Assembly: GCF_000512895.1 (NCBI RefSeq)
Contig: NZ_CP007033.1
Location: 526,001 to 590,000 of the forward strand
Reading direction: 5' to 3'
DNA: 64,000 bases
Source of the DNA: Dehalobacter restrictus DSM 9455
GTDB lineage: Bacteria > Bacillota > Desulfitobacteriia > Desulfitobacteriales > Syntrophobotulaceae
This document shows, in pieces, positions 1 to 64,000 of this stretch. A program made the translations under genes and the position numbers. Positions within the stretch are counted from its first letter, which is position 1; every line of letters starts with the position of its first letter. The notes below the pieces were generated by a model. The model made no database searches, had not been told where the DNA came from, and saw only the letters and a list, made by a program, of their open reading frames with translations.

Positions 1-296
1 ATAATTTGACTCCGCTGGGGGATTTTGAAATTCAAAACCGTGGCGAATGGTTTTTCTCGGAAAAATACCAGCAGGGCGCCAAATACTGGGTCTCTTTCAA
101 AGACTGGGGTGTATACCTTTTCCATTCCGTCCCGATGGATGAACAGAAAAAAATGATTGCCGAAGAAGCGACTAAACTTGGCACACCGGCTTCTCATGGC
201 TGTATCAGGCTCGAAGTGGAAAACGCCAAATGGATTTATGACAACATTCCGCAGGAACGAAGGTGCATATTCATTAATGTTATTAATGATGCCTAA
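1..296 (+). CDS. L,D-transpeptidase (YkuD family), 3' part
   Basis: The gene enters from the left edge, so only its last ~98 codons are seen and the true start lies outside the window. The fragment carries the YkuD catalytic signature SHGCIRL (Cys nucleophile, preceding His) and the upstream family pattern TPLGDFEI and YWVSFKDWG..LFHSVPMD. These enzymes cross-link peptidoglycan through meso-diaminopimelate (3-3 links) or attach proteins to it, working outside the membrane. The reading frame ends with TAA at 294-296. Signal peptide and any LysM domains cannot be judged. The family call is secure because the motif and its spacing are intact; the precise substrate is unknown. Confidence 0.9.
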   Translation, partial: NLTPLGDFEIQNRGEWFFSEKYQQGAKYWVSFKDWGVYLFHSVPMDEQKKMIAEEATKLGTPASHGCIRLEVENAKWIYDNIPQERRCIFINVINDA

Positions 297-454
297 AGAC
301 GTGTTGTAAGGTCTCATGAAAAATACTTTTCGCATAACGGAGAGTATTTTTTTTTGGAAAAAGACGGAATGTATAGTAAGATAAACTTTAGAGAACTTGA
401 TCAGAATAATTTAAAAGAAGTATTGGAGAAAAGTAAAAATAAATGGCTTAAGTA

Positions 455-489
455 TTGAATAATTATTCGTCCGTGTGTATAATTATTAA
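455..489 (+). promoter_or_regulatory. argC promoter overlapped by two ARG boxes
   Basis: A sigma-A type promoter is visible: TTGAAT (455-460), 17-bp spacer, TATAAT (478-483). Two ArgR/AhrC-type operators lie on it: box 1 TGAATAATTATTCG (456-469; 13 of 14 match TGAATWWWWATTCA) over the -35, and box 2 TGTATAATTATTAA (476-489; 12 of 14) over the -10. The boxes are 20 bp apart start to start, one helical face, as expected for an ArgR hexamer. Binding would block RNA polymerase when arginine is plentiful. The same arrangement occurs before argF in this window. Confidence 0.8.
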
Positions 490-529
490 ATAGACTAAAC
501 GCTGCATTACCGTTACAGGAGGGATATAG

Positions 530-1558
530 ATGATTAAAGTTGGAATTCTTGGAGCAACCGGCTATACAGGGCAGGAACTGCTTCGTTTATTAAATAACCA
601 TCCAGAGGTCACGCTGGCGCATTTGGGCTCTTCTACATCTGCGGGAAAGCGTATTTCAGATATTTGCCCTCACCTTCAGGAAAGTCTGGAGAATGTGCTG
701 GAGACAGAGGAGCTACCTGATGTCGACGTGGTGTTTATGGCGCTTCCGCATGGCATAGCAGCGGCTAGAGCTAGGGAATTGATGGAACACGGCATAAAAA
801 TCGTGGATCTTGGAGCCGACTTCAGACTTAAAGACGCCCAGGAGTATGAAAATTGGTATAAGGTTAAGCATGCTGATCCGGCTTTACTGCCAAAGGCTGT
901 TTACGGACTGCCTGAACTATACAGAAATGAAATTGCGGGGAAAGCCCTTGTGGCGAATCCGGGCTGTTATCCCACAGCATCCCAGCTAGCGCTGGTACCG
1001 CTACTCCGGGCAGGGCTGCTTGATCCGAACAGTATCATCATCGATGCCAAGTCGGGGGTCTCAGGAGCAGGCCGCGGGATTGTTCAGAACCTTCATTATT
1101 CCGAAGTGAATGAGAATTTTAAAGCTTACGGTGTTGGTGTGCATCGCCACACACCGGAGATCGAGCAGCAGTTAAGCGGTGCGGCGGATGCGAAAGTCGT
1201 GATTAGTTTTACCCCACATCTCGTACCAATGACCCGAGGCATACTGGCTACCATCTATGCCGGTGTCAAGAGCGGAATAACGGAGCAGGAACTGCGGGAT
1301 TGCTGGCAGCAAGATTACGAGAAGGAACCGTTTATTCATGTGATGCCGGAAAGAGAGTGGCCCCAGACGAAATATACGAATGGGAGCAACCACGCATTCC
1401 TTCAGCTAAGATATGACCAGCGGACCGGCAGGGTCGTCCTGGTTTCCGTTATTGACAATTTGGTCAAAGGAGCATCCGGCCAAGCCATCCAGAATATGAA
1501 CATCCTGTTTGATCTGCCGGAAACGACTGGGCTTCAAACCACCGCGCTCTGGCCATAG
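530..1558 (+). CDS. argC: N-acetyl-gamma-glutamyl-phosphate reductase
   Basis: ArgC reduces N-acetylglutamyl 5-phosphate to the semialdehyde with NADPH, the third step of arginine synthesis, in the cytoplasm. The 342-residue protein has the usual length, an N-terminal Rossmann loop (GILGATGYTGQELLRLL), the active-site cysteine in NPGCYPTA (Cys146) and the conserved GVHRHTPEIEQ histidine segment. The ATG at 530 follows AGGAGGG (517-523) at good spacing. It is the first gene of argC-argJ-argB-argD and sits behind a promoter covered by two ARG boxes, so arginine repression is expected. Nothing about the gene is unusual. Confidence 0.97.
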   Translation: MIKVGILGATGYTGQELLRLLNNHPEVTLAHLGSSTSAGKRISDICPHLQESLENVLETEELPDVDVVFMALPHGIAAARARELMEHGIKIVDLGADFRLKDAQEYENWYKVKHADPALLPKAVYGLPELYRNEIAGKALVANPGCYPTASQLALVPLLRAGLLDPNSIIIDAKSGVSGAGRGIVQNLHYSEVNENFKAYGVGVHRHTPEIEQQLSGAADAKVVISFTPHLVPMTRGILATIYAGVKSGITEQELRDCWQQDYEKEPFIHVMPEREWPQTKYTNGSNHAFLQLRYDQRTGRVVLVSVIDNLVKGASGQAIQNMNILFDLPETTGLQTTALWP

Positions 1559-1625
1559 GGAGACAAATGGACGTTTTTTTGTCCCCAAACATACAGACAC
1601 AGAAACGATCTAAGGAGGAATAGAA

Positions 1626-2873
1626 ATGATGGATAAATTGTATCCCTGGAAAGAAATAAATGGCGGGATTTCCGCGCCGCTTGGATTTTATGCCTGCGGG
1701 GTCAAAGCAGGAATCAAATATAAAGACAAATACGATCTGGCGCTGATCTTATCTGAAACCCCGGCCAGTGCGGCAGGGACGTTCACGCGCAATGTCGTGA
1801 AGGCCCACCCGCTGGTACTCACCGAGAAACATCTTGCAGACGGCAAAGCGCAGGCTGTTATTGTCAACAGTGGTAATGCCAATGCCTGTATGGGCGAGAT
1901 TGGTGACAACGCTGCCTCGGAGATGGCCAAGGTGACCGCAGAAGAGCTCGCTCTTGCTCCGGAAGATATCCTGGTATCGTCCACAGGGGTAATCGGACAG
2001 GAACTGCCGCTGGCTAAAGTCATCGCAGGAATCAGGACGGCCGCAAAGGAAGTTCAGGCACTTAAGGGAAAAGTCTCCGAAAGTGAAAAAACCGAATACG
2101 CCCACCAGGCGGCGTCGGCTATAATGACCACAGACATGGTTTGCAAAGAACTTGCTTTGGAACTGCAGTGCGCCCAGGGCACTATAAAACTTGGTATCAT
2201 GGCCAAAGGCTCGGGCATGATCCATCCTAATATGGGAACGATGCTTTGTTTTATCACGACGGATGCGCAGGTTGCACAGGATAAGCTGAAAGGACTGCTG
2301 AAGGCGGCAACGGATGAAAGCTTTAATATGGTAACCGTGGATGGCGACACCAGTACGAACGATATGGTCGTGATCTTGGCCAACGGATTATCGGGAGTTG
2401 CGCCGGAAGGTCAGGAATGGGAGAATTTTTCTGCCATGGTCCGGGAAGCCTGCTGTACGATGGCCAAAGCGATTGCAAGAGACGGCGAAGGGGCCAGCAA
2501 GTTCCTGGAAGTGAAAGTTGCAGGGGCCGCATCATTGGAAGCAGCTAGAATGATTGCCCGCAGTGTCTGTTCCTCTAATTTGGTGAAATCGGCTATGTAT
2601 GGCGAAGATGCCAACTGGGGAAGGATCCTGGCTGCAGCGGGATACTCCGGAGCCAGCTTTGATCCGAATAAAGCGGATATCTACCTGAACGGACTGCAGG
2701 TCGCTGCACACGGACAGGGCCTGCCATTTTCCGAGACGGAAGCTTCGGTTTTGCTGAAGAATACAGATATTAAGGTCGACGTCGTTCTGGGTGACGGAAA
2801 AGAACAGGCTGTGGCCTGGGGTTGTGATCTTACACATAAGTATATTGACATCAACGCTGATTACCGGACGTAA
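1626..2873 (+). CDS. argJ: Glutamate N-acetyltransferase / ornithine acetyltransferase
   Basis: ArgJ moves the acetyl group from N-acetylornithine to glutamate, closing the acetyl cycle; some members also use acetyl-CoA. The 415-residue precursor contains the self-cleavage region GMIHPNMGTMLCF. The nucleophile is Thr205, so cleavage should give alpha and beta chains. The residue before it is Gly, where Ala is common, a tolerated change. N-terminal GFYACGVKAGIK and C-terminal GEDANWGRILAAAG segments are typical. Start at 1626 (ATG-ATG) behind TAAGGAGG (1611-1618). No argA is seen, consistent with a cyclic pathway. Whether this ArgJ is mono- or bifunctional cannot be read from sequence alone. 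Confidence 0.97.
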   Translation: MMDKLYPWKEINGGISAPLGFYACGVKAGIKYKDKYDLALILSETPASAAGTFTRNVVKAHPLVLTEKHLADGKAQAVIVNSGNANACMGEIGDNAASEMAKVTAEELALAPEDILVSSTGVIGQELPLAKVIAGIRTAAKEVQALKGKVSESEKTEYAHQAASAIMTTDMVCKELALELQCAQGTIKLGIMAKGSGMIHPNMGTMLCFITTDAQVAQDKLKGLLKAATDESFNMVTVDGDTSTNDMVVILANGLSGVAPEGQEWENFSAMVREACCTMAKAIARDGEGASKFLEVKVAGAASLEAARMIARSVCSSNLVKSAMYGEDANWGRILAAAGYSGASFDPNKADIYLNGLQVAAHGQGLPFSETEASVLLKNTDIKVDVVLGDGKEQAVAWGCDLTHKYIDINADYRT

Positions 2874-2992
2874 TAATGTCAGCGTAATTGAGTGACTATT
2901 AAATATAAGTGTTAGTTACTGGTAATTATCTGTTTAAAACACTTGAGTCTTTTGAGACACCTTATGAAGAGGAGTAAAGGAGGCGCATCAAA

Positions 2993-3895
2993 ATGGAAGA
3001 TTTCAGTGTGAAGATCAGCAATCTGGATAAGGCCAATATTCTGATCGAAGCCTTGCCGTATATTCAAAAGTTCTCCGGGTCTACCGTTGTGATCAAATAC
3101 GGCGGGCATGCCATGATTGATCAGGAGCTTAAAGAAAAAGTCATGCTCGATATCCTGCTGCTGCATACGGTTGGTATCCGTCCGGTTATTGTTCACGGCG
3201 GAGGACCGGAAATCAATACGATGCTGAAACGTGTCGGTAAAGAAAGCACGTTTGTGCGGGGCTTAAGGGTTACGGATAAAGAGACCATGGAAATTGCAGC
3301 GATGGTCCTGGTCGGAAAGCTGAACACGGAGATTGTTTCGATGCTAAACAGCTTTGGAGGAAAGGCAGTAGGGCTGAACGGCCAGGATGCTAAACTGCTC
3401 GTCGCCGAGAAGAAACCGATGCAATTGGCAAATGAACAAGGATTGGTCGAGGAAATCGATCTTGGGTATGTCGGTGAGATCAAGAGGGTTACGCCGGGGA
3501 TCATTACCAGCCTTTTGGATCAGGGATATATTCCGATTATTTCACCGCTGGCCGGTGGAGATGATGGGGAAAGCTATAATGTAAATGCCGATACGGCTGC
3601 CGGAACCATCGCCGGATCCTTAAAAGCTGACAAATTCCTGCTTTTGACCGATGTTAAGGGGATTATGAAAGATATCAATGATCCGGAGTCTCTTATTTCC
3701 GTTATCCCGAAGGAAGATGTACCGGCAATGATGACGGAAGGGATCTTTAAAGGCGGAATGATACCGAAAGTAGAATGTGCAGTAAACGCGCTGGAACAGG
3801 GAACAGGTACCGTTCATATCCTGGACGGCAGACAGCCGCATGCGATTTTGCTGGAGTTGTTTACTGACGGCGGGATCGGGACGATGATTAAATAA
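2993..3895 (+). CDS. argB: Acetylglutamate kinase
   Basis: ArgB phosphorylates N-acetylglutamate with ATP, the second arginine step and usually the arginine-feedback point in organisms with ArgJ. The 300-residue protein begins with a short N-terminal helix region, then VIKYGGHAM (phosphate-binding Lys/Gly loop), [10 protein letters not shown] and the C-terminal [17 protein letters not shown] nucleotide-binding region of the amino acid kinase fold. An N-terminal helix of this kind is found in arginine-sensitive hexameric forms, so feedback inhibition is inferred. Start 2993 follows AAGGAGG at about 2978. A 119-bp gap separates it from argJ, with no clear terminator, so co-transcription is likely. 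Confidence 0.97.
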
Positions 3896-3947
3896 ACGGA
3901 GAATATTCAATAAATTGTATTATAGAGAAGAAAGGTCGATAGTCGAT

Positions 3948-5162
3948 ATGAATATAGAGCTGAATACGGAACAAATGATCGCGATGGGCAAAGAAAATGT
4001 CATGAATACGTATGGCCGTTTGCCAATGGCGTTAGTCAAAGGATCCGGATCGCTGGTCTGGGACAGTGACGGCAAGCAATATCTGGACTTTGTCGCAGGT
4101 CTGGCTGTAACCTCACTGGGGCATGCCAATCCGGAGATCGTGGAAATCATCTGCGAACAGGCCGGAGAGATCCTGCATACCTCAAATCTGTACTGGATCC
4201 CTGGGCAGGTCAAACTCGCGAAGCTGCTAACGGACAATTCGTTTGCGAATAAAGTATTCTTCTGCAACAGCGGAGCGGAGGCCAATGAAGCTGCCATCAA
4301 ACTGGCGAGGAAGTATGCCAAGGAACATTTTGGGGCTGAGAAAATTCAGATCGTATCCCTGAAGAATTCGTTCCATGGCAGGACGCTAGCAACGATAACA
4401 GCCACAGGCCAGGCCAAGTACCAGAAGGGATATGAGCCGCTGCCGGAAGGATTCTCCTATACCACGATGAATGATTTGAGTGAACTGGAAGGCGTCATCA
4501 ATGAGGAGACTGCGGCTGTAATGATCGAACCTGTGCAAGGGGAAGGCGGTGTGCACCCTGTTTCACGTGAGTTTCTGCAAAAAGCCAGAGAATTATGCGA
4601 CAAGTATGGGGCGCTGCTGATCTTTGACGAAGTCCAGTGTGGGCTGGGCAGGACCGGGAAACTGTTTGCCTACGAGTGGTCCGGCGTAAAGCCGGATATC
4701 CTGACGCTGGCCAAAGCGCTGGGCAACGGTGTGCCAATTGGCGCGATGCTAGCAACAGACAACGCAGCAGCTTCTTTCCAGCCGGGAGACCATGCTTCGA
4801 CTTTCGGAGGCAACCACCTGGTTTCGGCTGTCGGCTGCAAAGTAATGGAGATCATGACTCGGGAAGATTTTCTGACCGGGATTGAGAACAAGGGGTATTA
4901 TTTCCAGGATAAGCTGCAGAAGTTAGCTGAAAAATTTGATTTGCCCGGTAAGGTCAGGGGACTCGGGCTGATGGTCGGCCTGCCTGTTGAAGAAAACGGC
5001 CCCGAGATTGTCAACAACTGCTGTGCAAACGGATTGCTAATTAACTGCGTCGGCGGCAAGACCCTGCGTTTCCTACCGCCGCTTACAGTCACATTTGACG
5101 AAATTGACAAGGCAATGGAGATTCTGGAGCAGGCCTTTCAAAGGAGCTTTAACGTAAAGTAA
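3948..5162 (+). CDS. argD: Acetylornithine aminotransferase
   Basis: ArgD is a pyridoxal-phosphate transaminase converting N-acetylglutamate semialdehyde to N-acetylornithine (many also serve succinyl-diaminopimelate). The 404-residue product shows the class III pattern: SGAEANEAAIKLAR, the pyridoxal-contact LIFDEVQCGLGRTGKLFAYE and the Schiff-base Lys256 in LTLAKALGNGVPIGAM. I place the start at ATG 3948 (MNIELNTEQ), with a purine-rich AGAAGAAAGG about 13 nt upstream; a TTG at 3915 in the same frame would add 11 unconserved residues. It ends argCJBD and is followed by a strong bidirectional terminator. Ornithine aminotransferase is a weaker alternative because the gene is inside an arg operon. 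Confidence 0.95.
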   Translation: MNIELNTEQMIAMGKENVMNTYGRLPMALVKGSGSLVWDSDGKQYLDFVAGLAVTSLGHANPEIVEIICEQAGEILHTSNLYWIPGQVKLAKLLTDNSFANKVFFCNSGAEANEAAIKLARKYAKEHFGAEKIQIVSLKNSFHGRTLATITATGQAKYQKGYEPLPEGFSYTTMNDLSELEGVINEETAAVMIEPVQGEGGVHPVSREFLQKARELCDKYGALLIFDEVQCGLGRTGKLFAYEWSGVKPDILTLAKALGNGVPIGAMLATDNAAASFQPGDHASTFGGNHLVSAVGCKVMEIMTREDFLTGIENKGYYFQDKLQKLAEKFDLPGKVRGLGLMVGLPVEENGPEIVNNCCANGLLINCVGGKTLRFLPPLTVTFDEIDKAMEILEQAFQRSFNVK

Positions 5163-5201
5163 GAACAGATAAGATAATAATAACCAACAGATTAAAATGA
5201 A

Positions 5202-5257
5202 TAAAAAGGGAGGGCGTAGCCAAACTCTATCAGAGTGCCGTTACGCCCCCCTTTTAT
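5202..5257. terminator. Bidirectional terminator between argD and the MEMO-like gene
   Basis: An inverted repeat with arms AAAAGGGAGGGCGTAGC and GTTACGCCCCCCTTTTAT encloses a short loop. A-runs precede and T-runs follow it, so it can stop both the arg operon on the plus strand and the converging minus-strand operon. Confidence 0.85.
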
Positions 5258-5262
5258 GATTT

Positions 5263-6144
5263 TCAGATATCAGCGTAGAACACTAGCGTGAAATAGCTGG
5301 TTGTCTGAGTCATATCGTTTTGCAGGAGTATACCGGAATTTGTGTTGCCCAAAACGTGAAAAGCCCGGATTCCTTGTTTCTCAGCAAGACGGAAAGATGC
5401 AGTGAGCGATGCGGGGGAATCCAGGTAATCATTGCCCAGCCTGAAGAGGGCAGGATAATTAAATTCCTGCATATATTTCAAGGTTTCGCGGTCTTTGCCT
5501 TGGGCCTCGACCCGGGTCAGATAATGCGAAAAGTCAACCGACGAGATCAGAACCGTATGTTCATTCAGACAGGGCTCTAGTCCGGCAAGCAGCGTATTGA
5601 CTTCCTGAAGGGTTACATCATGATGCAGAATGAGCGGTACAATCTTTGCTTTGGGAAGATAATGCTTAAGAAGCGGTGCCAGGGATCCAATGGAATGTTC
5701 CAAAGAGAGGGTTTCCTCATCTCTGCTTGCTAGGTTGTTTTTAAGCAGAAGGTTGACGGTCGGCTGATCCGTTTCGACAAGGCCTTCAGGAGTCTCCCAG
5801 TTAGCCAGGCCTGTAATGATTCGGTTCCCTTTGTTAAGATGGTTTGGGCCCACCAGGATGATTAGGCCTGGCTCCTGCGCGGCAAGTATTTGCATCAGAT
5901 TGTTAATTAGGCGGGCGGCTGTCAGATGATGAGGCATCACGGCACTTACGATTCTTTTATCGGCCGTTGATGGTACAGCAAGCTGGTCCGCCAGGATAGC
6001 ATTTAATTCCTCCCGGGTGATAAAACCGGGATGGGAGGAAACGGATATCCCGCCGTCTTCGCCGGAGGATTTTTCCGTTAGGCTTGTTCCGCCGCATCCG
6101 GACAGGAGTAAGAAAGAAAAGCATAATAATAGTAGGACAGTCAT
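5263..6144 (-). CDS. AmmeMemoRadiSam system protein B (MEMO1-like) lipoprotein
   Basis: The 293-residue protein belongs to the MEMO family (SAVMPHHLTAARLINNL, LIILVGPNHLNKG, SVDFSHYL), a fold related to class III ring-opening dioxygenases but with no settled function in bacteria. The N terminus is a lipoprotein signal: a hydrophobic run and lipobox LLSGC, giving a lipid-anchored extracytoplasmic protein. Family members usually sit beside AMMECR1 and a radical-SAM gene; neither is present here. It lies 62 bp downstream of the alpha-2-macroglobulin-like gene on the same strand and probably shares its transcript. The ribosome site before ATG 6144 is weak. Family assignment is firm, role unknown. 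Confidence 0.85.
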   Translation of the reverse strand: MTVLLLLCFSFLLLSGCGGTSLTEKSSGEDGGISVSSHPGFITREELNAILADQLAVPSTADKRIVSAVMPHHLTAARLINNLMQILAAQEPGLIILVGPNHLNKGNRIITGLANWETPEGLVETDQPTVNLLLKNNLASRDEETLSLEHSIGSLAPLLKHYLPKAKIVPLILHHDVTLQEVNTLLAGLEPCLNEHTVLISSVDFSHYLTRVEAQGKDRETLKYMQEFNYPALFRLGNDYLDSPASLTASFRLAEKQGIRAFHVLGNTNSGILLQNDMTQTTSYFTLVFYADI

Positions 6145-6206
6145 GCTTAAGAAGGTTTTACATAAAACGAAGCAGCGATTATTCGTAATAGGTCATGCCC
6201 CCATTT

Positions 6207-9200
6207 TTATTTGATCACAATCCTGGATTGGCTGCCGCTTGTATAAACGATACTGTTCTTAATGTTGCTCAAAACGGGTGCTTCACAGTTAAATTCACCA
6301 GGTGAGATGACTCGTGCCAGATACGTAATCGCGCCTTTGTCCTTGCCGACGTGGAAGACCAACTTTTGTCCATTAACCTCTGTCGGATAATCCCAGTGAT
6401 TTTTGGCAGTCGGGTCTTCATTGTAATTTTCGGGACGAGGGATAAGAGCAAGACCAGCAGGAAGTACATCCACAATTTCATAAAGCCCCTGGGGTGCTTT
6501 ATCGCCGATGTTATAGCTTAACACGACCTGGACGAGGTCCTGGCGATGGAAGGTATTTGTCTCCGTACTACCGGTGCGATAGGTGCGGCTGATCTTAAGA
6601 TCTGTATTTTCTGATCCTTCTCCGGCTTGAACCGGAACACTGTAGTAGCTTATTATGCCAACCTTGCCTTTAATCCTGGTAAATGATATTTTCGTCAAAT
6701 CCTTAGGAAGAATGGTCAGTTTAAAGAAGTCCATATTTTTTAAGGTTTTGGTCTCTTTTTTCCCGTTTAGTTCATAGGTAAAGCTTACCGGCGAAGAGGC
6801 CATATACTGAAGATTGTAGCGGAGTATCTCCAGCTGCTCGAGCGTATTCAAGATATCTTTGCCGGGATTCTCAAGCAGGTACTGGTAAAGCTTGTTTTTC
6901 TCCGGCTGGTCCAGGCGCGCTGCCAGAAGTGCCATCCGGGTTGTAGCCAGAATCATATCATCCTGATCGCTTCCTACGTTGATTCGCAGCACAGAACCGA
7001 GGTCCTGCTGATAAGTGCTGAGCAGTTCCTGATAAACCTGTTTGGCGTAGGCTCCATCCCCGGTTTCCAACAGAGCCAGAGCCAGGTTGATTTTTTCTTC
7101 CGCAGACAGATCTTCCTTCTGCATATAGTTGTCAATTTGCAGAAGAACAGGCTCTCCCAGGGAAGCAAGTCCGAGAAGAATCATACTTTCATCGTCTGCT
7201 GCAGGTGTCTGACTTCCCTGATTCCCTTGATCTTCCTCTTTTCCTGATTCTCCTGCGTCTTCAGCTTCCAGAATTCTGTAAAAATAGCGGATTAAGGCCT
7301 GATCATCAAAGACACCTGGGGCAGCGGAGGCGACCATTGCGGACAAGGCCGGATCACTTTCTCCATAAGAAAGAATGCTGATTCCACCGTCGGACCGCTG
7401 GTAAAGGAGCAGAGAATCCCGATCCTCCCTATCTTCAACCAGAGGGATATTAGATTCGGGACTGTCGGAGAAATACTTTTCCAAAAGCCTGGCGGCTTCC
7501 TGGGCGGCAAGCTTTTGCTCGAGGCGGCTTCCATTATTCCAGATAAGCTGGTAAAGCCCCCGGAGGTATTGGCTCTTCTCAGAATCACTGAAGATTACTG
7601 TCGTTGGTTCTTCAGAAGAACCTTTGAATCCCTGGCCTTCCGTTAAAAGATTTTGGTCCGATATAATCCTTTGCTGAAACGATTTTACTGCGGTAAATTC
7701 CTTGGCCAGCGTGTCGGTAAGGCCATTCTGACTGCCGGATACGGTCAGCCGGTAAGTACCTGCTTCGAGGGTCGGAAGTTTCCAATCTGTAGCAGAAAAT
7801 GCGGCATCGCTTTGACGCCACGTCTGCTCCTTCCCACTGGGACTGGTTAGTTTCACGGTATAAGAAACATTTTGGCTGCTTCTGAGTTTTTCTCCATAAG
7901 AACGTGTAAGGACAATCGGAGAGTCTCCTATGAGATAATTGCTGTTTAATGTCACTTCGACAAAGAACGGCAAACGTACCGGAAGCTGCGAGGTGCCACT
8001 GCCAGCATGAAGATTCTGAGTAAAAGCCTGATAGGTAACCCGCCAGGATGTCAGATTGTCCGGCAGGGTAAAGTCCGTTGAGGCATTCCCGCCACTGTCG
8101 GTTTGCAGCGTGGTGAAGAGTACGGTATCCCGAAAATCACTGCGTTCCGAACCGCCCTCCCCTCCGGACTCAGCAAAACCATAGAAACCAGGGTGATAAT
8201 GGGACTTTCTGGTTATCAGTGTCAGATACTGATTATCGCCATAGAGGCTGTTCAAAAGATCTACACGCTGGTTTTGCAGGCTGAATAAGGCTTCATCGAC
8301 AAGATTAAGATTAATCTGAGCCCTTTTAACCGGGGCATTGTTGCTGTCGGTCACCTTAAGGCTTAAGTGAACTTTATCGCCGGGCCGATATTCAGTCTTA
8401 TCCGATTGTACCGCGACATTCAGTTTTTTTGTTTGGCATGCAAATGGTATCATGACGCTGCTCGCTTCATAGTAGCTGTTCCCGTCGAAGTAGACCCCGC
8501 CTACGGTAACATTCGGAATATATAAATCGGTAAACAAAAAGCTGTACTTAGGGGTAGTGCTTACCTGATAGGCATCAATGACTTTTTGACCGTGGTAGAA
8601 TAAAATATTTCTTCCGGCAGGATTTAAAACTTGGCTATTGACCATCATGGACACCTGAACTTGGTCCCCAGGATTATAACCGTGAATACCAGGTGTTCCC
8701 TGCAGGAAGTAATAAGCGTTATCCGGCTGAGGATCCTGTTTGCTGATAGATAATTGTCTTGTAAAGGATCGGCCGTCACTGTCGTGTGCTGTAAGATAGA
8801 GATTGTAGGATTCCTTCGGATCAACTTGACCTGTATATTTCAGCGTTCCGTCAGCATCTGTCGTTAGTGTAAACTCACTGACCAGTTTTGTGGCATAGTC
8901 ATAATTATAAGATTTGACTACTTTTTTACTGATGAAATCATAGTACTGACCTGTTTCGGTTCTTGTAACGACTTCCTGGTAGAGCTTAGCTTTCACCGGG
9001 GCATTGGCAACCGGCCCCTGAAGATAGTTCTCTTCAGAAGCAAATTCTCCATTGTTTAGCTTGGTTAAATCAACAGATGACAATTTGGCGGAGAGGGTAT
9101 AGGTATCTTTCTGGCGGACTGCTTGGCCGTTGATGTAGACTTTGCTTTTAAAGACAAGCAATTCAGCGTAATTGTAGATTTCACCTGCTTCCGGAAGGGT

Positions 9201-11174
9201 GGCGTTGGCCGCACATGTCTGGAAATCGTAGTCCGTATAATTCTCTGCGTGAGCCTTGCCGGTATAGGAAAGTACCGCCGTTCCTTTTGCATCGGTGGTC
9301 AGGTCACCTTCCTGATCAGACAAAAAGTAATGCAAAGACAGATTTGGGACAGGCGTGCTTTCAAAGAAGGAGGCCGAGAACTGAAAATTCACCTTCTCTC
9401 CAGCGAAGATGGCTTTCTTATCTTGAGTCAATGTTACTTGATAGGCCGGTTTTTGGTAGTTTTCTACGGAAAAGCTTCGTGAGAGCAGCTGAACATCGCC
9501 AGATTTAACCTGCAGTTCATAGTAACCGGGTTTTAGAACGGGAAGTTTGATTTGACCCTGAAAACAATCATCTTTTACTGCGGTCTCCTGGGTCAGGACC
9601 GGAGAAATCTCACCCCCCGGGTAGTAGGCGCCGTCATAACCATACACTTCAATCGTGAGATCACGAAGCGATTCAATCTGACTGCCCTGCGCACTGTTCC
9701 CGGACCGCGGTGCAGCGATTCCCCAAAAGTTCACCGTATCCCCAGGCTTATAAAGTCCTCGGTCCAAATAGAGATACTTCCAGTAATCCGACGGATTGAT
9801 CTGGTCGGTATTACTTTCTTCATACCAAGCCTCTATAGGGACAAGGATTTCTTTGCCTCCCTGCCGGATCCAGGCATAGTTTCTCTGCTCGCCGGACAGC
9901 TTTTGCTTGATCAGAACCGTACCGGATTTATCCGTACTGGCGGTAATCTTCTTATTTTCAAGACTGACAGTGGCTTCAGCAACGGATGTTTTGGTCTGCA
10001 GGTCATTAACCCAAAAGAGGCTTTCATCCTGTCCCTGGGCAAGATAGACGGCAAGATCAGTTACCTGGAACCAGACTTGCCTGACGGATTCGTCTGCCTG
10101 GAATTCTGCGGAATAGTACCCTGCTTCCAGGGTTTCTGGTAGCATGATGTATTGATTATAAGGGTCTGTCTTCAGAAATTTGGTGTCATATTCAGCCAGT
10201 ATGTAGGCTGACGGTAATTTTTCGAGATAATGGTTCAAAGTATAGTACGACCAATCAGGCAGCACATCCCGTTTCGCCAGAGAGGCTTGAAAGATTTGGT
10301 GATCCGGATAGCGGTAAAGGTTGATATGAAGCGGAGGTGTGTCTATAATTTGGCCTCCCGAATACGTATTGTTGGTGAAATATACGGAAAATGCAGGCTG
10401 CTCACTGGTACTGAATTCGGTCAGACTTGTGTTCAGATCAAACGTAAAAGGAGGATTGTTCTGTTCAACCGTCCCGGTCTCAAAGCTGAAACGATAGTCT
10501 TCGAACAGGGTTTCCGTCGTACCGGGGAGTACAAAGCCTTTTTTGAGCGTGACCGTATAGACGGTGGCCGGTTGCAGTGCTTCCGGCGTAAATACCAGCG
10601 TTTTTTTGTGCTTTTCGAAAGCCCCCTTCAACTCGGGTGAGATACTGAAATAATCCTTCAGGCTGCTAATTTCATAGTTGTCGGAAGAGAAAGTCAATTC
10701 GATTCCCGTGTCTACCGGAACAGAGGTGCTTTTATCTCCAGGAAGGGAACGAAGCACCTGAAAGGCTGATTTGGTCTGGAAGGCCCAGCTAAGGTTTTCC
10801 TTTCCCGATGCTTCCGGATCAAAGGCCAAACGATAAATCGTATTCGGTGCTAATTTTTCCTTGGGAATAATTTTATAGCTCTTGCCGTTATTCTGTTTAT
10901 CCAAGGTGTAGGAAAATTCCGGACGAAGCTTGAGTGATGCTTTCACCATTTTTTCAGTCAGGCTTTCTTTACTGGTCAGTAAAAAAGTTGTCGTAGTATC
11001 AATCCCGAGCTGATCCAAGTCAACCGCAGTAATAGCGATATCCGAGGCCAAAATTGTTGTGTCATTTAGACGAAAAAAGTCAAATCCGTAGAAAATGCTG
11101 ATAGCCATTACAAGAACTAAGGCGATGCCGATTGACTTTTTCCAACTCATCAAGTTCCTGAAATTCTTTGCCAT
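6207..11174 (-). CDS. Large alpha-2-macroglobulin (MG2/A2M) family protein without thioester
   Basis: This 1655-residue extracytoplasmic protein has an N-terminal membrane anchor or uncleaved signal (residues ~13-31), then Ig-like Big_5-type domains (VLRSLPGDKSTSVPVDTGIELTF near 140). The MG2 signature DRGLYKPGDTVNFWG is near residue 471 and the A2M signature LPDNLTSWRVTYQAF near 1044. A helical region rich in short repeats follows (~1170-1470), then a C-terminal beta region. Bacterial alpha-2-macroglobulins are thought to trap or hinder proteases in the envelope. The CxEQ thioester motif is not found, so it would resemble the YfaS-type, thioester-less class. No penicillin-binding protein 1C gene, the usual partner, is nearby. 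ATG 11174 follows AAGGATGG. Confidence 0.85.
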   Translation of the reverse strand: MAKNFRNLMSWKKSIGIALVLVMAISIFYGFDFFRLNDTTILASDIAITAVDLDQLGIDTTTTFLLTSKESLTEKMVKASLKLRPEFSYTLDKQNNGKSYKIIPKEKLAPNTIYRLAFDPEASGKENLSWAFQTKSAFQVLRSLPGDKSTSVPVDTGIELTFSSDNYEISSLKDYFSISPELKGAFEKHKKTLVFTPEALQPATVYTVTLKKGFVLPGTTETLFEDYRFSFETGTVEQNNPPFTFDLNTSLTEFSTSEQPAFSVYFTNNTYSGGQIIDTPPLHINLYRYPDHQIFQASLAKRDVLPDWSYYTLNHYLEKLPSAYILAEYDTKFLKTDPYNQYIMLPETLEAGYYSAEFQADESVRQVWFQVTDLAVYLAQGQDESLFWVNDLQTKTSVAEATVSLENKKITASTDKSGTVLIKQKLSGEQRNYAWIRQGGKEILVPIEAWYEESNTDQINPSDYWKYLYLDRGLYKPGDTVNFWGIAAPRSGNSAQGSQIESLRDLTIEVYGYDGAYYPGGEISPVLTQETAVKDDCFQGQIKLPVLKPGYYELQVKSGDVQLLSRSFSVENYQKPAYQVTLTQDKKAIFAGEKVNFQFSASFFESTPVPNLSLHYFLSDQEGDLTTDAKGTAVLSYTGKAHAENYTDYDFQTCAANATLPEAGEIYNYAELLVFKSKVYINGQAVRQKDTYTLSAKLSSVDLTKLNNGEFASEENYLQGPVANAPVKAKLYQEVVTRTETGQYYDFISKKVVKSYNYDYATKLVSEFTLTTDADGTLKYTGQVDPKESYNLYLTAHDSDGRSFTRQLSISKQDPQPDNAYYFLQGTPGIHGYNPGDQVQVSMMVNSQVLNPAGRNILFYHGQKVIDAYQVSTTPKYSFLFTDLYIPNVTVGGVYFDGNSYYEASSVMIPFACQTKKLNVAVQSDKTEYRPGDKVHLSLKVTDSNNAPVKRAQINLNLVDEALFSLQNQRVDLLNSLYGDNQYLTLITRKSHYHPGFYGFAESGGEGGSERSDFRDTVLFTTLQTDSGGNASTDFTLPDNLTSWRVTYQAFTQNLHAGSGTSQLPVRLPFFVEVTLNSNYLIGDSPIVLTRSYGEKLRSSQNVSYTVKLTSPSGKEQTWRQSDAAFSATDWKLPTLEAGTYRLTVSGSQNGLTDTLAKEFTAVKSFQQRIISDQNLLTEGQGFKGSSEEPTTVIFSDSEKSQYLRGLYQLIWNNGSRLEQKLAAQEAARLLEKYFSDSPESNIPLVEDREDRDSLLLYQRSDGGISILSYGESDPALSAMVASAAPGVFDDQALIRYFYRILEAEDAGESGKEEDQGNQGSQTPAADDESMILLGLASLGEPVLLQIDNYMQKEDLSAEEKINLALALLETGDGAYAKQVYQELLSTYQQDLGSVLRINVGSDQDDMILATTRMALLAARLDQPEKNKLYQYLLENPGKDILNTLEQLEILRYNLQYMASSPVSFTYELNGKKETKTLKNMDFFKLTILPKDLTKISFTRIKGKVGIISYYSVPVQAGEGSENTDLKISRTYRTGSTETNTFHRQDLVQVVLSYNIGDKAPQGLYEIVDVLPAGLALIPRPENYNEDPTAKNHWDYPTEVNGQKLVFHVGKDKGAITYLARVISPGEFNCEAPVLSNIKNSIVYTSGSQSRIVIK

Positions 11175-11523
11175 AAATTAACCATCCTTTCGACACAATA
11201 CGATGGTATTGTCAGTTTAATATTATATTTAGAAGCATCTGATAACAGATTAGCGTGTTTAACAACATATTAGACGTAATTAATCGATAATTCTATACAT
11301 CTGACAAATATCCTTTTTATGGATGAAGCACTTTGTTCACGGATTTGCAGCTGCGTGTGCCGCTGCACGCCATACTATGTTTATGCAAAAACACTCTTTT
11401 TTAGACCACACTGGTTTAGATTTGAGAAAAAAGAATTTTGGTTGTAGACTATTAAAGAGAATAGGTCAAAAGGGTTGGAACGATTCTGGAAAAACAGATT
11501 GGGATTAGACCGGAGGAAGAAAC
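11175..11523. other. Non-coding spacer between divergent genes
   Basis: This 349-bp spacer should hold the promoters for the minus-strand macroglobulin gene and the plus-strand NifU-like gene. Its first half is AT-rich. Near 11322-11376 there is a GC-richer patch (ATGGATGAAGCA, TTCACGGATTTGCAGC, GTGCCGCTGCACGCC) that resembles the dispersed intergenic repeats seen elsewhere in the window. A short open frame at 11323-11508 has no ribosome site and is not called. Confidence 0.5.
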
Positions 11524-11904
11524 GTGGATTATTCGGATAAAGTTATTGAACATTTTATGTGCCCGCAAAATGTGGGCAGCATGCCTGATGCAGATGCCGA
11601 GGGAATCTTTGGAGATGTGACCTGCGGAGATTCGCTGACGATCTATCTGAAAGTAAAGGATGGTATCCTGACGGATATCAGTTATCTGGTGTTTGGCTGT
11701 GCCGCGGCGGTGGCAGCAAGCAGCATGTTTACGGTTTTAGTGAAAGGGAAAAGTATTGAGGAGGCTTTAAACATAGGCGGCAGAGATGTTTTCGACGCGC
11801 TGGATGGCCTGCCGGCAAGTAAAGTTCATTGTTCCGTGCTGGGTCCCCAGGCCCTGAAAAAAGCTATCGAAGATTATGAATCCAAAAGAAAAGATCAGAG
11901 CTAA
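11524..11904 (+). CDS. NifU/IscU-like iron-sulfur cluster scaffold
   Basis: The 126-residue protein is a NifU N-terminal / IscU-type scaffold on which Fe-S clusters are assembled before transfer. It begins VDYSDKVIEHFMCPQNVGSM. Three ligand cysteines are at the family positions: TCGDSLTIYLKV, FGCAAAVAASSMF and HCSVLG. The middle motif reads GCAAAVA, where GCGAAIA or similar is common. The start is GTG 11524, with GGAGGAAG about 9 nt upstream; an upstream ATG is absent. No cysteine desulfurase gene is adjacent; the next gene is a class I aminotransferase. A link to metal-centre supply for the nearby hydrogenase is possible but only inference. Confidence 0.9.
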   Translation: MDYSDKVIEHFMCPQNVGSMPDADAEGIFGDVTCGDSLTIYLKVKDGILTDISYLVFGCAAAVAASSMFTVLVKGKSIEEALNIGGRDVFDALDGLPASKVHCSVLGPQALKKAIEDYESKRKDQS

Positions 11905-12051
11905 AAGTGTCGAAAATCTTGCCAAAATGGCAGAAATATGATGAAATTTTTGATTATTTACGATATGATAATAAATAGTTTCAATAATAATGCCTGCAAT
12001 CATGATGTCTGCAACATATACAGAACGCCATAGGTGAAAGGATTTGAAAGT

Positions 12052-13242
12052 ATGAAGCTGTCCCAGCGCATTCTGGGCATGAAGCCGTCTGCTACGTTGG
12101 CTGTTGACGCCAAAGCCAAAGAATTAAAGAGCCAGGGAAAGAATGTTATTTCGTTTGGATCCGGGGAACCAGATTTCGTGTCCCCACCGTCCGCTTTCAA
12201 GTATGCGGCGGAAGCGATGGAAAAAGGGAAAACTCATTACACATCAACACCTGGGGTTCCTGAACTTCGTCAAGAAATTTGTGCTTATTACCAAAAGGAA
12301 TTTGGTCTGAAGTTTGATCCGGGACAGGTAGTCGTTGGCCCGGGAGCCAAACCTTGCATATATGAAGCGCTGGCAGCGATCGTTGATCCAGGGGATGAGA
12401 TTGTCCTGCTTGCGCCGGCTTGGGTAAGCTATATCGAACAGATCCATCTTGTAGATGGGAAACCGATGATCGTGGAAACAGAAGATAGTGGTTTTATACC
12501 AAGATTGGACCGCGTGGAAGCCGCAATTACGGACAGAACCATCGCACTTTTGCTGAACTCCCCATCCAATCCGACAGGGGTCCTATTTGACGAGAAGACC
12601 GTTAGAGGCCTGGCTGAGATCGCCCAGAAGCATGATCTCTGGCTGATCTGGGATGAGATTTATGAGAAGCTGGTTTACGGTCAGAACAAACATGTTAATC
12701 CGCTGCAGCTTATGCCGGAGCTGGCTTCCCGGACAATTATCATTAACGGGGTGAGCAAAGCCTATGCGATGACAGGCTGGCGGATCGGTTATTCGATTGC
12801 CCCACTCGAGTTATCTTCCAAGATCAATTCGTTTCAAAGTCATCTTACCTCCAATGCCTGCTCCATTGCCCAATGGGCCGCAGTCGGGGCGATGCGGGAA
12901 AGCAGGGAAGATGTGCTGAGAATGAAGGCAGCTTTTAGTGACAGACGGGACCTGATCTGCGGACTTTTGCGTAAAATGCCGCATATCTCCTTTCCGGAAC
13001 CTGAAGGTGCCTTTTATGTTTTTGTAAACATTAAGAACTGTATCGGCATGTCCTTTGAAGGACAGAAGATCAAGGATGATATCGGATTCTGCAATATGCT
13101 GTTGGATTCCGAACTGGTTGCCGTCGTACCCGGCAGTGCCTTCCTGGCGCCGGGGTATTTACGGATTTCTTATGCAAGTTCTCCGGAACAGATAACGGAG
13201 GGTATGAGAAGACTGCATTGTTTTCTGGATAAGCTGAAATAG
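12052..13242 (+). CDS. Class I/II pyridoxal-phosphate aminotransferase (aspartate aminotransferase-like)
   Basis: The product, 396 residues from ATG 12052, is a fold-type I aminotransferase. It shows the N-terminal SGEPDF substrate motif, the cofactor motif NSPSNPTGVLF, the DEIYEKLVY aspartate contact, the Schiff-base Lys236 in NGVSKAYAMTGWRIGY, and a C-terminal arginine in PGYLRISYA. It is the Bacillus/Thermus-type aspartate aminotransferase subgroup, which also contains enzymes for aromatic and other amino acids, so the substrate stays open. I prefer ATG 12052 to GTG 12034 because AAAGGA sits about 9 nt before it. It ends in a strong terminator. It lies about 150 bp after the NifU-like gene. 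Confidence 0.9.
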   Translation: MKLSQRILGMKPSATLAVDAKAKELKSQGKNVISFGSGEPDFVSPPSAFKYAAEAMEKGKTHYTSTPGVPELRQEICAYYQKEFGLKFDPGQVVVGPGAKPCIYEALAAIVDPGDEIVLLAPAWVSYIEQIHLVDGKPMIVETEDSGFIPRLDRVEAAITDRTIALLLNSPSNPTGVLFDEKTVRGLAEIAQKHDLWLIWDEIYEKLVYGQNKHVNPLQLMPELASRTIIINGVSKAYAMTGWRIGYSIAPLELSSKINSFQSHLTSNACSIAQWAAVGAMRESREDVLRMKAAFSDRRDLICGLLRKMPHISFPEPEGAFYVFVNIKNCIGMSFEGQKIKDDIGFCNMLLDSELVAVVPGSAFLAPGYLRISYASSPEQITEGMRRLHCFLDKLK

Positions 13243-13271
13243 TGAGGTTTGTTGTAAAATCCTAAGTTTAC

Positions 13272-13316
13272 AAAAAGATACTGCCAATAGTATAAAACTA
13301 TCAGCAGTATCTTTTT
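13272..13316 (+). terminator. Terminator after the aminotransferase gene
   Basis: The hairpin AAAAAGATACTG / CAGTATCTTTTT with an inner AATAGT...ACTAT pairing is followed by a T-run. A-run symmetry means it may also end the minus-strand hydrogenase operon. Confidence 0.85.
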
Positions 13317-13348
13317 AGATTTAAAGTTACGCTTGAAGCACTTTATGC

Positions 13349-13849
13349 CTATTCGGCATGCGGAATAGCCAGGAAGCTGGATGCGGCATTGATTTGGCCG
13401 AATTCCTTAAACATTTGTTCCTTGAGTCGCGGGAAAACCGCCTTAATCTCCTCGGACAGGTCCATGCCCCATTCAAGACTCTTCGGCTGAACACCGTAGA
13501 TCAGGGTTTGGGGAGTATTTCCCAGAATGTCTGCCAGTGCGAGAACTTCCAGAATGCCCACCTGATGAAACGATACTTGGTACTTCTCCGGGAAAACCCG
13601 GATATCTTCTGGACAGAACCGGAAGACACTGCCGGGCTCTGTCTGGGCATTGATTGCATCCACAATGATCAGGAAATCGGTTTCCTTGATCAGATGGACC
13701 AGTTCCAGACCGGCTGTTCCGCCTTCTAACAGCTCGACGTTGTCAGGAAGTTCTTCAGGCTTAAATTCATTTAAAAACTGAACGCCTAAGCCTTCGTCAC
13801 TTAGTAAAACGTTCCCTACGCCCATCAGCATAATTTTTGGTGGAGTCAT
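13349..13849 (-). CDS. [NiFe] hydrogenase maturation protease
   Basis: This 166-residue HyaD/HupD-type endopeptidase removes the C-terminal tail of the hydrogenase large subunit after nickel insertion. The fold signature GVGNVLLSDEGLGV opens the protein, and the nickel-sensing residues are at family positions: Glu19, Asp64 (IIVDAINA) and His95 (SFHQVGILE). It is the last gene of the minus-strand hupSLC cluster, where its natural substrate, HupL with a 16-residue tail, is encoded. A 116-bp gap with a strong hairpin separates it from hupC. HypA-F helpers are not in the window and must be elsewhere. Confidence 0.93.
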   Translation of the reverse strand: MTPPKIMLMGVGNVLLSDEGLGVQFLNEFKPEELPDNVELLEGGTAGLELVHLIKETDFLIIVDAINAQTEPGSVFRFCPEDIRVFPEKYQVSFHQVGILEVLALADILGNTPQTLIYGVQPKSLEWGMDLSEEIKAVFPRLKEQMFKEFGQINAASSFLAIPHAE

Positions 13850-13878
13850 ACGTGAAGTCCTTTCCTAAAAAGTTTCGT

Positions 13879-13917
13879 AAAGTAAAGCTAGTAATACGAT
13901 GATACTAGCTTTACTTT
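13879..13917 (-). promoter_or_regulatory. Intercistronic hairpin between hupC and the protease gene
   Basis: Arms AAAGTAAAGCTAGTA and TACTAGCTTTACTTT pair perfectly around a short loop. On the minus strand it is followed within about 10 nt by TTTTT just before the protease ribosome site. It may be an attenuator that lowers protease expression relative to structural subunits, or an mRNA-stability or processing element. Confidence 0.6.
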
Positions 13918-13965
13918 CAATATTATACTCAATATGATGGAATTGAATCTTTCAGCCTGTAAATA

Positions 13966-14589
13966 TCAGCTTTTTATGACCGATTGATTTGCTTTGTTAG
14001 CGCCACCCTTTTCTTTCTTACCGGTTTTACCGAAGAACATCAGAAAAAACTCATCCTTAGCTTCAGTAAAGACAAGGTAAACATGAACAAGGATGATCGC
14101 AATAAACAACCACATCACAACATAGTGGATCCCTCTGACTGCAGCCAGGCTGCCAAGTGCTTGAGCAGCTCCTGAGAACTTCAACGGCAGATATAGAATG
14201 ATCCCGGTGATGGCCTGAAAGACAGCCAGGACTGGTAATGCAATATAGGCACATTTCTGCAGTCCATTGTATTTGTTGGTCTTTGGATGTTCCTTACTGA
14301 TAAACAGATAATATTTAATCTGGGGGATAAAAGTCTTCAGATCTAGTTTGTTCAGGAAAAACTCCTTATAATCTTTATTTTTCCCGAAAAAGGAGACATA
14401 GAAACGTACAATCCCATTGATCACCAGAATGTACATGAAGATAAAGTGGAGATTTCTGGCGACATTCATATTGGCTCCCTGGAAAGGAGCATGGATGATA
14501 AAACCGGTCGAGATCAGGACCGCAAAGGTGATTAAGTTTATCCAGTGAGAGATTCGCTGGGTAAACGGATGATCAGATGCTTTAGCCAT
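13966..14589 (-). CDS. hupC: [NiFe] hydrogenase cytochrome b subunit
   Basis: HupC is the diheme b-type membrane anchor that passes electrons from the hydrogenase small subunit to the quinone pool. The 207-residue protein shows at least four hydrophobic helices with histidines typical of heme ligation: HPFTQRISHWINLITFAVLI, LHFIFMYILVINGIVRFY, the YIALPVLAVFQAITGIILYL helix and GIHYVVMWLFIAIILVHVYLVF. I start it at ATG 14589 (MAKASDHPF), behind GGAAAGAGAGGG, rather than the in-frame 14682 that would overlap hupL. It follows hupL by 20 bp in one operon. Its tail is Lys/Gly-rich and cytoplasmic. Confidence 0.93.
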   Translation of the reverse strand: MAKASDHPFTQRISHWINLITFAVLISTGFIIHAPFQGANMNVARNLHFIFMYILVINGIVRFYVSFFGKNKDYKEFFLNKLDLKTFIPQIKYYLFISKEHPKTNKYNGLQKCAYIALPVLAVFQAITGIILYLPLKFSGAAQALGSLAAVRGIHYVVMWLFIAIILVHVYLVFTEAKDEFFLMFFGKTGKKEKGGANKANQSVIKS

Positions 14590-14609
14590 TTTTCGTTCCC
14601 TCTCTTTCC

Positions 14610-16175
14610 TTAGAAGCCGATATTGTATTTCTTGATTTCGTTGCTTTGCGGATCGATTAGGTGAATTGCACAAGCCAGACATGGGTCGTAGGAACGGATG
14701 ACACGGACGACATTGATCGGATTGTCCGGATCTGGTACCGGTACCCCAATCATGGATTTGTCAACCGGGCCTAAAACGCCGTTTCCATCTGTCGGTGAAA
14801 AGTTCCAAGTCGAGGGGACGACCATTTGGTAATTTGCTGTTTTATGGTCTTCAACTTTAATCCAGTGGCCAAGCGATCCGCGGGCAACTTCAATCAAGCC
14901 TGCGCCCTGACCGCTTGCGGGGATTTCCCAATGATCGGTATCATGGATCTTAAAGTTCGGCTTGCCCATTTCGGCAATGAGGGAATCGACCCATTCGAGC
15001 ATTTTCTTAGCCATAAGAATGGTTTCCACCGCCCGGGCGGCATGACGGGCGACAGCGCCGGGTTTGATGTTATATTTCGTAATAACGTCCATAAGCACTT
15101 TCGGCTGCATGACGAGCATACGGGCGAGCGGTCCGACTTCCATCGGTTTGCCTTCATAGCGCGGTGCTTTGACATAGGTATAGGCGTCCTTCTTATCCAA
15201 GTCAATAACTGTGTCTTCCTCATAAGGAGTTCTGCCTTTGTCGCTCTTGTACCAGGCATGCGTGATATCTTCCGTGATTTTGTCGATGCTGAACGGATGA
15301 ACGGTCGCCAGGTTATTGTCGAGAATGATACCCGATGTAAATAACAAGTCTTTTCCTTCTGCATCTCCGGCAAAGCCACCATAAGACATGTAATTGCCAT
15401 GACTACCGCCAACGCCGGCCTGAGCCAAAGGCAGAAGCGGCCCGGTCCCGAAGGTCAGGACATCCTGGAGGTAGACATTTTCAACGAAGGCGATCTGCTC
15501 CATCAGCATGGAACGGTATTGGAAGACTTGCTCCAAAGTAGGCAGTATCGTGACGCCGCCGACTACGATCGAGGATTGGTGTGGTTGTTTGCCGGCGAAT
15601 ATCGCAGACATTTTCTTGGCTTTTGCTTGCATTTCCAAGGCTTTCAGGTAGTGCGCAACAGCCATCGTAACGAGTTCAGGATCGCTGACACAATATTGAT
15701 CAGGATTGTAACGTGGCGTCAGAGGCGCTGTATCGTTAGCTGCAACCAGTTTCAAAATTTTGTCCTTAACGCCGTTTAAACCAGCGTCATTGCCTTTGTA
15801 CTGGGCAATCGCCATGACATCCAGATAGTCCAAGGCAGATAGATGATAAAAATGGAGCGGGTGGTTATGCAAGAGCGTTGCGCCGTAAATCAGATTGCGA
15901 ATAAGACGGCCGCCATAGGGGACTTCGGCACCAAAAGCAGCGTCCAAAGCCAGCGCGGAAGCTAAACCATGTACTGTCGAGCAGACGCCGCAGGCACGTT
16001 CCGTAACATAACTGGCATCTCTGGGATCACGACCGATAACCAAGTTTTCAAGGCCCCTGTACATGGTGCCTATGACACGGGAGTTAGAGACGACACCATT
16101 TTCGATCTCTACTTCTATTTTCAAGTGGCCTTCAATACGGGTAATGGGATCAATGACAATTTTCTGTGCAGACAT
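14610..16175 (-). CDS. hupL: [NiFe] hydrogenase large subunit
   Basis: HupL carries the Ni-Fe active site that splits H2. The 521-residue protein has both nickel-binding motifs: L1 RACGVCSTVHG (Cys62, Cys65) and C-terminal L2 DPCLACAIH (Cys499, Cys502). Sixteen residues follow His505, the tail expected to be cut by the maturation protease encoded downstream. N-terminal DPITRIEGHL is conserved. All ligands are cysteine, so it is not a selenium form. It follows the small subunit by 3 bp and shares its transcript; export occurs as a complex using the small-subunit Tat signal. Group 1 (respiratory uptake) placement fits the cytochrome b partner. Confidence 0.97.
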   Translation of the reverse strand: MSAQKIVIDPITRIEGHLKIEVEIENGVVSNSRVIGTMYRGLENLVIGRDPRDASYVTERACGVCSTVHGLASALALDAAFGAEVPYGGRLIRNLIYGATLLHNHPLHFYHLSALDYLDVMAIAQYKGNDAGLNGVKDKILKLVAANDTAPLTPRYNPDQYCVSDPELVTMAVAHYLKALEMQAKAKKMSAIFAGKQPHQSSIVVGGVTILPTLEQVFQYRSMLMEQIAFVENVYLQDVLTFGTGPLLPLAQAGVGGSHGNYMSYGGFAGDAEGKDLLFTSGIILDNNLATVHPFSIDKITEDITHAWYKSDKGRTPYEEDTVIDLDKKDAYTYVKAPRYEGKPMEVGPLARMLVMQPKVLMDVITKYNIKPGAVARHAARAVETILMAKKMLEWVDSLIAEMGKPNFKIHDTDHWEIPASGQGAGLIEVARGSLGHWIKVEDHKTANYQMVVPSTWNFSPTDGNGVLGPVDKSMIGVPVPDPDNPINVVRVIRSYDPCLACAIHLIDPQSNEIKKYNIGF

Positions 16176-16178
16176 TCC

Positions 16179-17258
16179 TTACTCCTCCTTATGTCCGTGG
16201 TCTTTTTTGCCTAAACGGCCGGTTGCTGCCGTAGCTGCAAGATGAACGGCAAGGCCTGCTACGGCAACGCCTCCGATAATCTTGCCGGTAGCATCGGCAT
16301 TAATTTGGCCGATGCCGGGAAGTTCAAAGCCTTCTTGTTTGTCATAAAGAGGACTGAAGGTTTTAAAGAATCCTGCCTCTGAACAACCGGAACATGGTGA
16401 ACCGGCGTTGATACAGAAGTTGGTATTGTCGTTGTACCAAACCTGTGCGCAGTCGGTATACGTCTTCGGGCCTTTGCAGCCTTTCAGGAGCAGACAATAG
16501 TCTTTTTGGGTGGGGTCATTCCAGTCTTTCAGATAGTTGCCGGCTTCAAACTGGCCGCGGCGCGGGCAGTTGTCATGAAGCAGCTTACCGTAGAAAACGA
16601 CCGGGCGGGCCTGATCATCCAAGGGTGGAACCGTGCCATAGGTCAGGTAGTAAACAATCGTTCCGAGCATGGTGGCCGGTTTGACCGGACAGCATGGAAG
16701 ATTGATGACAGGGGTTGAAATGTTGTTTTGTTTCAACAGTTCACGGACGCCGACAGCGTCAACCTCACAGGCTCCGGGAATTCCGGCGCCATCGGTTGCG
16801 CAGCTGCCGACAGCAATAATGGCTTTAGCTTTCTTGGAAGCTTCCAGGACGGTTTCCCGGAAAGGTTTGCCGCCCACCATGCAATACCTGTCTTCCTTTG
16901 AGGGAATAGCTCCTTCGACAACGAGCACAAAGTTTTCTTTCAGGGCCTCCTGATAAGCTTCCTCGGCCTTATAGCCGGAAGCCGCCATAATGGTCTCATG
17001 ATAACGGATCGAAAGCATATCCAGGACCACTTCAGCCGCTGACGGGTTCAGTGTTGCCAAAAGTGACTCAGAACAGCCTGTGCATTCCATTCCATGAAGC
17101 CATACGACCGGCGGTTTGTCCAAGGCAGTCTCAACAGCCTGAGTGACCTTGGGAGATACTGCAGCAGGGAGACCCAAAGCTGCCGTAGTCGCAGTCATCA
17201 GTTTCAAAAAGCTGCGCCGGGATACTCCTCTTGCTGCCAGAGCATCAAATGTGTTCAT
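16179..17258 (-). CDS. hupS: [NiFe] hydrogenase small subunit with Tat signal
   Basis: HupS holds the Fe-S clusters that carry electrons from HupL to the cytochrome. The 359-residue precursor opens with a twin-arginine signal (SRRSFLK, residues 13-19, then a hydrophobic stretch). It continues with the proximal cluster motif WLHGMECTGCSESL and later cysteine motifs INLPCCPVKP, GCKGPKTYTDC and INAGSPCSGCSE, and ends in a hydrophobic anchor (VAVAGLAVHLAATAA) and His/Lys tail. Start 17258 (MNTFDAL) has GGAGGAGG 8-15 nt upstream; an ATG 27 nt earlier lacks one. An IS5-group element lies about 80 bp upstream and may have separated the operon from its regulatory region. Confidence 0.95.
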   Translation of the reverse strand: MNTFDALAARGVSRRSFLKLMTATTAALGLPAAVSPKVTQAVETALDKPPVVWLHGMECTGCSESLLATLNPSAAEVVLDMLSIRYHETIMAASGYKAEEAYQEALKENFVLVVEGAIPSKEDRYCMVGGKPFRETVLEASKKAKAIIAVGSCATDGAGIPGACEVDAVGVRELLKQNNISTPVINLPCCPVKPATMLGTIVYYLTYGTVPPLDDQARPVVFYGKLLHDNCPRRGQFEAGNYLKDWNDPTQKDYCLLLKGCKGPKTYTDCAQVWYNDNTNFCINAGSPCSGCSEAGFFKTFSPLYDKQEGFELPGIGQINADATGKIIGGVAVAGLAVHLAATAATGRLGKKDHGHKEE

Positions 17259-17339
17259 TCTGCAATTCCTCCTCCACATGTCCAAAAAAATTAAAATTCT
17301 TACTTAATATAAAATAGGATAAAAATTATAAATATTTAG

Positions 17340-18539
17340 GGAAACACTGATTAAATCGCCCCCCGGACAAAAAAATGGTAAAATTAAAGAAAACAGTAAC
17401 AGGTGGTAAAAATGGGGCAACAAACCTTTTCGGATATAGAATACTCAAACCGACGGAAGAAAACGAAACGAGAAGAATTTCTTGAAATAATGAACGAGAT
17501 CATCCCCTGGGACGAATGGGTGGCGCTTATACAGCCGCACTATTTTGACGGTAAGCGCGGTCGTCCACCGCTCGGGATTGAAAAAATGCTGAGAATGTAT
17601 CTGCTGCAGATATGGTTTAGCCTTTCTGACGAAGGTGTAGAGGATGCCATTTACGACAGTTACGCCATGCGAAAATTTATGGGAATAGACTTCATACATG
17701 AGCAGGCGCCGGATGCGACCACCCTGCTCAAATTCCGTCATTTGATTGAGGAAAGCGGCTTAGGGAAGGCATTCTTTGAGGCGATCAACCGTTGTTTGGA
17801 ACAGTGCGGACATATCATGAAAGGTGGAACCATTGTTGACGCCACACTGATCAGCGCGCCATCCTCAACGAAGAACGCAAGCGGTAGCCGCGATCCGGAG
17901 ATGCACCAAACAAAGAAGGGTAATCAGTGGTATTTCGGCATGAAATGCCATATCGGTGTGGACGCAGGGACCGGTTATATTCATGGTATAGCGGCAACAG
18001 GCGCAAATGTGCATGACATAGCCGAAGCGTCAAAGCTAATGAGGCCGGAAGACGAGGTTTTCTACGGTGACGCCGGATATTTGGGACTAAATAAACGACC
18101 GGAAATCACAGAGGACCCTCACAAATCACAAATTGATTACCGTATCGCTGAGCGTCCCGGAAAGAAACGCAGCATGGACAATGGCCCTGCACGGGATTTT
18201 TATTGCCATATAGAGTTTCGGAAAGCGTCTGTCCGAGCCAAAGTGGAGCACGCCTTTCATATCATTAAGAACATATTTGGCTTCAAAAAGGTTTGTTATA
18301 GAGGAATTGCCAAGAATCTGAATAGACTGTATATGCTGGCCGCCAGCGCAAACCTGCTGATGTGCGCCCGAAGCGGCGGCTGGCGAAGCCAATGCGCGTA
18401 ATCCGGGGATAAGTACGCCTTTTTTCGAGAATTACTCGGAAAAGGCAGCTGAAATCGGCGGCGATAGGGCCGCTAACTTGGGATTATCCCACTTTATTAT
18501 TTATTGGGATGATAAAAAACGTTATTAATCAGTGGTTCC
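17340..18539 (+). mobile_element. IS5-group insertion sequence, 1200 bp, complete
   Basis: The ends are near-perfect inverted repeats: GGAAACACTGATTAA at 17340-17354 and, inverted, GGAACCACTGATTAA at 18525-18539 (14 of 15). The 4-bp sequence TTAG is duplicated on both sides (17336-17339 and 18540-18543), fitting the YTAR target of the IS5 group. One intact transposase gene fills most of the element. Intact ends, intact gene and intact target duplication suggest a fairly recent insertion. It sits directly upstream of the divergent hupS gene. Confidence 0.92.
17412..18401 (+). CDS. IS5 family transposase
   Basis: This DDE transposase of 329 residues (from ATG 17412; GTG at 17403 overlaps the ribosome site AGGTGG) moves the surrounding IS. 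Recognisable parts are the N-terminal DUF772-type region (YFDGKRGRPPLGIEKMLRMY, QAPDATTLLKFRH) and the catalytic region. The latter has Asp in GGTIVDATLI, Asp in YGDAGYLG, and the YREK-like end YRGIAKNLNRLYMLAASANLLM with Glu in VRAKVEHAFH. The frame is open with no frameshift. It is transcribed away from hupS. Confidence 0.92.
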   Translation: MGQQTFSDIEYSNRRKKTKREEFLEIMNEIIPWDEWVALIQPHYFDGKRGRPPLGIEKMLRMYLLQIWFSLSDEGVEDAIYDSYAMRKFMGIDFIHEQAPDATTLLKFRHLIEESGLGKAFFEAINRCLEQCGHIMKGGTIVDATLISAPSSTKNASGSRDPEMHQTKKGNQWYFGMKCHIGVDAGTGYIHGIAATGANVHDIAEASKLMRPEDEVFYGDAGYLGLNKRPEITEDPHKSQIDYRIAERPGKKRSMDNGPARDFYCHIEFRKASVRAKVEHAFHIIKNIFGFKKVCYRGIAKNLNRLYMLAASANLLMCARSGGWRSQCA

Positions 18540-18818
18540 TTAGATAATACATTTTCGTAAAAATATATTATTGCAGTGAGCAATATACCGAAAAAAATCA
18601 TCCAAATATATATAAAGTTTATCTATTTTCCAAATTAATAAATGCAAGAAGCGTGCCAAAACATAAAACAGCTGAAAAAACTTGCAAATAAGCCAACACG
18701 AAAAGTCATAGCCAGATCAAAATTATTAAAATAGACAAAATATTTATCTTTCTGATACGGATTGTATCATCTAAAGAGACATAAGACCTTGCAAAAATAC
18801 AACTTAAGGTCAATGCAA
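18402..18818. other. IS right end plus AT-rich spacer without genes
   Basis: Bases 18402-18539 are the non-coding right end of the IS. Bases 18540-18818 are AT-rich and show no open frame with a ribosome site. Before the insertion this stretch would have adjoined the hupS upstream region, so original hup regulatory sites could lie here. I recognise no specific operator. Confidence 0.4.
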
Positions 18819-19115
18819 TCAGTAAAGATGTTCCTGCAACTTAAATTCCGGGTAATTCAACGTGCCGTTATTCATTCCATAAATACCATAAAACATGATG
18901 CAGATGACGATGATGATCCAAACAATTGTTTTCATCATGGAGTTCTTGTTAATCAATAAACTGACACCGGCACCAATCAATAGCAGAGGCCAGAGCTTCC
19001 TGAGTGATAGGAAAAAAGTCCCGATGATCGAAAACGAAAAAACGTCAAGATTACTAAGCAGCCAGATTACACCGACCAGAATGATCACCGCACCCAGGGT
19101 AATATTTTTTTTCAT
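18819..19115 (-). CDS. Small membrane protein, LiaF/DUF5668-like transmembrane domain
   Basis: The 98-residue protein has three hydrophobic helices: TLGAVIILVGVIWLLSNLDVF, LWPLLLIGAGVSLLI, and IVWIIIVICIMFYGIYGM. The spacing WLLSNLD...LWPLLLIGAGV is that of the LiaI/LiaF/PspC-associated membrane domain, found with envelope-stress systems. Its ATG overlaps the stop of the upstream PspC gene by 4 bp (ATGA), so the two are translationally coupled. A scaffold or sensor role in envelope-stress control is inferred only. The short C-terminal tail lacks the soluble LiaF domain. Confidence 0.75.
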   Translation of the reverse strand: MKKNITLGAVIILVGVIWLLSNLDVFSFSIIGTFFLSLRKLWPLLLIGAGVSLLINKNSMMKTIVWIIIVICIMFYGIYGMNNGTLNYPEFKLQEHLY

Positions 19116-19528
19116 TGATGATCTCTCCTCGCAAACAATACGTAAACGCCAACGGCAATCAAACCTATGGGTAGCAGGATGTCAATGTCGAACCAGTCGA
19201 AGAGTCTGTCTGACAAAAATACAGCACCAACAATGATCAGCGCAATGCCAAATACTTTAAGGCTTTTGTCCTTATTGATGGCCTGATTATGATCATTGTT
19301 TGGGATATCTGCCGAGTCGGCATAGTTCTGAGAACTGCCAAATGAGCCAAAAGGTTTTTGAGGAATCACTACCCAGCAGACGAGATAGGCAAGAATTCCA
19401 ATCCCAGCAAAAAATGCGAGCAGCCAGATAATCCGTACAATCGTAGGATCTATTTCAAAATATTCCGCAATTCCAGAGCAGACCCCTGCAATCACTTTGT
19501 TTTGAGACCGATAGATTTGTTTACCCAT
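19112..19528 (-). CDS. PspC domain membrane protein
   Basis: The 138-residue protein starts with a PspC domain (YRSQNKVIAGVCSGIAEYFEIDPTIVRIIWLL, then a helix FAGIGILAYLVCWVVIPQ). A polar linker and a second two-helix membrane unit follow (LKVFGIALIIVGAVFLSDRLF, LLPIGLIAVGVYVLFARR) like the one in the next gene. PspC proteins sense or transmit envelope stress at the membrane. It is first of a two-gene minus-strand operon. ATG 19528 has a GGGGGATGGGT sequence close upstream. Confidence 0.88.
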   Translation of the reverse strand: MGKQIYRSQNKVIAGVCSGIAEYFEIDPTIVRIIWLLAFFAGIGILAYLVCWVVIPQKPFGSFGSSQNYADSADIPNNDHNQAINKDKSLKVFGIALIIVGAVFLSDRLFDWFDIDILLPIGLIAVGVYVLFARRDHQ

Positions 19529-19701
19529 GACCCATCCCCCTTAATCCAATTCAAAAGGAACTTCCTTGATGATTTAGCTTTTTCACGGAATCGAAAAGTC
19601 ATTTTTTCATAAATCTATGGATTCTCATCATTTATATTCCAGCGGTTCTATTTTGAGAGCTCCATCTGTTCTGGGTAATAATATTCCATTGTGATTTCAT
19701 A

Positions 19702-19910
19702 AGACTATATTAACACGAAGGACAGAATGTGGGTAGAAAAATTTATATTATTTTTCTAATAACTTCAGACGGTAAGGTAGACAATGAATAATAACCCCCT
19801 CAGATGGAAAAATAATTCTGCTGAATTTGTTTGAGGGGGAATGTAATCTGGATTCGCATCATCACAGAATTACTGACAAAGAAAAGAATAACCTTCATGT
19901 TGGGATAGAC
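19702..19910 (+). repeat. Left copy of 209-bp direct repeat (long target duplication)
   Basis: Bases 19702-19910 are identical to 21863-22071, an exact offset of 2161 bp, with mismatches just outside both ends. The repeat contains the upstream region, ribosome site and first ~20 codons of the activase gene that continues intact after the right copy. This left copy is therefore a dead 5' fragment. The sequence between the copies is an IS1634-like element, whose family is known for very long target duplications. Confidence 0.95.
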
Positions 19911-20057
19911 GGGTCTTTGACACTTGCATAAATATTAAAATCTTTGAAAGCCTTGAAAACAGGGCTTTTTTTGTTAGAAAATCGTCAAATTATTGCTATT
20001 TAGTATTGAGCAATTTGTGGTAATGTGTTATAATATAAGGGTATGGAGGTGTTTGTT

Positions 20058-21768
20058 ATGAAACTTACGCTATCTAAATCTAAAAATGCCACATCGCTTT
20101 TATGTTACGAAATCAATTTACGTGAATGGTGTACATACTTCAAAAATGGTCGAAAAACTGGGAACACTTGCTGAACTGGAAAAGAAACTAAACGGTGAAG
20201 ATCCTATCGAATGGGCAAAAAAGTATATTGCAGATCTGAACCAAAAAGAAAAAGAGGAACAGCGGGATGTCTTAGTCAAATATTCTCCTTCCAAAATCAT
20301 TGCTAGAGATGAACAGCGTTTCTTTAACGGCGGCTACCTTTTCCTTCAGAAAATATATCACGAGCTCGGGTTACATCGGATCTGCAAAGAACTCTCCACC
20401 AAATATAAATTTTCTTTTGATCTTAATTCAATTTTGTCCAGGCTGCTTTATGCCAGGATTATTTTCCCTGCCTCTAAGCTGGCAACCCTTGAGCTGTCCA
20501 AAAAATTTATTGAACAGCCCAATTTCGAGCTTCAACACATCTACAGGGCGCTTGAAATCATTGCTAAAGAAATTGATTTTATCCAGTCTTCCCTTTACAA
20601 TAACAGTCTGAAAATTTCCAAACGCAATACCGGTGTGCTTTATTATGACTGTACGAATTATTCTTTGAAATTGAGGAGGAAGAAGGCCTTAAGCAGTATG
20701 GGGCATCAAAAGAACACCGCCCAAATCCCATTGTCCAGATGGGGCTGTTTATGGACGGTGACGGTATTCCCATCGCTATTGATCTTTTTAATGGCAATAC
20801 TAATGAGCAGCTGACGCTAAGACCTTTGGAGAAAAAAATCCTGGCTGATTTTAAACTTTCCAAGTTTATCGTCTGTACGGATGCCGGTCTCGCTTCTCAA
20901 AAGAACCGGGAATTCAATAACGAAGGCGAACGGGCTTTCATTACCACCCAATCAATAAAAACTGAAGAAACACCTCATGGAATGGGCACTGGATTCTACC
21001 GGTTGGAAACTTTTCGGTGAACGTAAAAGCTATGATATTACAGAACTTGATGAGAATACGGATAAAGATAAAGTTTTTTATAAAGAGCGCTGGATCAAAG
21101 AAAACGATCTGGAGCAGAAGCTTATTGTGACCTTTTCTTTGAAATACCGAAATTATCAAGCGAAAAATCCGTGATTCCCAAATAGAACGTGCCCGAAAAA
21201 CAATGGCTTCAAACCCGGGGAAGTTAAAGAAATGCAATGCTAATGATTATAAAAGATTTATTGAAAAAGATACTGTACGGATGACGGTGAGGTAGCAGAT
21301 AATGAATTGTACAGTATTAACACTGACCTGGTTGCCAAAGAAGAGCTGTTTGACGGTTTCTATGCCGTCTGTACTAACCTTGAAGACGAAGCAGCGGCAA
21401 TCATCAAAGTGAACCAAAGGCGTTGGGAGATTGAAGAGTGTTTCCGAATTATGAAAAGCGAATTCAAAGCCCGACCAGCATACTTAAGCCGTGATGATCG
21501 AATAAAAGCACATTTCACCACGTGTTTTATGTCTTTGATCCTCTACCGTTTTCTTGAAAAGAAGCTTGAAGAAAAATATACCTGTAGCGAGATTATTCAA
21601 GGATTAAAGGATATGAATTTCTTTGAAGTTAAAGGTGAAGGTTATATTCCGACCTATACCAGAACCGATTTTACAGATGCTTTACACAATATCTTTGGTT
21701 TCCGTACCGACTATCAGATCGTCAGTACCAGTCAGATGAAAAAAATTCTCAAAAGTACAAAGTCATAA
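20058..21768 (+). pseudogene. IS1634-family transposase, broken by about five frameshifts
   Basis: The frame begins at ATG 20058 (MKLTLSKSKNATSL) after GGAGG and shifts near 20097 (extra T in TTTT), restoring YVTKSIYVNGVHTSK. It shifts again near 20660, near 20960 (A-run), near 21155 and near 21280. Joined, the pieces read as one DDE transposase of about 560 residues. Catalytic segments are YYDCTNY, CTDAGLAS and RRWEIEECFRIMKSEF. Translation of any single open piece cannot give an active enzyme. The C-terminal piece (21307-21768) is the longest clean block besides 20086-20650. Such damage is odd next to perfectly preserved flanking repeats. Confidence 0.88.
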
Positions 21769-21798
21769 AAACATTACTCACTTTTTTAAAAATGTAAA

Positions 21799-21840
21799 AG
21801 CCCGGATTTCCCTTGTTTGCAAGGGGTTCCAGGCTTTTTT
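21799..21840 (+). terminator. Terminator in the right end of the IS1634-like element
   Basis: AAAAGCCCGG...CCAGGCTTTTTT with an inner CCCTTG/CAAGGGG pairing forms a strong hairpin followed by T residues. It would stop read-through from the IS into the activase gene, so that gene must rely on sequence after 21840. Confidence 0.8.
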
Positions 21841-21862
21841 GCTCTTTAAAGTGTCAAAGATG

Positions 21863-22071
21863 AGACTATATTAACACGAAGGACAGAATGTGGGTAGAAA
21901 AATTTATATTATTTTTCTAATAACTTCAGACGGTAAGGTAGACAATGAATAATAACCCCCTCAGATGGAAAAATAATTCTGCTGAATTTGTTTGAGGGGG
22001 AATGTAATCTGGATTCGCATCATCACAGAATTACTGACAAAGAAAAGAATAACCTTCATGTTGGGATAGAC
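21863..22071 (+). repeat. Right copy of 209-bp direct repeat
   Basis: Identical to 19702-19910. This copy stays joined to the intact activase gene and includes its leader, ribosome site and first codons. Confidence 0.95.
21956..22000 (+). promoter_or_regulatory. Hairpin that would mask the activase ribosome site
   Basis: CCCCCTCA (21956-21963) pairs perfectly with TGAGGGGG (21993-22000), the likely Shine-Dalgarno sequence, across a 29-nt loop. Closing the stem would hide the ribosome site. A start-stop ATGTAA follows at 22002. The same stem is present in the left repeat copy. Confidence 0.55.
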
Positions 22072-25000
22072 ATAGGTTCCACCACTGTTAAAATTGCTGT
22101 CTTAAATAAGGAAGGCGTTCTGTTGTTCAGCCGGTATACCCGGCATTATTCGAATATCTGGAGCACGTTGCAAAGGCTGGTGGATGAAGCCGGTCAGAAA
22201 TATGCGGCATTTTCGCTGACGGTAGCAATTACAGGTTCAGGCGGACTGGCTGTGGCTGAACATCTGGACATTTCATTTATTCAGGAGGTCATTGCCGGAA
22301 GCAAAGCAGTGGATCGTTATCTGCCAGGAACGGATGTTGTCATTGAGCTTGGCGGAGAAGATGCCAAGATAACCTTTTTTGACAAGGGGTTTGATCAGCG
22401 GATGAACGGGATCTGTGCGGGAGGAACCGGTGCTTTTATTGATCAAATGGCTGTCCTGTTAAAGACGGATGCGGCTGGTCTGGATGCGCTGGCTGCCCAT
22501 AGCCGGGTCATCTATCCGATTGCCGCCCGATGTGGGGTTTTTGCCAAAACCGATATTCAACCTCTCTTAAATGAAGGAGTCCGCAAGGAGGACATTGCAG
22601 CTTCGATCTTTCAGGCGGTTGTAAATCAGACCATTGGAGGGCTTGCCTGCGGACATAAAATTAAAGGGAAAGTTGGCTTCCTCGGAGGACCACTTCACTT
22701 CCTACCGCAGCTGCGAGTTCGGTTTCAGGAAACGTTGGGGCTGAAGGATGAAGATATGATTGTGCCGGGAAATTCCGAAGTTTATGTAGCTATCGGAGCG
22801 GCCCTCGCCTCTGCTCAGGATAAAGATATTACATTTGAACAGCTTGGTCAAAAATTGAGAACAGACAAAAAAAAGCTTCAGTATGAAACAGCCAGACTTG
22901 ATCCACTTTTTGCAGATGAAGAGGAATACCGCGCGTTTGTAAGGCGGCATGCCCAAAATATTGTCAGCACAAATCAGCTGGAGATGTACCAGGGCCAATG
23001 TTTTTTAGGTCTGGATGTAGGATCTACCACGACAAAAGCTGTTTTGATCGATCCGCAAGGCACCCTTCTTTATTCCGCCTATACTAATAATGAAGGCAAC
23101 CCTTTGGCTTCAGCAGTCAATATTCTGAAAGAACTATACAACAGGCTCCCGGAAAACACAAAAATTGCTTATTCTGCCGTGACTGGCTACGGAGAAAAAC
23201 TGACTCAGGCAGCTCTTTTTTTTGATATGGGGGAAGTTGAGACCATCGCTCATTACACAGCCGCCAATCATTTCCTGCCTGGAGTCAACCTGATTCTGGA
23301 CATCGGCGGACAGGATATGAAATGCCTGAAAGTAAAAAACGGTGTGATTGAAAATATTATGTTAAACGAGGCCTGTTCATCCGGCTGCGGTTCTTTTATT
23401 GAAACATTTGCGAGGTCACTGGAAATGAATGTGGCGGATTTTGCCCGCAAAGGACTTTTGGCTCAAAATCCTGCCGATTTAGGATCGAGATGTACGGTTT
23501 TCATGAATTCCAAAGTAAAACAGGCCCAAAAAGAAGGAATGACCGTCGCGGATATTTCGGCAGGATTATCCTACTCCGTGATCAAAAACGCGCTCTATAA
23601 AGTAATTAAGTTAAAAAGCTCTGAGGAATTTGGTGAAAAGGTTATTGTCCAGGGAGGGACTTTCTTGAATGATGCTGTGGTTCGCAGCCTGGAACGGACC
23701 ATTGGCCGAGAAGTCGTCCGTCCGGACATTGCCGGCCTCATGGGTGCCTTTGGTGCGGCCCTCTTGGCCAGGAACGCCTGGCGGGAGGGAGTGGCTACGT
23801 CGCTGCTTTCCCCAGATCAAATTAATAACTTTTCGGTGGAAGTCAGCGCAGCCCGCTGCGAAAACTGTCAGAACCACTGTTTACTTACGGTCAACTGTTT
23901 CGGTGACGGGCGTAGGCACATTACAGGAAACCGCTGTGAAAAAGGATCAGAACGCGATCAGACAGATGAAATTCCGAATCTCTATGCCTATAAACTAAAC
24001 AGGATCTTTCATTATACGCCACTGGCCAAAGAAAAAGCAGTCAGAGGAACCATCGGGATCCCAAGGGTTTTAAATATGTTCGAGAATTATCCTTTTTGGT
24101 TTACTTTTTTCACCCGTCTTGGTTTCCGGGTCGAGCTGTCGCCGGTTTCCACCCGAAAGGTTTATGAGGCGGGCATGGAGACAATTTCTTCCGATACCGT
24201 TTGTTATCCTGCCAAACTTGTTCACGGTCATATCGTGTCATTGATTAAACAAGGCGTGAAGTTCATATTTTATCCCTGCATACCGAAGGAGAGAAAAGAA
24301 ATAGCCGGGGCGGACAACTGCTTTAATTGCCCGGTGATCAACGCTTATCCGGAAGTGATCAAAGCCAACATGGACGAGTTGAAGCAAAGCGGTGTCCAAT
24401 TCTGGAATCCTTTTCTGCCGTATGAAGATAAAAAAAAGCTTAGTAAGAGATTGTATGAAGAACTGAAACATTCAGGCATTACCCTTGCAGAAATCATCCA
24501 GGCCGTCGACGCAGCCTGGAATGAAGATCTGAATTTCAAACGGGATATCCGCAAAAAAGGAGAAGAGGTCTTGCAATGGCTTGCAGAAACAGGAAATCGC
24601 GGGATTGTCCTTTCCGGCAGGCCTTACCATCTGGATCAGGAAGTTAACCACGGCATACCTAAAGTCATCACGGCCCTCGGAATGGCAGTGCTTACAGAGG
24701 ATTCGGTAGCCCATCTCGGAAAAGTCACCAGGCCACTTCGGGTTCTGGACCAGTGGATGTATCATTCCCGACTTTACGAAGCAGCAGATTTTGTTGCCGG
24801 AAGACCGGAGCTAGAGCTTGTCCAGTTAAACTCATTCGGCTGTGGGCCGGATTCGATTGCTGCGGAACAAGCCCAGGAAATTTTACATAAAGCCGGTAAA
24901 ATCTATACCATGATTAAAATAGATGAGGTCAGTAATTTGGGTGCAGTCAGAATAAGGCTTCGCTCGCTTAAAGCTGCGATGGATGCCAGAATAAAACATG

Positions 25001-26262
25001 ACCATCTGATAGAGGACCCGGCAAAGGGGCCAAATGCCGTTCAGAGACCAATATTTACCAAGGAAATGCGTAAAACACATACCATTCTTGCTCCACAGAT
25101 GGCGCCGATCCATTTTGAATTTGCCCAGGAGGTCGCCCGTTCGGAGGGGTACCATTTTGAAGTACTGGCTATAGTTGAAAAAGAAGATATTGAAGAAGGC
25201 TTGAAATATGTTAACAATGATTCCTGTTACCCTTCGGTCATTATTATCGGGCAGCTGTTAAGGGCATTGAAATCCGGAAGATACGATCTGAACAACACCT
25301 CAGTCATTATAACCCAGACGGGGGGGCCCTGCAGGGCCAGCAATTATTTGGGGCTATTAAAGAAAGCGCTTCAGGTCTCGGGACTGGAACACATTCCGAT
25401 ACTCTCGCTCAATGTCGCAGGCTTGGAGAAAAACCCCGGATTTAAGTTGACGGTCTCCATGGCGGTCAAAGCAATCATGGCCATGCTTTACGGAGACCTG
25501 CTGATGAAGGTTTTCTACCGGGTAAGGCCTTATGAAACAAATGCGGGAACAGCGGATCAGCTTCTGAGAAAGTGGATAGATATCTGCAAGATCAATGTTG
25601 CCAATGGAGACTGCAGCTTATTTCGTGAAAACCTGAAGGGCATTGTTCGGGATTTTGAAAATATTGAGATTGTTCAGCAGAGAAAACCCCGGGTTGGATT
25701 GGTCGGGGAGATCCTCGTAAAATTTCACCCTGCGGCGAATAACAACATGGCCGAGTTTATTGAAAAAGAGGGCGCAGAAATGGTAGTTCCGGGACTGATG
25801 GAGTTTTTACTTTACTGCTGCTATGGGAAGGAATTTAACTATAGATATCTTGCCGGTAAGCGATCTTCCAGAGTCATCGGAAATCTGCTGGTCAAGTATA
25901 TGGAAAGCTATCGTGAAGATTTAAGGGCTGCCTTAAAGAATAGTAAAAGATTCGATATCCCGCCAACGATTCAGGAGATGGCGGAAAGTGTCAAACCATT
26001 CCTTTCCCTGGGCAACCAAACCGGAGAGGGTTGGCTGCTGACTGCGGAAATGGTGGAGCTGATCAAAAGTGGCGCCAACAATATTATCTGCATGCAGCCG
26101 TTTGCCTGTCTGCCGAATCATATTACCGGCAAAGGAATGATCAAGACCCTGAAAGAGCAGTATCCCCAGACCAATATTGTTGCCGTGGATTATGATCCCG
26201 GAGCCAGTGAAGTGAACCAGATCAATCGGATTAAGCTGATGCTGGAGAGAGCTTTTGGCTGA
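21988..26262 (+). CDS. Giant acyl-CoA dehydratase activase-like protein (two BadF/BcrA ATPase domains + DUF2229)
   Basis: The ~1420-residue protein has two ASKHA ATPase domains ([14 protein letters not shown] near 28 and [14 protein letters not shown] near 340), each with the activase cluster cysteines ([26 protein letters not shown]). A four-cysteine motif [14 protein letters not shown] (~624) and two DUF2229/HgdB-like halves (~690-900; ~1030-1420) follow. Relatives activate 2-hydroxyacyl-CoA dehydratases or benzoyl-CoA reductases by ATP-driven low-potential electron transfer. This fused form is widespread in anaerobes but its substrate is unknown. No ATG start is visible: TTG 21988 gives the longest frame, while CTG 22009 is better spaced from GAGGGGG. 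An IS duplicated its 5' region. Confidence 0.85.
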
Positions 26263-26394
26263 ATCTTTCGGTCTATTCTACCCATTGTTTTAAGTGCCTG
26301 TTTTTTATAAATTTAAGTATCTTATCCTTGGCTCTTGTGCTAAGATAATGTGGGAAGATTTGACCAGGTTATGATAAAGGAGGAAGTAAAGACT

Positions 26395-27012
26395 GTGTCA
26401 AAAAAAGAAAACGACTTTTTTGTACTTATGAAGGAAAACGCGCAGCTTATTTGCGAAAGCTCGCTGGTATTAAAAGAAGCAGTTAAGGATCCCACCACTT
26501 TCCCGGTCAAGATGAAGGAACTCATTGATTTGGAACACCGTGCCGATGATATTACCAACAAGATCATTGACAACCTGAATAAGACACTGGTGACGCCAAT
26601 GGACAGGGAAGACCTCTACTCATTGGCGACAAACATGGATGATATCATTGATTTTATTCAAGGCGCCTTGGAACGGATGATCATGTATAAAGCGACGCCG
26701 CCCCACTCCGGGGTTGAAGAGCTGATTCGGGTTCTAGATGACTGTATTCATATTATTAAAATATCTGTGGACAACCTTCCCAGTATTCGCACCAAATTAA
26801 AGCTTATTCTTGAAAACACAGAAAAAATCCATAAACTGGAAAGCGAGGGAGATCGTTTATACCGGAGTGAAGTAGGCAAGCTGTTCGAAAATGAAAGCAA
26901 TCCGATTGAAATCATTAAATGGAAAGAAATACTGGAACATCTGGAAGACGCCACGGACCGTTGTGAAGATCTCGCGCTTGTAATAAAAGGGGTCGTATTA
27001 AAATATGTCTAG
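26395..27012 (+). CDS. DUF47 / PhoU-like phosphate transport accessory protein
   Basis: The 205-residue, largely helical protein belongs to DUF47 (Pit accessory, distant PhoU relative): LIDLEHRADDITNKIIDNLNKTL, TPMDREDLYSLATNMDDIIDFI and HLEDATDRCEDLALVIKGV carry the acidic metal-binding helices. It is thought to regulate the low-affinity phosphate transporter encoded next. I choose GTG 26395 because AAGGAGG stands about 10 nt upstream; the in-frame GTG 26350 has none and the shorter length fits the family. Its stop overlaps the pit start by 8 bp, so the two are coupled. Confidence 0.92.
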   Translation: MSKKENDFFVLMKENAQLICESSLVLKEAVKDPTTFPVKMKELIDLEHRADDITNKIIDNLNKTLVTPMDREDLYSLATNMDDIIDFIQGALERMIMYKATPPHSGVEELIRVLDDCIHIIKISVDNLPSIRTKLKLILENTEKIHKLESEGDRLYRSEVGKLFENESNPIEIIKWKEILEHLEDATDRCEDLALVIKGVVLKYV

Positions 27013-28015
27013 TCTGCATATTGCATTATTCGTTGTCGTACTATTTGCGTTGGCATTTGATTTTATCAACGGATTTCATGATACTGCCAATGCCATAGCC
27101 ACTTCGGTTTCGACAAGAGCGCTTACGCCAAGAACCGCAATCATTATGGCCGCGGTACTTAATTTTATCGGCGCGATGTACAGTACAGGGGTTGCCAAGA
27201 CCATTGCAAAGGACATTGTCGATGCGAACAGTGTTACTTCCGAAGTGATGATCGCCGCACTGATCGGAGCGATTTTCTGGAATCTTTTGACATGGTATTT
27301 TGGTATTCCGAGCAGTTCTTCCCACGCGATTATTGGGGGAATCCTCGGAGCCGGGATCGCGGCAGCGGGACTCGGTGTTGTCCAGGGGGCCGGCATCAAG
27401 AAAATTATCTTGGCGCTGCTGTGCTCGCCGCTCGTCGGCATGGGACTCGGTTATCTGATCATGACCATTCTATATTACCTGTTCCGCAATAAAGCGCCGA
27501 TGAAAACGAACAATATCTTCCGGAGGCTGCAGATGGTTTCAGCCGCACTACTTGCGTTTAACCACGGTTCTAATGACGCACAGAAATCCATGGGTATTAT
27601 CACGCTGGCGCTTGTCGCCATGGGGGTACAGTCGACGATGGATGTTCCGCTCTGGGTAAAGCTCCTGTGTGGAATAGCCATTGCTTGCGGTACAGCAGTG
27701 GGCGGCTGGAGAATCATTCATACCCTCGGTGCCAAAATCTTTAAAATTGAGCCGATCAACGGATTTGCCGCAGATTTGTCATCCTCGATCGTTATCTGGG
27801 TAGCGACGGCGTTTCCGGGTCTCCATCTGCCGGTCAGTACCACGCACGTGGTATCCGGTTCCATTATGGGAGTAGGCGCTGCCAAACGTATTTCGGCCGT
27901 GCGCTGGGGCGTTGCGCAGCAGATGCTGATTGCCTGGTGTCTGACGATTCCTTCCACGGCAATCGTCGCAGCTCTGTCTTATCATCTGATTACACTCGTG
28001 GAGAGAATTCTCTAA
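27005..28015 (+). CDS. Inorganic phosphate transporter, Pit family
   Basis: This 336-residue membrane protein moves metal-phosphate into the cell by proton symport. Pit hallmarks appear as an inverted pair: FINGFHDTANAIATSVSTRAL near the N terminus and FNHGSNDAQKSMGIITLAL in the middle, with about ten hydrophobic helices and WYFGIPSSSSHAIIGG / LHLPVSTTHVVSGSIMG re-entrant motifs. The DUF47 partner gene overlaps its 5' end. Sulfate permease CysP is a related family, but the DUF47 neighbour favours phosphate. Confidence 0.94.
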   Translation: MSSLHIALFVVVLFALAFDFINGFHDTANAIATSVSTRALTPRTAIIMAAVLNFIGAMYSTGVAKTIAKDIVDANSVTSEVMIAALIGAIFWNLLTWYFGIPSSSSHAIIGGILGAGIAAAGLGVVQGAGIKKIILALLCSPLVGMGLGYLIMTILYYLFRNKAPMKTNNIFRRLQMVSAALLAFNHGSNDAQKSMGIITLALVAMGVQSTMDVPLWVKLLCGIAIACGTAVGGWRIIHTLGAKIFKIEPINGFAADLSSSIVIWVATAFPGLHLPVSTTHVVSGSIMGVGAAKRISAVRWGVAQQMLIAWCLTIPSTAIVAALSYHLITLVERIL

Positions 28016-28192
28016 TCTAATATTCTAACGTAAGATACTGGAATTCTGCATCTTATATCGGATAAATACCAACTGATGCTATAGATGCTTTTATACAATC
28101 AGGTAAGCAGATCGTAGATTCAGTCTTCTTTTTTAATCCTCAGGAGGGTAAGGGTTACCCGTCTGGGGATAGCTTCTTTTTCATCAGGGATA

Positions 28193-28227
28193 TTGAATAA
28201 TTATGCATGATGAGGTATAATAATGCA
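28193..28227 (+). promoter_or_regulatory. argF promoter overlapped by two ARG boxes
   Basis: TTGAAT (28193-28198), 17-bp spacer and TATAAT (28216-28221) form the promoter. ARG box 1 TGAATAATTATGCA (28194-28207; 13 of 14) covers the -35, and a weaker box 2 GGTATAATAATGCA (28214-28227; 11 of 14) covers the -10. The offsets to the hexamers are the same to the base as before argC. Transcription should start near 28228 and be repressed by ArgR with arginine. Confidence 0.78.
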
Positions 28228-28258
28228 ATATTGCGTATTATTGAGATAAAGGAGAATA

Positions 28259-29206
28259 ATGATGGTTCAATTAAACAAAGGCAAGTTTAAAGGCAGAGAT
28301 TTTATTACACTGAATGCTTTCACAGCAGAAGAAATCTCATATATGGTTGACGTCGCCATGGAATTGAAGGCTGACAGAAATGCCGGAATTCCCCACCCTG
28401 TCCTGCAGGGGAAGGTTTTGGCGATGATCTTTACCAAATCTTCGACGAGAACCAGAGTGGCATTTGAGGCCGGTATTTATCAGCTCGGCGGCTCCGGAAT
28501 GTTTCTGAGCGCCCGCGATATCCAGCTGGGACGCGGTGAACCGATCCAGGATACAGCAAGGGTCTTGTCCAGGATGGTCGACGGCATTATGATCAGAACG
28601 TTCAGCCATCAGGAGGTTCTTGATCTTGCCGAGCATTCCTCTGTGCCGGTCATCAATGGCTTGAGCGATTTTCTGCATCCGACACAGATTCTGGCCGACC
28701 TTTTGACCATTAAAGAAACAAAAGGCAAGATTCAGGGATTGAAATTAACCTATATCGGTGACAGCAATAATGTGGCAAATTCCCTGCTGCTTGGCGGCAG
28801 CAAGATGGGCATGAACATCGTGATTGCTTCACCTCAGGGATACCAGCCGGTTCCGGAAATTATGGATCTGGCTTGGAAGAATGCATCTCTCAGCAGAAGT
28901 ACGGTGCAGATCGTCGAAGATCCTGTGGCGGCTGCCAGGGGAGCGGATATTCTTTATACCGATGTTTGGGCCAGTATGGGACAGGAAGAACAAAGCGAAA
29001 TCAGGAAGAAAATTTTTGCGCCGTATCAGATCAATGACGAAGTGCTTGGGGCAGCTCATCCTGAAGCGATCGTCATGCACTGTTTGCCTGCCCACCGCGG
29101 AGAAGAGATCACCGACAAAGTGATCGAAGGTCCTCAATCCGTGGTATTTCAGGAGGCTGAAAACCGGCTTCACGCCCATAAAGCGATTATGGCGCTGGTC
29201 ATGTAA
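28259..29206 (+). CDS. argF: Ornithine carbamoyltransferase
   Basis: ArgF joins carbamoyl phosphate to ornithine to make citrulline. The 315-residue product carries the carbamoyl-phosphate loop KSSTRTRVAFE, the HPTQILADLLT motif, and the ornithine-side motif MHCLPAHRGEEI that separates it from aspartate carbamoyltransferase. ATG 28259 (a second ATG follows) has GGAG 5 nt upstream. argG starts 26 bp after its stop with no terminator, so argFG form one operon under the ARG-box promoter. A catabolic arc-type role is unlikely beside argG. Confidence 0.96.
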   Translation: MMVQLNKGKFKGRDFITLNAFTAEEISYMVDVAMELKADRNAGIPHPVLQGKVLAMIFTKSSTRTRVAFEAGIYQLGGSGMFLSARDIQLGRGEPIQDTARVLSRMVDGIMIRTFSHQEVLDLAEHSSVPVINGLSDFLHPTQILADLLTIKETKGKIQGLKLTYIGDSNNVANSLLLGGSKMGMNIVIASPQGYQPVPEIMDLAWKNASLSRSTVQIVEDPVAAARGADILYTDVWASMGQEEQSEIRKKIFAPYQINDEVLGAAHPEAIVMHCLPAHRGEEITDKVIEGPQSVVFQEAENRLHAHKAIMALVM

Positions 29207-29232
29207 TAAATATAAAATAAAGGAGAAAGCGT

Positions 29233-30438
29233 ATGGCTAAAGTAGTGCTTGCCTATTCAGGCGGACTGGATACATCCATCATTATTCCATGGCTGAAAGA
29301 AAACTATGGTTATGAGGTTGTCGCGATGGCGGCAGATTTGGGACAGGGAGAGGAACTGGAACCTCTTCATGAGAAGGCTGCTAAAACCGGAGCCACCAAA
29401 TTATATATTGAAGATTTGAGAGAAGAATTCATTACGGATTTCATTTACCCGACGCTTCAGGCAGGAGCCGTGTATGAAGGCAAATATCTTCTCGGAACAT
29501 CCTTTGCTCGTCCGCTTATTGCCAGAAGGCTTGTGGAGATTGCTGAAAAAGAAGGCGCAGTCGCTGTTGCGCATGGCGCGACAGGGAAAGGCAACGATCA
29601 GGTTCGCTTTGAACTGGCTGTCAAAGCGCTGAATCCTGATCTGAAAATTATTGCTCCGTGGAGAGAGTGGGACATCAAATCGCGGGATGATGCGATTGAT
29701 TATGCCAAAGAACGCGGAATCCCTGTCCCGGTTACCAAGGACAGACCGTACAGCATGGACCGTAACTTGTGGCATTTAAGCCATGAAGGCGGTGACCTCG
29801 AAGATCCCTGGAATGAACCGAAGGATGATCTTTATCTACTCGGGGTTTCCCCGATGCAGGCGCCGGACCAGGCCGCGTATGTGCTGATCGATTTAGAGAA
29901 GGGCATACCAGTAGCTGTCGATGGGGAGAAACTTGCACCGATTCAGCTGATCGAGAAATTGAATGCCCTGGGCGGCAAGAATGGAATCGGGATTGTCGAC
30001 ATGGTGGAAAACAGGCTTGTCGGGATGAAGTCGCGCGGGGTATATGAGACTCCCGGCGGGACAATTCTCTATGCCGCGCATCAGGCGCTGGAACTGTTGA
30101 CCCTTGACCGTCAGACCCTGCATTATAAGGAACAAATTGCGCTGAAATATGCTGAGATGGTCTACGATGGTGTCTGGTATTCACCGCTGAGAGAAGCACT
30201 CGATGCGTTTGTAAAAGTTACACAGAAAAATGTTACCGGAACCGTCAGGATGAGACTATATAAAGGAAACTGTACACCGGTAGGGATAAAATCCCCTTAT
30301 TCGCTGTATAATGAAGAATTTGCAACGTTTGGCGAAGATGCTGTCTACAACCAGAAAGACGCAGAAGGTTTTATTAATCTGTTTGGACTGCCTCTTAAAG
30401 TCCGCGCTTTAATGGAGAGAAAATCAGGCTTACGTTAA
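29233..30438 (+). CDS. argG: Argininosuccinate synthase
   Basis: ArgG condenses citrulline and aspartate with ATP. The 401-residue protein begins with the PP-loop [18 protein letters not shown] and keeps the conserved [28 protein letters not shown] and [19 protein letters not shown] segments. Length is normal. AAAGGAGAAA precedes ATG 29233. It is co-transcribed with argF; a 144-bp gap with inverted repeats separates it from argH, which seems to have its own promoter. Confidence 0.97.
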
Positions 30439-30479
30439 TCATGATGCGCAACGGTGCGCGAGCATGGATTTGCGGGCAT

Positions 30480-30549
30480 GAACACAAGGATGTCAATTGT
30501 CTAAGCACATTGCGCATTCTTGTGTTCTGTCATATTGTTGCGTTATACT
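30480..30549 (+). promoter_or_regulatory. Inverted repeat and probable promoter before argH
   Basis: GAACACAAGGATG (30480-30492) is repeated inverted as CATTCTTGTGTTC (30515-30527), 12 of 13 pairs, 22-nt loop. Its right arm overlaps a possible -35 TTGTGT (30520-30525), with TATACT (30544-30549) as -10. It could be an operator or a leader stem. It does not match the ARG-box consensus. A smaller stem GCGCA/TGCGC lies at about 30446-30459. Confidence 0.45.
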
Positions 30550-30582
30550 ATACTTAATTTTGATTCGGAAGGAGTTAAACCA

Positions 30583-31965
30583 ATGAAACTTTGGGGAGGA
30601 CGTTTTGAGAAAGACACCGATTCCCTGGTCGAAGATTTCCACTCATCGATCTCATTCGACCGGCGCCTTTATAAATTTGATATTATGGGAAGCATTGCTC
30701 ATGCCGGAATGCTCGGCAGGATAGGTATCCTGTCAGCCGAAGAAACGGAGAAAATAATAGGGGGACTGGAATGCATTCTGGCGGATATTCAGGCGGGAAG
30801 GGTTGAATTTGAAGTCGGAGCCGAAGACATCCATATGAACGTTGAGAAACTACTTACGGAAAGAATCGGTGATGCCGGTAAAAAGCTCCATACCGGACGC
30901 AGCCGGAATGATCAGGTTGCGCTGGATTTTCGGCTATTCTTAAGAGAAGAAATCGACAACACCAAAGATCTCCTCACTGCGCTGCTGGAAACCCTGCTTG
31001 ACTTGAGTTCCGAACATCTTAAGACTTGGATGCCCGGATATACCCATCTGCAAAAGGCCCAGCCGATAACCCTGAGCCATCATCTTATGGCCTATGTCCA
31101 AATGTTTTTGCGCGATCTGGGACGACTCGGAGATACTCGCAAGAGACTGAACCTCTCCCCGCTCGGATCGGGCGCGCTGGCGGGTACGACCTTTGCTTTG
31201 CGTCGGGAAGAAGTAGCTGCTGAACTGAATTTTGACGGCGTCACGCTTAACAGTTTAGACGGCGTTAGCGACAGAGATTTTGCTTTGGAATTTCTGGCAG
31301 CTGCATCTATCATGATGATGCATCTGAGCAGGCTGTGTGAAGAACTGATTATCTGGTCGAGCGGTGAATTTTCTTTCGTTTCGATTGATGATGCCTATGC
31401 CACCGGATCGAGTATTATGCCGCAGAAGAAAAATCCTGATGTCGCAGAACTCGTCAGAGGGAAAACTGGCAGGGTGTATGGGGATCTCATAACACTGCTC
31501 ACCGTTATGAAAGGACTTCCCCTGGCTTATAACAAAGACATGCAGGAAGACAAGGAATGTGTGTTTGATGCTGTGGACACCATCCAAAAATCGTTGCTGG
31601 TCATCCGGCCGATGCTGGCTACAATGAAAGTGAATGCCGATATTATGGCAAGGGAAGCTAAGAAGGGCTTTACCAATGCCACAGATTTGGCTGATTATCT
31701 GGCCAAAAAGAATGTTCCTTTCCGCGAAGCCCATGCAATTGTGGGCAGGCTGGTACTGGAATGTTCCCGCAGGGGCTGTTCGTTGGAGGATCTGACGCTG
31801 GAAGAACTGAAAACAGTATCCGAATTCTTCGAGGAAGATCTTTATGAGGCTATTTCTCTTCAAACCTGCGTTCAGAAGAGGAGCGTTACCGGGGGTCCTG
31901 CACCGGAGACCGTTCAGACAGCGATACAGTTTAGTAAAGAAACTCTGGATCAACTTAGGTGGTAA
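30583..31965 (+). CDS. argH: Argininosuccinate lyase
   Basis: ArgH splits argininosuccinate to arginine and fumarate, the last step of the pathway. The 460-residue product starts MKLWGGRF, the normal family N terminus, and has HTGRSRNDQVALD, the fumarase/lyase signature SSIMPQKKNPDVAELVRGK and TYGHL-type PGYTHLQKAQPITLSHH. I place the start at ATG 30583, behind AAGGAG; the frame is open 21 codons further up but that stretch is not conserved. With argCJBD and argFG it gives a complete route from glutamate to arginine inside the window. Confidence 0.97.
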   Translation: MKLWGGRFEKDTDSLVEDFHSSISFDRRLYKFDIMGSIAHAGMLGRIGILSAEETEKIIGGLECILADIQAGRVEFEVGAEDIHMNVEKLLTERIGDAGKKLHTGRSRNDQVALDFRLFLREEIDNTKDLLTALLETLLDLSSEHLKTWMPGYTHLQKAQPITLSHHLMAYVQMFLRDLGRLGDTRKRLNLSPLGSGALAGTTFALRREEVAAELNFDGVTLNSLDGVSDRDFALEFLAAASIMMMHLSRLCEELIIWSSGEFSFVSIDDAYATGSSIMPQKKNPDVAELVRGKTGRVYGDLITLLTVMKGLPLAYNKDMQEDKECVFDAVDTIQKSLLVIRPMLATMKVNADIMAREAKKGFTNATDLADYLAKKNVPFREAHAIVGRLVLECSRRGCSLEDLTLEELKTVSEFFEEDLYEAISLQTCVQKRSVTGGPAPETVQTAIQFSKETLDQLRW

Positions 31966-32318
31966 AAAACAATTAAGAAAACAATCAAGTGTAAATTTAG
32001 CACGAATAATGGTACATTTTACTGCCTTCAGAGTATTAATCAAGAAATTTTAAGAATATGTTAAGAATATGTAATTAGAATGTAAAAAATGTGAAAATAA
32101 CAAATAGCCGGCGATGCTGAAATGACGGTACATAGCAAAGAATGCTGACAGAATCCAACGGTCATCTTAAAATTTTGTGGATAAAAATGTGGATATTGTG
32201 GATTAAGTTAAAAGAATGGATTCTAAAAAAATATAAAATTTAAATTTTATGTCTAAACTTTTGATAAATATTTGAATGATCATAAAACTATTGTGAAATA
32301 AAAAAGGAGGCCGTACCG
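31966..32318 (+). promoter_or_regulatory. AT-rich spacer with three DnaA-box-like repeats
   Basis: This 353-bp gap has no gene. Three tandem same-strand matches to the DnaA box (TTATCCACA, here as its complement) occur: TGTGGATAA (32176-32184, perfect), TGTGGATAT (32188-32196) and TGTGGATTA (32197-32205). An AT-rich tract follows, including a perfect 18-bp palindrome ATAAAATTTAAATTTTAT (32233-32250). It is not next to dnaA, so a DnaA-binding or titration cluster is more plausible than the main origin. Confidence 0.5.
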
Positions 32319-33092
32319 GTGTGGAGTACTGAAGAAATACTGGAACGCCAAAAGCAGGTTGTGGAATGGCTGCGGGGAAAAAACACTGAGGCAAAGACCA
32401 AAGGTTTGGTCTGCGGAATTTCCGGCGGTGTAGATTCTGCGGTGGTGGCAGCTTTATGCAAAAAAGCATTTCCTGATTACTGCCTTGGTGTGATCATGCC
32501 ATGCCAATCAAATCCTGCGGATCGCGAGGATGCCTATTTGATTGCAGAGACCCTTGGGATGGAAGTGATCGAGATTGATCTCGGGGAAGCACATGCAGCC
32601 ATTTATGACCAGATGAAGACCGCTTTAAAAGCTAATCAGACGCCTCTGAATATTCAGCAAGCAGGACAAGGGAACCTTAAAGCACGGCTCCGTATGTCTA
32701 CGCTGTATACGGTAGCCAATATTAGGGAGTATCTGGTTGTCGGGACAGACAATGCCCCTGAGAGCTATACAGGATATTTTACGAAATATGGGGATGGCGG
32801 CGTGGACCTTCTGCCGATCAGCTCACTTACCAAGACGGAAGTAAGAGCCTGGGCAAGGGCACTGGGCCTGCCGGAAAAAATAGCTTCCAGAACACCGACT
32901 GCTGGTCTTTGGCAGGGACAGACCGATGAGGGAGAGATGGGTTTTTCCTATGATCTTATCGATAAATATCTTTTGGGAGAAAAGATTCCTGACGATGTTG
33001 TCGCCAAAATCGAAAGACTGCATAAAATGAGTGAGCATAAACGGCAATTGCCCCCAACCATCGAATTAGAAAAACCGGAGAGGCTGGATTAG
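32319..33092 (+). CDS. nadE: NAD synthase (ammonia-dependent type)
   Basis: NadE amidates nicotinic acid adenine dinucleotide to NAD with ATP. The 257-residue protein has the PP-loop GISGGVDSAVVAALC, the VGTDNAPESYTGYFTKYGDGGVDLLPIS active region and the C-terminal TPTAGLWQGQTDEGEMG. It lacks a nitrilase (glutaminase) domain, so it should use ammonia. GTG 32319 follows AAAGGAGG by 8 nt. The following gene starts at the base after its stop codon, indicating tight coupling. Confidence 0.94.
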   Translation: MWSTEEILERQKQVVEWLRGKNTEAKTKGLVCGISGGVDSAVVAALCKKAFPDYCLGVIMPCQSNPADREDAYLIAETLGMEVIEIDLGEAHAAIYDQMKTALKANQTPLNIQQAGQGNLKARLRMSTLYTVANIREYLVVGTDNAPESYTGYFTKYGDGGVDLLPISSLTKTEVRAWARALGLPEKIASRTPTAGLWQGQTDEGEMGFSYDLIDKYLLGEKIPDDVVAKIERLHKMSEHKRQLPPTIELEKPERLD

Positions 33093-33671
33093 ATGAAACT
33101 ACGGATCGGATTAGATATAGACGGCGTCGTCGCGGACAGTTTTCCTGTGTTCACAGAAGAACTCAACAGGCAATACGGCAAAAATATTATGGAAATTGAC
33201 AATTACGATATGTCGAAAATCTACGACGTCGACTGGAATGAACTAGACACCTTTTTTGACAAAAATATGGAAGTTCTCTTCTCAACACCGGAGCCGGTCA
33301 AAGGGTCGGTTGAGAGCATTGTTTCCTTAACAGAAGCAGGGCATGAAATCATTTATGTGACAGCCAGAAAGCCGGGAGCTGAGGAACTAATCACAAAAAA
33401 ATGGCTTGAAGAAAAACAAATCCCCCCGGGTGAAAAGATATTCACAGGGGGGCTCAGCAAGACCATTGCGGTCAAGGAACACGGTATTGATGTGTTCGTC
33501 GATGACTTTATTTCCAATTCAGTGGAGATCGTTTCCATGGGCATTCCGGTGCTACTGATGGATGCGCCTTATAACCGCGGAAATCTTCCGGAAGGTGTCA
33601 TCCGCTGTTATGACTGGAATGACGTTGTATGTCATATTGAGCAATTCAGCAGGAACGGTATTAACCGGTAG
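33093..33671 (+). CDS. HAD-type 5'(3')-deoxyribonucleotidase-like protein
   Basis: The 192-residue protein is a small HAD phosphatase of the NT5C family: motif I GLDIDGVVADS with two catalytic aspartates, motif II YVTAR, and motif IV FVDDFISNSVEI. Such enzymes remove phosphate from nucleotides. ATG 33093 directly follows the nadE stop (TAGATG), so it is likely made with NadE; a house-cleaning or pyridine-nucleotide-related role is inference. Length and motifs are complete. Confidence 0.82.
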   Translation: MKLRIGLDIDGVVADSFPVFTEELNRQYGKNIMEIDNYDMSKIYDVDWNELDTFFDKNMEVLFSTPEPVKGSVESIVSLTEAGHEIIYVTARKPGAEELITKKWLEEKQIPPGEKIFTGGLSKTIAVKEHGIDVFVDDFISNSVEIVSMGIPVLLMDAPYNRGNLPEGVIRCYDWNDVVCHIEQFSRNGINR

Positions 33672-33730
33672 AAGAATATTTTTTTACTTAACGCGCGTGC
33701 TATATCTATACAAGTTTACGAATAATAAGA

Positions 33731-34498
33731 TCAAATCTTGAAGAACAGGTATTCCTCGTAAGTGAGATGCTGTTCATAGAGTTTCGTGGCCAGGTCTTGT
33801 CCGATATAGCGCAGATGCCAAGGTTCGTAGGTATATTCCGTCAGGTATTCTTTGCCCTTCGGGTAGCGGATGATAAAGCCGAAACGATGAGCATTATCTT
33901 TCAGCCAGACATATTCGTCCGTATCTCCAAATGTCTCTTCCAGACCGAAGTTAACGCTCTGGCAGGATACATCCATTGCCAGACCGGTTTGGTGTTCACT
34001 TTCACCGGGTCTCGCACTGATTTGGTTGGCTTTTTCCTCGGTTCCGTACCGCCGGGTAAAACTCGCAAATAAATCCTGCTGCGTTTGATAGGAGCGGTAG
34101 CCTGATACACCATAAAAAATTACACCATTTTCTTTTGCAGCAGAAAATAATTCCTCGAGCTTCGCGGCAGCTTCCTGACGCAGCATTCTTTTCTCAGCTT
34201 TTTCCTTAAAAGTAAAAGGAATGTTGACTTCAACCAGATCCGGTGGAACATAATCGGAGGGAAGCTGATTTTGTTTATTCACTAAAACAGCGATGCTGAC
34301 AACATCGTGATAATTTATCGCTTCCTTACTCGCAGCGCCGATTCTTAGCATAAAGGTATCAACCAGAACGTTTTCTGCAGATGTTTGCGAACCCTGAGAA
34401 TCAGGGGAAGCATCAGGAATGCTCATTTGAATACAACCGCTTATGAAAAAAATCCCAAATAGAATGACAAGTAAAGAAAAAATCAACTTATTTTTCAT
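33731..34498 (-). CDS. D-alanyl-D-alanine carboxypeptidase, VanY/M15B family, lipoprotein
   Basis: The 255-residue protein is a zinc DD-carboxypeptidase that trims peptidoglycan stem peptides. It has a signal with lipobox FISGC (membrane-anchored outside the cell), a poorly conserved N-terminal third, then the M15B core GVSGYRSYQTQ, RPGESEHQTGLAMDVS (zinc His/Asp) and YEPWHLRYIG (catalytic Glu, zinc His). It stands alone on the minus strand beside murC. Vancomycin resistance is not implied: no vanHAX or VanRS genes are near. Confidence 0.92.
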   Translation of the reverse strand: MKNKLIFSLLVILFGIFFISGCIQMSIPDASPDSQGSQTSAENVLVDTFMLRIGAASKEAINYHDVVSIAVLVNKQNQLPSDYVPPDLVEVNIPFTFKEKAEKRMLRQEAAAKLEELFSAAKENGVIFYGVSGYRSYQTQQDLFASFTRRYGTEEKANQISARPGESEHQTGLAMDVSCQSVNFGLEETFGDTDEYVWLKDNAHRFGFIIRYPKGKEYLTEYTYEPWHLRYIGQDLATKLYEQHLTYEEYLFFKI

Positions 34499-34549
34499 CG
34501 TTTCTCCTGTATGAATCGTCGAAGTTACTCAGCGGTCAGGAAACAGCGC

Positions 34550-35905
34550 TCAAGAGACCAAGTTTTGCCCTACTTTGTAAATATCGCCCGCTCCGAGCGT
34601 AATAACGAGGTCGCCTTCTTCAAGGGTTTGGTCAAGATAAGAACTGATTTCGTCAAGCGTTGGAAAATAACGGGTGGTAATTCCTTTTTCTTTCATCAAG
34701 TCGGCAAGTTTTGCTGAAGAGATCGGGTTGACCCCGGCTTTTTTTTCGCGCGCCGAGGAAAAAATTTCTGCCAGCAAAACCTCATCGGCATCCTGAAAGG
34801 CCTGAGAAAACTCATAAAAAAGTTTTTCAGTCCGGCTGAAGGTATGAGGCTGAAATACTGCCCGGATTCTTCTGTCGGGGTAGGAAAGCCTTGCTCCATC
34901 CAGGGTCGTTTGGATTTCTGTCGGGTGATGGGCATAATCGTCAACAATAACTGCCCCGTGTTTTGTGCCAAGACGTTCGAATCTTCTTTTGGTACCATTA
35001 AAGCCGCTCAGCGCCTGAAGCACGGTATCCATCGATATTCCGAGCCTGGAAGTCAGGGCTATGGCAGCTAGGGCATCCAGAATGTTATGTTTTCCTGAAA
35101 CAGTCAAATGCAGCTTACCTATATTTTTTTTATTCATCATTACATCAAAACAGCTTCCGTCATTATCGAAAACAACGTTTGCAGCGCTGACATCAGCATC
35201 GGCCGAGAAACCAAAAGTTGTAACCGTTGCTTTGGTCTTAATCCTATCTATATTCGGATCGTCATGCCAGATAATCAGATTGCCCTCAGCAGGCAGCTTG
35301 CAGGCGAGTTCGGAAAAAGCGCAGACCACATCATCCAAATCCTTAAAATAATCGGGATGATCCAGTTCCATGTTGGTAATAATCAGGTGCTCGGGAGAGT
35401 AATTTAAGAAGTGCCTCCGGTATTCGCAGGATTCGGCTAAAAAGAGTTCTCCCTGGCCGGCATGGGCGTTGCCGCCAATACAGGGCACGTCGCTGCCTAC
35501 GACAATCGTAGGGTCCAAACCTGCATCAAGCAGGATTTTTCCAGCCATGGCAGTTGTCGTAGTCTTGCCGTGAGTCCCGGTTACACAGACTCCTTTTTTC
35601 TTGGACATCAGTTTGCTCAGAAATTGAGGGTAAGTCAGTACCGGTATGTTAAGCTCTTTGGCCCGGCTAATCTCCGGGTGACTGTCGCAGTAAGCGGCAG
35701 AGGTGACAACCAAATCAGCGCCGACAACATTCTCTGGGTCAAAGTTCAGGACCTCAATGCCTGCCTTCTCTAATACAACGTCTGTAAAAAATCTTTGCGG
35801 TACATCGGATCCGGTAATCACGGCATCTTCTATCAACGGTGTAATCTGGGCAAGGGCACTCATCCCGGTTCCTTTTATGCCAACAAAATGAATATGTAAT
35901 TGCAA
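34550..35905 (-). CDS. murC: UDP-N-acetylmuramate--L-alanine ligase
   Basis: MurC adds L-alanine to UDP-MurNAc in the cytoplasm, the first step of the stem peptide. The protein has HFVGIKGTGMSALAQ (UDP binding), the ATP loop VTGTHGKTTTTAMAG, the central ENMELDH-like ITNMELDHPDYF and YAHHPTEIQTTL. I start it at TTG 35905, with GGAAGGAAAG upstream, giving 451 residues, the normal size. The frame stays open 28 codons further up but without conservation. It is isolated from other mur genes. The Mpl paralogue is less likely given the length and the KGTGMS N terminus. Confidence 0.92.
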   Translation of the reverse strand: MQLHIHFVGIKGTGMSALAQITPLIEDAVITGSDVPQRFFTDVVLEKAGIEVLNFDPENVVGADLVVTSAAYCDSHPEISRAKELNIPVLTYPQFLSKLMSKKKGVCVTGTHGKTTTTAMAGKILLDAGLDPTIVVGSDVPCIGGNAHAGQGELFLAESCEYRRHFLNYSPEHLIITNMELDHPDYFKDLDDVVCAFSELACKLPAEGNLIIWHDDPNIDRIKTKATVTTFGFSADADVSAANVVFDNDGSCFDVMMNKKNIGKLHLTVSGKHNILDALAAIALTSRLGISMDTVLQALSGFNGTKRRFERLGTKHGAVIVDDYAHHPTEIQTTLDGARLSYPDRRIRAVFQPHTFSRTEKLFYEFSQAFQDADEVLLAEIFSSAREKKAGVNPISSAKLADLMKEKGITTRYFPTLDEISSYLDQTLEEGDLVITLGAGDIYKVGQNLVS

Positions 35906-36186
35906 TGTGCATCTTTCCTTCCGGTATTCTATTCCTATTACATTATACCCAAATATCTTGAAAAAGGTATCTGTCAATACGTAAATCAAAGATATTCTTC
36001 CCGAAAACAGTTAACATGAGAATTAGAGCTGTTCAGCCTTCCAACAATGCCATTAACCTCAAATCGGTAGGGAAAAGCCGCATTTAATATTATAATACAA
36101 ATACGACTAAAATATAAGATTTATACGCATTTTACAGCTTAGTTTATAACTGCAATGTTCTGTCACAAGAAGGGAGGAAAAACGCA

Positions 36187-36552
36187 ATGTCCGGATATGC
36201 AGCACTACCTGATTTTGAAATCTTAAATGGCCGGGAGCTTGACGGTCTTATCGTTAATGATAAATTTGTAAGTTATTACCAAGTAGAGTCTGCTCTTTAT
36301 AATTATCCCAAAGTGTTCGAAGCAGGTGTCATCGTTAACAGCCAGAATGGTGAAAGCGTGATCCTCAAAGTATATCTTGCGCTCGAAGATTCTTTTTCGG
36401 CGAAGGAAGAAAGAGAACAGTACTGCTTGAAGGTAGAACAGTATATTAGAAACAGTTTTTCATTTAAAATGCCCATCCGGGTATTGATTCGAGAAAAACT
36501 GCCGATGACCAGATCTGGAAAAATCCTGCGCTCTGTTCTTCGTGATTATTAA
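36187..36552 (+). CDS. Free-standing AMP-binding enzyme C-terminal domain
   Basis: This 121-residue protein corresponds only to the C-terminal lid domain of acyl-CoA synthetases: YYQVESALYNYPKVFEAGVIV and the A10 motif LPMTRSGKILRSVL with the catalytic lysine. The ~400-residue adenylating domain is missing. ATG 36187 has GGGAGG about 8 nt upstream, so it looks like an expressed gene and not a recent deletion scar. It could act in trans with a truncated synthetase or be a relic. The gene stands alone. Confidence 0.75.
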   Translation: MSGYAALPDFEILNGRELDGLIVNDKFVSYYQVESALYNYPKVFEAGVIVNSQNGESVILKVYLALEDSFSAKEEREQYCLKVEQYIRNSFSFKMPIRVLIREKLPMTRSGKILRSVLRDY

Positions 36553-36586
36553 GATAAAATGTTTATAATTGAATCAAATTTAAACT

Positions 36587-36614
36587 AAAAAAGGACCTTC
36601 TTGTATTGAAGGTC
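36587..36614 (-). terminator. Minus-strand terminator
   Basis: GACCTTC and GAAGGTC (36594-36614) flank a 7-nt loop; on the minus strand the stem is followed by CTTTTTTAG. It would end transcripts coming from the MFS gene through the hairpin block. Confidence 0.55.
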
Positions 36615-36985
36615 AAAAAATGAAAATCAAGAGTAGAATTAATGAGACTAAATGAGTAAAACGAAGACAATATAATAATAATCATAAAATACACAAAAAT
36701 CAATAAAAAATATAACCATATTATCCATCTTAAACCATAATTCCCACGGAATTATGGTTTAATTTATAACTGGGTAAAATTAATATTTCAACTTTAAATA
36801 AAACAATCGAGAATCAACAAATCAAAATCAACCTGCGAATATTATTGCCTGAAGCTGCAAAAGATAGTACTGGAAAAAGGGAAATACCGTAAGGTAAATA
36901 ACCTTTTTCGAAGGCTATCCGCCCTGTAGCGGAAACAGATACCCGGTCAGTTAAGCTACCGGGTATCTTCATGATCGCCATGTAC

Positions 36986-37022
36986 GGCCTAATGCCGCAG
37001 TGTCATGGATAACAAGGAGCAG
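36986..37022 (+). repeat. Dispersed intergenic repeat cores
   Basis: GGCCTAATGCCGCAGTG (36986-37002) matches 50746-50762 at 15 of 17 bases, and ATGGATAACAAGGAGCAG (37005-37022) matches 46017-46034 at 15 of 18. Both matches are in non-coding DNA. Confidence 0.6.
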
Positions 37023-37027
37023 CAATC

Positions 37028-38443
37028 TTATGCCTGATTATTATTGACGTGGATTTTGCCGCGGGAGAAAGAGAAGAAAATACCAACAGCACAAAGGCAG
37101 GCTGAGATCAGAAAAGCAAGGTGAATACTCTGTGTAAACTGCGGATAGTATTCAGGCGTAATCTGGTTTTTGCCGACAAATATGGAAATCAGCAGCGTAG
37201 CTGTAGCCATACTCAGCATCTGGCCCAGAATCCTCATCACAGATACTGAGGCGGAGGCAACCCCGTAATAATGATTATCTACGGAACTCATGACTGCATT
37301 GGTATTCGGAGAAGAGAATAAGGCAAATCCAAGACCCAGCACCATCAAAGCAGCTATGATCAGGAACAGAGAAGTATGCGGGCCGATAAAGGAAAGCAAA
37401 AACAAGCCTGCGGCGGTTCCGGCCATGCCCCAAGAAGCAATTCTGGCGGGTTCTTTTTCATCGGATAGGCGTCCGGCCATAGGGGAAATTAAGGACTGGA
37501 TAATAGGCTGGATAATCAGGATGATTCCGGCATGCTCTGAAGACATGCCCTGGACGTACTGCAGATATAGACTCAGAAGAAAAGTTACGGAGTAGGAACC
37601 AGCATAATTGATTAATGCTGCTACGTTGGAAAAGGCAAAAACCCGGTTATTCTGAAAAAGCCTGATTTCTAACACAGGATTTGGGATCTTGAGCTGGCGT
37701 TTCACAAAGAAAACAAAACAAACAATGCTGAAGAGGATCAGGATAATCCCGAGAATATCCGGTAAAATGCTCGAACCATAGATAAGCGCAATCAGGGTAA
37801 CGGCGAAAATCAGACTGCCTGGAATATCCAGTTTATCATTTTTGGCATCGGCCCAATCGCTCTTGACATATGTAATCGTTAAGACCGTGATCAGGACCCC
37901 CAAAGGAACCAATACCAAAAAAATGCTTCTCCAACCCCAATGCTCGGTTAAGAATCCGCCTAGAAAAGGTCCGACAGCAAGTCCTACATATATGGCTGAA
38001 ACATTAAAGCCTAGGGCTTTGCCGCGTTCTTGCGGGGGAAAGGCCGAGGTGATCAGCGCCATTCCCGCAGTTGCGATCATCGATGCACTAATTCCCTGCA
38101 GGACTCTCATCACGATTAATAATTCAATATTTGGGACAAAACCTGAGATTAACGTAAATGCAGTAAATGAAATTATCCCCCATTTATAAAGCCTGGTCCG
38201 GCCAAGGATGTCGGCGAGTTTGCCGATAGGAAGAAGAAACACAGCCGAAGACAACAAGAAAGATGTCGCAATCCAGCTTAAAACGACAGCATCTGCTGCA
38301 AATTCCTTTTGAATTGCAGGCAGCGCGATGTTGATAGATGAAATCATAAACGGAGTCAGAAAAGAACCTGCGGTTGCTATAAACAAAAGGGTGCGCTTAA
38401 CCATTTTGCTGTCATCTCGGGCGTGGTCATGATGGACGTTCAT
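37028..38443 (-). CDS. MFS multidrug-type exporter (DHA2, 14-helix)
   Basis: The 471-residue membrane protein is a drug:proton antiporter of the EmrB/QacA type. It opens with a His-rich cytoplasmic tail (NVHHDHARDD), then about 14 helices with LPAIQKEF, the loop motif GKLADILGRTRLYKWG (motif A) and the antiporter motif GLAVGPFLGGFL (motif C). ATG 38443 has AAAAGGAG upstream. No regulator gene is adjacent, and the substrate cannot be told. It is followed by a region with several hairpins that may serve as 3' structures. Confidence 0.88.
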   Translation of the reverse strand: MNVHHDHARDDSKMVKRTLLFIATAGSFLTPFMISSINIALPAIQKEFAADAVVLSWIATSFLLSSAVFLLPIGKLADILGRTRLYKWGIISFTAFTLISGFVPNIELLIVMRVLQGISASMIATAGMALITSAFPPQERGKALGFNVSAIYVGLAVGPFLGGFLTEHWGWRSIFLVLVPLGVLITVLTITYVKSDWADAKNDKLDIPGSLIFAVTLIALIYGSSILPDILGIILILFSIVCFVFFVKRQLKIPNPVLEIRLFQNNRVFAFSNVAALINYAGSYSVTFLLSLYLQYVQGMSSEHAGIILIIQPIIQSLISPMAGRLSDEKEPARIASWGMAGTAAGLFLLSFIGPHTSLFLIIAALMVLGLGFALFSSPNTNAVMSSVDNHYYGVASASVSVMRILGQMLSMATATLLISIFVGKNQITPEYYPQFTQSIHLAFLISACLCAVGIFFSFSRGKIHVNNNQA

Positions 38444-38627
38444 AAATACTCCTTTTTAGTTGGTTTTTGATCCCTTATTCTTTTTATTAAAACAAAAACA
38501 TACCCTAAAAGAACAAGTCATAGGTTATTATAAATGATTGTTTATGAGTCGTAAATTAACGTTTTGATGTATAAATTTTACATTTTATTGACATCCTATT
38601 AATGATTAACTTTTAAGGAGGTTGCCC

Positions 38628-38861
38628 ATGAATATTTGGCAGAAGATTGCCCTTGCAATTATTATCATCGGGGCCATAAACTGGGGAACGATTGGTTTTT
38701 TTCAATTTGATCTTGTCAATGCCCTCCTCGGAGGGATCAGTCCGCTCCCTCCAAGAATCGTCTATGCACTGGTCGGACTCAGCGGCCTGTACTGCATCAC
38801 GCTCTTATTCGTACCGAATCGCGAATATGAGAGAGAAGGACGGATCCAGCATAATCCTTAA
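38628..38861 (+). CDS. DUF378 small membrane protein
   Basis: The 77-residue protein has two helices and the DUF378 pattern IIIIGAINWGTIGFFQFDLVNALLGG ... RIVYALVGLSGLYCI, as in Bacillus YuzA. Function is unknown. ATG 38628 sits 5-6 nt after AAGGAGGT; a TTG six bases upstream lies inside the ribosome site. A very strong terminator follows, so the gene is probably a monocistron. Confidence 0.85.
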   Translation: MNIWQKIALAIIIIGAINWGTIGFFQFDLVNALLGGISPLPPRIVYALVGLSGLYCITLLFVPNREYEREGRIQHNP

Positions 38862-38890
38862 CGAGTCGGCAAAATTACTCAATAAGTCCA

Positions 38891-38932
38891 ACAAGAAAAA
38901 GGAACCGAGTATATCTCGGTTCCTTTTTCTTG
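38891..38932. terminator. Strong bidirectional terminator
   Basis: A perfect 19-bp inverted repeat, ACAAGAAAAAGGAACCGAG and its complement around TATAT, with A/T runs in the stem base, separates the DUF378 gene from the converging PrsW-like gene. Confidence 0.92.
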
Positions 38933-38984
38933 TAGAGCTTTAGCCTGCGTTTACAATGGCGACAGGACATAGGTGTACAGTCTT

Positions 38985-39704
38985 TTATTCAGCAGGTTGC
39001 CGGGCGGGGATTTTTTGGTATTTTTCCCTTGATTCTTTGTAATACCTGTTAAGTTTCCTAAGATTAACCGTCCACAGGTAAATGATATACGGTAAAAACA
39101 GCGTAAGCAGAATTGGAATTTCCGACATCAGAATAAAGTCAAAAAAACCGTGAAGCAGGATAGGAACATATAAGGATTTTCTGAGGTAAGCTCTTTCAAG
39201 ATGAGGATGATTGGAGAACTTTGCCAGGGAAAGGTAGTATCCCATCGTCACACCAAGTAGCACGTGGGTCGGCACTGAGAATATTCCTCTGGAAAGGCCT
39301 ACATACGGGTTGGCTGAAAAGTTTACAAGGACATACATGATGTTCTCGACTGTTGCGAAACCCAACGCGGCAAATACGGCATAGACAATCCCGTCCAGCT
39401 TTTCATTAAATGCCGGATTCCGATAGACTGTCCGCAGGACAACTGCCCTTTTGAAAAATTCTTCGGTCAGTCCGGCAACGACGAAGGCATTGAAAAAAGC
39501 TGCCGCTACCCCGGCAAAGATGTTCAGGGACGTCAGGAATTTTTCAAACAGCACGATCGGGATGACTGCCAGCGCACCCAGGATAAACACTTTTATAAGA
39601 AGATGCAAAGGCTCTTTATCGAAACGGTCGGTATAATAGACTGCCAGGCCCAGGGCAATTACAGGAGTAAGTGCAATTACCAATATTCGCAGATCGAATA
39701 GCAA
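38985..39704 (-). CDS. PrsW-family intramembrane metalloprotease
   Basis: The 239-residue protein has about eight helices and the PrsW/CPBP-like active residues: VVAGLTEEFFKRAVV (Glu81-Glu82 and Lys85), ATVENIMYV, a histidine in VPTHVLLGVTMGYYL and LLHGFFDFIL. In Bacillus subtilis PrsW makes the first cut in anti-sigma factor RsiW. No anti-sigma factor is nearby, so the substrate is unknown. The minus-strand start 39704 has AAAAGGATG upstream. Confidence 0.9.
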   Translation of the reverse strand: MLFDLRILVIALTPVIALGLAVYYTDRFDKEPLHLLIKVFILGALAVIPIVLFEKFLTSLNIFAGVAAAFFNAFVVAGLTEEFFKRAVVLRTVYRNPAFNEKLDGIVYAVFAALGFATVENIMYVLVNFSANPYVGLSRGIFSVPTHVLLGVTMGYYLSLAKFSNHPHLERAYLRKSLYVPILLHGFFDFILMSEIPILLTLFLPYIIYLWTVNLRKLNRYYKESREKYQKIPARQPAE

Positions 39705-39820
39705 AAGATCACATCCTTTTCTGTAAGTTTATCTCCTGTGAAGTACATCTTCAACAGCAAGCAGCTTGAATTATGTTAAGCTTTATTATTTGCAGCCGGA
39801 GCATCAAACATTCCTTATAA

Positions 39821-39884
39821 ATTTTTTCATTTTTTCATTTTGGCGAGAGACGAATGGAGAGACGATTTTTTCATTTTTTCATTT
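39821..39884 (+). repeat. Short tandem duplication with 44-bp period
   Basis: A 20-nt T-rich unit (ATTTTTTC repeated, ending ATTT) occurs at 39821-39840 and again at 39865-39884. Each copy is followed by GGCGAG or GGTGAG. The spacer holds GGCGAGAGACGAATG (39842-39856), which recurs identically at 41653-41667 on the far side of the IS30 element. Confidence 0.65.
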
Positions 39885-40117
39885 GGTGAGCGGTCAAAGT
39901 AAATGCAACCTTTGACAGAGTAAATATAGTGGGGTTTCATTGAGTCTGTCAAAATACTGGGAATAACAGGTATAGTACCTGTTAAAAATAGCCGATTCAG
40001 ATTATATGGAGCGAAAATCTGCCAGCCGAGTTCTAAAAAAGAGTATACTAATAAAAGGGGTACCCGGAAACCGTTTTTCGGACAGAGTAACCGCGTCCCC
40101 CTGATCAGGATCGGTAT

Positions 40118-41488
40118 GGATGTGTTCTGCGGGTTAAATGATACTGAAATTATTTTTTCAAAAGCGACGGCTTCAGCAGGATTTCATTAGCAGGAATCCT
40201 GCTGATTCTCAGCTTTTTAAGGACATCATCGTATCCGTAGATGAAGTTAAACACATCCAACGGCGATTTGTCGCCCAGTTTCTCCCTGGAATAGGAGTTG
40301 ATATGCGACATCATAAGGTCAATATCCCCTTGGCACAGGGCGTCAAACGATGTGCCTTTGGGCAATATTTTCCTAATGAACTCGTGGTTCAACTCCACGT
40401 TGGGCTTCTGGTATGATGCGAATGGGTCGCAGTAGTACAGCCGCGTCCTGCGGCGGCCCTGTGCATCATACTCCAAAGCTTTCGGGTTTGAAAACTCTGA
40501 ACCGTTGTCAGCGAGGCAAACGGAAAGAAGGCGGCTGAACACCTCTCTGCTAAGAGTTTCGTCTAGGCAGTTGAAGACGTCGATAACGGACTGGGAGGTA
40601 TTGCGTTCCCTGATGAAGGCCAGCATCAAGTCACAGGACTTGAACATCATCGTGAGCAGGACCTTTCCACCGACACGCCCGATAACTGAATCTATCTCAA
40701 CGACCGGAGCGTCTGATGCTTCCGTAAAGGCCAGGAAGTCGGCGTAGGTGCGGCCAAGCCTGCAGGTGCTGTCGATTTTATGCTCCACCGTTTTGGTTTT
40801 TCTGGGCTTAAGGCGGCAGACCCGGGGCATGTCAATGTTTCTCGCCTTAAAGAGTCCGCCGGAAACATAGCGGTAGATGGATTTCTCACTGACGATAAGC
40901 CTGTCGGCATTGTGGACTGCGATGTGATGAACAGATTGCCCACGCTGGATGAGGGGACTGATCCATTCGTCAAGGTAGAGCAGTTCATCCTCGGTAATAT
41001 TTGCACCGGAGCGGGATTCCACCAGCATCTCTCGGTATGCCTCATGAGCATTTCTGTGGAGGTAATACTTTTTCCGTAGGACACACTGGTAAGCTTCAAG
41101 ACAACCGTTGCAGACATACGGTGGATCATAAAGCCTGTGGCAGCGTCGCTCCTCGAATTCCTCGCATACGGCATTGCAGTAATTACAGCGGGAACACTTT
41201 CTTGTGCAATTAGGCTTGTCGGAGCAGATCTGCATTTTTTGGCAGACATTGAGATTGGCGCAGCGGTTATGGATACGGTATGGCGCATATTTATTGCTTT
41301 CAATGGCGCGGGCGCGAATTTCACGGGAAATGGTGGATGCGCTTTTTTCAAGGGTGACGGCAATCCGCTTAAGAGATACGCCCTCTCGCAGTAGCTGCTC
41401 AATTTGTAGACGCTCCGAATCAGTGAGATGCTTGTTTTTTGCCATGGTAAATTCTCCTTTGACTCAAAGATTCCCGCAGAACACATCC
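40118..41488 (-). mobile_element. IS30-family insertion sequence (inner boundaries)
   Basis: A perfect 16-bp inverted repeat, GGATGTGTTCTGCGGG at 40118-40133 and its complement at 41473-41488, tightly encloses the transposase gene, giving 1371 bp. No clear target duplication is visible at these ends, so the boundaries are not certain; see the outer repeat pair. The transposase frame is intact. Confidence 0.7.
40150..41445 (-). CDS. IS30 family transposase
   Basis: The 431-residue protein has an N-terminal helix-turn-helix (LTDSERLQIEQLL, SLKRIAVTLEKSASTISREI). A cysteine-rich zinc-binding-like section (~60-120, CTRKCSRCNYC and VCNGCLEAYQC) and a second HTH with EKSIYRYV follow. The DDE core has Asp in VVEIDSVIG, Asp in CLADNGSEF and Glu in NVELNHEFIR. 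The cysteine-rich insert is a feature of some clostridial IS30 subgroups. ATG 41445 has AAAGGAG upstream. No frameshift is seen, so it may be active. Confidence 0.9.
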   Translation of the reverse strand: MAKNKHLTDSERLQIEQLLREGVSLKRIAVTLEKSASTISREIRARAIESNKYAPYRIHNRCANLNVCQKMQICSDKPNCTRKCSRCNYCNAVCEEFEERRCHRLYDPPYVCNGCLEAYQCVLRKKYYLHRNAHEAYREMLVESRSGANITEDELLYLDEWISPLIQRGQSVHHIAVHNADRLIVSEKSIYRYVSGGLFKARNIDMPRVCRLKPRKTKTVEHKIDSTCRLGRTYADFLAFTEASDAPVVEIDSVIGRVGGKVLLTMMFKSCDLMLAFIRERNTSQSVIDVFNCLDETLSREVFSRLLSVCLADNGSEFSNPKALEYDAQGRRRTRLYYCDPFASYQKPNVELNHEFIRKILPKGTSFDALCQGDIDLMMSHINSYSREKLGDKSPLDVFNFIYGYDDVLKKLRISRIPANEILLKPSLLKK

Positions 41489-41690
41489 TAAAGTTCTTGT
41501 CGGAATATTGCCAGACTAAATGCAATCACTCCCCCATGGGGGAGTGAAGAAAAAGGAGACTTTCGATTGTAAGACTTAATGCCACTATTCTGTTTGAAGA
41601 TTTAAATGCAATCACCCAGTAATGTATAGGTTGCATTTACAAAGTCAATTGAGGCGAGAGACGAATGAATTGAACTGTAGGATCAACTGA

Positions 41691-41835
41691 TTGACGAATA
41701 TAAGGAAAAATGCTAAAATGTTAGAACGTGGTGGCTTCTCACCACAACCGCACTTATTAGGTATGAACTGGTTTCTTGCCGTTTATGCGGCAGCGGGCCG
41801 ACCTACGCAGGCGAGTCTGGGACTGGGAGGTGTAG
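41691..41835 (+). promoter_or_regulatory. Promoter and ribosomal protein L21 leader
   Basis: Promoter TTGACG (41691-41696), 17 bp, TAAAAT (41714-41719). The following leader contains GGTGGCTTCTCACCAC-type pairing, AACTGGTTTCTTGCCG, TTTATGCGGCAGCGGGCC and CTACGCAGGCGAG, which resembles the Firmicutes L21 leader, thought to bind L21 for feedback control. The 394-bp gap from the IS30 gene otherwise holds the IS right end. Confidence 0.65.
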
Positions 41836-41839
41836 AAAA

Positions 41840-42151
41840 ATGTATGTAATTATCGAAACAGGAGGCAAACAGTACAGAGTCAAGGAAGGCGATGTCGTCA
41901 ATGTTGAAAAACTTGATGCAGCTGTCGGCCAGGTTCTCGACCTGAATCAGGTACTGCTTGTTGAAAAAGATGGTAATGTAACGGTTGGAGCTCCAGTTGT
42001 TGCCGGCGTGACAGTTGTCGCAAAAGTTCTGGAACAGGGCAAAGGCGACAAAGTCATTGCATTCCGTTATAAACCCAAAAAACACGTTCGTGTTAAAAAA
42101 GGCCATCGTCAGCCTTACACGAAGCTTTCAATTGAAACAATCAATGCTTAA
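41840..42151 (+). CDS. rplU: 50S ribosomal protein L21
   Basis: The 103-residue protein binds 23S rRNA in the large subunit. [20 protein letters not shown] and the C-terminal [22 protein letters not shown] are the L21 hallmarks. GGGAGGTG precedes ATG 41840. It opens the rplU-rpmA-spo0B-obg block and is preceded by an L21-type leader. An IS30 element ends less than 200 bp upstream but leaves promoter and leader intact. Confidence 0.97.
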
Positions 42152-42202
42152 TGGTTGAAAATTAGAATACGATCAGCATGTTCTTTTTAGGAGGTGATCT
42201 TC

Positions 42203-42478
42203 ATGGCCCACAAGAAAGGTGTAGGAAGTACACGAAACGGCAGAGACAGTAATGCGCAAAGACTCGGAGTCAAACGCTCTGACGGACAGTACGTTTTGGC
42301 AGGAAATATTCTTGTTCGCCAACGTGGAACCAAACTCCATCCTGGCAAAAACTGCGGCATTGGCAAAGATGATACGCTGTTCGCGCTCACAGATGGTTAC
42401 GTAAAGTTCGAACGCAAAGATAAATTCCGCAAGCAGGTAAGTGTTCATGCGGAAAACGGGATTACTCAAGCCCAATAA
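42203..42478 (+). CDS. rpmA: 50S ribosomal protein L27, no N-terminal extension
   Basis: L27 lies at the peptidyl-transferase centre. The protein begins [22 protein letters not shown], so after Met the mature N terminus is encoded directly. Many Firmicutes make L27 with a ~9-residue leader cut by the protease Prp (YsxB), whose gene lies between rplU and rpmA; here both the leader and that gene are absent (51-bp gap). ATG 42203 follows TAGGAGGTGAT; the GTG inside that ribosome site is not used. A terminator follows. Confidence 0.96.
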
Positions 42479-42490
42479 CAGATTACACGT

Positions 42491-42525
42491 CATACCCCTG
42501 GGTTAGCCCGGGGGTATGTTTTATT
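42491..42525 (+). terminator. Terminator after rpmA
   Basis: CATACCCCTGGG / CCCGGGGGTATG around TTAG, followed by TTTTATT. It probably gives partial termination before spo0B. Confidence 0.88.
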
Positions 42526-42554
42526 GTTAATTATCTTTGGTGAGGAGAAGAAAA

Positions 42555-43067
42555 ATGGTCAATCTTGATAAAAAGATCCTTTATGAGCAGTTGGATAATT
42601 TCCAGATCCTTCGGCATGATTTTCTGAATTATTTTCAGGTCATCAAGGGGTATTTGCAGCTGAATATGCCGGACAAAGCGTTGGCTTATATTGATGAAGT
42701 CTTGGTGGAGATTCGGCCGCAGCAAGATATTTACAAGATTGGCCAAAAAACACTGCTTGGTATTCTCCTGGGATGGTATTTTAAGCTGCGTCTGAAAGGT
42801 GCAGAATTTGTGTTGGATTTTCCTCCGGAAATGAAAAATGAAGAATTTTGGCTTGATCATTGGCAGGAAGAATATGCCCTGAGTTTTTCTGGATACACTA
42901 AAGACTGTTTAGACCTATTCGTGCAGGGAGATCAGGATGTTGAAACATTAACGGCAAAGATCCAGTTCGGCGTTGTCGGCGGAGGATTTTCCTGCGAATT
43001 CAGACTATATAAAGAAGACAATCTTTTTGAGCAGAATGTATATTCCCCAGTCTACCAGAAAGCATGA
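42555..43067 (+). CDS. spo0B: Spo0B-type sporulation phosphotransferase-like protein
   Basis: The 170-residue protein has the Spo0B alpha-helical histidine phosphotransfer motif LRHDFLNYFQVIKGYLQLNMPDKALAYI, with His21 as the likely phosphate acceptor, and a degenerate C-terminal kinase-like half. In Bacillus Spo0B passes phosphate from Spo0F to Spo0A; clostridia mostly lack Spo0F, so the partner here is unclear. Position between rpmA and obg is exactly that of Bacillus spo0B, which supports the name. Start ATG 42555 follows GAGGAGAAG. Confidence 0.82.
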   Translation: MVNLDKKILYEQLDNFQILRHDFLNYFQVIKGYLQLNMPDKALAYIDEVLVEIRPQQDIYKIGQKTLLGILLGWYFKLRLKGAEFVLDFPPEMKNEEFWLDHWQEEYALSFSGYTKDCLDLFVQGDQDVETLTAKIQFGVVGGGFSCEFRLYKEDNLFEQNVYSPVYQKA

Positions 43068-43162
43068 GTTACTTTCTGATAGGTCTAAGCGCAGCTAAGG
43101 CTGACGTCAAAGGCTTGGCGCCAGCCAAGTTTTCTTTAGAAAAATCCGAATGAAGGGGTTAA

Positions 43163-44443
<1,281 letters not shown>

Positions 44444-44444
44444 C

Positions 44445-44735
44445 ATGCTGACAGGCAAACAGAAAAGGTTTTTAAGGGCTATGGGGAATGAAATGGAACC
44501 TATTTTAATCGTTGGCAAAGATGAAATTACAGATAATATGATTAAACAGGCCGCCGATGCGTTGGAGGCAAGAGAGCTGATTAAAGGACGGGTGCTCCAG
44601 AATTGTGCCGATGCCCCGAAAAATATCGCCTCCGGGCTGGCCGAAGCTACCCATTCAGAATTGGTTCAGGTGATCGGGCGGAATTTCCTGCTCTATCGGA
44701 AGGCCAGCGAAAAACCAAAAATAGAGCTGCCCTGA
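44445..44735 (+). CDS. yhbY: YhbY-type CRM RNA-binding protein
   Basis: The 96-residue protein is a single CRM domain: LTGKQKRFLRAMGNEMEPILIVGKDEIT, then the GxxG-like loop and LIKGRVLQNC. YhbY associates with pre-50S ribosomes. It starts one base after the obg stop with GGAGGAC inside the obg end as ribosome site, so it is coupled to obg. A hairpin AGTCTCCGT/ACGGAGACT (44815-44845) follows before nadD. Confidence 0.92.
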   Translation: MLTGKQKRFLRAMGNEMEPILIVGKDEITDNMIKQAADALEARELIKGRVLQNCADAPKNIASGLAEATHSELVQVIGRNFLLYRKASEKPKIELP

Positions 44736-44876
44736 CATATTTTCTTGGTAAATGAGGACAATTTGCAGGCGGGATATTTCTCAGCATATTTTACTTAAGT
44801 ATTCTCCTGAGATCAGTCTCCGTTATAGACAGTGTTACGGAGACTTGTCTAATAATAAAAATTTAGGAGATAAATA

Positions 44877-45518
44877 ATGGAACGGAGTGTTCGCGAGTCA
44901 ATCGCTGGCGGATGCCGGATTGGCATCATGGGAGGAACGTTTAATCCAATTCATTACGGCCATCTGGTGGCTGCGGAGACAGCCAGGGTCGAATTTGCGC
45001 TTGATAAGGTCTTATTCATCCCCACAGGCATTCCTCCGCATAAAGTCCATCATCAGATTGCAAATTCGGATCTGCGTTTTGCGATGGTCGAAATGTCTAT
45101 CCGCGACAATGAGAATTTTATCGCATCCAGAATTGAGATCGACAGAGAAGGCCCTTCATACACCTATGACACTTTAAAAGCCTTGCATCTGTTGTTCCCC
45201 GAACAGGAACTTTTTTTTATCACCGGTTCCGATGCGCTCCGGGATATTTTGAGCTGGCGGGAAGCAGAAGGAATTATTGGAATATCCAAAATTATCGGGG
45301 CTTCAAGACCGGGGTATGAAATTGGTGGTTTTTTGGGAGAATTATTTGACAGATATCCTTATGCCCAAAACAGAATATTCGAGATGGAAATTCCCGCTCT
45401 GGCTATATCTTCGACAGATATCAGAAAAAGGATCTGGAATAACAAGTCTATTCGTTATTTGCTTCCAGAAGAAGTACGGCGTTTCATCATAGAAAATAAT
45501 ATTTACATCAGTAAATAA
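44877..45518 (+). CDS. nadD: Nicotinate-nucleotide adenylyltransferase
   Basis: NadD makes nicotinic acid adenine dinucleotide from NaMN and ATP, the step before NadE, which is encoded about 12 kb away. The 213-residue protein has the nucleotidyltransferase motif GIMGGTFNPIHYGHL, and the ISSTDIRKRI loop (SSTxxR). TAGGAG precedes ATG 44877. Neighbours obg, yhbY, yqeK and rsfS are the usual clostridial context. Confidence 0.96.
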   Translation: MERSVRESIAGGCRIGIMGGTFNPIHYGHLVAAETARVEFALDKVLFIPTGIPPHKVHHQIANSDLRFAMVEMSIRDNENFIASRIEIDREGPSYTYDTLKALHLLFPEQELFFITGSDALRDILSWREAEGIIGISKIIGASRPGYEIGGFLGELFDRYPYAQNRIFEMEIPALAISSTDIRKRIWNNKSIRYLLPEEVRRFIIENNIYISK

Positions 45519-45599
45519 ACATTTGACTTCCGATAGGATTGTATACTATAGTAATAGTTGTTTCATACTATAAACAAAATTATTTTAGAGGTGAATTCC

Positions 45600-45854
45600 A
45601 TGACAAAAACCCTGTACGTGGGCAATCTCCCCTGGAGTACGACTTCAGAGGAACTGACTGAGTACTTTGCTCGGTTTGGCAATGTAATCGGCAGCAGAAT
45701 CATTACCGACAGAGAAACCGGTCGCTCAAGAGGCTTTGGCTTTGTAGAAGTTGCTTCAGAGGATGCCGAGCGCTTAGCAGAAGAACTTAACGGTAGTGAG
45801 TTCAATGGCCGTTCATTGACAGTAAACGAAGCGAGACCTCGCCAAACTGTCTAA
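45600..45854 (+). CDS. RRM-domain RNA-binding protein
   Basis: The 84-residue protein is one RNA-recognition motif with RNP2 LYVGNLPW and RNP1 SRGFGFVEV, like cold-shock RRM proteins of cyanobacteria and clostridia. It binds single-stranded RNA; targets are unknown. ATG 45600 follows GAGGTG. It lies between nadD and yqeK, an insertion in the usual order, and has its own terminator. Confidence 0.92.
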   Translation: MTKTLYVGNLPWSTTSEELTEYFARFGNVIGSRIITDRETGRSRGFGFVEVASEDAERLAEELNGSEFNGRSLTVNEARPRQTV

Positions 45855-45973
45855 TGTTTTTGGTTGGGGGTTTCTGTTAAGATAAATTCTGATCTTTAAT
45901 GAGTCGTAGGACTCTATATAAATAGCATGAAGAATCCTGGTTTATCTTACATTCTCAGACCCTGGACCCGAGA

Positions 45974-46008
45974 GAATACGGTACAGCAAACTGTACCGTA
46001 TTCTTGTA
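45974..46008 (+). terminator. Terminator after the RRM gene
   Basis: GAATACGGTACAG / CTGTACCGTATTC pair around CAAA, followed by TTGTAT. Confidence 0.8.
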
Positions 46009-46016
46009 TGACGCCC

Positions 46017-46034
46017 ATGGATGGCAAGGAGCGG
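46017..46034 (+). repeat. Dispersed intergenic repeat core
   Basis: ATGGATGGCAAGGAGCGG; its last 11 bases recur exactly at 58389-58399 and the whole matches 37005-37022 at 15 of 18. It sits just before the yqeK ribosome site. Confidence 0.6.
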
Positions 46035-46057
46035 TAAAATAAGAGAGGTTGAACGTT

Positions 46058-46642
46058 GTGAACGACCGGCTGGAATATTTCAGAACTTTAGCCTCACAAA
46101 AACTTTCGCTGGAAAGATTTCAGCACACGCTTGGGGTAGAGGCTCTGGCCGTGGAACTTGCCCCGAGGTTCGGTGTAAAAGAGGGAGATGCGGGCTTAGC
46201 TGCCCTTACCCATGACCTGGCTAAGGAGTACACTTATTTGGAGCAGCTGAAAAAAGCCCGGGAATGGAACCTTATTCTTTATCCGGAAGATATGGAAATT
46301 CCCCAGGTCATTCACGGAAGAGTCGCAGCTTATATGCTGCAGATTCTTTACGCGATAAAAAACGAGGATGTCCTGAATGCGGTTGCGAATCATACCTTGG
46401 GGAGACCGGGGATGTCCCCTCTGGAAATGTTGATCTACAGTGTCGATCTCACGGAACCCGGGAGGAATTTCCCCGGTGTAGACAAGCTTCGCCAGAAGTT
46501 GTATCATGACCTTAAGACAGGTACACTGGCTTGTGTGGAGCATACCTTGTACTATCTGAAGGAGAACAATAAACCGATTCATCCGCTGACAATTCTGACG
46601 TATGAAGATTTGAAAAATGGAAAAGCGTCTAAAGGAGGTTAG
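46058..46642 (+). CDS. yqeK: HD-domain hydrolase YqeK (diadenosine tetraphosphatase)
   Basis: The 194-residue HD-domain protein matches YqeK, which cleaves Ap4A to two ADP. Metal-binding residues are in RFQHTLGVEALA (first His), LTHDLAKEY (HD) and VIHGRVAAYML, ANHTLGRPG. GTG 46058 has AGAGAGG 9 nt upstream; TTG 46049 in frame is too close to it. It is followed after 3 bp by rsfS, the normal nadD-yqeK-rsfS order. Confidence 0.92.
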   Translation: MNDRLEYFRTLASQKLSLERFQHTLGVEALAVELAPRFGVKEGDAGLAALTHDLAKEYTYLEQLKKAREWNLILYPEDMEIPQVIHGRVAAYMLQILYAIKNEDVLNAVANHTLGRPGMSPLEMLIYSVDLTEPGRNFPGVDKLRQKLYHDLKTGTLACVEHTLYYLKENNKPIHPLTILTYEDLKNGKASKGG

Positions 46643-46645
46643 AAT

Positions 46646-46993
46646 TTGGAAATAAGTCATGACCAGCTGCAGAAAGTAGTTGACTTTATTGACGATAAAA
46701 GAGGCGGAAATATTCTGACCCTTGACTTAAAGGGAATATCCGTCATTGCAGATTATTTTATGATTGCCACGGGAAACAGCACGACTCAGACCAAAGCAAT
46801 TATCGAGTACCTTGCAGAAAAATTGCCCGAGGTCGGGATTCCGGTTTTAAGGATAGAAGGGCTTCCTGAAGCTCAGTGGGTGCTGATCGACTGTGGTGAT
46901 CTGGTTATACATATTATGACACCAGATACCAGAGAGTTTTATAGTCTGGAAAGACTGTGGGGCGATGCCCGGGAAGTCGTATTATATAATTAG
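46646..46993 (+). CDS. rsfS: Ribosome silencing factor RsfS
   Basis: RsfS binds L14 and blocks subunit joining when nutrients are short. The 115-residue protein shows DDKRGGNILTLDLKGISVIADYF, ATGNSTTQTKAI and WVLIDCGDLVIHIMTPDTREFYSLERLWGDA. TTG 46646 is the start, with AAAGGAGG about 8 nt before it. It ends the cluster; its stop codon is inside a terminator-like stem. Confidence 0.94.
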   Translation: MEISHDQLQKVVDFIDDKRGGNILTLDLKGISVIADYFMIATGNSTTQTKAIIEYLAEKLPEVGIPVLRIEGLPEAQWVLIDCGDLVIHIMTPDTREFYSLERLWGDAREVVLYN

Positions 46994-47025
46994 ATTTTAA
47001 TTTGGATATCCAATCTAATATTTTT
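46989..47025 (+). terminator. Probable terminator at the rsfS end
   Basis: ATTAGATT / AATCTAAT enclose an inner TTGGATATCCAA palindrome and are followed by ATTTTT. The stem overlaps the rsfS stop codon. Confidence 0.55.
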
Positions 47026-47026
47026 A

Positions 47027-47230
47027 CGCTTTGAAGGAAAGCAGTACCTGAAAGGGATGGATCAGAGAGACGGCGGTTGGTGTGAGCCGTTTTCACCAGG
47101 CGGGGAACTCGTTCCTGAGCAGTGTCCGGGCAGCAACGGATGCCGGTGAGAACCGTTATAATCTTTAAGCGCACAGAATTAGGGTGGTACCGCGGGAGCA
47201 AACTCTCGTCCCTTGGGGATGGGGGTTTTT
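47027..47230 (+). promoter_or_regulatory. T-box leader of leuS
   Basis: Stem I features are AGTACCTG, AGAGAG, TTGGTGTGAGCC and a specifier region GGAACTCGTTCCTGAG, where CTC (47108-47110) is a leucine codon. The T-box sequence AGGGTGGTACCGCG is at 47181-47194, then a terminator ending GGATGGGGGTTTTT. Uncharged tRNA-Leu should pair with it, form the antiterminator and allow leuS transcription. Confidence 0.92.
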
Positions 47231-47335
47231 ATCTATTTTTGGACTAGTAATATCTACCAGAAGAATGAACATTTGAAACATAAGGCAGGACAACTAAAGG
47301 CTGTTCTGTTGGAAAGAACTTTGGAGGTCGGATCT

Positions 47336-49828
47336 ATGCAGGAAAGATATTTATTCAACGAGATTGAGTCAAAATGGCAGAAAGCCTGGCTGGAGAACAA
47401 AGCAGGAAAAACTGAGGAGAATAGCGGTAAAGAAAAGTTCTATGCACTTGCCATGTTTCCATACCCATCTGGAAACTTACATATGGGACATGTCCGCAAT
47501 TATTCGATCGTTGATGTGATTGCCCGCTTCAAAAGGATGCAGGGCTATGATGTGCTGCACCCGATTGGCTGGGATGCCTTCGGCCTTCCCGCTGAAAACG
47601 CCGCGATCAAGCATCAGACACCGCCGGCAGAGTGGACCTGGAAAAATATTGCGAACATGAAGCGACAGCTTCAGGAAATGGGTATTTCTTACGATTGGGA
47701 TAGAGAAGTTGCAACCTGCCACCCCGAGTATTACCACTGGACGCAATGGATTTTTAATCAGTTCTATCAACATGGTTTGGTCTATAAGAAGAAAGCCGCT
47801 GTAAACTGGTGCCCGTCCTGCGCGACAGTGTTGGCTAACGAACAGGTCGTGGACGGTGCCTGCGAGCGTTGCGACACACCTGTTACCAAAAAAGATCTTG
47901 AACAATGGTTTTTCAAGATTACGGATTATTCGGAACAGCTCTTAAACGACCTTGATAAGCTCACCGGCTGGCCGGAAAAAGTAAAAACCATGCAGCGCAA
48001 CTGGATTGGCCGCTCTGAAGGGGCCGAAGCCAATTTTAAAATTGAAGGCACCACAGATATGATCACTGTATTCACAACCAGAGTCGATACGATTTTTGGC
48101 GTGAGCTATGTGGTTCTTGCCCCCGAACATCCGCTGGTTACACAGCTCGTCAAAGGAACACAGTATGAACAAGGCGTGCTCACTTTTATCGAGAAGATGA
48201 AAGGTTTGAACGAAATTGCGAGAACCTCATCGGAAGCAGAAAAAGAAGGGATGTTTATCGGACACTACTGCATCAACCCATTAAGCGGAGAAAGGATCCC
48301 GATCTGGATTGCCAATTACGTTCTTCTCGAATATGGAACCGGGGCTGTTATGGGGGTCCCGGGACATGATGAAAGAGATTTTGCCTTTGCCGGGAAGTAC
48401 GGTCTGCCGATTGCGAGAGTCATTCTTGATCCTAAAGTTTCCGCTGCAGATAAAGATATGCCGATGAAAGAAGCTTATATTGAAGACGGGACCATGGTCA
48501 ACTCCCTTGATTTTGACGGACTGGATAACCGGACGGCCTGGGGCAAGATGGCTGCCAAACTGGAAAAGCTGCAGCTTGGTGAGCGTAGAATCAATTACCG
48601 CCTTAGGGACTGGCTGATTTCCCGTCAGCGCTATTGGGGTGCGCCAATTCCGATGATTTACTGTGATACGTGCGGCGTTGTGCCTGTGCCGGATGATCAG
48701 CTGCCGGTGATGCTGCCCGATGATGTCGTGTTCAAGGCCGGTGAGAATCCGCTGACCACTTCCCAGAGCTTTGTGCAGACAACTTGTACGAAGTGCGGAG
48801 GCCCTGCCAGAAGAGAAACCGATACGATGGACACCTTCATGTGCTCTTCGTGGTACTATCTGAGGTATTGTGACCCGCGGAATCCGGATAAGGCTTTTGA
48901 CGAGAAAAACGCGGCCAAATGGATGAACGTCGACCAGTATGTCGGCGGTGTTGAGCATGCGATCCTGCATCTGCTCTATTCACGCTTTTTTACTAAAGCC
49001 CTGAGAGATTTTGGCTACCTCCAGGTGGATGAGCCGTTTGCAAATCTGCTTACCCAGGGAATGGTCTGCATGGACGGTTCCAAGATGTCCAAATCCAAAG
49101 GAAATGTCGTCAGCCCTGAGGAGATCATCAGCAAATATGGTGCAGACACGGCCAGAATGTTCATTCTGTTTGCTGCCCCGCCTGAACGGGATCTGGAGTG
49201 GAGCGAACAGGGTGTTGAAGGTTGCTACCGCTTTTTAAACCGTGTCTGGCGGCTTATTGTCCAGTATCAAGCTGCCTTGGCTTCTGCAGGAAATGGCAGT
49301 ACTGCACGTGAATCCTTCACGGAGCTCGATGCCAAAGCCAAACAAATGCGTTTTACCACACACAGTACCATCAGAAAGGTTACCAATGATGTCGGCAGCA
49401 GATTTAATTTCAATACCGCGATCAGTTCCATTATGGAATTGGTTAACGCACTTTACCTGTATAAAGAAGAAAAGGATGCCAACCTGGCCGTTGCCAGAGA
49501 AGGCATTGAAACACTGCTGAAGATCTTGGCACCGTTTGCCCCGCATATCACCGAAGAGCTCTGGGGAGAACTTGGAAACACCGAAAGCATTCATAAACAG
49601 GCCTGGCCCATTGAAGATGAGACGGCGCTGATCGAAGAGGAGATCACGATTATTCTCCAGGTAAACGGAAAAGTTCGCGACAAGGTTCAGGTCCCAGCCG
49701 AAATTTCTAAAGAGGAACTGGAAAAGATGATTCTGTCTTCAGAAAAAGTCAAACAGCACCTTAAAGGAAAAACCGTCATCAAAGTGATCACGGTTCTGGG
49801 TAAACTGGTGAATATCGTTGTGAGGTAA
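47336..49828 (+). CDS. leuS: Leucyl-tRNA synthetase
   Basis: LeuS charges tRNA-Leu. The 830-residue class Ia enzyme has the HIGH-like [16 protein letters not shown], an inserted editing domain (~220-420, [20 protein letters not shown]), zinc-type cysteine pairs ([28 protein letters not shown]), [14 protein letters not shown] and a C-terminal [14 protein letters not shown] domain. Start ATG 47336 has GGAGGT about 8 nt upstream; frames open further up run into the T-box terminator. Controlled by the T-box just upstream. Confidence 0.97.
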
Positions 49829-49834
49829 GACAGT

Positions 49835-50554
49835 TTAAGAAAATAGCTGTTCAAGAGGGACAGACAAGCCTTCAAAATATAGAGACTTGATCGTATCACT
49901 GCTCTGATAAACGCGGTATTCCCTGATGTCCAGTTCGGCAAAGCAGTATAAATAGACTTCTTTGCGCCAGGGATTCACAATCCAATATTCCGATATACCG
50001 GCCTGCAGATATAAATTTAGTTTTTTCAGCAGGTCTTTTTTTTGTGTGGAATCGGACAATACTTCAAGAACTAGGGTAGGTACGCCGGTATACCTGCCTT
50101 TTTCATTGATATTTTCAGTATCGCAAATCACAATCATATCAGGCTGGACAACATTTTTATTGTCACTGACTGAAAGGGTTACGTCGAACGGAGAAGTCAA
50201 CGGACGGCATTTCTTGCCTTTGAAATAGTTGTACAGGACATTGGATATTTCCATGATGATGCACTGGTGGTCATAAGTAGGTGAAGCCAAAAGGTAGACC
50301 TCTCCGTCAATATACTCGTAGCGGTTTTCACTTGATTCAGAAAGCATTAAAAAGTCTTCATACGTGATCTTCTCTTGGTCCCAGAAATAGATTTCAGCTT
50401 TTTCAGCAACGACTGAAACATCTTTTCCGGGCTCCTCATAGCGTCTAACAACTACTGTTTTTTTGCCGTTTTTCGTGATGATAATGTCTTCAAACCAGGC
50501 TAGCTTCAGATAGCGGCCAAAATTATTCTGGGCTTCAGTTGAGGTAATTTCCAT
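49835..50554 (-). CDS. Phd/YefM antitoxin domain fused to Uma2-family nuclease
   Basis: The 239-residue protein has two parts. Residues ~1-50 (EITSTEAQNNFGRYLKLAWFEDIIITKNGKK) look like a Phd/YefM antitoxin DNA-binding domain. Residues ~62-239 are a Uma2/DUF820 restriction-like fold: YEYIDGEVYLLASPTYDHQ, QPDMIVICD, PTLVLEVLSDSTQKKDLLKKLNLY and EYWIVNP, with the PD-(D/E)xK-type acidic residues. Uma2 proteins are abundant but of unclear role; the fused DNA-binding part suggests self-regulation. ATG 50554 follows GGAGGT. Direct repeats TTAGCTAATA lie at its promoter. It converges on leuS with no terminator between. Confidence 0.85.
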   Translation of the reverse strand: MEITSTEAQNNFGRYLKLAWFEDIIITKNGKKTVVVRRYEEPGKDVSVVAEKAEIYFWDQEKITYEDFLMLSESSENRYEYIDGEVYLLASPTYDHQCIIMEISNVLYNYFKGKKCRPLTSPFDVTLSVSDNKNVVQPDMIVICDTENINEKGRYTGVPTLVLEVLSDSTQKKDLLKKLNLYLQAGISEYWIVNPWRKEVYLYCFAELDIREYRVYQSSDTIKSLYFEGLSVPLEQLFS

Positions 50555-50569
50555 TAGAGCACCTCCGCG

Positions 50570-50626
50570 TTAGCTAATATAAAAAATTAGCTAATACAAT
50601 TGTAACATATTTACCAGTTGTGTCAA
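50570..50626 (-). promoter_or_regulatory. Promoter and TTAGCTAATA operator repeats of the Phd-Uma2 gene
   Basis: On the minus strand TTGACA (50626-50621), 16-bp spacer, TACAAT (50604-50599) form a promoter. Directly downstream, around the transcription start, TTAGCTAATA occurs twice (50570-50579 and 50587-50596, 17 bp apart), each containing the palindrome TTAGCTAA. They are likely operators for the Phd-like domain. Confidence 0.65.
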
Positions 50627-50644
50627 ATTAAAATAATACAGTTA

Positions 50645-50683
50645 AAACCAGCCACGATTCGAATAGAGAATCGTGGCTGGTTT
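50645..50683 (-). terminator. Terminator of the small Tyr-rich-protein gene
   Basis: AAACCAGCCACGATTC and GAATCGTGGCTGGTTT form a perfect 16-bp stem. On the minus strand it is followed by TTTT. Confidence 0.8.
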
Positions 50684-50745
50684 GCCACGGACAATGACAC
50701 GAAGTGCCTGGTGTCAACACGTTAGGGATAACAAAGTGTTCAACT

Positions 50746-50762
50746 GGCCTAATGCTGCGGTG
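50746..50762 (+). repeat. Dispersed intergenic repeat core
   Basis: GGCCTAATGCTGCGGTG, 15 of 17 identical to 36986-37002. It follows GTTAGGGATAACAAAG, which also resembles the GGATAACAAGG part of that locus. Confidence 0.55.
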
Positions 50763-50787
50763 CAATTCAGAAGATCAGAATGAGGAA

Positions 50788-51084
50788 TCAATAATAAGGG
50801 TATGGCCTGTAAGGCCCGTACGGGTAGGGGCCATAAGCAAAACGGGAACCGTAGGCCAGGCCTGCGCCGTAAGCAAAAGGAACACTTAGTGCTAAAGCGG
50901 CTATAGCCAGGAACGGAAGAAACAGAAATCCTGGGTTATTGGAATGAAACAGAATACCGTCCTGACGGACTTCAACAATTTGTCCGTGGTAGCTTTTACC
51001 GTCAAAGAGACTTACTGTGGCCTGATTCCCTGCATAAGGAGCAACAAGCTCATAATTCAGATGGGTTCCTCTAAATAATGTCAT
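50788..51084 (-). CDS. Small membrane protein with Tyr/Pro/Gly-rich tail, unknown function
   Basis: I do not recognise this 98-residue protein. It has a short beta-rich first half (YELVAPYAGNQATVSLFDGKSY..GQIVEVRQDGILF) that could be a small SH3/Sm-like barrel. One hydrophobic helix (FLFLPFLAIAALALSVPFAYG) follows, then a tail of GYP/PYG repeats ending RPYPYY. Such tails occur in spore-coat and surface proteins of Firmicutes, so a spore or envelope role is a guess. ATG 51084 follows AAGGAGG at about 16-22 nt; GTG 51099 overlaps that site, so the start is uncertain by five codons. It has its own terminator. Confidence 0.6.
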   Translation of the reverse strand: MTLFRGTHLNYELVAPYAGNQATVSLFDGKSYHGQIVEVRQDGILFHSNNPGFLFLPFLAIAALALSVPFAYGAGLAYGSRFAYGPYPYGPYRPYPYY

Positions 51085-51284
51085 TGGGAGTAAGAGCACC
51101 TCCTTGTAAAAATTTGCCAGTTTCGGCTGATATATTCTATGTTTTGGAATAGAAATGGGAACATTCTCATGATCAGGTTTAAAGTTTAAGCGCGCTGATT
51201 AACTTGGAAACGGCAAAAAAGTAATCCACACAAAGGAATTTGAAAATAAATGGAGAATAATGGAAAAAGAGGAGGTATGGACGA

Positions 51285-51857
51285 TTGGAGAAAAAGCTGA
51301 GGCTGCTTTGGTGGGGCATTTTGGGTGTATTACTGGTTCTGGCCGCTGTGAAACTGTTTTTGCCAGTAAACAGTCCGGTTGAAGTTAATCAGGCAGAAGA
51401 AAACAGGGAGATTGTAGTTTATATTTCGGGTGCAGTTGTGCATCCCGGTCTTTTGCACCTCTCTTTGAATGCCAGGTTGGATGATGCGCTGCAGGCAGCG
51501 GAACTGACAGCTGAAGCTGACCTTGAAGTATTGAATCCTGCCCAAAAGCTCAAGGATGGACAAAAAATAATTGTGGCCTCAAAGAGTACCGGAACGGGTC
51601 AATTAACCGGAAAGACCGAAAACAGCGCAGCTCAGCCGGGTACAACAGGTGGATTATCGACAAAGGTCAATATCAATACCGCAGGTATTAATGAACTGGA
51701 TACTATTCCGGGGATCGGTCCGGCCTTAGCCCAGCGAATTATTGATTATCGTACGGAAAACGGGTGGTTCTCCGCACCGGAAGAGATTCAAAATGTTTCG
51801 GGGATCGGTTCAAAGACCTATGAGAAAATGGAGAAGTATATCTCTGTCGGTTCGTAA
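51285..51857 (+). CDS. comEA: Competence protein ComEA (DNA receptor)
   Basis: ComEA binds incoming double-stranded DNA outside the membrane during transformation. The 190-residue protein has an N-terminal anchor (LLWWGILGVLLVLAAVKLFL), an SLBB-like region (EIVVYISGAVVHPGLLHL), a Ser/Thr/Gly linker and C-terminal helix-hairpin-helix repeats (VNINTAGINELDTIPGIGPALAQRIIDYR). TTG 51285 is the start, behind GAGGAGG; an ATG at 51277 is out of frame. The next gene is comEC, which is interrupted. Confidence 0.93.
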   Translation: MEKKLRLLWWGILGVLLVLAAVKLFLPVNSPVEVNQAEENREIVVYISGAVVHPGLLHLSLNARLDDALQAAELTAEADLEVLNPAQKLKDGQKIIVASKSTGTGQLTGKTENSAAQPGTTGGLSTKVNINTAGINELDTIPGIGPALAQRIIDYRTENGWFSAPEEIQNVSGIGSKTYEKMEKYISVGS

Positions 51858-51907
51858 CGTGATAAAGCAGTATGTTTGAGGCAAGTCTGCGGGCCACAAT
51901 ATCCGCA

Positions 51908-51924
51908 TGCCATGAATGGCACAA
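51908..51924 (+). repeat. Dispersed intergenic repeat core
   Basis: TGCCATGAATGGCACAA, 16 of 17 identical to 63650-63666; palindromic. It lies between comEA and comEC. Confidence 0.6.
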
Positions 51925-52025
51925 TCCGCAAATAGCTGCGCTGCGTTATCCTATTCCGCTCATAGCGGAACTGTAGCTCTCGGACTGAGCATAGGGTGTT
52001 TGCATACCAAAATGAGAAAAAGGTC

Positions 52026-54575
52026 ATGAAGGGGCATGAAAGCGTCATGAAAGATAAACTGGTCAGTCAGGCTATAGCTGTGCTGACAGGTGGATTGCTG
52101 GCCGTTCAAAGTGAAAAAGAAGTAAGAATATTCATATTGGCCATTTGCTTGCTTTTAGCTATAGGAATTGTGGTTATATGGAAACCGCTCGATTTTTTTG
52201 GTAGGGCTTCCAAACCTGAAGCGGTACTGCTGGCCTGCGGGCTTTTAACAGGTTTTTTGTATGGGATGCCGGCAGAGAACAATATCGCTTCTCCGCTGCT
52301 TATAGAAAGAATTGAGATACAGGGCAGATTATCGGATTGGCGGATTAATGATAAGACCGGCCAGGGTATTTTCATCCTGGAAGATGTCTATCCCGGAACG
52401 GAAGAACGCTTGGGGGAAAAATACAATTTTCGTGTTTATCCCGAAAAAGATGGGGTATATATGAAGGGATGGGATCGAGTTAAGCCCGGAGACACCATCT
52501 TGGTCACAGCCAGACTGGAACATCCCAAACCTCCGGGAACAGAGGGCGAATTTGACCTTCCGCTTTATTATGCCGTAAGAGGCTTAAGCGGTACGATTAC
52601 AGCCTTCGGGGAAGCTGATGTACTGGAGGAAGGTGTTCCGGGTTTTACCTGAAGGATACGTCAGCATGTACATGATATTCTGACCGCGTCCTGGCCGGAG
52701 CAAGCCGGTATTCTTGAAGGAATTTTGTTTGGGGATTCCAGCGGGATATCTGCGAAAACACTGGAGATGTACAAGGCCGCAGGAGTCATGCATGTTTTTG
52801 CGGCTTCGGGATCTAATGTGGCCTTTGTGATGGCCCTGGCATGGCTGTTTCTGTTTGGCCTGCCCCGGAAAGCCAGGATTGTCGCAACGATTGGAGTTAT
52901 CTTGTGTTATGCAGTCTTATGCAACGGTAATCCGCCTATCTTACGGGCAACCATTTTAGGAACCTCAGTCTTAATCGGCCGCTTAGGCAGTGGAAAGATG
53001 TCGCCGCTTAGATGGCTTCTCTTTGCTGCGTTGATTCTTTATTTATGGAATCCTTTATTTTTGCGTGATATAGGTTTTCAGCTTTCCTTTGCTGCTACTT
53101 GGGGAATGCTGGTTCTATCACCCCAGTTGATGAAAAATGCCTGGTTCGGCAGGCTGCCTGAATTACTGAGACTGCCTGCAGCAGTATCATTTGGGGCTCA
53201 GATTGCCGTGATACCCATTATGATGAATGTTTTTCACAAACTGTCTCTGGCTGGGCTGGTCACCAATATATTTATCCTTTTTATGCTCGGCGCAGTTCTG
53301 CAGATCGGGCTTATTGGAACGGTACTGATTTTTGTTCCGGGTATCCCATCCGTTTTTTTTCAAGCTGCAGTATGGCTGCTTGAGATCTCTGACCGTATAT
53401 TGACGCTGATTGCATCTTTCCCTTGGGCCTATTTCTGGGTATTAAACCCCGGCCTGGCCTTTTGGATAGCCTGGTATGGATTTTTGGCAGCGATGCTATT
53501 CGGTACAGAAAGAATACAATTCATTTCGAACGTACAGGTCAGAAGACTCAGAACGACAGCGAAGAGATTACAATTTCTGCCCTACCTGTACAGAATGGTT
53601 GACACGCTCAAACTTGGAAAGAACGAAAATAAGCCACACCATATGGGATATTCTAATCTGTGGTCTGCAAAGTTCCTAGATTCTGCCAAACAACTAATTC
53701 CTGCGAAACTGTTAAGTTTTATCAAATTTAGACATGTCTTTGCTTTGCTTATGATGCTGCTGCTCTGGCACCCCTGGTCGGCCGGCAATGCCCTGGAAAT
53801 TTCGTTTATTGATGTGGGCCAGGGGGACTGTATCCTAATTCAGACAGCCCGAGAGAACCTGCTTGTCGATACCGGTCCCCGTAGGGAGAACTACAATGCA
53901 GCGGAAAAAATTGTGCTTCCTTATTTGATGGAAAAAAGGATAGGTCAACTGGATTTTCTTTTTATCACGCACGAGGATGCTGATCATTTGGGAGGGGCGC
54001 AATATCTGCTGGCCAATTTGCCTGTGGCAAAAGTCGCAGTACCCGAAGCGGGTGATAGAATAACAAATGAAGAATGGCAGTCGGGAATTCCAGCGGAATA
54101 CTACCGGAACGAAGAAAAGTTTGTAACGCTCAAGGCAGGGGATTATATCCATTTTTCTTCCGGTTTGCAGATTGAGATTATGGCCCCGGTCGAAGAAATG
54201 AACAACACCGGCGCTGATTCGAATAATAATTCTCTGGTGATACAGATGGAATATCTGGGAAAGAAAATCCTATTGACGGGAGATATGGAAGCAGAAGAAA
54301 TGGAATCCATCTCAGACAGAGGAACTGACTGGAATTCGAATTTTATAAAAGTTCCACATCATGGCGGAAAAGGCTCTCTGGATACAGCTTGGTTTGACAG
54401 TACCAATCCCCGGGCGGTGTTTGTTTCTGTAGGCAAAAACAGCTTTGGTCATCCTTCCCGGGAGGTTATCAACTACTGGGAAGAAAGAGGTGTACCTATA
54501 TATCGGACAGATATGGACGGGACAATACAATTGATGATCAATAAAAAGGGCTGTCAGATAACGACAGGCAGGTGA
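52026..54575 (+). pseudogene. comEC: Competence channel protein ComEC, split by an in-frame TGA
   Basis: ComEC forms the membrane channel that takes up single-stranded DNA. The frame encodes an N-terminal DUF4131 region (two helices, then a beta domain), a multi-helix Competence domain (MHVFAASGSNVAFVMALAWLFLFG onward) and a C-terminal metallo-beta-lactamase-like domain (ISFIDVGQGDCILIQ, THEDADHLGG, KVPHHGG). All parts are in one frame except for a single TGA at 52650-52652 between DUF4131 and the channel. The second open part begins only at 52725 without a good ribosome site. The 5' start is 52026 or 52047. Either a nonsense mutation or a sequence error explains it. Confidence 0.85.
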
Positions 54576-54661
54576 CAGCTGCAAATTTCTTTTTTATCCA
54601 AATTTATGCTATAATCAACAACTGAACGAATAATTCACACGTTGAAAAGGAGTTATCGATC

Positions 54662-55180
54662 ATGGAAAAACCGATTGTAACAATTGAAATGGCCAACGGG
54701 GATGTCATTAAGGCCGAGCTTTATCCTGAAATAGCCCCAAATACTGTCAATAATTTTATTTCATTAATTAAAAAGGGCTTCTATAACGGTCTGATTTTTC
54801 ACAGAGTCATTCCTGGTTTTATGATTCAGGGAGGATGCCCGCAGGGTTCGGGAATGGGCAATCCAGGCTACAGTATTAAAGGGGAATTCTCCGGTAACGG
54901 CTTCAAGAATGATCTGAAACATAGCCGTGGAGTCCTGTCTATGGCCCGCTCCAGAATGGAAGATTCAGCCGGTTCTCAGTTTTTTGTCATGGTTAATGAT
55001 GCACCTCATCTTGACGGTCAATATGCAGCTTTTGGCAAGGTGATCGAAGGCATGGAATCTGTTGATCATATTGTTTCTGTCGAAAGTAACTATCAGGACA
55101 GGCCCAATCAGGAACAGGTAATGAAAAGCGTAACCGTCGACACCAAAGGTGTAGATTACGCTGAACCAGAAACCGTCTAA
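54662..55180 (+). CDS. Cyclophilin-type peptidyl-prolyl isomerase
   Basis: The 172-residue protein speeds proline isomerisation in the cytoplasm (no signal peptide). Cyclophilin motifs are complete: FHRVIPGFMIQGGCPQGSGMGNPGY (catalytic Arg), RGVLSMARS, SAGSQFFVMVNDAPHLDGQYAAFG. AAAAGGAG precedes ATG 54662. It stands alone, with a terminator region downstream. Confidence 0.95.
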   Translation: MEKPIVTIEMANGDVIKAELYPEIAPNTVNNFISLIKKGFYNGLIFHRVIPGFMIQGGCPQGSGMGNPGYSIKGEFSGNGFKNDLKHSRGVLSMARSRMEDSAGSQFFVMVNDAPHLDGQYAAFGKVIEGMESVDHIVSVESNYQDRPNQEQVMKSVTVDTKGVDYAEPETV

Positions 55181-55321
55181 ATATTTTGGTCTGAAACATC
55201 AAATTAGTCCAGTAAAGACTAATTTTATACGGAAATACAAAAAATATCAAAGAACATGAATAAAAAGAGGAAGTGCATGGAAATAATACCAAATGAACAT
55301 CTCTTTTCTCCTCCTCTTTCT

Positions 55322-55354
55322 TTCCCCTTCATCCGTTGAGGGGGACTTTTTTTG
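55322..55354 (+). terminator. Terminator downstream of the cyclophilin gene
   Basis: TCCCC and GGGGGA flank a ~12-nt segment and are followed by CTTTTTTT. An A-rich GAGGAAG / CTTCCTC-like pairing just upstream (55263-55320) may add a second stem. Confidence 0.6.
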
Positions 55355-55468
55355 TTGTAAGATCCCAATGATCTTTGGTTGAAAAGTTATTTGTTCTGCG
55401 TTATAGTAGAGATAATTCAAAATAATTACTAAATAGGTCATTTTGGGAAGAGAGAGGAAGATATTTTA

Positions 55469-56329
55469 ATGGATTTTGCAGAAAATCATGTAAAAAGCTA
55501 TGAAGAAATCTTGGAAGCCTACGTGATGGTATTAGCCGATTTAAAAGAAATAATGCAGGAAGACATCATGGTGCTGATAACAAATAGGACGGACGCGCTC
55601 TGTCATTACTCCGGCTATAAACTTCATACGAAGGTGGATCAAAGTTTTAAGGTTAGTGATCACGCTCACCTTGTTGAAGCGATGAGAACAGGTAAAACCA
55701 GATCGGATATTATGTCCAAAGAGAGATACGGTATTCCGTTTGCGTCATTCACATACCCAATTAAAGCACCCGATGGAGAAATCATCGGCTGTGTCGGAAT
55801 CGGTAAAAGCCTAGAAAAAGAGGGTAGAGTTGAAGAAATTTCTCAAGGTTTAGCAGCAACGCTTCAGCAAGCAAACGCTGGATTGCAGGAAGTTGCCTCA
55901 GGATCACAAGGGCTTTCTTTCAAAATCAGCAATGTGGTAAAATCCGCAAATGAATCCGCCGTGAAAATTAAAGAAATTAATAAGGTCATTAGCGCTATTT
56001 CGGATATATCCTCACATTCCAACCTGCTGGGTTTGAATGCTGCAATTGAAGCGGCTCGCGCCGGTGAACAAGGTCGCGGCTTTGCAGTGGTTGCAGAAGA
56101 AATGCGCAAACTTGCTGCCCAAAGTAACGACTCAGCTAAAATGGTTACCGAAATACTTACCCAGATGAGAGAATCTATTGAAGGCATTATTATGGAAATC
56201 AACCAAATTGGCGGTATTGCTGAAAATCAGGCCGCAGCGACTCAGGAAATCACCGCTGCAATTGAGGAAGTAAGTGAAAATTCACAAAACCTGGTTGAAT
56301 TATCAAAAATCACATTGGGTGGCAAGTAA
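55469..56329 (+). CDS. Soluble methyl-accepting chemotaxis-like sensor
   Basis: The 286-residue protein has no membrane helix. Residues ~1-125 form an N-terminal sensor domain ([46 protein letters not shown]; a PAS/Cache-like ending). Residues ~130-285 are a short MCP signalling domain whose tip [37 protein letters not shown] is well conserved. It should talk to CheA/CheW from the cytoplasm; none are encoded here. The signal is unknown; the sensor type is widespread in clostridia. GAGAGAGGAAG precedes ATG 55469. Confidence 0.88.
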
Positions 56330-56365
56330 GAGAGTTTCTTCTTAACTTCAAGGAGAAAATAGGAT

Positions 56366-57430
56366 ATGACATTAGATATCATCAAACTGGATATAAAGAA
56401 CCGCGATATCCCCTCCGTTTATCTCTGGTACGGCGAGGACCGCTATTCTCTAACCGAGGCTTTAAAACTGCTAAAAAACTATTATTTGCTGGATGATCCT
56501 TCCGGCAGCAATACAGAACTTCTTAACGGAAAAGAACAAACCCGGGAAGAAATGATCCAGGCTGCCAATATGACAGCCTTTTTTTCCGGAAAACTCGTGG
56601 TTGTTGATGATCTTCCATATTTCAGTACGGGCAGGAGCAAAGGCACTTCCGAATCGGAAAACAGCGCCGAAGAAACAGAACGATCCGATTCAGGGAGAGG
56701 CAGCGACCCGGATATCCTGCTGGAATACTGTCTGAACCCCAATCCGTCCACCTGCCTGGTCCTGATATCGGAAAAAGTGAACAGAGGCAGAAAACTGTTT
56801 AAGGAAATTAATAAAAATGGAAAAGCAGTGGAATTTGCATTTCCGAAGGGCCAGTCGGAATGGACGGCCTGGTTGCAAAAAGAAGCGCTTCAAAACGGAA
56901 AGAACCTGAGTGTTCCCGCCGCTTTGTTTCTTCTGGAATGGGCTGGCCATCAGACGGGGGTACTCAGTCAGGAACTGGCCAAATTAGCTTTATATACTGG
57001 AGAAAAACAAAACATAGAAATTGAAGATATCCGGAAGATATGTCTGCCGATGATCGAGACGACGGTCTTTGCGATGCTGGATGCCATCGCGGCAGAGAAT
57101 ACCAAAGATGCCCTGACCAGGCTTTGTGAAGTGCTCAGTCAGGAACATTACCTCAAGGTGCATACTATGATCGTCCGCCATATCCGGCTGTTGCTGGTAG
57201 CGAGCATTTGGCGGGCCCGCAGGGGCACAGTCAATGATTTTATGGACACTGCAGGGATCAGGACGTTCTTTGAAGGGAATAAGCTTTTTCAGCAAGCGGA
57301 CTCTTTTTCAGCCAACAGATTGGCTGAAGCCATGGAAGATTGTCTTCAGACTGAACTGGCGTTAAAGAGCAGCGGAGGGAGCCCTCAGCTGCTGCTGGAA
57401 ATAATGGTTATACGATTATGTAAGAAATAA
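56366..57430 (+). CDS. holA: DNA polymerase III delta subunit
   Basis: HolA is the clamp-loader subunit that opens the beta clamp. The 354-residue protein begins VYLWYGEDRYSLTEALKLL and contains MTAFFSGKLVVVDDLPYF, the central KVNRGRKLFKEINKNGKAVEF and the C-terminal TTVFAMLDAIAAENTKDAL. A Ser/Glu-rich insert (~90-115) between the first strands is longer than usual. AAGGAG precedes ATG 56366. The converging rpsT gene is the usual clostridial neighbour (comEC-holA-rpsT order). Confidence 0.94.
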   Translation: MTLDIIKLDIKNRDIPSVYLWYGEDRYSLTEALKLLKNYYLLDDPSGSNTELLNGKEQTREEMIQAANMTAFFSGKLVVVDDLPYFSTGRSKGTSESENSAEETERSDSGRGSDPDILLEYCLNPNPSTCLVLISEKVNRGRKLFKEINKNGKAVEFAFPKGQSEWTAWLQKEALQNGKNLSVPAALFLLEWAGHQTGVLSQELAKLALYTGEKQNIEIEDIRKICLPMIETTVFAMLDAIAAENTKDALTRLCEVLSQEHYLKVHTMIVRHIRLLLVASIWRARRGTVNDFMDTAGIRTFFEGNKLFQQADSFSANRLAEAMEDCLQTELALKSSGGSPQLLLEIMVIRLCKK

Positions 57431-57442
57431 CGTAATTATAAA

Positions 57443-57476
57443 AAGAGGATGCCTCAGGGTTCTGAGATATCCTCTT
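57443..57476. terminator. Terminator between holA and rpsT
   Basis: AAGAGGAT ... ATCCTCTT with an inner CCTCAG/CTGAG pairing; a T-run follows on the minus strand, so it mainly ends rpsT, and could also end holA. Confidence 0.7.
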
Positions 57477-57554
57477 CAATGTCTATGGAGCGTGAAGCGT
57501 TTAAATAGCCTTCACGGATGCTGCGACGTCCATGGAGGGACTAGTGCAGCGTTG

Positions 57555-57827
57555 TTAGCTGGCTTTATTATTCAAAGCCTGAAATTTTTTGGCCATTCTG
57601 GATTTTTTGCGAGCTGCTTTGTTTTTGTGGATCAAACCTTTGGCAGCAGCTTTATCAAGTGCACGGGAAGCTTTTTGCAGAGCTTCAACAGCATTTTCAG
57701 GATTATTGTTTACAACTTCCTCAAAACGACGAATAGCGGTTCGTAAGGAAGATCTGGCAGCAGTATTCTTGGCATTCTGTAATTTGCTTAGTTGGACCCT
57801 CTTAATTGCTGATTTAATATTTGGCAT
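57555..57827 (-). CDS. rpsT: 30S ribosomal protein S20
   Basis: The 90-residue basic helical protein binds 16S rRNA. It starts MPNIKSAIKRVQLSKLQNAKN and has the RTAIRRFEE and KGLIHKNKAARKKSRMAKK segments of S20. ATG 57827 follows GAAGGGGGTGA; the 16 extra codons open upstream are not conserved. Single gene, converging on holA. Confidence 0.96.
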   Translation of the reverse strand: MPNIKSAIKRVQLSKLQNAKNTAARSSLRTAIRRFEEVVNNNPENAVEALQKASRALDKAAAKGLIHKNKAARKKSRMAKKFQALNNKAS

Positions 57828-58041
57828 ACAGTCACCCCCTTCGAAACATCTAACTACCGCACGTTTTTTAGACAAAAGTTATTTTATCATATTTTAGCAA
57901 GACTATGCAACTAAATTCTAAAAAAAGAATACCTTGCCTTTACTATTGCCATGTCAATCCTAAATCTTATACCATCCTGAAATATATTTTTACTTTTACT
58001 ATAGTGATACAGAACAAATATATTTCTAATGATATTTCTAA

Positions 58042-58071
58042 TTGACGAATCTCAAAGCCCTGTGATAATAT
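58042..58071 (+). promoter_or_regulatory. Promoter of the liv operon T-box leader
   Basis: TTGACG (58042-58047) with GATAAT (58064-58069, 16-bp spacer) or TAATAT (58066-58071, 18-bp). It places the transcript start near 58078, just before the T-box RNA. Confidence 0.65.
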
Positions 58072-58077
58072 AGATTC

Positions 58078-58381
58078 AAATCAACACCATTATTGTATAA
58101 AAGTAATGATGGGGTAAAGTAAACGGTATGAGCTTTCCAGGGAGGAAACGTCTTAGACTGAAAGCGTTTCTATCGCATTGATCGTTGAAGGTTCACCCCT
58201 GAACTTCCGGACTGAAACCTTTGGGTAAGTAGGTCTGGACGGAGGCTCCCGCCGTTAAAAGGGAGGGGGTATAAGGAAGAATAAAGTCCTGTACCTATTG
58301 AAAAGTGGGGTCTGCTTAGACCCAAATAGGGTGGTACCGCGAAGCACTTTCGTCCCTTCAGGGATGAGAAGTGCTTTTTTA
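58078..58381 (+). promoter_or_regulatory. T-box leader of the branched-chain amino acid transporter operon
   Basis: A full-length T-box of about 300 nt: stem I material, the conserved end TTTGGGTAAGTAGG...GGACGG...CCGTTAAA, then AGGGTGGTACCGCG (58328-58341) and a terminator AAGCACTT/AAGTGCTTTTTT (58342-58381). A likely specifier is CTT (58204-58206) in GAACTTCC, a leucine codon, matching the GAA-CTC layout of leuS; this reading is tentative. Uncharged tRNA would switch the transporter on. Confidence 0.88.
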
Positions 58382-58388
58382 ATTGGCT

Positions 58389-58441
58389 GCAAGGAGCGGC
58401 TAGCAAGGCCACGGATGGCCACGGACCACACTAAGTTTCAG
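58389..58441 (+). repeat. Dispersed intergenic repeat between the two T-boxes
   Basis: GCAAGGAGCGG (58389-58399) is identical to 46024-46034. It is followed by GGCCACGGATGGCCACGG, a palindromic ATGG-type core. Confidence 0.5.
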
Positions 58442-58557
58442 TAGGGAAAGATTTCTTTATTCGTACTCTTAAGAGAGGGTTGGAGTGATCCAGCTAACTG
58501 GGGTGGTACCGCGGAAGGCCACAGCTTTCGTCCCGGCGAAGGCTGTGGCTTGTTATT
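58441..58557 (+). promoter_or_regulatory. Second, shortened T-box before livJ
   Basis: GGGGTGGTACCGCGG (58500-58514) and a terminator GCCACAGC...GCTGTGGC plus TTGTTATTTT (58518-58557) form a complete antiterminator/terminator. Upstream, only about 60 nt could belong to stem I: GTAC (58463-58466), AGAGAG (58472-58477) and GGAGTG (58482-58487) resemble the 5' half. No specifier half is visible. Confidence 0.75.
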
Positions 58558-58596
58558 TTCTGGTGTATCAGAAAAATATGAATGTAGGAGTGAAGG

Positions 58597-59790
58597 ATGA
58601 TGAAAAGAAAGTTCAAAGGTTTCACAGGGAGTATGGTAGTAGCTTTATTATTGGCGGTCAGCCTGATATTGGGGGGGTGCAGCTCCGGGAAAAGCAGTAA
58701 GGCAGGCAGTGAGACAGCAGAACCTTACAAAGTGGGTGCGGTTCTCGATATCAGCGGGACTTCCTCTTCTTTGGGCACACCTGAACGCGATACGCTGCTA
58801 ATGATGGTGGACAAAATCAATGCCGAAGGCGGTATTCAAGGCCATCCGATTGAACTGATCATTGAGGATAATAAAAGTGATGAGATGGAGGCTGTACTTG
58901 CTGCAAATAAGCTAATAGAAAAAGGCGTCCTTGCAGTTTTGGGCGGCAGCTCCAGCGGGACCTCGATGGCCATCATGAAAACTGTCCAGGACGCGCAAAT
59001 TCCGATGATTTCTCTGGCAGCAGCCAGCAGCATAGTTGAGCCGGCGGCTGAAAGACAATGGGTATTTAAAACAGCCCAGAGCGATATCGTCATGATCAAT
59101 AAAATCATTGAATATCTCAAGAAGAATAACATGACGAAGATTGCCTTTATGTATATGAACAATGCTTATGGCGACAATGGCAAGAAAGCCATCAGCGCAG
59201 CAGCTCCCCAAAATGGGATCACCATCGTCGCCGAAGAAAAATTTGATGCGACAGACAATGATATGACACCGCAATTAACGAATGTTAAGAGCAGCGGGGC
59301 TCAGGCAGTCGTCGTATGGGCGATTCCGCCTTCGGCCTCCATCCTGACGAAGAACTATAAGGATCTTGGACTGACGATTCCGCTCATTCACAGCCATGGC
59401 GTCGGCAATCAGAAATTTATTGAACTTGCCCAGGACGCCGCTGACGGAGTGATCCTTCCAATCGGCAAGCTTCCAGTGACCGATCAGATTGCGGATTCTG
59501 ATCCGCAGAAAGCAGTGCTTACAAGTTATATCAATGATTACCAAAACAAATACAATACCGCGCCCAATTCATTCGGCGGTTATGCGGCAGATGCTTTAAG
59601 TCTCCTGGTCAAGGCGATCGAAAAAGCTGGTCCGGATCGCAGCGTCATTCGGAATGAACTGGAAAAAACGCAGGGACTTGTCGGTGTATCCGGGGTATTT
59701 AATATGTCCGAACAGGATCATAATGGCTTAAGCGAAGATTCCGCCGTTTTGGTGCAGATCGAAGACGGCAAATGGAAAATATTACAGTAA
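58597..59790 (+). CDS. livJ: Branched-chain amino acid ABC transporter, substrate-binding lipoprotein
   Basis: The 397-residue protein captures the amino acid outside the membrane. It has a lipoprotein signal with lipobox LILGGC, then the periplasmic-binding type I fold of LivJ (KVGAVLDISGTSSSLGTPERDTLLM, GIQGHPIELIIEDNKSDEMEAVLAANKLI, VLGGSSSGTSMAI). Leucine-type specificity is supported by the T-box control and the complete livJHMGF order, but related binders take other amides or amino acids. Start 58597 (ATG-ATG). Confidence 0.92.
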   Translation: MMKRKFKGFTGSMVVALLLAVSLILGGCSSGKSSKAGSETAEPYKVGAVLDISGTSSSLGTPERDTLLMMVDKINAEGGIQGHPIELIIEDNKSDEMEAVLAANKLIEKGVLAVLGGSSSGTSMAIMKTVQDAQIPMISLAAASSIVEPAAERQWVFKTAQSDIVMINKIIEYLKKNNMTKIAFMYMNNAYGDNGKKAISAAAPQNGITIVAEEKFDATDNDMTPQLTNVKSSGAQAVVVWAIPPSASILTKNYKDLGLTIPLIHSHGVGNQKFIELAQDAADGVILPIGKLPVTDQIADSDPQKAVLTSYINDYQNKYNTAPNSFGGYAADALSLLVKAIEKAGPDRSVIRNELEKTQGLVGVSGVFNMSEQDHNGLSEDSAVLVQIEDGKWKILQ

Positions 59791-59824
59791 CGAGGGCAAA
59801 ATTACAGTAACGGAGTGAAACCTG

Positions 59825-60700
59825 ATGGGAGAACAACTACTGCAGCTATTATTCAGCGGGCTTACGCTTGGAAGTATTTATTCTATTATTGCCCTTATCC
59901 TGGTCATTACCTATAAAGTAACAGGCATATTAAATCTAGCCCTTGGGGAATTCCTGGTTATCGGGGCACTTTTGACGGTTAGTTTCAAATCGATGGGGAT
60001 GCCGCTAATAGCGGCCTCCCTTCTTGCCATCATTATTGTCGCCTTGTTGGCGGGGGTACTCGAAAGGCTGACGGTCAACAAAGCCAGGGGAGCCAGCAGC
60101 CTGACGATGCTGATCATTACAATTGGTATTTCGATATCCTTAAGGGGACTGGCCCTTCTGATCTGGGGAACGGATACCTACTCTCTGCCCTCCTTTACGG
60201 CTAGTGGACCAATCATGGCAGGCGGGGCGGCACTCAATCCTCAGAGTATCTGGGTATTTTTGCTGGCAGCGGCAACACTGATCTGTGTCAACACTTTTTT
60301 TGGACGGACGTACTGGGGAAAAGCAGTTAAAGCTTCCGTCCTCAGTCCCATCGGAGCCCAGCTGCAGGGGATCAATCTGAGTACGATTTCCCTAGCCGCA
60401 TTTGTTTTTTCAGGGGCTTTGGCTACCGCCGCAGGAATCTGCATTGGACCGGTGACGATGGTCACGTATGATATGGGTTTTATGTTAGGCGTCAAAGGTT
60501 TTATCGCGGCAACAATTGGCGGATTGGGCAGTATATCCGGAGCTGTTCTGGGGGGATTAATCCTGGGGCTTTTGGAAGCCTACAGTTCAGGACTGATTTC
60601 CTCCGGGTTGAATGATGCGATCTCTATTGTGATTCTTCTTGCAGTCCTTTTAATCAGGCCGGAAGGGATCCTGGGTGCAATCAGCGAGCGTAAAATTTAA
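59825..60700 (+). CDS. livH: Branched-chain amino acid ABC transporter permease LivH
   Basis: The 291-residue inner-membrane permease has about eight helices and the LivH start LFSGLTLGSIYSIIALILVITYKVTGILNLALGEF. The conserved GVKGFIAATIGGLGSISGAVLGGLILG loop contacts the ATPases. It follows livJ by 34 bp within one operon; the gap repeats the words AAATTACAGTAACG from the livJ end. Confidence 0.93.
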   Translation: MGEQLLQLLFSGLTLGSIYSIIALILVITYKVTGILNLALGEFLVIGALLTVSFKSMGMPLIAASLLAIIIVALLAGVLERLTVNKARGASSLTMLIITIGISISLRGLALLIWGTDTYSLPSFTASGPIMAGGAALNPQSIWVFLLAAATLICVNTFFGRTYWGKAVKASVLSPIGAQLQGINLSTISLAAFVFSGALATAAGICIGPVTMVTYDMGFMLGVKGFIAATIGGLGSISGAVLGGLILGLLEAYSSGLISSGLNDAISIVILLAVLLIRPEGILGAISERKI

Positions 60701-60785
60701 TCTTAAAACAGGGTTTCCTTTTGGTATAGATTTGATTTCTTTTGAGTAAGATTTACAGCGTCATATGGTAAGGAGCGTATCTTTG

Positions 60786-61781
60786 GTGAAAAAGATTATA
60801 TTTAAATTCAGCGGAGCTGTCATCATGCTGGTATTGTTGATTATCCCGCTCCTGCTTAACAGCAATTATCTTTATGGATCACTGATTGTTATCGGCCTGT
60901 ATGCGATCGTTGTCCAGGGCTTGGGAATGCTGATGGGTTATGCGGGGCAGGTGTCGTTCGGTCATGCGGCGTTTTTTGGTTTAGGCGCTTATACGGCCGC
61001 GATATTAACCACGCGTTTTCATTGGCCGTCACTGTTAGCCCTTCTGGCAGCAATTCTTCTTCCCGGAATTGTTGCGGCCCTAATTGGCCGACAGACCCTT
61101 AAGTTACGCGAGCTATACCTTGCCCTCGCGACGCTCGGCTTTGGGATTTTAGTCCATATATTATTTACCGAAGGCGGAGAAATAACCGGAGGGCCATCCG
61201 GGATCAGCGGTATTCCGCATCTGGGCATTGGCAGTCTTATTTTAAACAGTGACAGGAAATTTTATATCCTGATCTGGATCATTCTGGTCCTGATACTGCT
61301 GGGAATACGAAATTTAGTCCGTTCCAGAACAGGCAGGGCCTTATGTGCGATCCGAGAGAGTGAGTATGCGGCAGAAAATGCCGGTATTGACTGTATTAGG
61401 CTTAAGCTGCAGGCCTTTATTTTCAGTGCGCTGCTTACGGGTTTGGCAGGGGGCCTTTATGCTTTTTATGTGACCTTTATCAGTCCGTCACCATTTACTT
61501 TTCATGCTTCCGTCCAGTTTGTACTGATGGCAGTGATTGGCGGCCTGGGTACCTTTTGGGGGCCTTTGCTTGGGGCTGTGGTCGTCGTGGCCTTAAACGA
61601 GATCTTAAAAGAGTTGATACCGCTCATCGTTCCCGGAGCCGGCGGTGAATACCAGATCATTATTTACGGAATCATCCTGGTTGCACTCATGATATACCGT
61701 CCGCAGGGGTTAAGCAGTATCGGGGAATTCTTTCAAAGTTCAAAAAAGAGTCTGGTTCAAGATGGAAATGAAGTCAATTAA
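60786..61781 (+). CDS. livM: Branched-chain amino acid ABC transporter permease LivM
   Basis: The 331-residue second permease has about nine helices and LivM signatures LGMLMGYAGQVSFGHAAFFGLGAYTAAIL and FVLMAVIGGLGTFWGPLLGAVVV. I start at GTG 60786, with AAGGAG about 10 nt upstream; TTG 60783 is equally possible, while the ATG at 60765 precedes the ribosome site. It pairs with LivH to form the channel. Confidence 0.92.
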   Translation: MKKIIFKFSGAVIMLVLLIIPLLLNSNYLYGSLIVIGLYAIVVQGLGMLMGYAGQVSFGHAAFFGLGAYTAAILTTRFHWPSLLALLAAILLPGIVAALIGRQTLKLRELYLALATLGFGILVHILFTEGGEITGGPSGISGIPHLGIGSLILNSDRKFYILIWIILVLILLGIRNLVRSRTGRALCAIRESEYAAENAGIDCIRLKLQAFIFSALLTGLAGGLYAFYVTFISPSPFTFHASVQFVLMAVIGGLGTFWGPLLGAVVVVALNEILKELIPLIVPGAGGEYQIIIYGIILVALMIYRPQGLSSIGEFFQSSKKSLVQDGNEVN

Positions 61782-61861
61782 CCTATATACAGAACGATGA
61801 TTCAAATATGAAATAAGAATTATAGATTGAGTATCAATCCTATAGAAGGAGGGAAAAGGCC

Positions 61862-62629
61862 ATGCTTCTGGAGTTACACAGAATTACAAAACATTTTGGC
61901 GGCATTATGGCTGTCAAACATGTGTGCTTTGGGGTTGAAGAAGCAAAAATTACAGCGCTTATAGGACCTAACGGGGCAGGAAAAACGACGATTTTTAACT
62001 TGATTACCGGAACGTATCAACCGGATGAAGGTGAAGTGTTATTGGAAGGAAAAACGATCACTGGAATGAAGCCGTATAAGACAGCTCAGGCTGGAGTAAC
62101 CAGAACTTTTCAGAACCTGCAGCTTTTCGGCAGCATGACCGTGCTGGAAAATGTTATGACTGGTGCTTACCTGCAGGGGAAAAAGGGCTTTGTCAAGTCG
62201 TTTCTTTCTTCCCCTGAACGGTCTACCGAAGAAAAAAAAATCAGGGCTGAATCCCTGAAACTGCTTGAAGAGGTTGGTTTAGCGGAGTCAGCTGGTTTGC
62301 CGGCAGCAGTTTTGCCGTTCGGACAGCAAAGACTGTTGGAAATTGCCAGAGCCCTTGCTTCTCAGCCCAAACTGATCCTGCTTGATGAACCGGCTGCAGG
62401 ATTAAATGCTGCTGAATCTGAAATCCTGACAGAATATTTGAAAAAACTTCGCAGTCAGGGTATGACCATGATAATGATTGAACATGATATGGAAACGGTC
62501 ATGGAAGCTGCTGATGAGATTGTTGTCCTAAATTTCGGGGAGGTGATCACCCAGGGAACCCCGGCAGAAATTCAGGCTCACCCGGAAGTGATCAAAGCCT
62601 ATCTCGGAGAGGATGAGCAAATTGCTTAG
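61862..62629 (+). CDS. livG: Branched-chain amino acid ABC transporter ATPase LivG
   Basis: The 255-residue ATPase has Walker A GPNGAGKTT, the LivG-type QLFGSMTVLENVM region, the signature LPFGQQRLLEIARALA, Walker B LILLDEPAAGLN and the switch His in MIEHDMETVM. The signature motif reads FGQQR where LSGGQ is canonical, normal for LivG. GAAGGAGGG precedes ATG 61862. Its end overlaps livF by 17 bp. Confidence 0.94.
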   Translation: MLLELHRITKHFGGIMAVKHVCFGVEEAKITALIGPNGAGKTTIFNLITGTYQPDEGEVLLEGKTITGMKPYKTAQAGVTRTFQNLQLFGSMTVLENVMTGAYLQGKKGFVKSFLSSPERSTEEKKIRAESLKLLEEVGLAESAGLPAAVLPFGQQRLLEIARALASQPKLILLDEPAAGLNAAESEILTEYLKKLRSQGMTMIMIEHDMETVMEAADEIVVLNFGEVITQGTPAEIQAHPEVIKAYLGEDEQIA

Positions 62630-63341
62630 TGTAAATGGTCTCGATGTTTATCATGGCTATGTGCATGCGCTCAAAAATGTATCCCTGAATGTCAGGCAGG
62701 GAGAATTGCTGGCGGTTCTTGGAGCCAATGGTGCAGGCAAAAGTACCCTGCTAGGGACTCTCGCGGGGTTATACAAGCCTGCTGCAGGAGAAATCATTTT
62801 TCAGAACAAAAAAATAGCCGGCCAGTCACCGGAAAAAATCGTCAGAGCCGGTATTGCTCTTATACCGGAGAAAAGAGAGATATTCAGCGGGCTAAGCGTG
62901 ATGGATAACCTGATGATGGGGGCTTTTCACCGTTATCGTCAGGACAAGGCGGATATCCCAAACGATGTGGAGGAAGTCTTGGAATTATTCCCTCTGCTGC
63001 AGGGAAGAGAAAAGGATTTGGCCGGTTCTTTAAGCGGTGGTCTACAGCAGATGCTGGCAATAGGCAGGGCCCTTATGGCCAGGCCCTCACTGCTGCTGCT
63101 CGACGAACCTTCCATCGGGCTGGCCCCGCTTGTCGTACGCGAGATCATGGCGATCCTGGTCGGGATGAAAGAGTCCGGCGTCACAGTCGTACTGGTCGAA
63201 CAAAATACAAAAGCCGCCTTGAGAGTGGCGGACAGTGTACTCGTCATGGAGCGGGGTAAAATTGTTCACCACGGAAGCTCCAAAGAAGCAATCTCGGATT
63301 CTCTGCTTCAGGAAGCTTATCTGGGCCGGACCCGGATGTGA
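62613..63341 (+). CDS. livF: Branched-chain amino acid ABC transporter ATPase LivF
   Basis: The 242-residue ATPase has Walker A GANGAGKST, the LivF-type LIPEKREIFSGLSVMDNLMMGAF, signature LSGGLQQMLAIGRALM, Walker B LLLLDEPSIGLAP and VVLVEQN. The canonical LSGGxQ is present here as LSGGLQQ. ATG 62613 lies inside livG, with GGAGAGG upstream, so the two ATPases are made together. It completes livJHMGF. Confidence 0.94.
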   Translation: MSKLLSVNGLDVYHGYVHALKNVSLNVRQGELLAVLGANGAGKSTLLGTLAGLYKPAAGEIIFQNKKIAGQSPEKIVRAGIALIPEKREIFSGLSVMDNLMMGAFHRYRQDKADIPNDVEEVLELFPLLQGREKDLAGSLSGGLQQMLAIGRALMARPSLLLLDEPSIGLAPLVVREIMAILVGMKESGVTVVLVEQNTKAALRVADSVLVMERGKIVHHGSSKEAISDSLLQEAYLGRTRM

Positions 63342-63808
63342 CCAGCCAATAATGCGGGATCTCGATCTTCTTTGACGATTCGTTTTTGTCGCCCCGAAAC
63401 GTAAAATATGTCAGACTGGACTACGTTGATCTCGTATAAGATTCTGAAAAATATTCGTCTGGTTTTTCCTACACTGAAGAAGCGGTGTTTTAAGTGCGTA
63501 AATGACATCTGCCAGTATATAGCGGTACTTATAAATGATAGCAGAAAAATTAGATCTCAAATTCTTTACAGGATTGCTTAATGGACGAGATATTAACGGC
63601 ATGGTGCTGTCCGCGCCAAGTGGAGCTGGATGCGGAACGCGGCTGTTTGTGCCATGGATGGCACAACAGCTGAAAAGCGGATGGCACCACGCCGTTAGCC
63701 TCAGCTTAAAAAAATAATGCTAATGATGGTCTGTGTTAACTATTATCAGCATTATTTCAGTTCAAGGTTACTTATTTTAAAAAATTCAGCTTAACGGAGC
63801 CAAAGCAT
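63342..63808. other. Intergenic region with dispersed repeat, no gene
   Basis: No supported coding sequence. The part 63630-63690 carries a palindromic repeat core TGCCATGGATGGCACAA (63650-63666), 16 of 17 identical to 51908-51924, flanked by GCGGAACGCGGC and AAAAGCGGATGGCACCACGCCG. A minus-strand terminator follows. No livF terminator with a T-run was found. Confidence 0.6.
63707..63757 (-). terminator. Terminator of the ileS-like gene
   Basis: AATAATGCTAAT pairs with ATCAGCATTATT across a ~24-nt loop; on the minus strand a run of seven T follows. Confidence 0.65.
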
Positions 63809-64000
63809 TTAGATCCGTTCTACCCTGACGCCGGTATCGTGGTCATTCAGGTTCACCTTAGTCAGGTCTGCGGTACTCGGTGTTTTTTCGATGCTTTCAG
63901 CGAGCGTTTCTACTTTGATGTATTCTTGATAGCTTTGAATCGCACTCGTGACTTGGTCATCCCCATCGAAATAGATCCGGATGCGGTCCATCATTTCAAA
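63809..64000 (-). CDS. ileS: Probable isoleucyl-tRNA synthetase, 3' end
   Basis: Only the last 63 codons are in the window; the gene continues past the right edge. The segment FEMMDRIRIYFDGDDQVTSAIQSY...YIKVETLAESI and the end NLNDHDTGVRVERI resemble the C-terminal DUF5915 region of the long IleS type (eukaryote-like, ~1030 residues). The catalytic parts are not visible, so the name rests on this tail alone. If right, leuS and ileS flank the T-box-controlled liv operon region. Confidence 0.7.
   Translation of the reverse strand, partial: FEMMDRIRIYFDGDDQVTSAIQSYQEYIKVETLAESIEKTPSTADLTKVNLNDHDTGVRVERI

Follow-up and report, generated by a model that had tools for sequence, protein, structure and literature searches.

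The leader studied here raises the question of what a T-box unit can do when it lacks the half that chooses the tRNA, and which tRNA, if any, it would then respond to. The locus lies in Dehalobacter restrictus DSM 9455, within a window of 64,000 nucleotides that was analysed as a whole (bases 526001-590000 of a single-contig genome of 2,943,336 bp). Two T-box units with their terminators stand in series before genes that resemble livJHMGF, and we refer to them as unit 1 and unit 2. A first-pass annotation, made from the sequence of the window, had described this arrangement and offered more than one idea of what unit 2 might be. We examined the anatomy of both units, the specifier, the conservation of the leader in related genomes and the readings that would explain a second unit of this kind.

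As the first-pass annotation had it, a full T-box and its terminator come first. Unit 1 passes the gathering cut-off of Rfam RF00230 over the full model (122.6 against 93 bits, at 58097-58360) and extends over 58097-58380 when the T run of its terminator is included. Between the IIA/B pseudoknot and stem III it carries a linker hairpin, the arms of which contain GGUAU and GUACC. The features of the leader and the operon are collected in Table 1. According to Rfam the window holds 2 T-boxes above the cut-off, namely unit 1 and the leuS leader at 47022-47216. The leuS T-box is complete (109.6 bits), has the Leu specifier CUC and is single, with no second unit.

The ligands suggested earlier were tRNA-Leu, tRNA-Ile or tRNA-Val, but the register of the specifier gives a different result. 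In the reference T-boxes that we read in the same genome, the specifier is followed by one base, mostly a purine, and then by the lower stem (ileS AUC-A, thrS ACC-G, leuS CUC-G, serC UCC-A and pheS UUC-A). From this pattern of specifier plus base, the register of the leader is GAAGG-UUC-A and the codon is therefore that of Phe, which rules out Leu, Ile and Val. A Val reading in the -1 frame (GUU) was also considered and rejected, as it breaks both the pattern of a specifier plus purine before the lower stem and the C rule. UUC fits tRNA-Phe(GAA), which is encoded by two genes in the genome, with A73 and an ACCA end that matches UGGU; several tRNAs of this genome end in ACCA, and tRNA-Ser has G73. 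The distal stem I of unit 1 resembles that of the pheS T-box (L011). This canonical Phe T-box of the same genome also shares UUC followed by A, the distal stem I AGGGAGG...ACTGAAAG and UGGUACC with our leader, but has a single discriminator and no second unit. Judged by its specifier register, the leader T-box is specific for Phe and not for Leu, Ile or Val.

The operon labelled 'livJHMGF' is re-assigned to phenylalanine control by this result. A Phe T-box suggests that the transporter takes up Phe or aromatic amino acids. The best NCBIfam match of the binding protein is the high-affinity branched-chain binding protein subfamily (NF011933), and with 89.9 bits against a cut-off of 477 the protein falls outside this subfamily. 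Because the binding protein is only distantly LivJ-like and the specifier is that of Phe, the transporter would be better named a hydrophobic amino-acid importer under Phe control.

Table 1. Features of the doubled leader and of the operon behind it (positions in the window).
Feature	Position	Strand	Basis
Putative promoter-like site, TTGACG-16-GATAAT, TG before second hexamer	58042..58069	+	consensus scan, 10/12 matches
Unit 1, complete T-box leader (stems I, II, IIA/B, III, antiterminator)	58097..58360	+	Rfam RF00230, 122.6 bits, model 1-219
Specifier UUC (Phe), inside GAAGG-UUC-A	58192..58194	+	register set by ileS, leuS, thrS, serC and pheS T-boxes of the same genome
Linker hairpin, unit 1, GGUAU-AA-GGA...UCC-U-GUACC	58268..58295	+	found in surveyed Phe units of such kind
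Stem III, unit 1 (GGGTCT/AGACCC)	58308..58323	+	cmscan alignment
T-box bulge UGGUACC, unit 1	58332..58338	+	
Terminator with T run, unit 1	58341..58380	+	sequence; fold -25.1 kcal/mol against antiterminator -4.7
Variable spacer with dispersed repeat GGCCACGGATGGCC (58407-58420)	58381..58455	+	repeat copies; 49-57% alike to more distant genomes
GUAC motif, unit 2 (3' arm of linker hairpin; 5' arm in unit 1 only)	58463..58466	+	comparison of tandem loci
Purine string GAGAG, stem III GGTTGGA/GTGA/TCCAGCT, then AA, unit 2	58473..58497	+	RRRxG, helix and AA in 44/44 loci; covariation
Unit 2 antiterminator: A1 GGG/CCC, bulge UGGUACC (58504-58510), A2 GCGGAAG/CUUUCGU, G-U closing pair	58501..58534	+	fold, comparison
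Unit 2 terminator GGCCACAGCTTTCG..CGAAGGCTGTGGC, T-rich tail	58517..58561	+	terminator scan, 16 pairs; -28.8 kcal/mol
livJ-like substrate-binding lipoprotein	58597..59790	+	best NCBIfam match NF011933, high-affinity branched-chain binding protein subfamily, 89.9 against cut-off 477 bits
livH, livM, livG, livF-like permease and ATPase genes (regulated operon)	59825..63341	+	ORFs, NCBIfam

Unit 2 begins after the spacer and contains the second TGGTACCGCG that had been noticed in the first pass, together with the terminator claimed for it. The copy is exact and lies at 58504-58513; beyond unit 1, the sole other exact copy in the window belongs to the leuS T-box (47185). A terminator scan places a strong stem-loop at 58516-58551 with a T-rich tail after it. 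In a permissive covariance scan of 57880-58620 (741 nt), a weak T-box match was obtained at 58379-58538 with 32.2 bits, so that unit 2 alone falls below the RF00230 cut-off of 93. This match omits most of stem I, with 82 model positions not shown and only 28 bases filling them, and it is the only one of such a partial kind among 12 T-box matches genome-wide. It agrees with the earlier description of a second unit that lacks the specifier half and retains the part that reads the tRNA end. The first-pass annotation had also named a complete stem I, found by covariance search, as evidence against its description, and we looked for such a hidden element: the permissive cmscan of 57880-58620 gave neither a complete stem I nor a specifier in unit 2.

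What remains at 58463-58561, where stems I and II are absent, is a complete discriminator and terminator. The published definition of a T-box discriminator comprises an RRRxG string, stem III and AA, and an antiterminator whose 7-nt bulge reads UGGNACC and whose A2 is closed by a G-U pair (PMC7583486), and every one of these parts is found in unit 2. The RRRxG purine string is GAGAG at 58473-58477, and in stem III GGAGTG (58482-58487) covers the 5' strand together with the loop. GTAC at 58463-58466 is a linker motif that precedes stem III in unit 1 as well. In the first pass GTAC, AGAGAG and GGAGTG had been interpreted as the first half of a stem I; they are instead this linker motif, the purine string and part of a covarying stem III. 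Both units have alternative folds, the antiterminator of unit 2 having -8.4 and its terminator -28.8 kcal/mol, and likewise -4.7 and -25.1 kcal/mol in unit 1. By its anatomy unit 2 is a complete T-box discriminator, for which sensing of the tRNA end is predicted.

T-boxes with duplicated terminator-antiterminator elements were reportedly first described by Vitreschak et al. in 2008. Partially tandem T-boxes are by now a recognised class, the mode of action of which was stated to be unknown in a 2020 review (PMC7583486). Our leader is of this kind: one complete T-box is followed by a second antiterminator and terminator without stem I, in front of the same gene and in the leader of an amino-acid operon. 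Fully tandem T-boxes, known from trp, thrS and ilv leaders, resemble it in having two T-box terminators in series in one leader, but there each unit has complete sensor and regulatory domains (PMC12452182), whereas unit 2 here lacks stems I and II and a second complete stem I with specifier is absent from the leader. To a class that is already known, the leader adds the Phe assignment for a transporter, the discriminator anatomy in 44 loci, the conservation, the agreement of UGGN between units (Phe, Ser and Trp) and natural deletions in which discriminator 1 is lost. The Phe assignment, anatomy, conservation and deletions make the mode of action testable, as the leader and its relatives form a compact system that combines a single specifier and a defined tRNA with an intact discriminator in unit 2, which has no stem I itself, and that includes natural variants without discriminator 1.

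The taxonomic distribution of the doubled layout is broader than one locus. It is found upstream of livJ in 7 genomes from two genera, where the other livJ orthologues with both units belong to four other species of the genus and to two genomes of another genus in the same family. In another family of the same order unit 1 alone precedes livJ. About 37 more loci have the doubled layout before DAHP-synthase genes (aroF, pheA region), in most genomes of that other family and elsewhere. An RF00230 census overlooks weak second units (for example in the g12 aroF loci) and yields lower bounds only. Most aroF loci were retrieved by a DNA search with the unit 2 core, so that their bulge and core are in part bound to look conserved. 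Neither the specifier nor the purine string belonged to this query, and the matches mostly started downstream of stem III. All 44 tandem loci have UUC as the specifier of unit 1, with the T-box cores 116-280 nt apart, and all 44 have RRRxG, stem III and AA in unit 2, with the end of the helix always exactly 6 nt upstream of the T box. UGGU(A/C)C and the A2 G-U pair of unit 2 are present in nearly all of them (G-U in 41/44). A GUAC motif slightly upstream of stem III is kept in nearly all second units (as GUAC, GUGC, GCAC or AUAC), although its hairpin partner is found in unit 1 only.

Stem III of unit 2 shows covariation. In 6 liv sequences 100% of the cells are paired, with double changes in 3 of the 7 pairs, and the score is reached by 2 of 500 shuffles, while slid controls are far lower. 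Between this genome and G003, G015 and G005, the 51-nt antiterminator and terminator region of unit 2 shows identities of 100, 98 and 96%, respectively. In the same comparison the equivalent of unit 1 reaches 75-80%, the spacer 49-57% and the third codon positions of livJ 45-48%. The antiterminator and terminator of unit 2 are the best conserved DNA of the leader, and the terminator stem-loop is identical in 6 of 7 genomes. By sequence comparison, unit 2 is under purifying selection. For positions 58500-58550 we additionally observe that an identity of 96-100% across genomes exceeds what pairing alone would require.

The spacer between the units is variable. A dispersed repeat had been claimed to lie here, and this was borne out: the 14-bp hairpin repeat GGCCACGGATGGCC has 11 further exact copies in the genome among the matches listed, where about 0.02 would be expected for a 14-mer in 2.9 Mb. 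In G015 (L026) the spacer is filled with similar GC-rich hairpin repeats. Two further candidates were dropped. The minimum-energy fold has GGACCACAC (from about 58423) paired to the T box of unit 2, but the pairing sequence is absent in the more distant genomes G003, G015 and G005 and the pairing was treated as chance. A CCA in the A2 hairpin loop of unit 2, considered as an internal tRNA mimic, is not kept in other lineages.

Sequence and comparison provide the anatomy of the leader, its Phe specifier, the conservation and covariation, the intact antiterminator and terminator alternatives, the UGGN agreement and the natural loss of discriminator 1. The reading that we prefer, with a probability of roughly two in three, is a partially tandem (doubled-discriminator), Phe-specific transcriptional T-box over a hydrophobic amino-acid ABC importer, in which one stem I serves both discriminators in series and the same tRNA is checked twice. 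The stem I of unit 1 would capture tRNA-Phe through its GAA anticodon. An uncharged tRNA would stabilise antiterminator 1 through its ACCA end, and RNA polymerase would pass terminator 1. About 172 nt further on the polymerase would reach the second complete discriminator and terminator, which is without a stem I. The tRNA on the single upstream stem I would most likely offer its uncharged ACCA end once more, this time to UGGU in discriminator 2, while discriminator 1 and the spacer would form a loop. Readthrough would need two serial readings of an uncharged end, which amounts to an AND gate on one tRNA and could both tighten the off state and steepen the response. A counterpoint to a shared tRNA is that the complex of antiterminator 1 with the tRNA end may be too stable for a hand-over, so that discriminator 2 would require another tRNA molecule.

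Which tRNA unit 2 reads is best approached through loci that differ from ours. Other partially tandem T-boxes (L119 and L120 in G027, L121 in G042, L163 in G029) are Trp-specific before the trp operon and Ser-specific before serC (three genomes), and have UGGC in both units; no obvious stem III is seen in the Ser-type second units. The variable base of UGGN agrees between the units, being U/U in the Phe loci and C/C in the Ser loci (3 loci: G027, G042 and G029) and the Trp locus (1 locus: G027). UGGU is the commonest T-box sequence, so the agreement is weak for Phe alone and its weight comes from Ser and Trp. These two contribute only four loci from a small number of genomes, and descent through duplication could account for part of the agreement. 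The aroF leaders of G038 (L070) and G047 (L091) have lost discriminator 1, and in them a UUC stem I is kept with the second discriminator only. Both discriminators are retained in the congeners G060 (L077) and G042 (L098). From these two losses it follows that the stem I of unit 1 can evidently serve the second discriminator.

These observations bear on the idea, raised in the first pass, that control by unit 2 is codon-blind. Discriminator 2 alone would then bind the 3' end of any uncharged A73 tRNA, and the Phe-specific input would be followed by one for general starvation. The premise of this idea stands, as unit 2 is a complete discriminator that has the tRNA-end part and no stem I or II of its own, and its UGGU would suit many tRNAs, several of which end in ACCA here. 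The conclusion drawn from it appears improbable to us, given that a complete UUC unit lies upstream in 44 of 44 surveyed loci, that the UGGN of unit 2 tracks the amino acid of unit 1, and that two lineages dropped discriminator 1 yet kept its stem I with unit 2. The sole two lone second units seen (L122 and L124) look like relics. In single-molecule work no tRNA binding was detected for the isolated antiterminator, in a construct without stem III, and the dwell time on stem I alone was short (PMC5951919). A further reading takes unit 2 as a backstop: a second, leaky terminator whose antiterminator is vestigial and which only lowers basal expression, having lost tRNA sensing. The strength of its terminator (-28.8 kcal/mol) would suit this role, and the lack of an obvious stem III in Ser-type second units suggests that sensing may have been lost in some lineages. 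However, a plain terminator has no need of RRRxG, stem III, AA and UGGU(A/C)C, which are kept in the Phe loci (the first three in all 44), and with a covarying stem III and an intact antiterminator we give this reading little credence. Least probable by far is that unit 2 is a decaying duplicate of a full T-box whose stem I was lost here, as had also been suggested. The variable and repeat-rich sequence between the units would fit such a history, but the unit without stem I recurs in about 37 aroF loci and in every one of the seven liv loci that have a second unit, and it is under strong selection. Relatives with two full T-boxes, of which our leader would be a locally deleted form, had been named in the first pass as evidence against a half unit; at the livJ locus they were found in no relative examined. 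A covarying stem III and a 51-nt region with 96-100% identity, against about 47% at livJ third positions, rule decay out.

There is also a more detailed form of the preferred reading, in which an exchange of strands would let one transcript check the same tRNA two times. The GUAC 3' arm of unit 2 would pair with the 5' arm of unit 1, the repeated 3' arm taking the place of the first one on the only 5' arm, and stems I and II would thereby be re-attached to discriminator 2. We regard this version as tentative and on balance rather unlikely. It is consistent with most loci keeping only the 3' arm in unit 2. The altered arm UUCGAUACU of G027 still pairs with GGUAUUGGA, and the remaining hairpin of G047 appears to join a 5' arm of unit-1 type with a 3' arm of unit-2 type. 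For 12 of the 40 distinct loci the duplex between the arms is better than shuffles at p<0.05, and the median p is 0.16, but the loci are related and the p-values are not independent. Moreover, the arms of one genome pair only slightly better with each other than with the arms of other genomes (-9.3 vs -8.6 kcal/mol), GCAC in G064, G045 and G078 breaks the core pair, several g12 loci pair poorly, and a small local hairpin is possible in some unit 2 linkers. If true, the strand exchange would constitute a proofreading or time-filter RNA switch, and the literature that we examined contains no such switch.

Second units can also occur alone. Relic-like lone second units or recombined fragments were seen at L122 (G042), L124 (G027) and L103 (G053); the lone second units, L122 and L124, come from two genomes and lie near second or truncated aroF copies. 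At L123 (G042) a T-box core GGGTGGTACCACG with CTCGTCCC lies directly before ileS without a recognised stem I, and might be a truncated Ile T-box.
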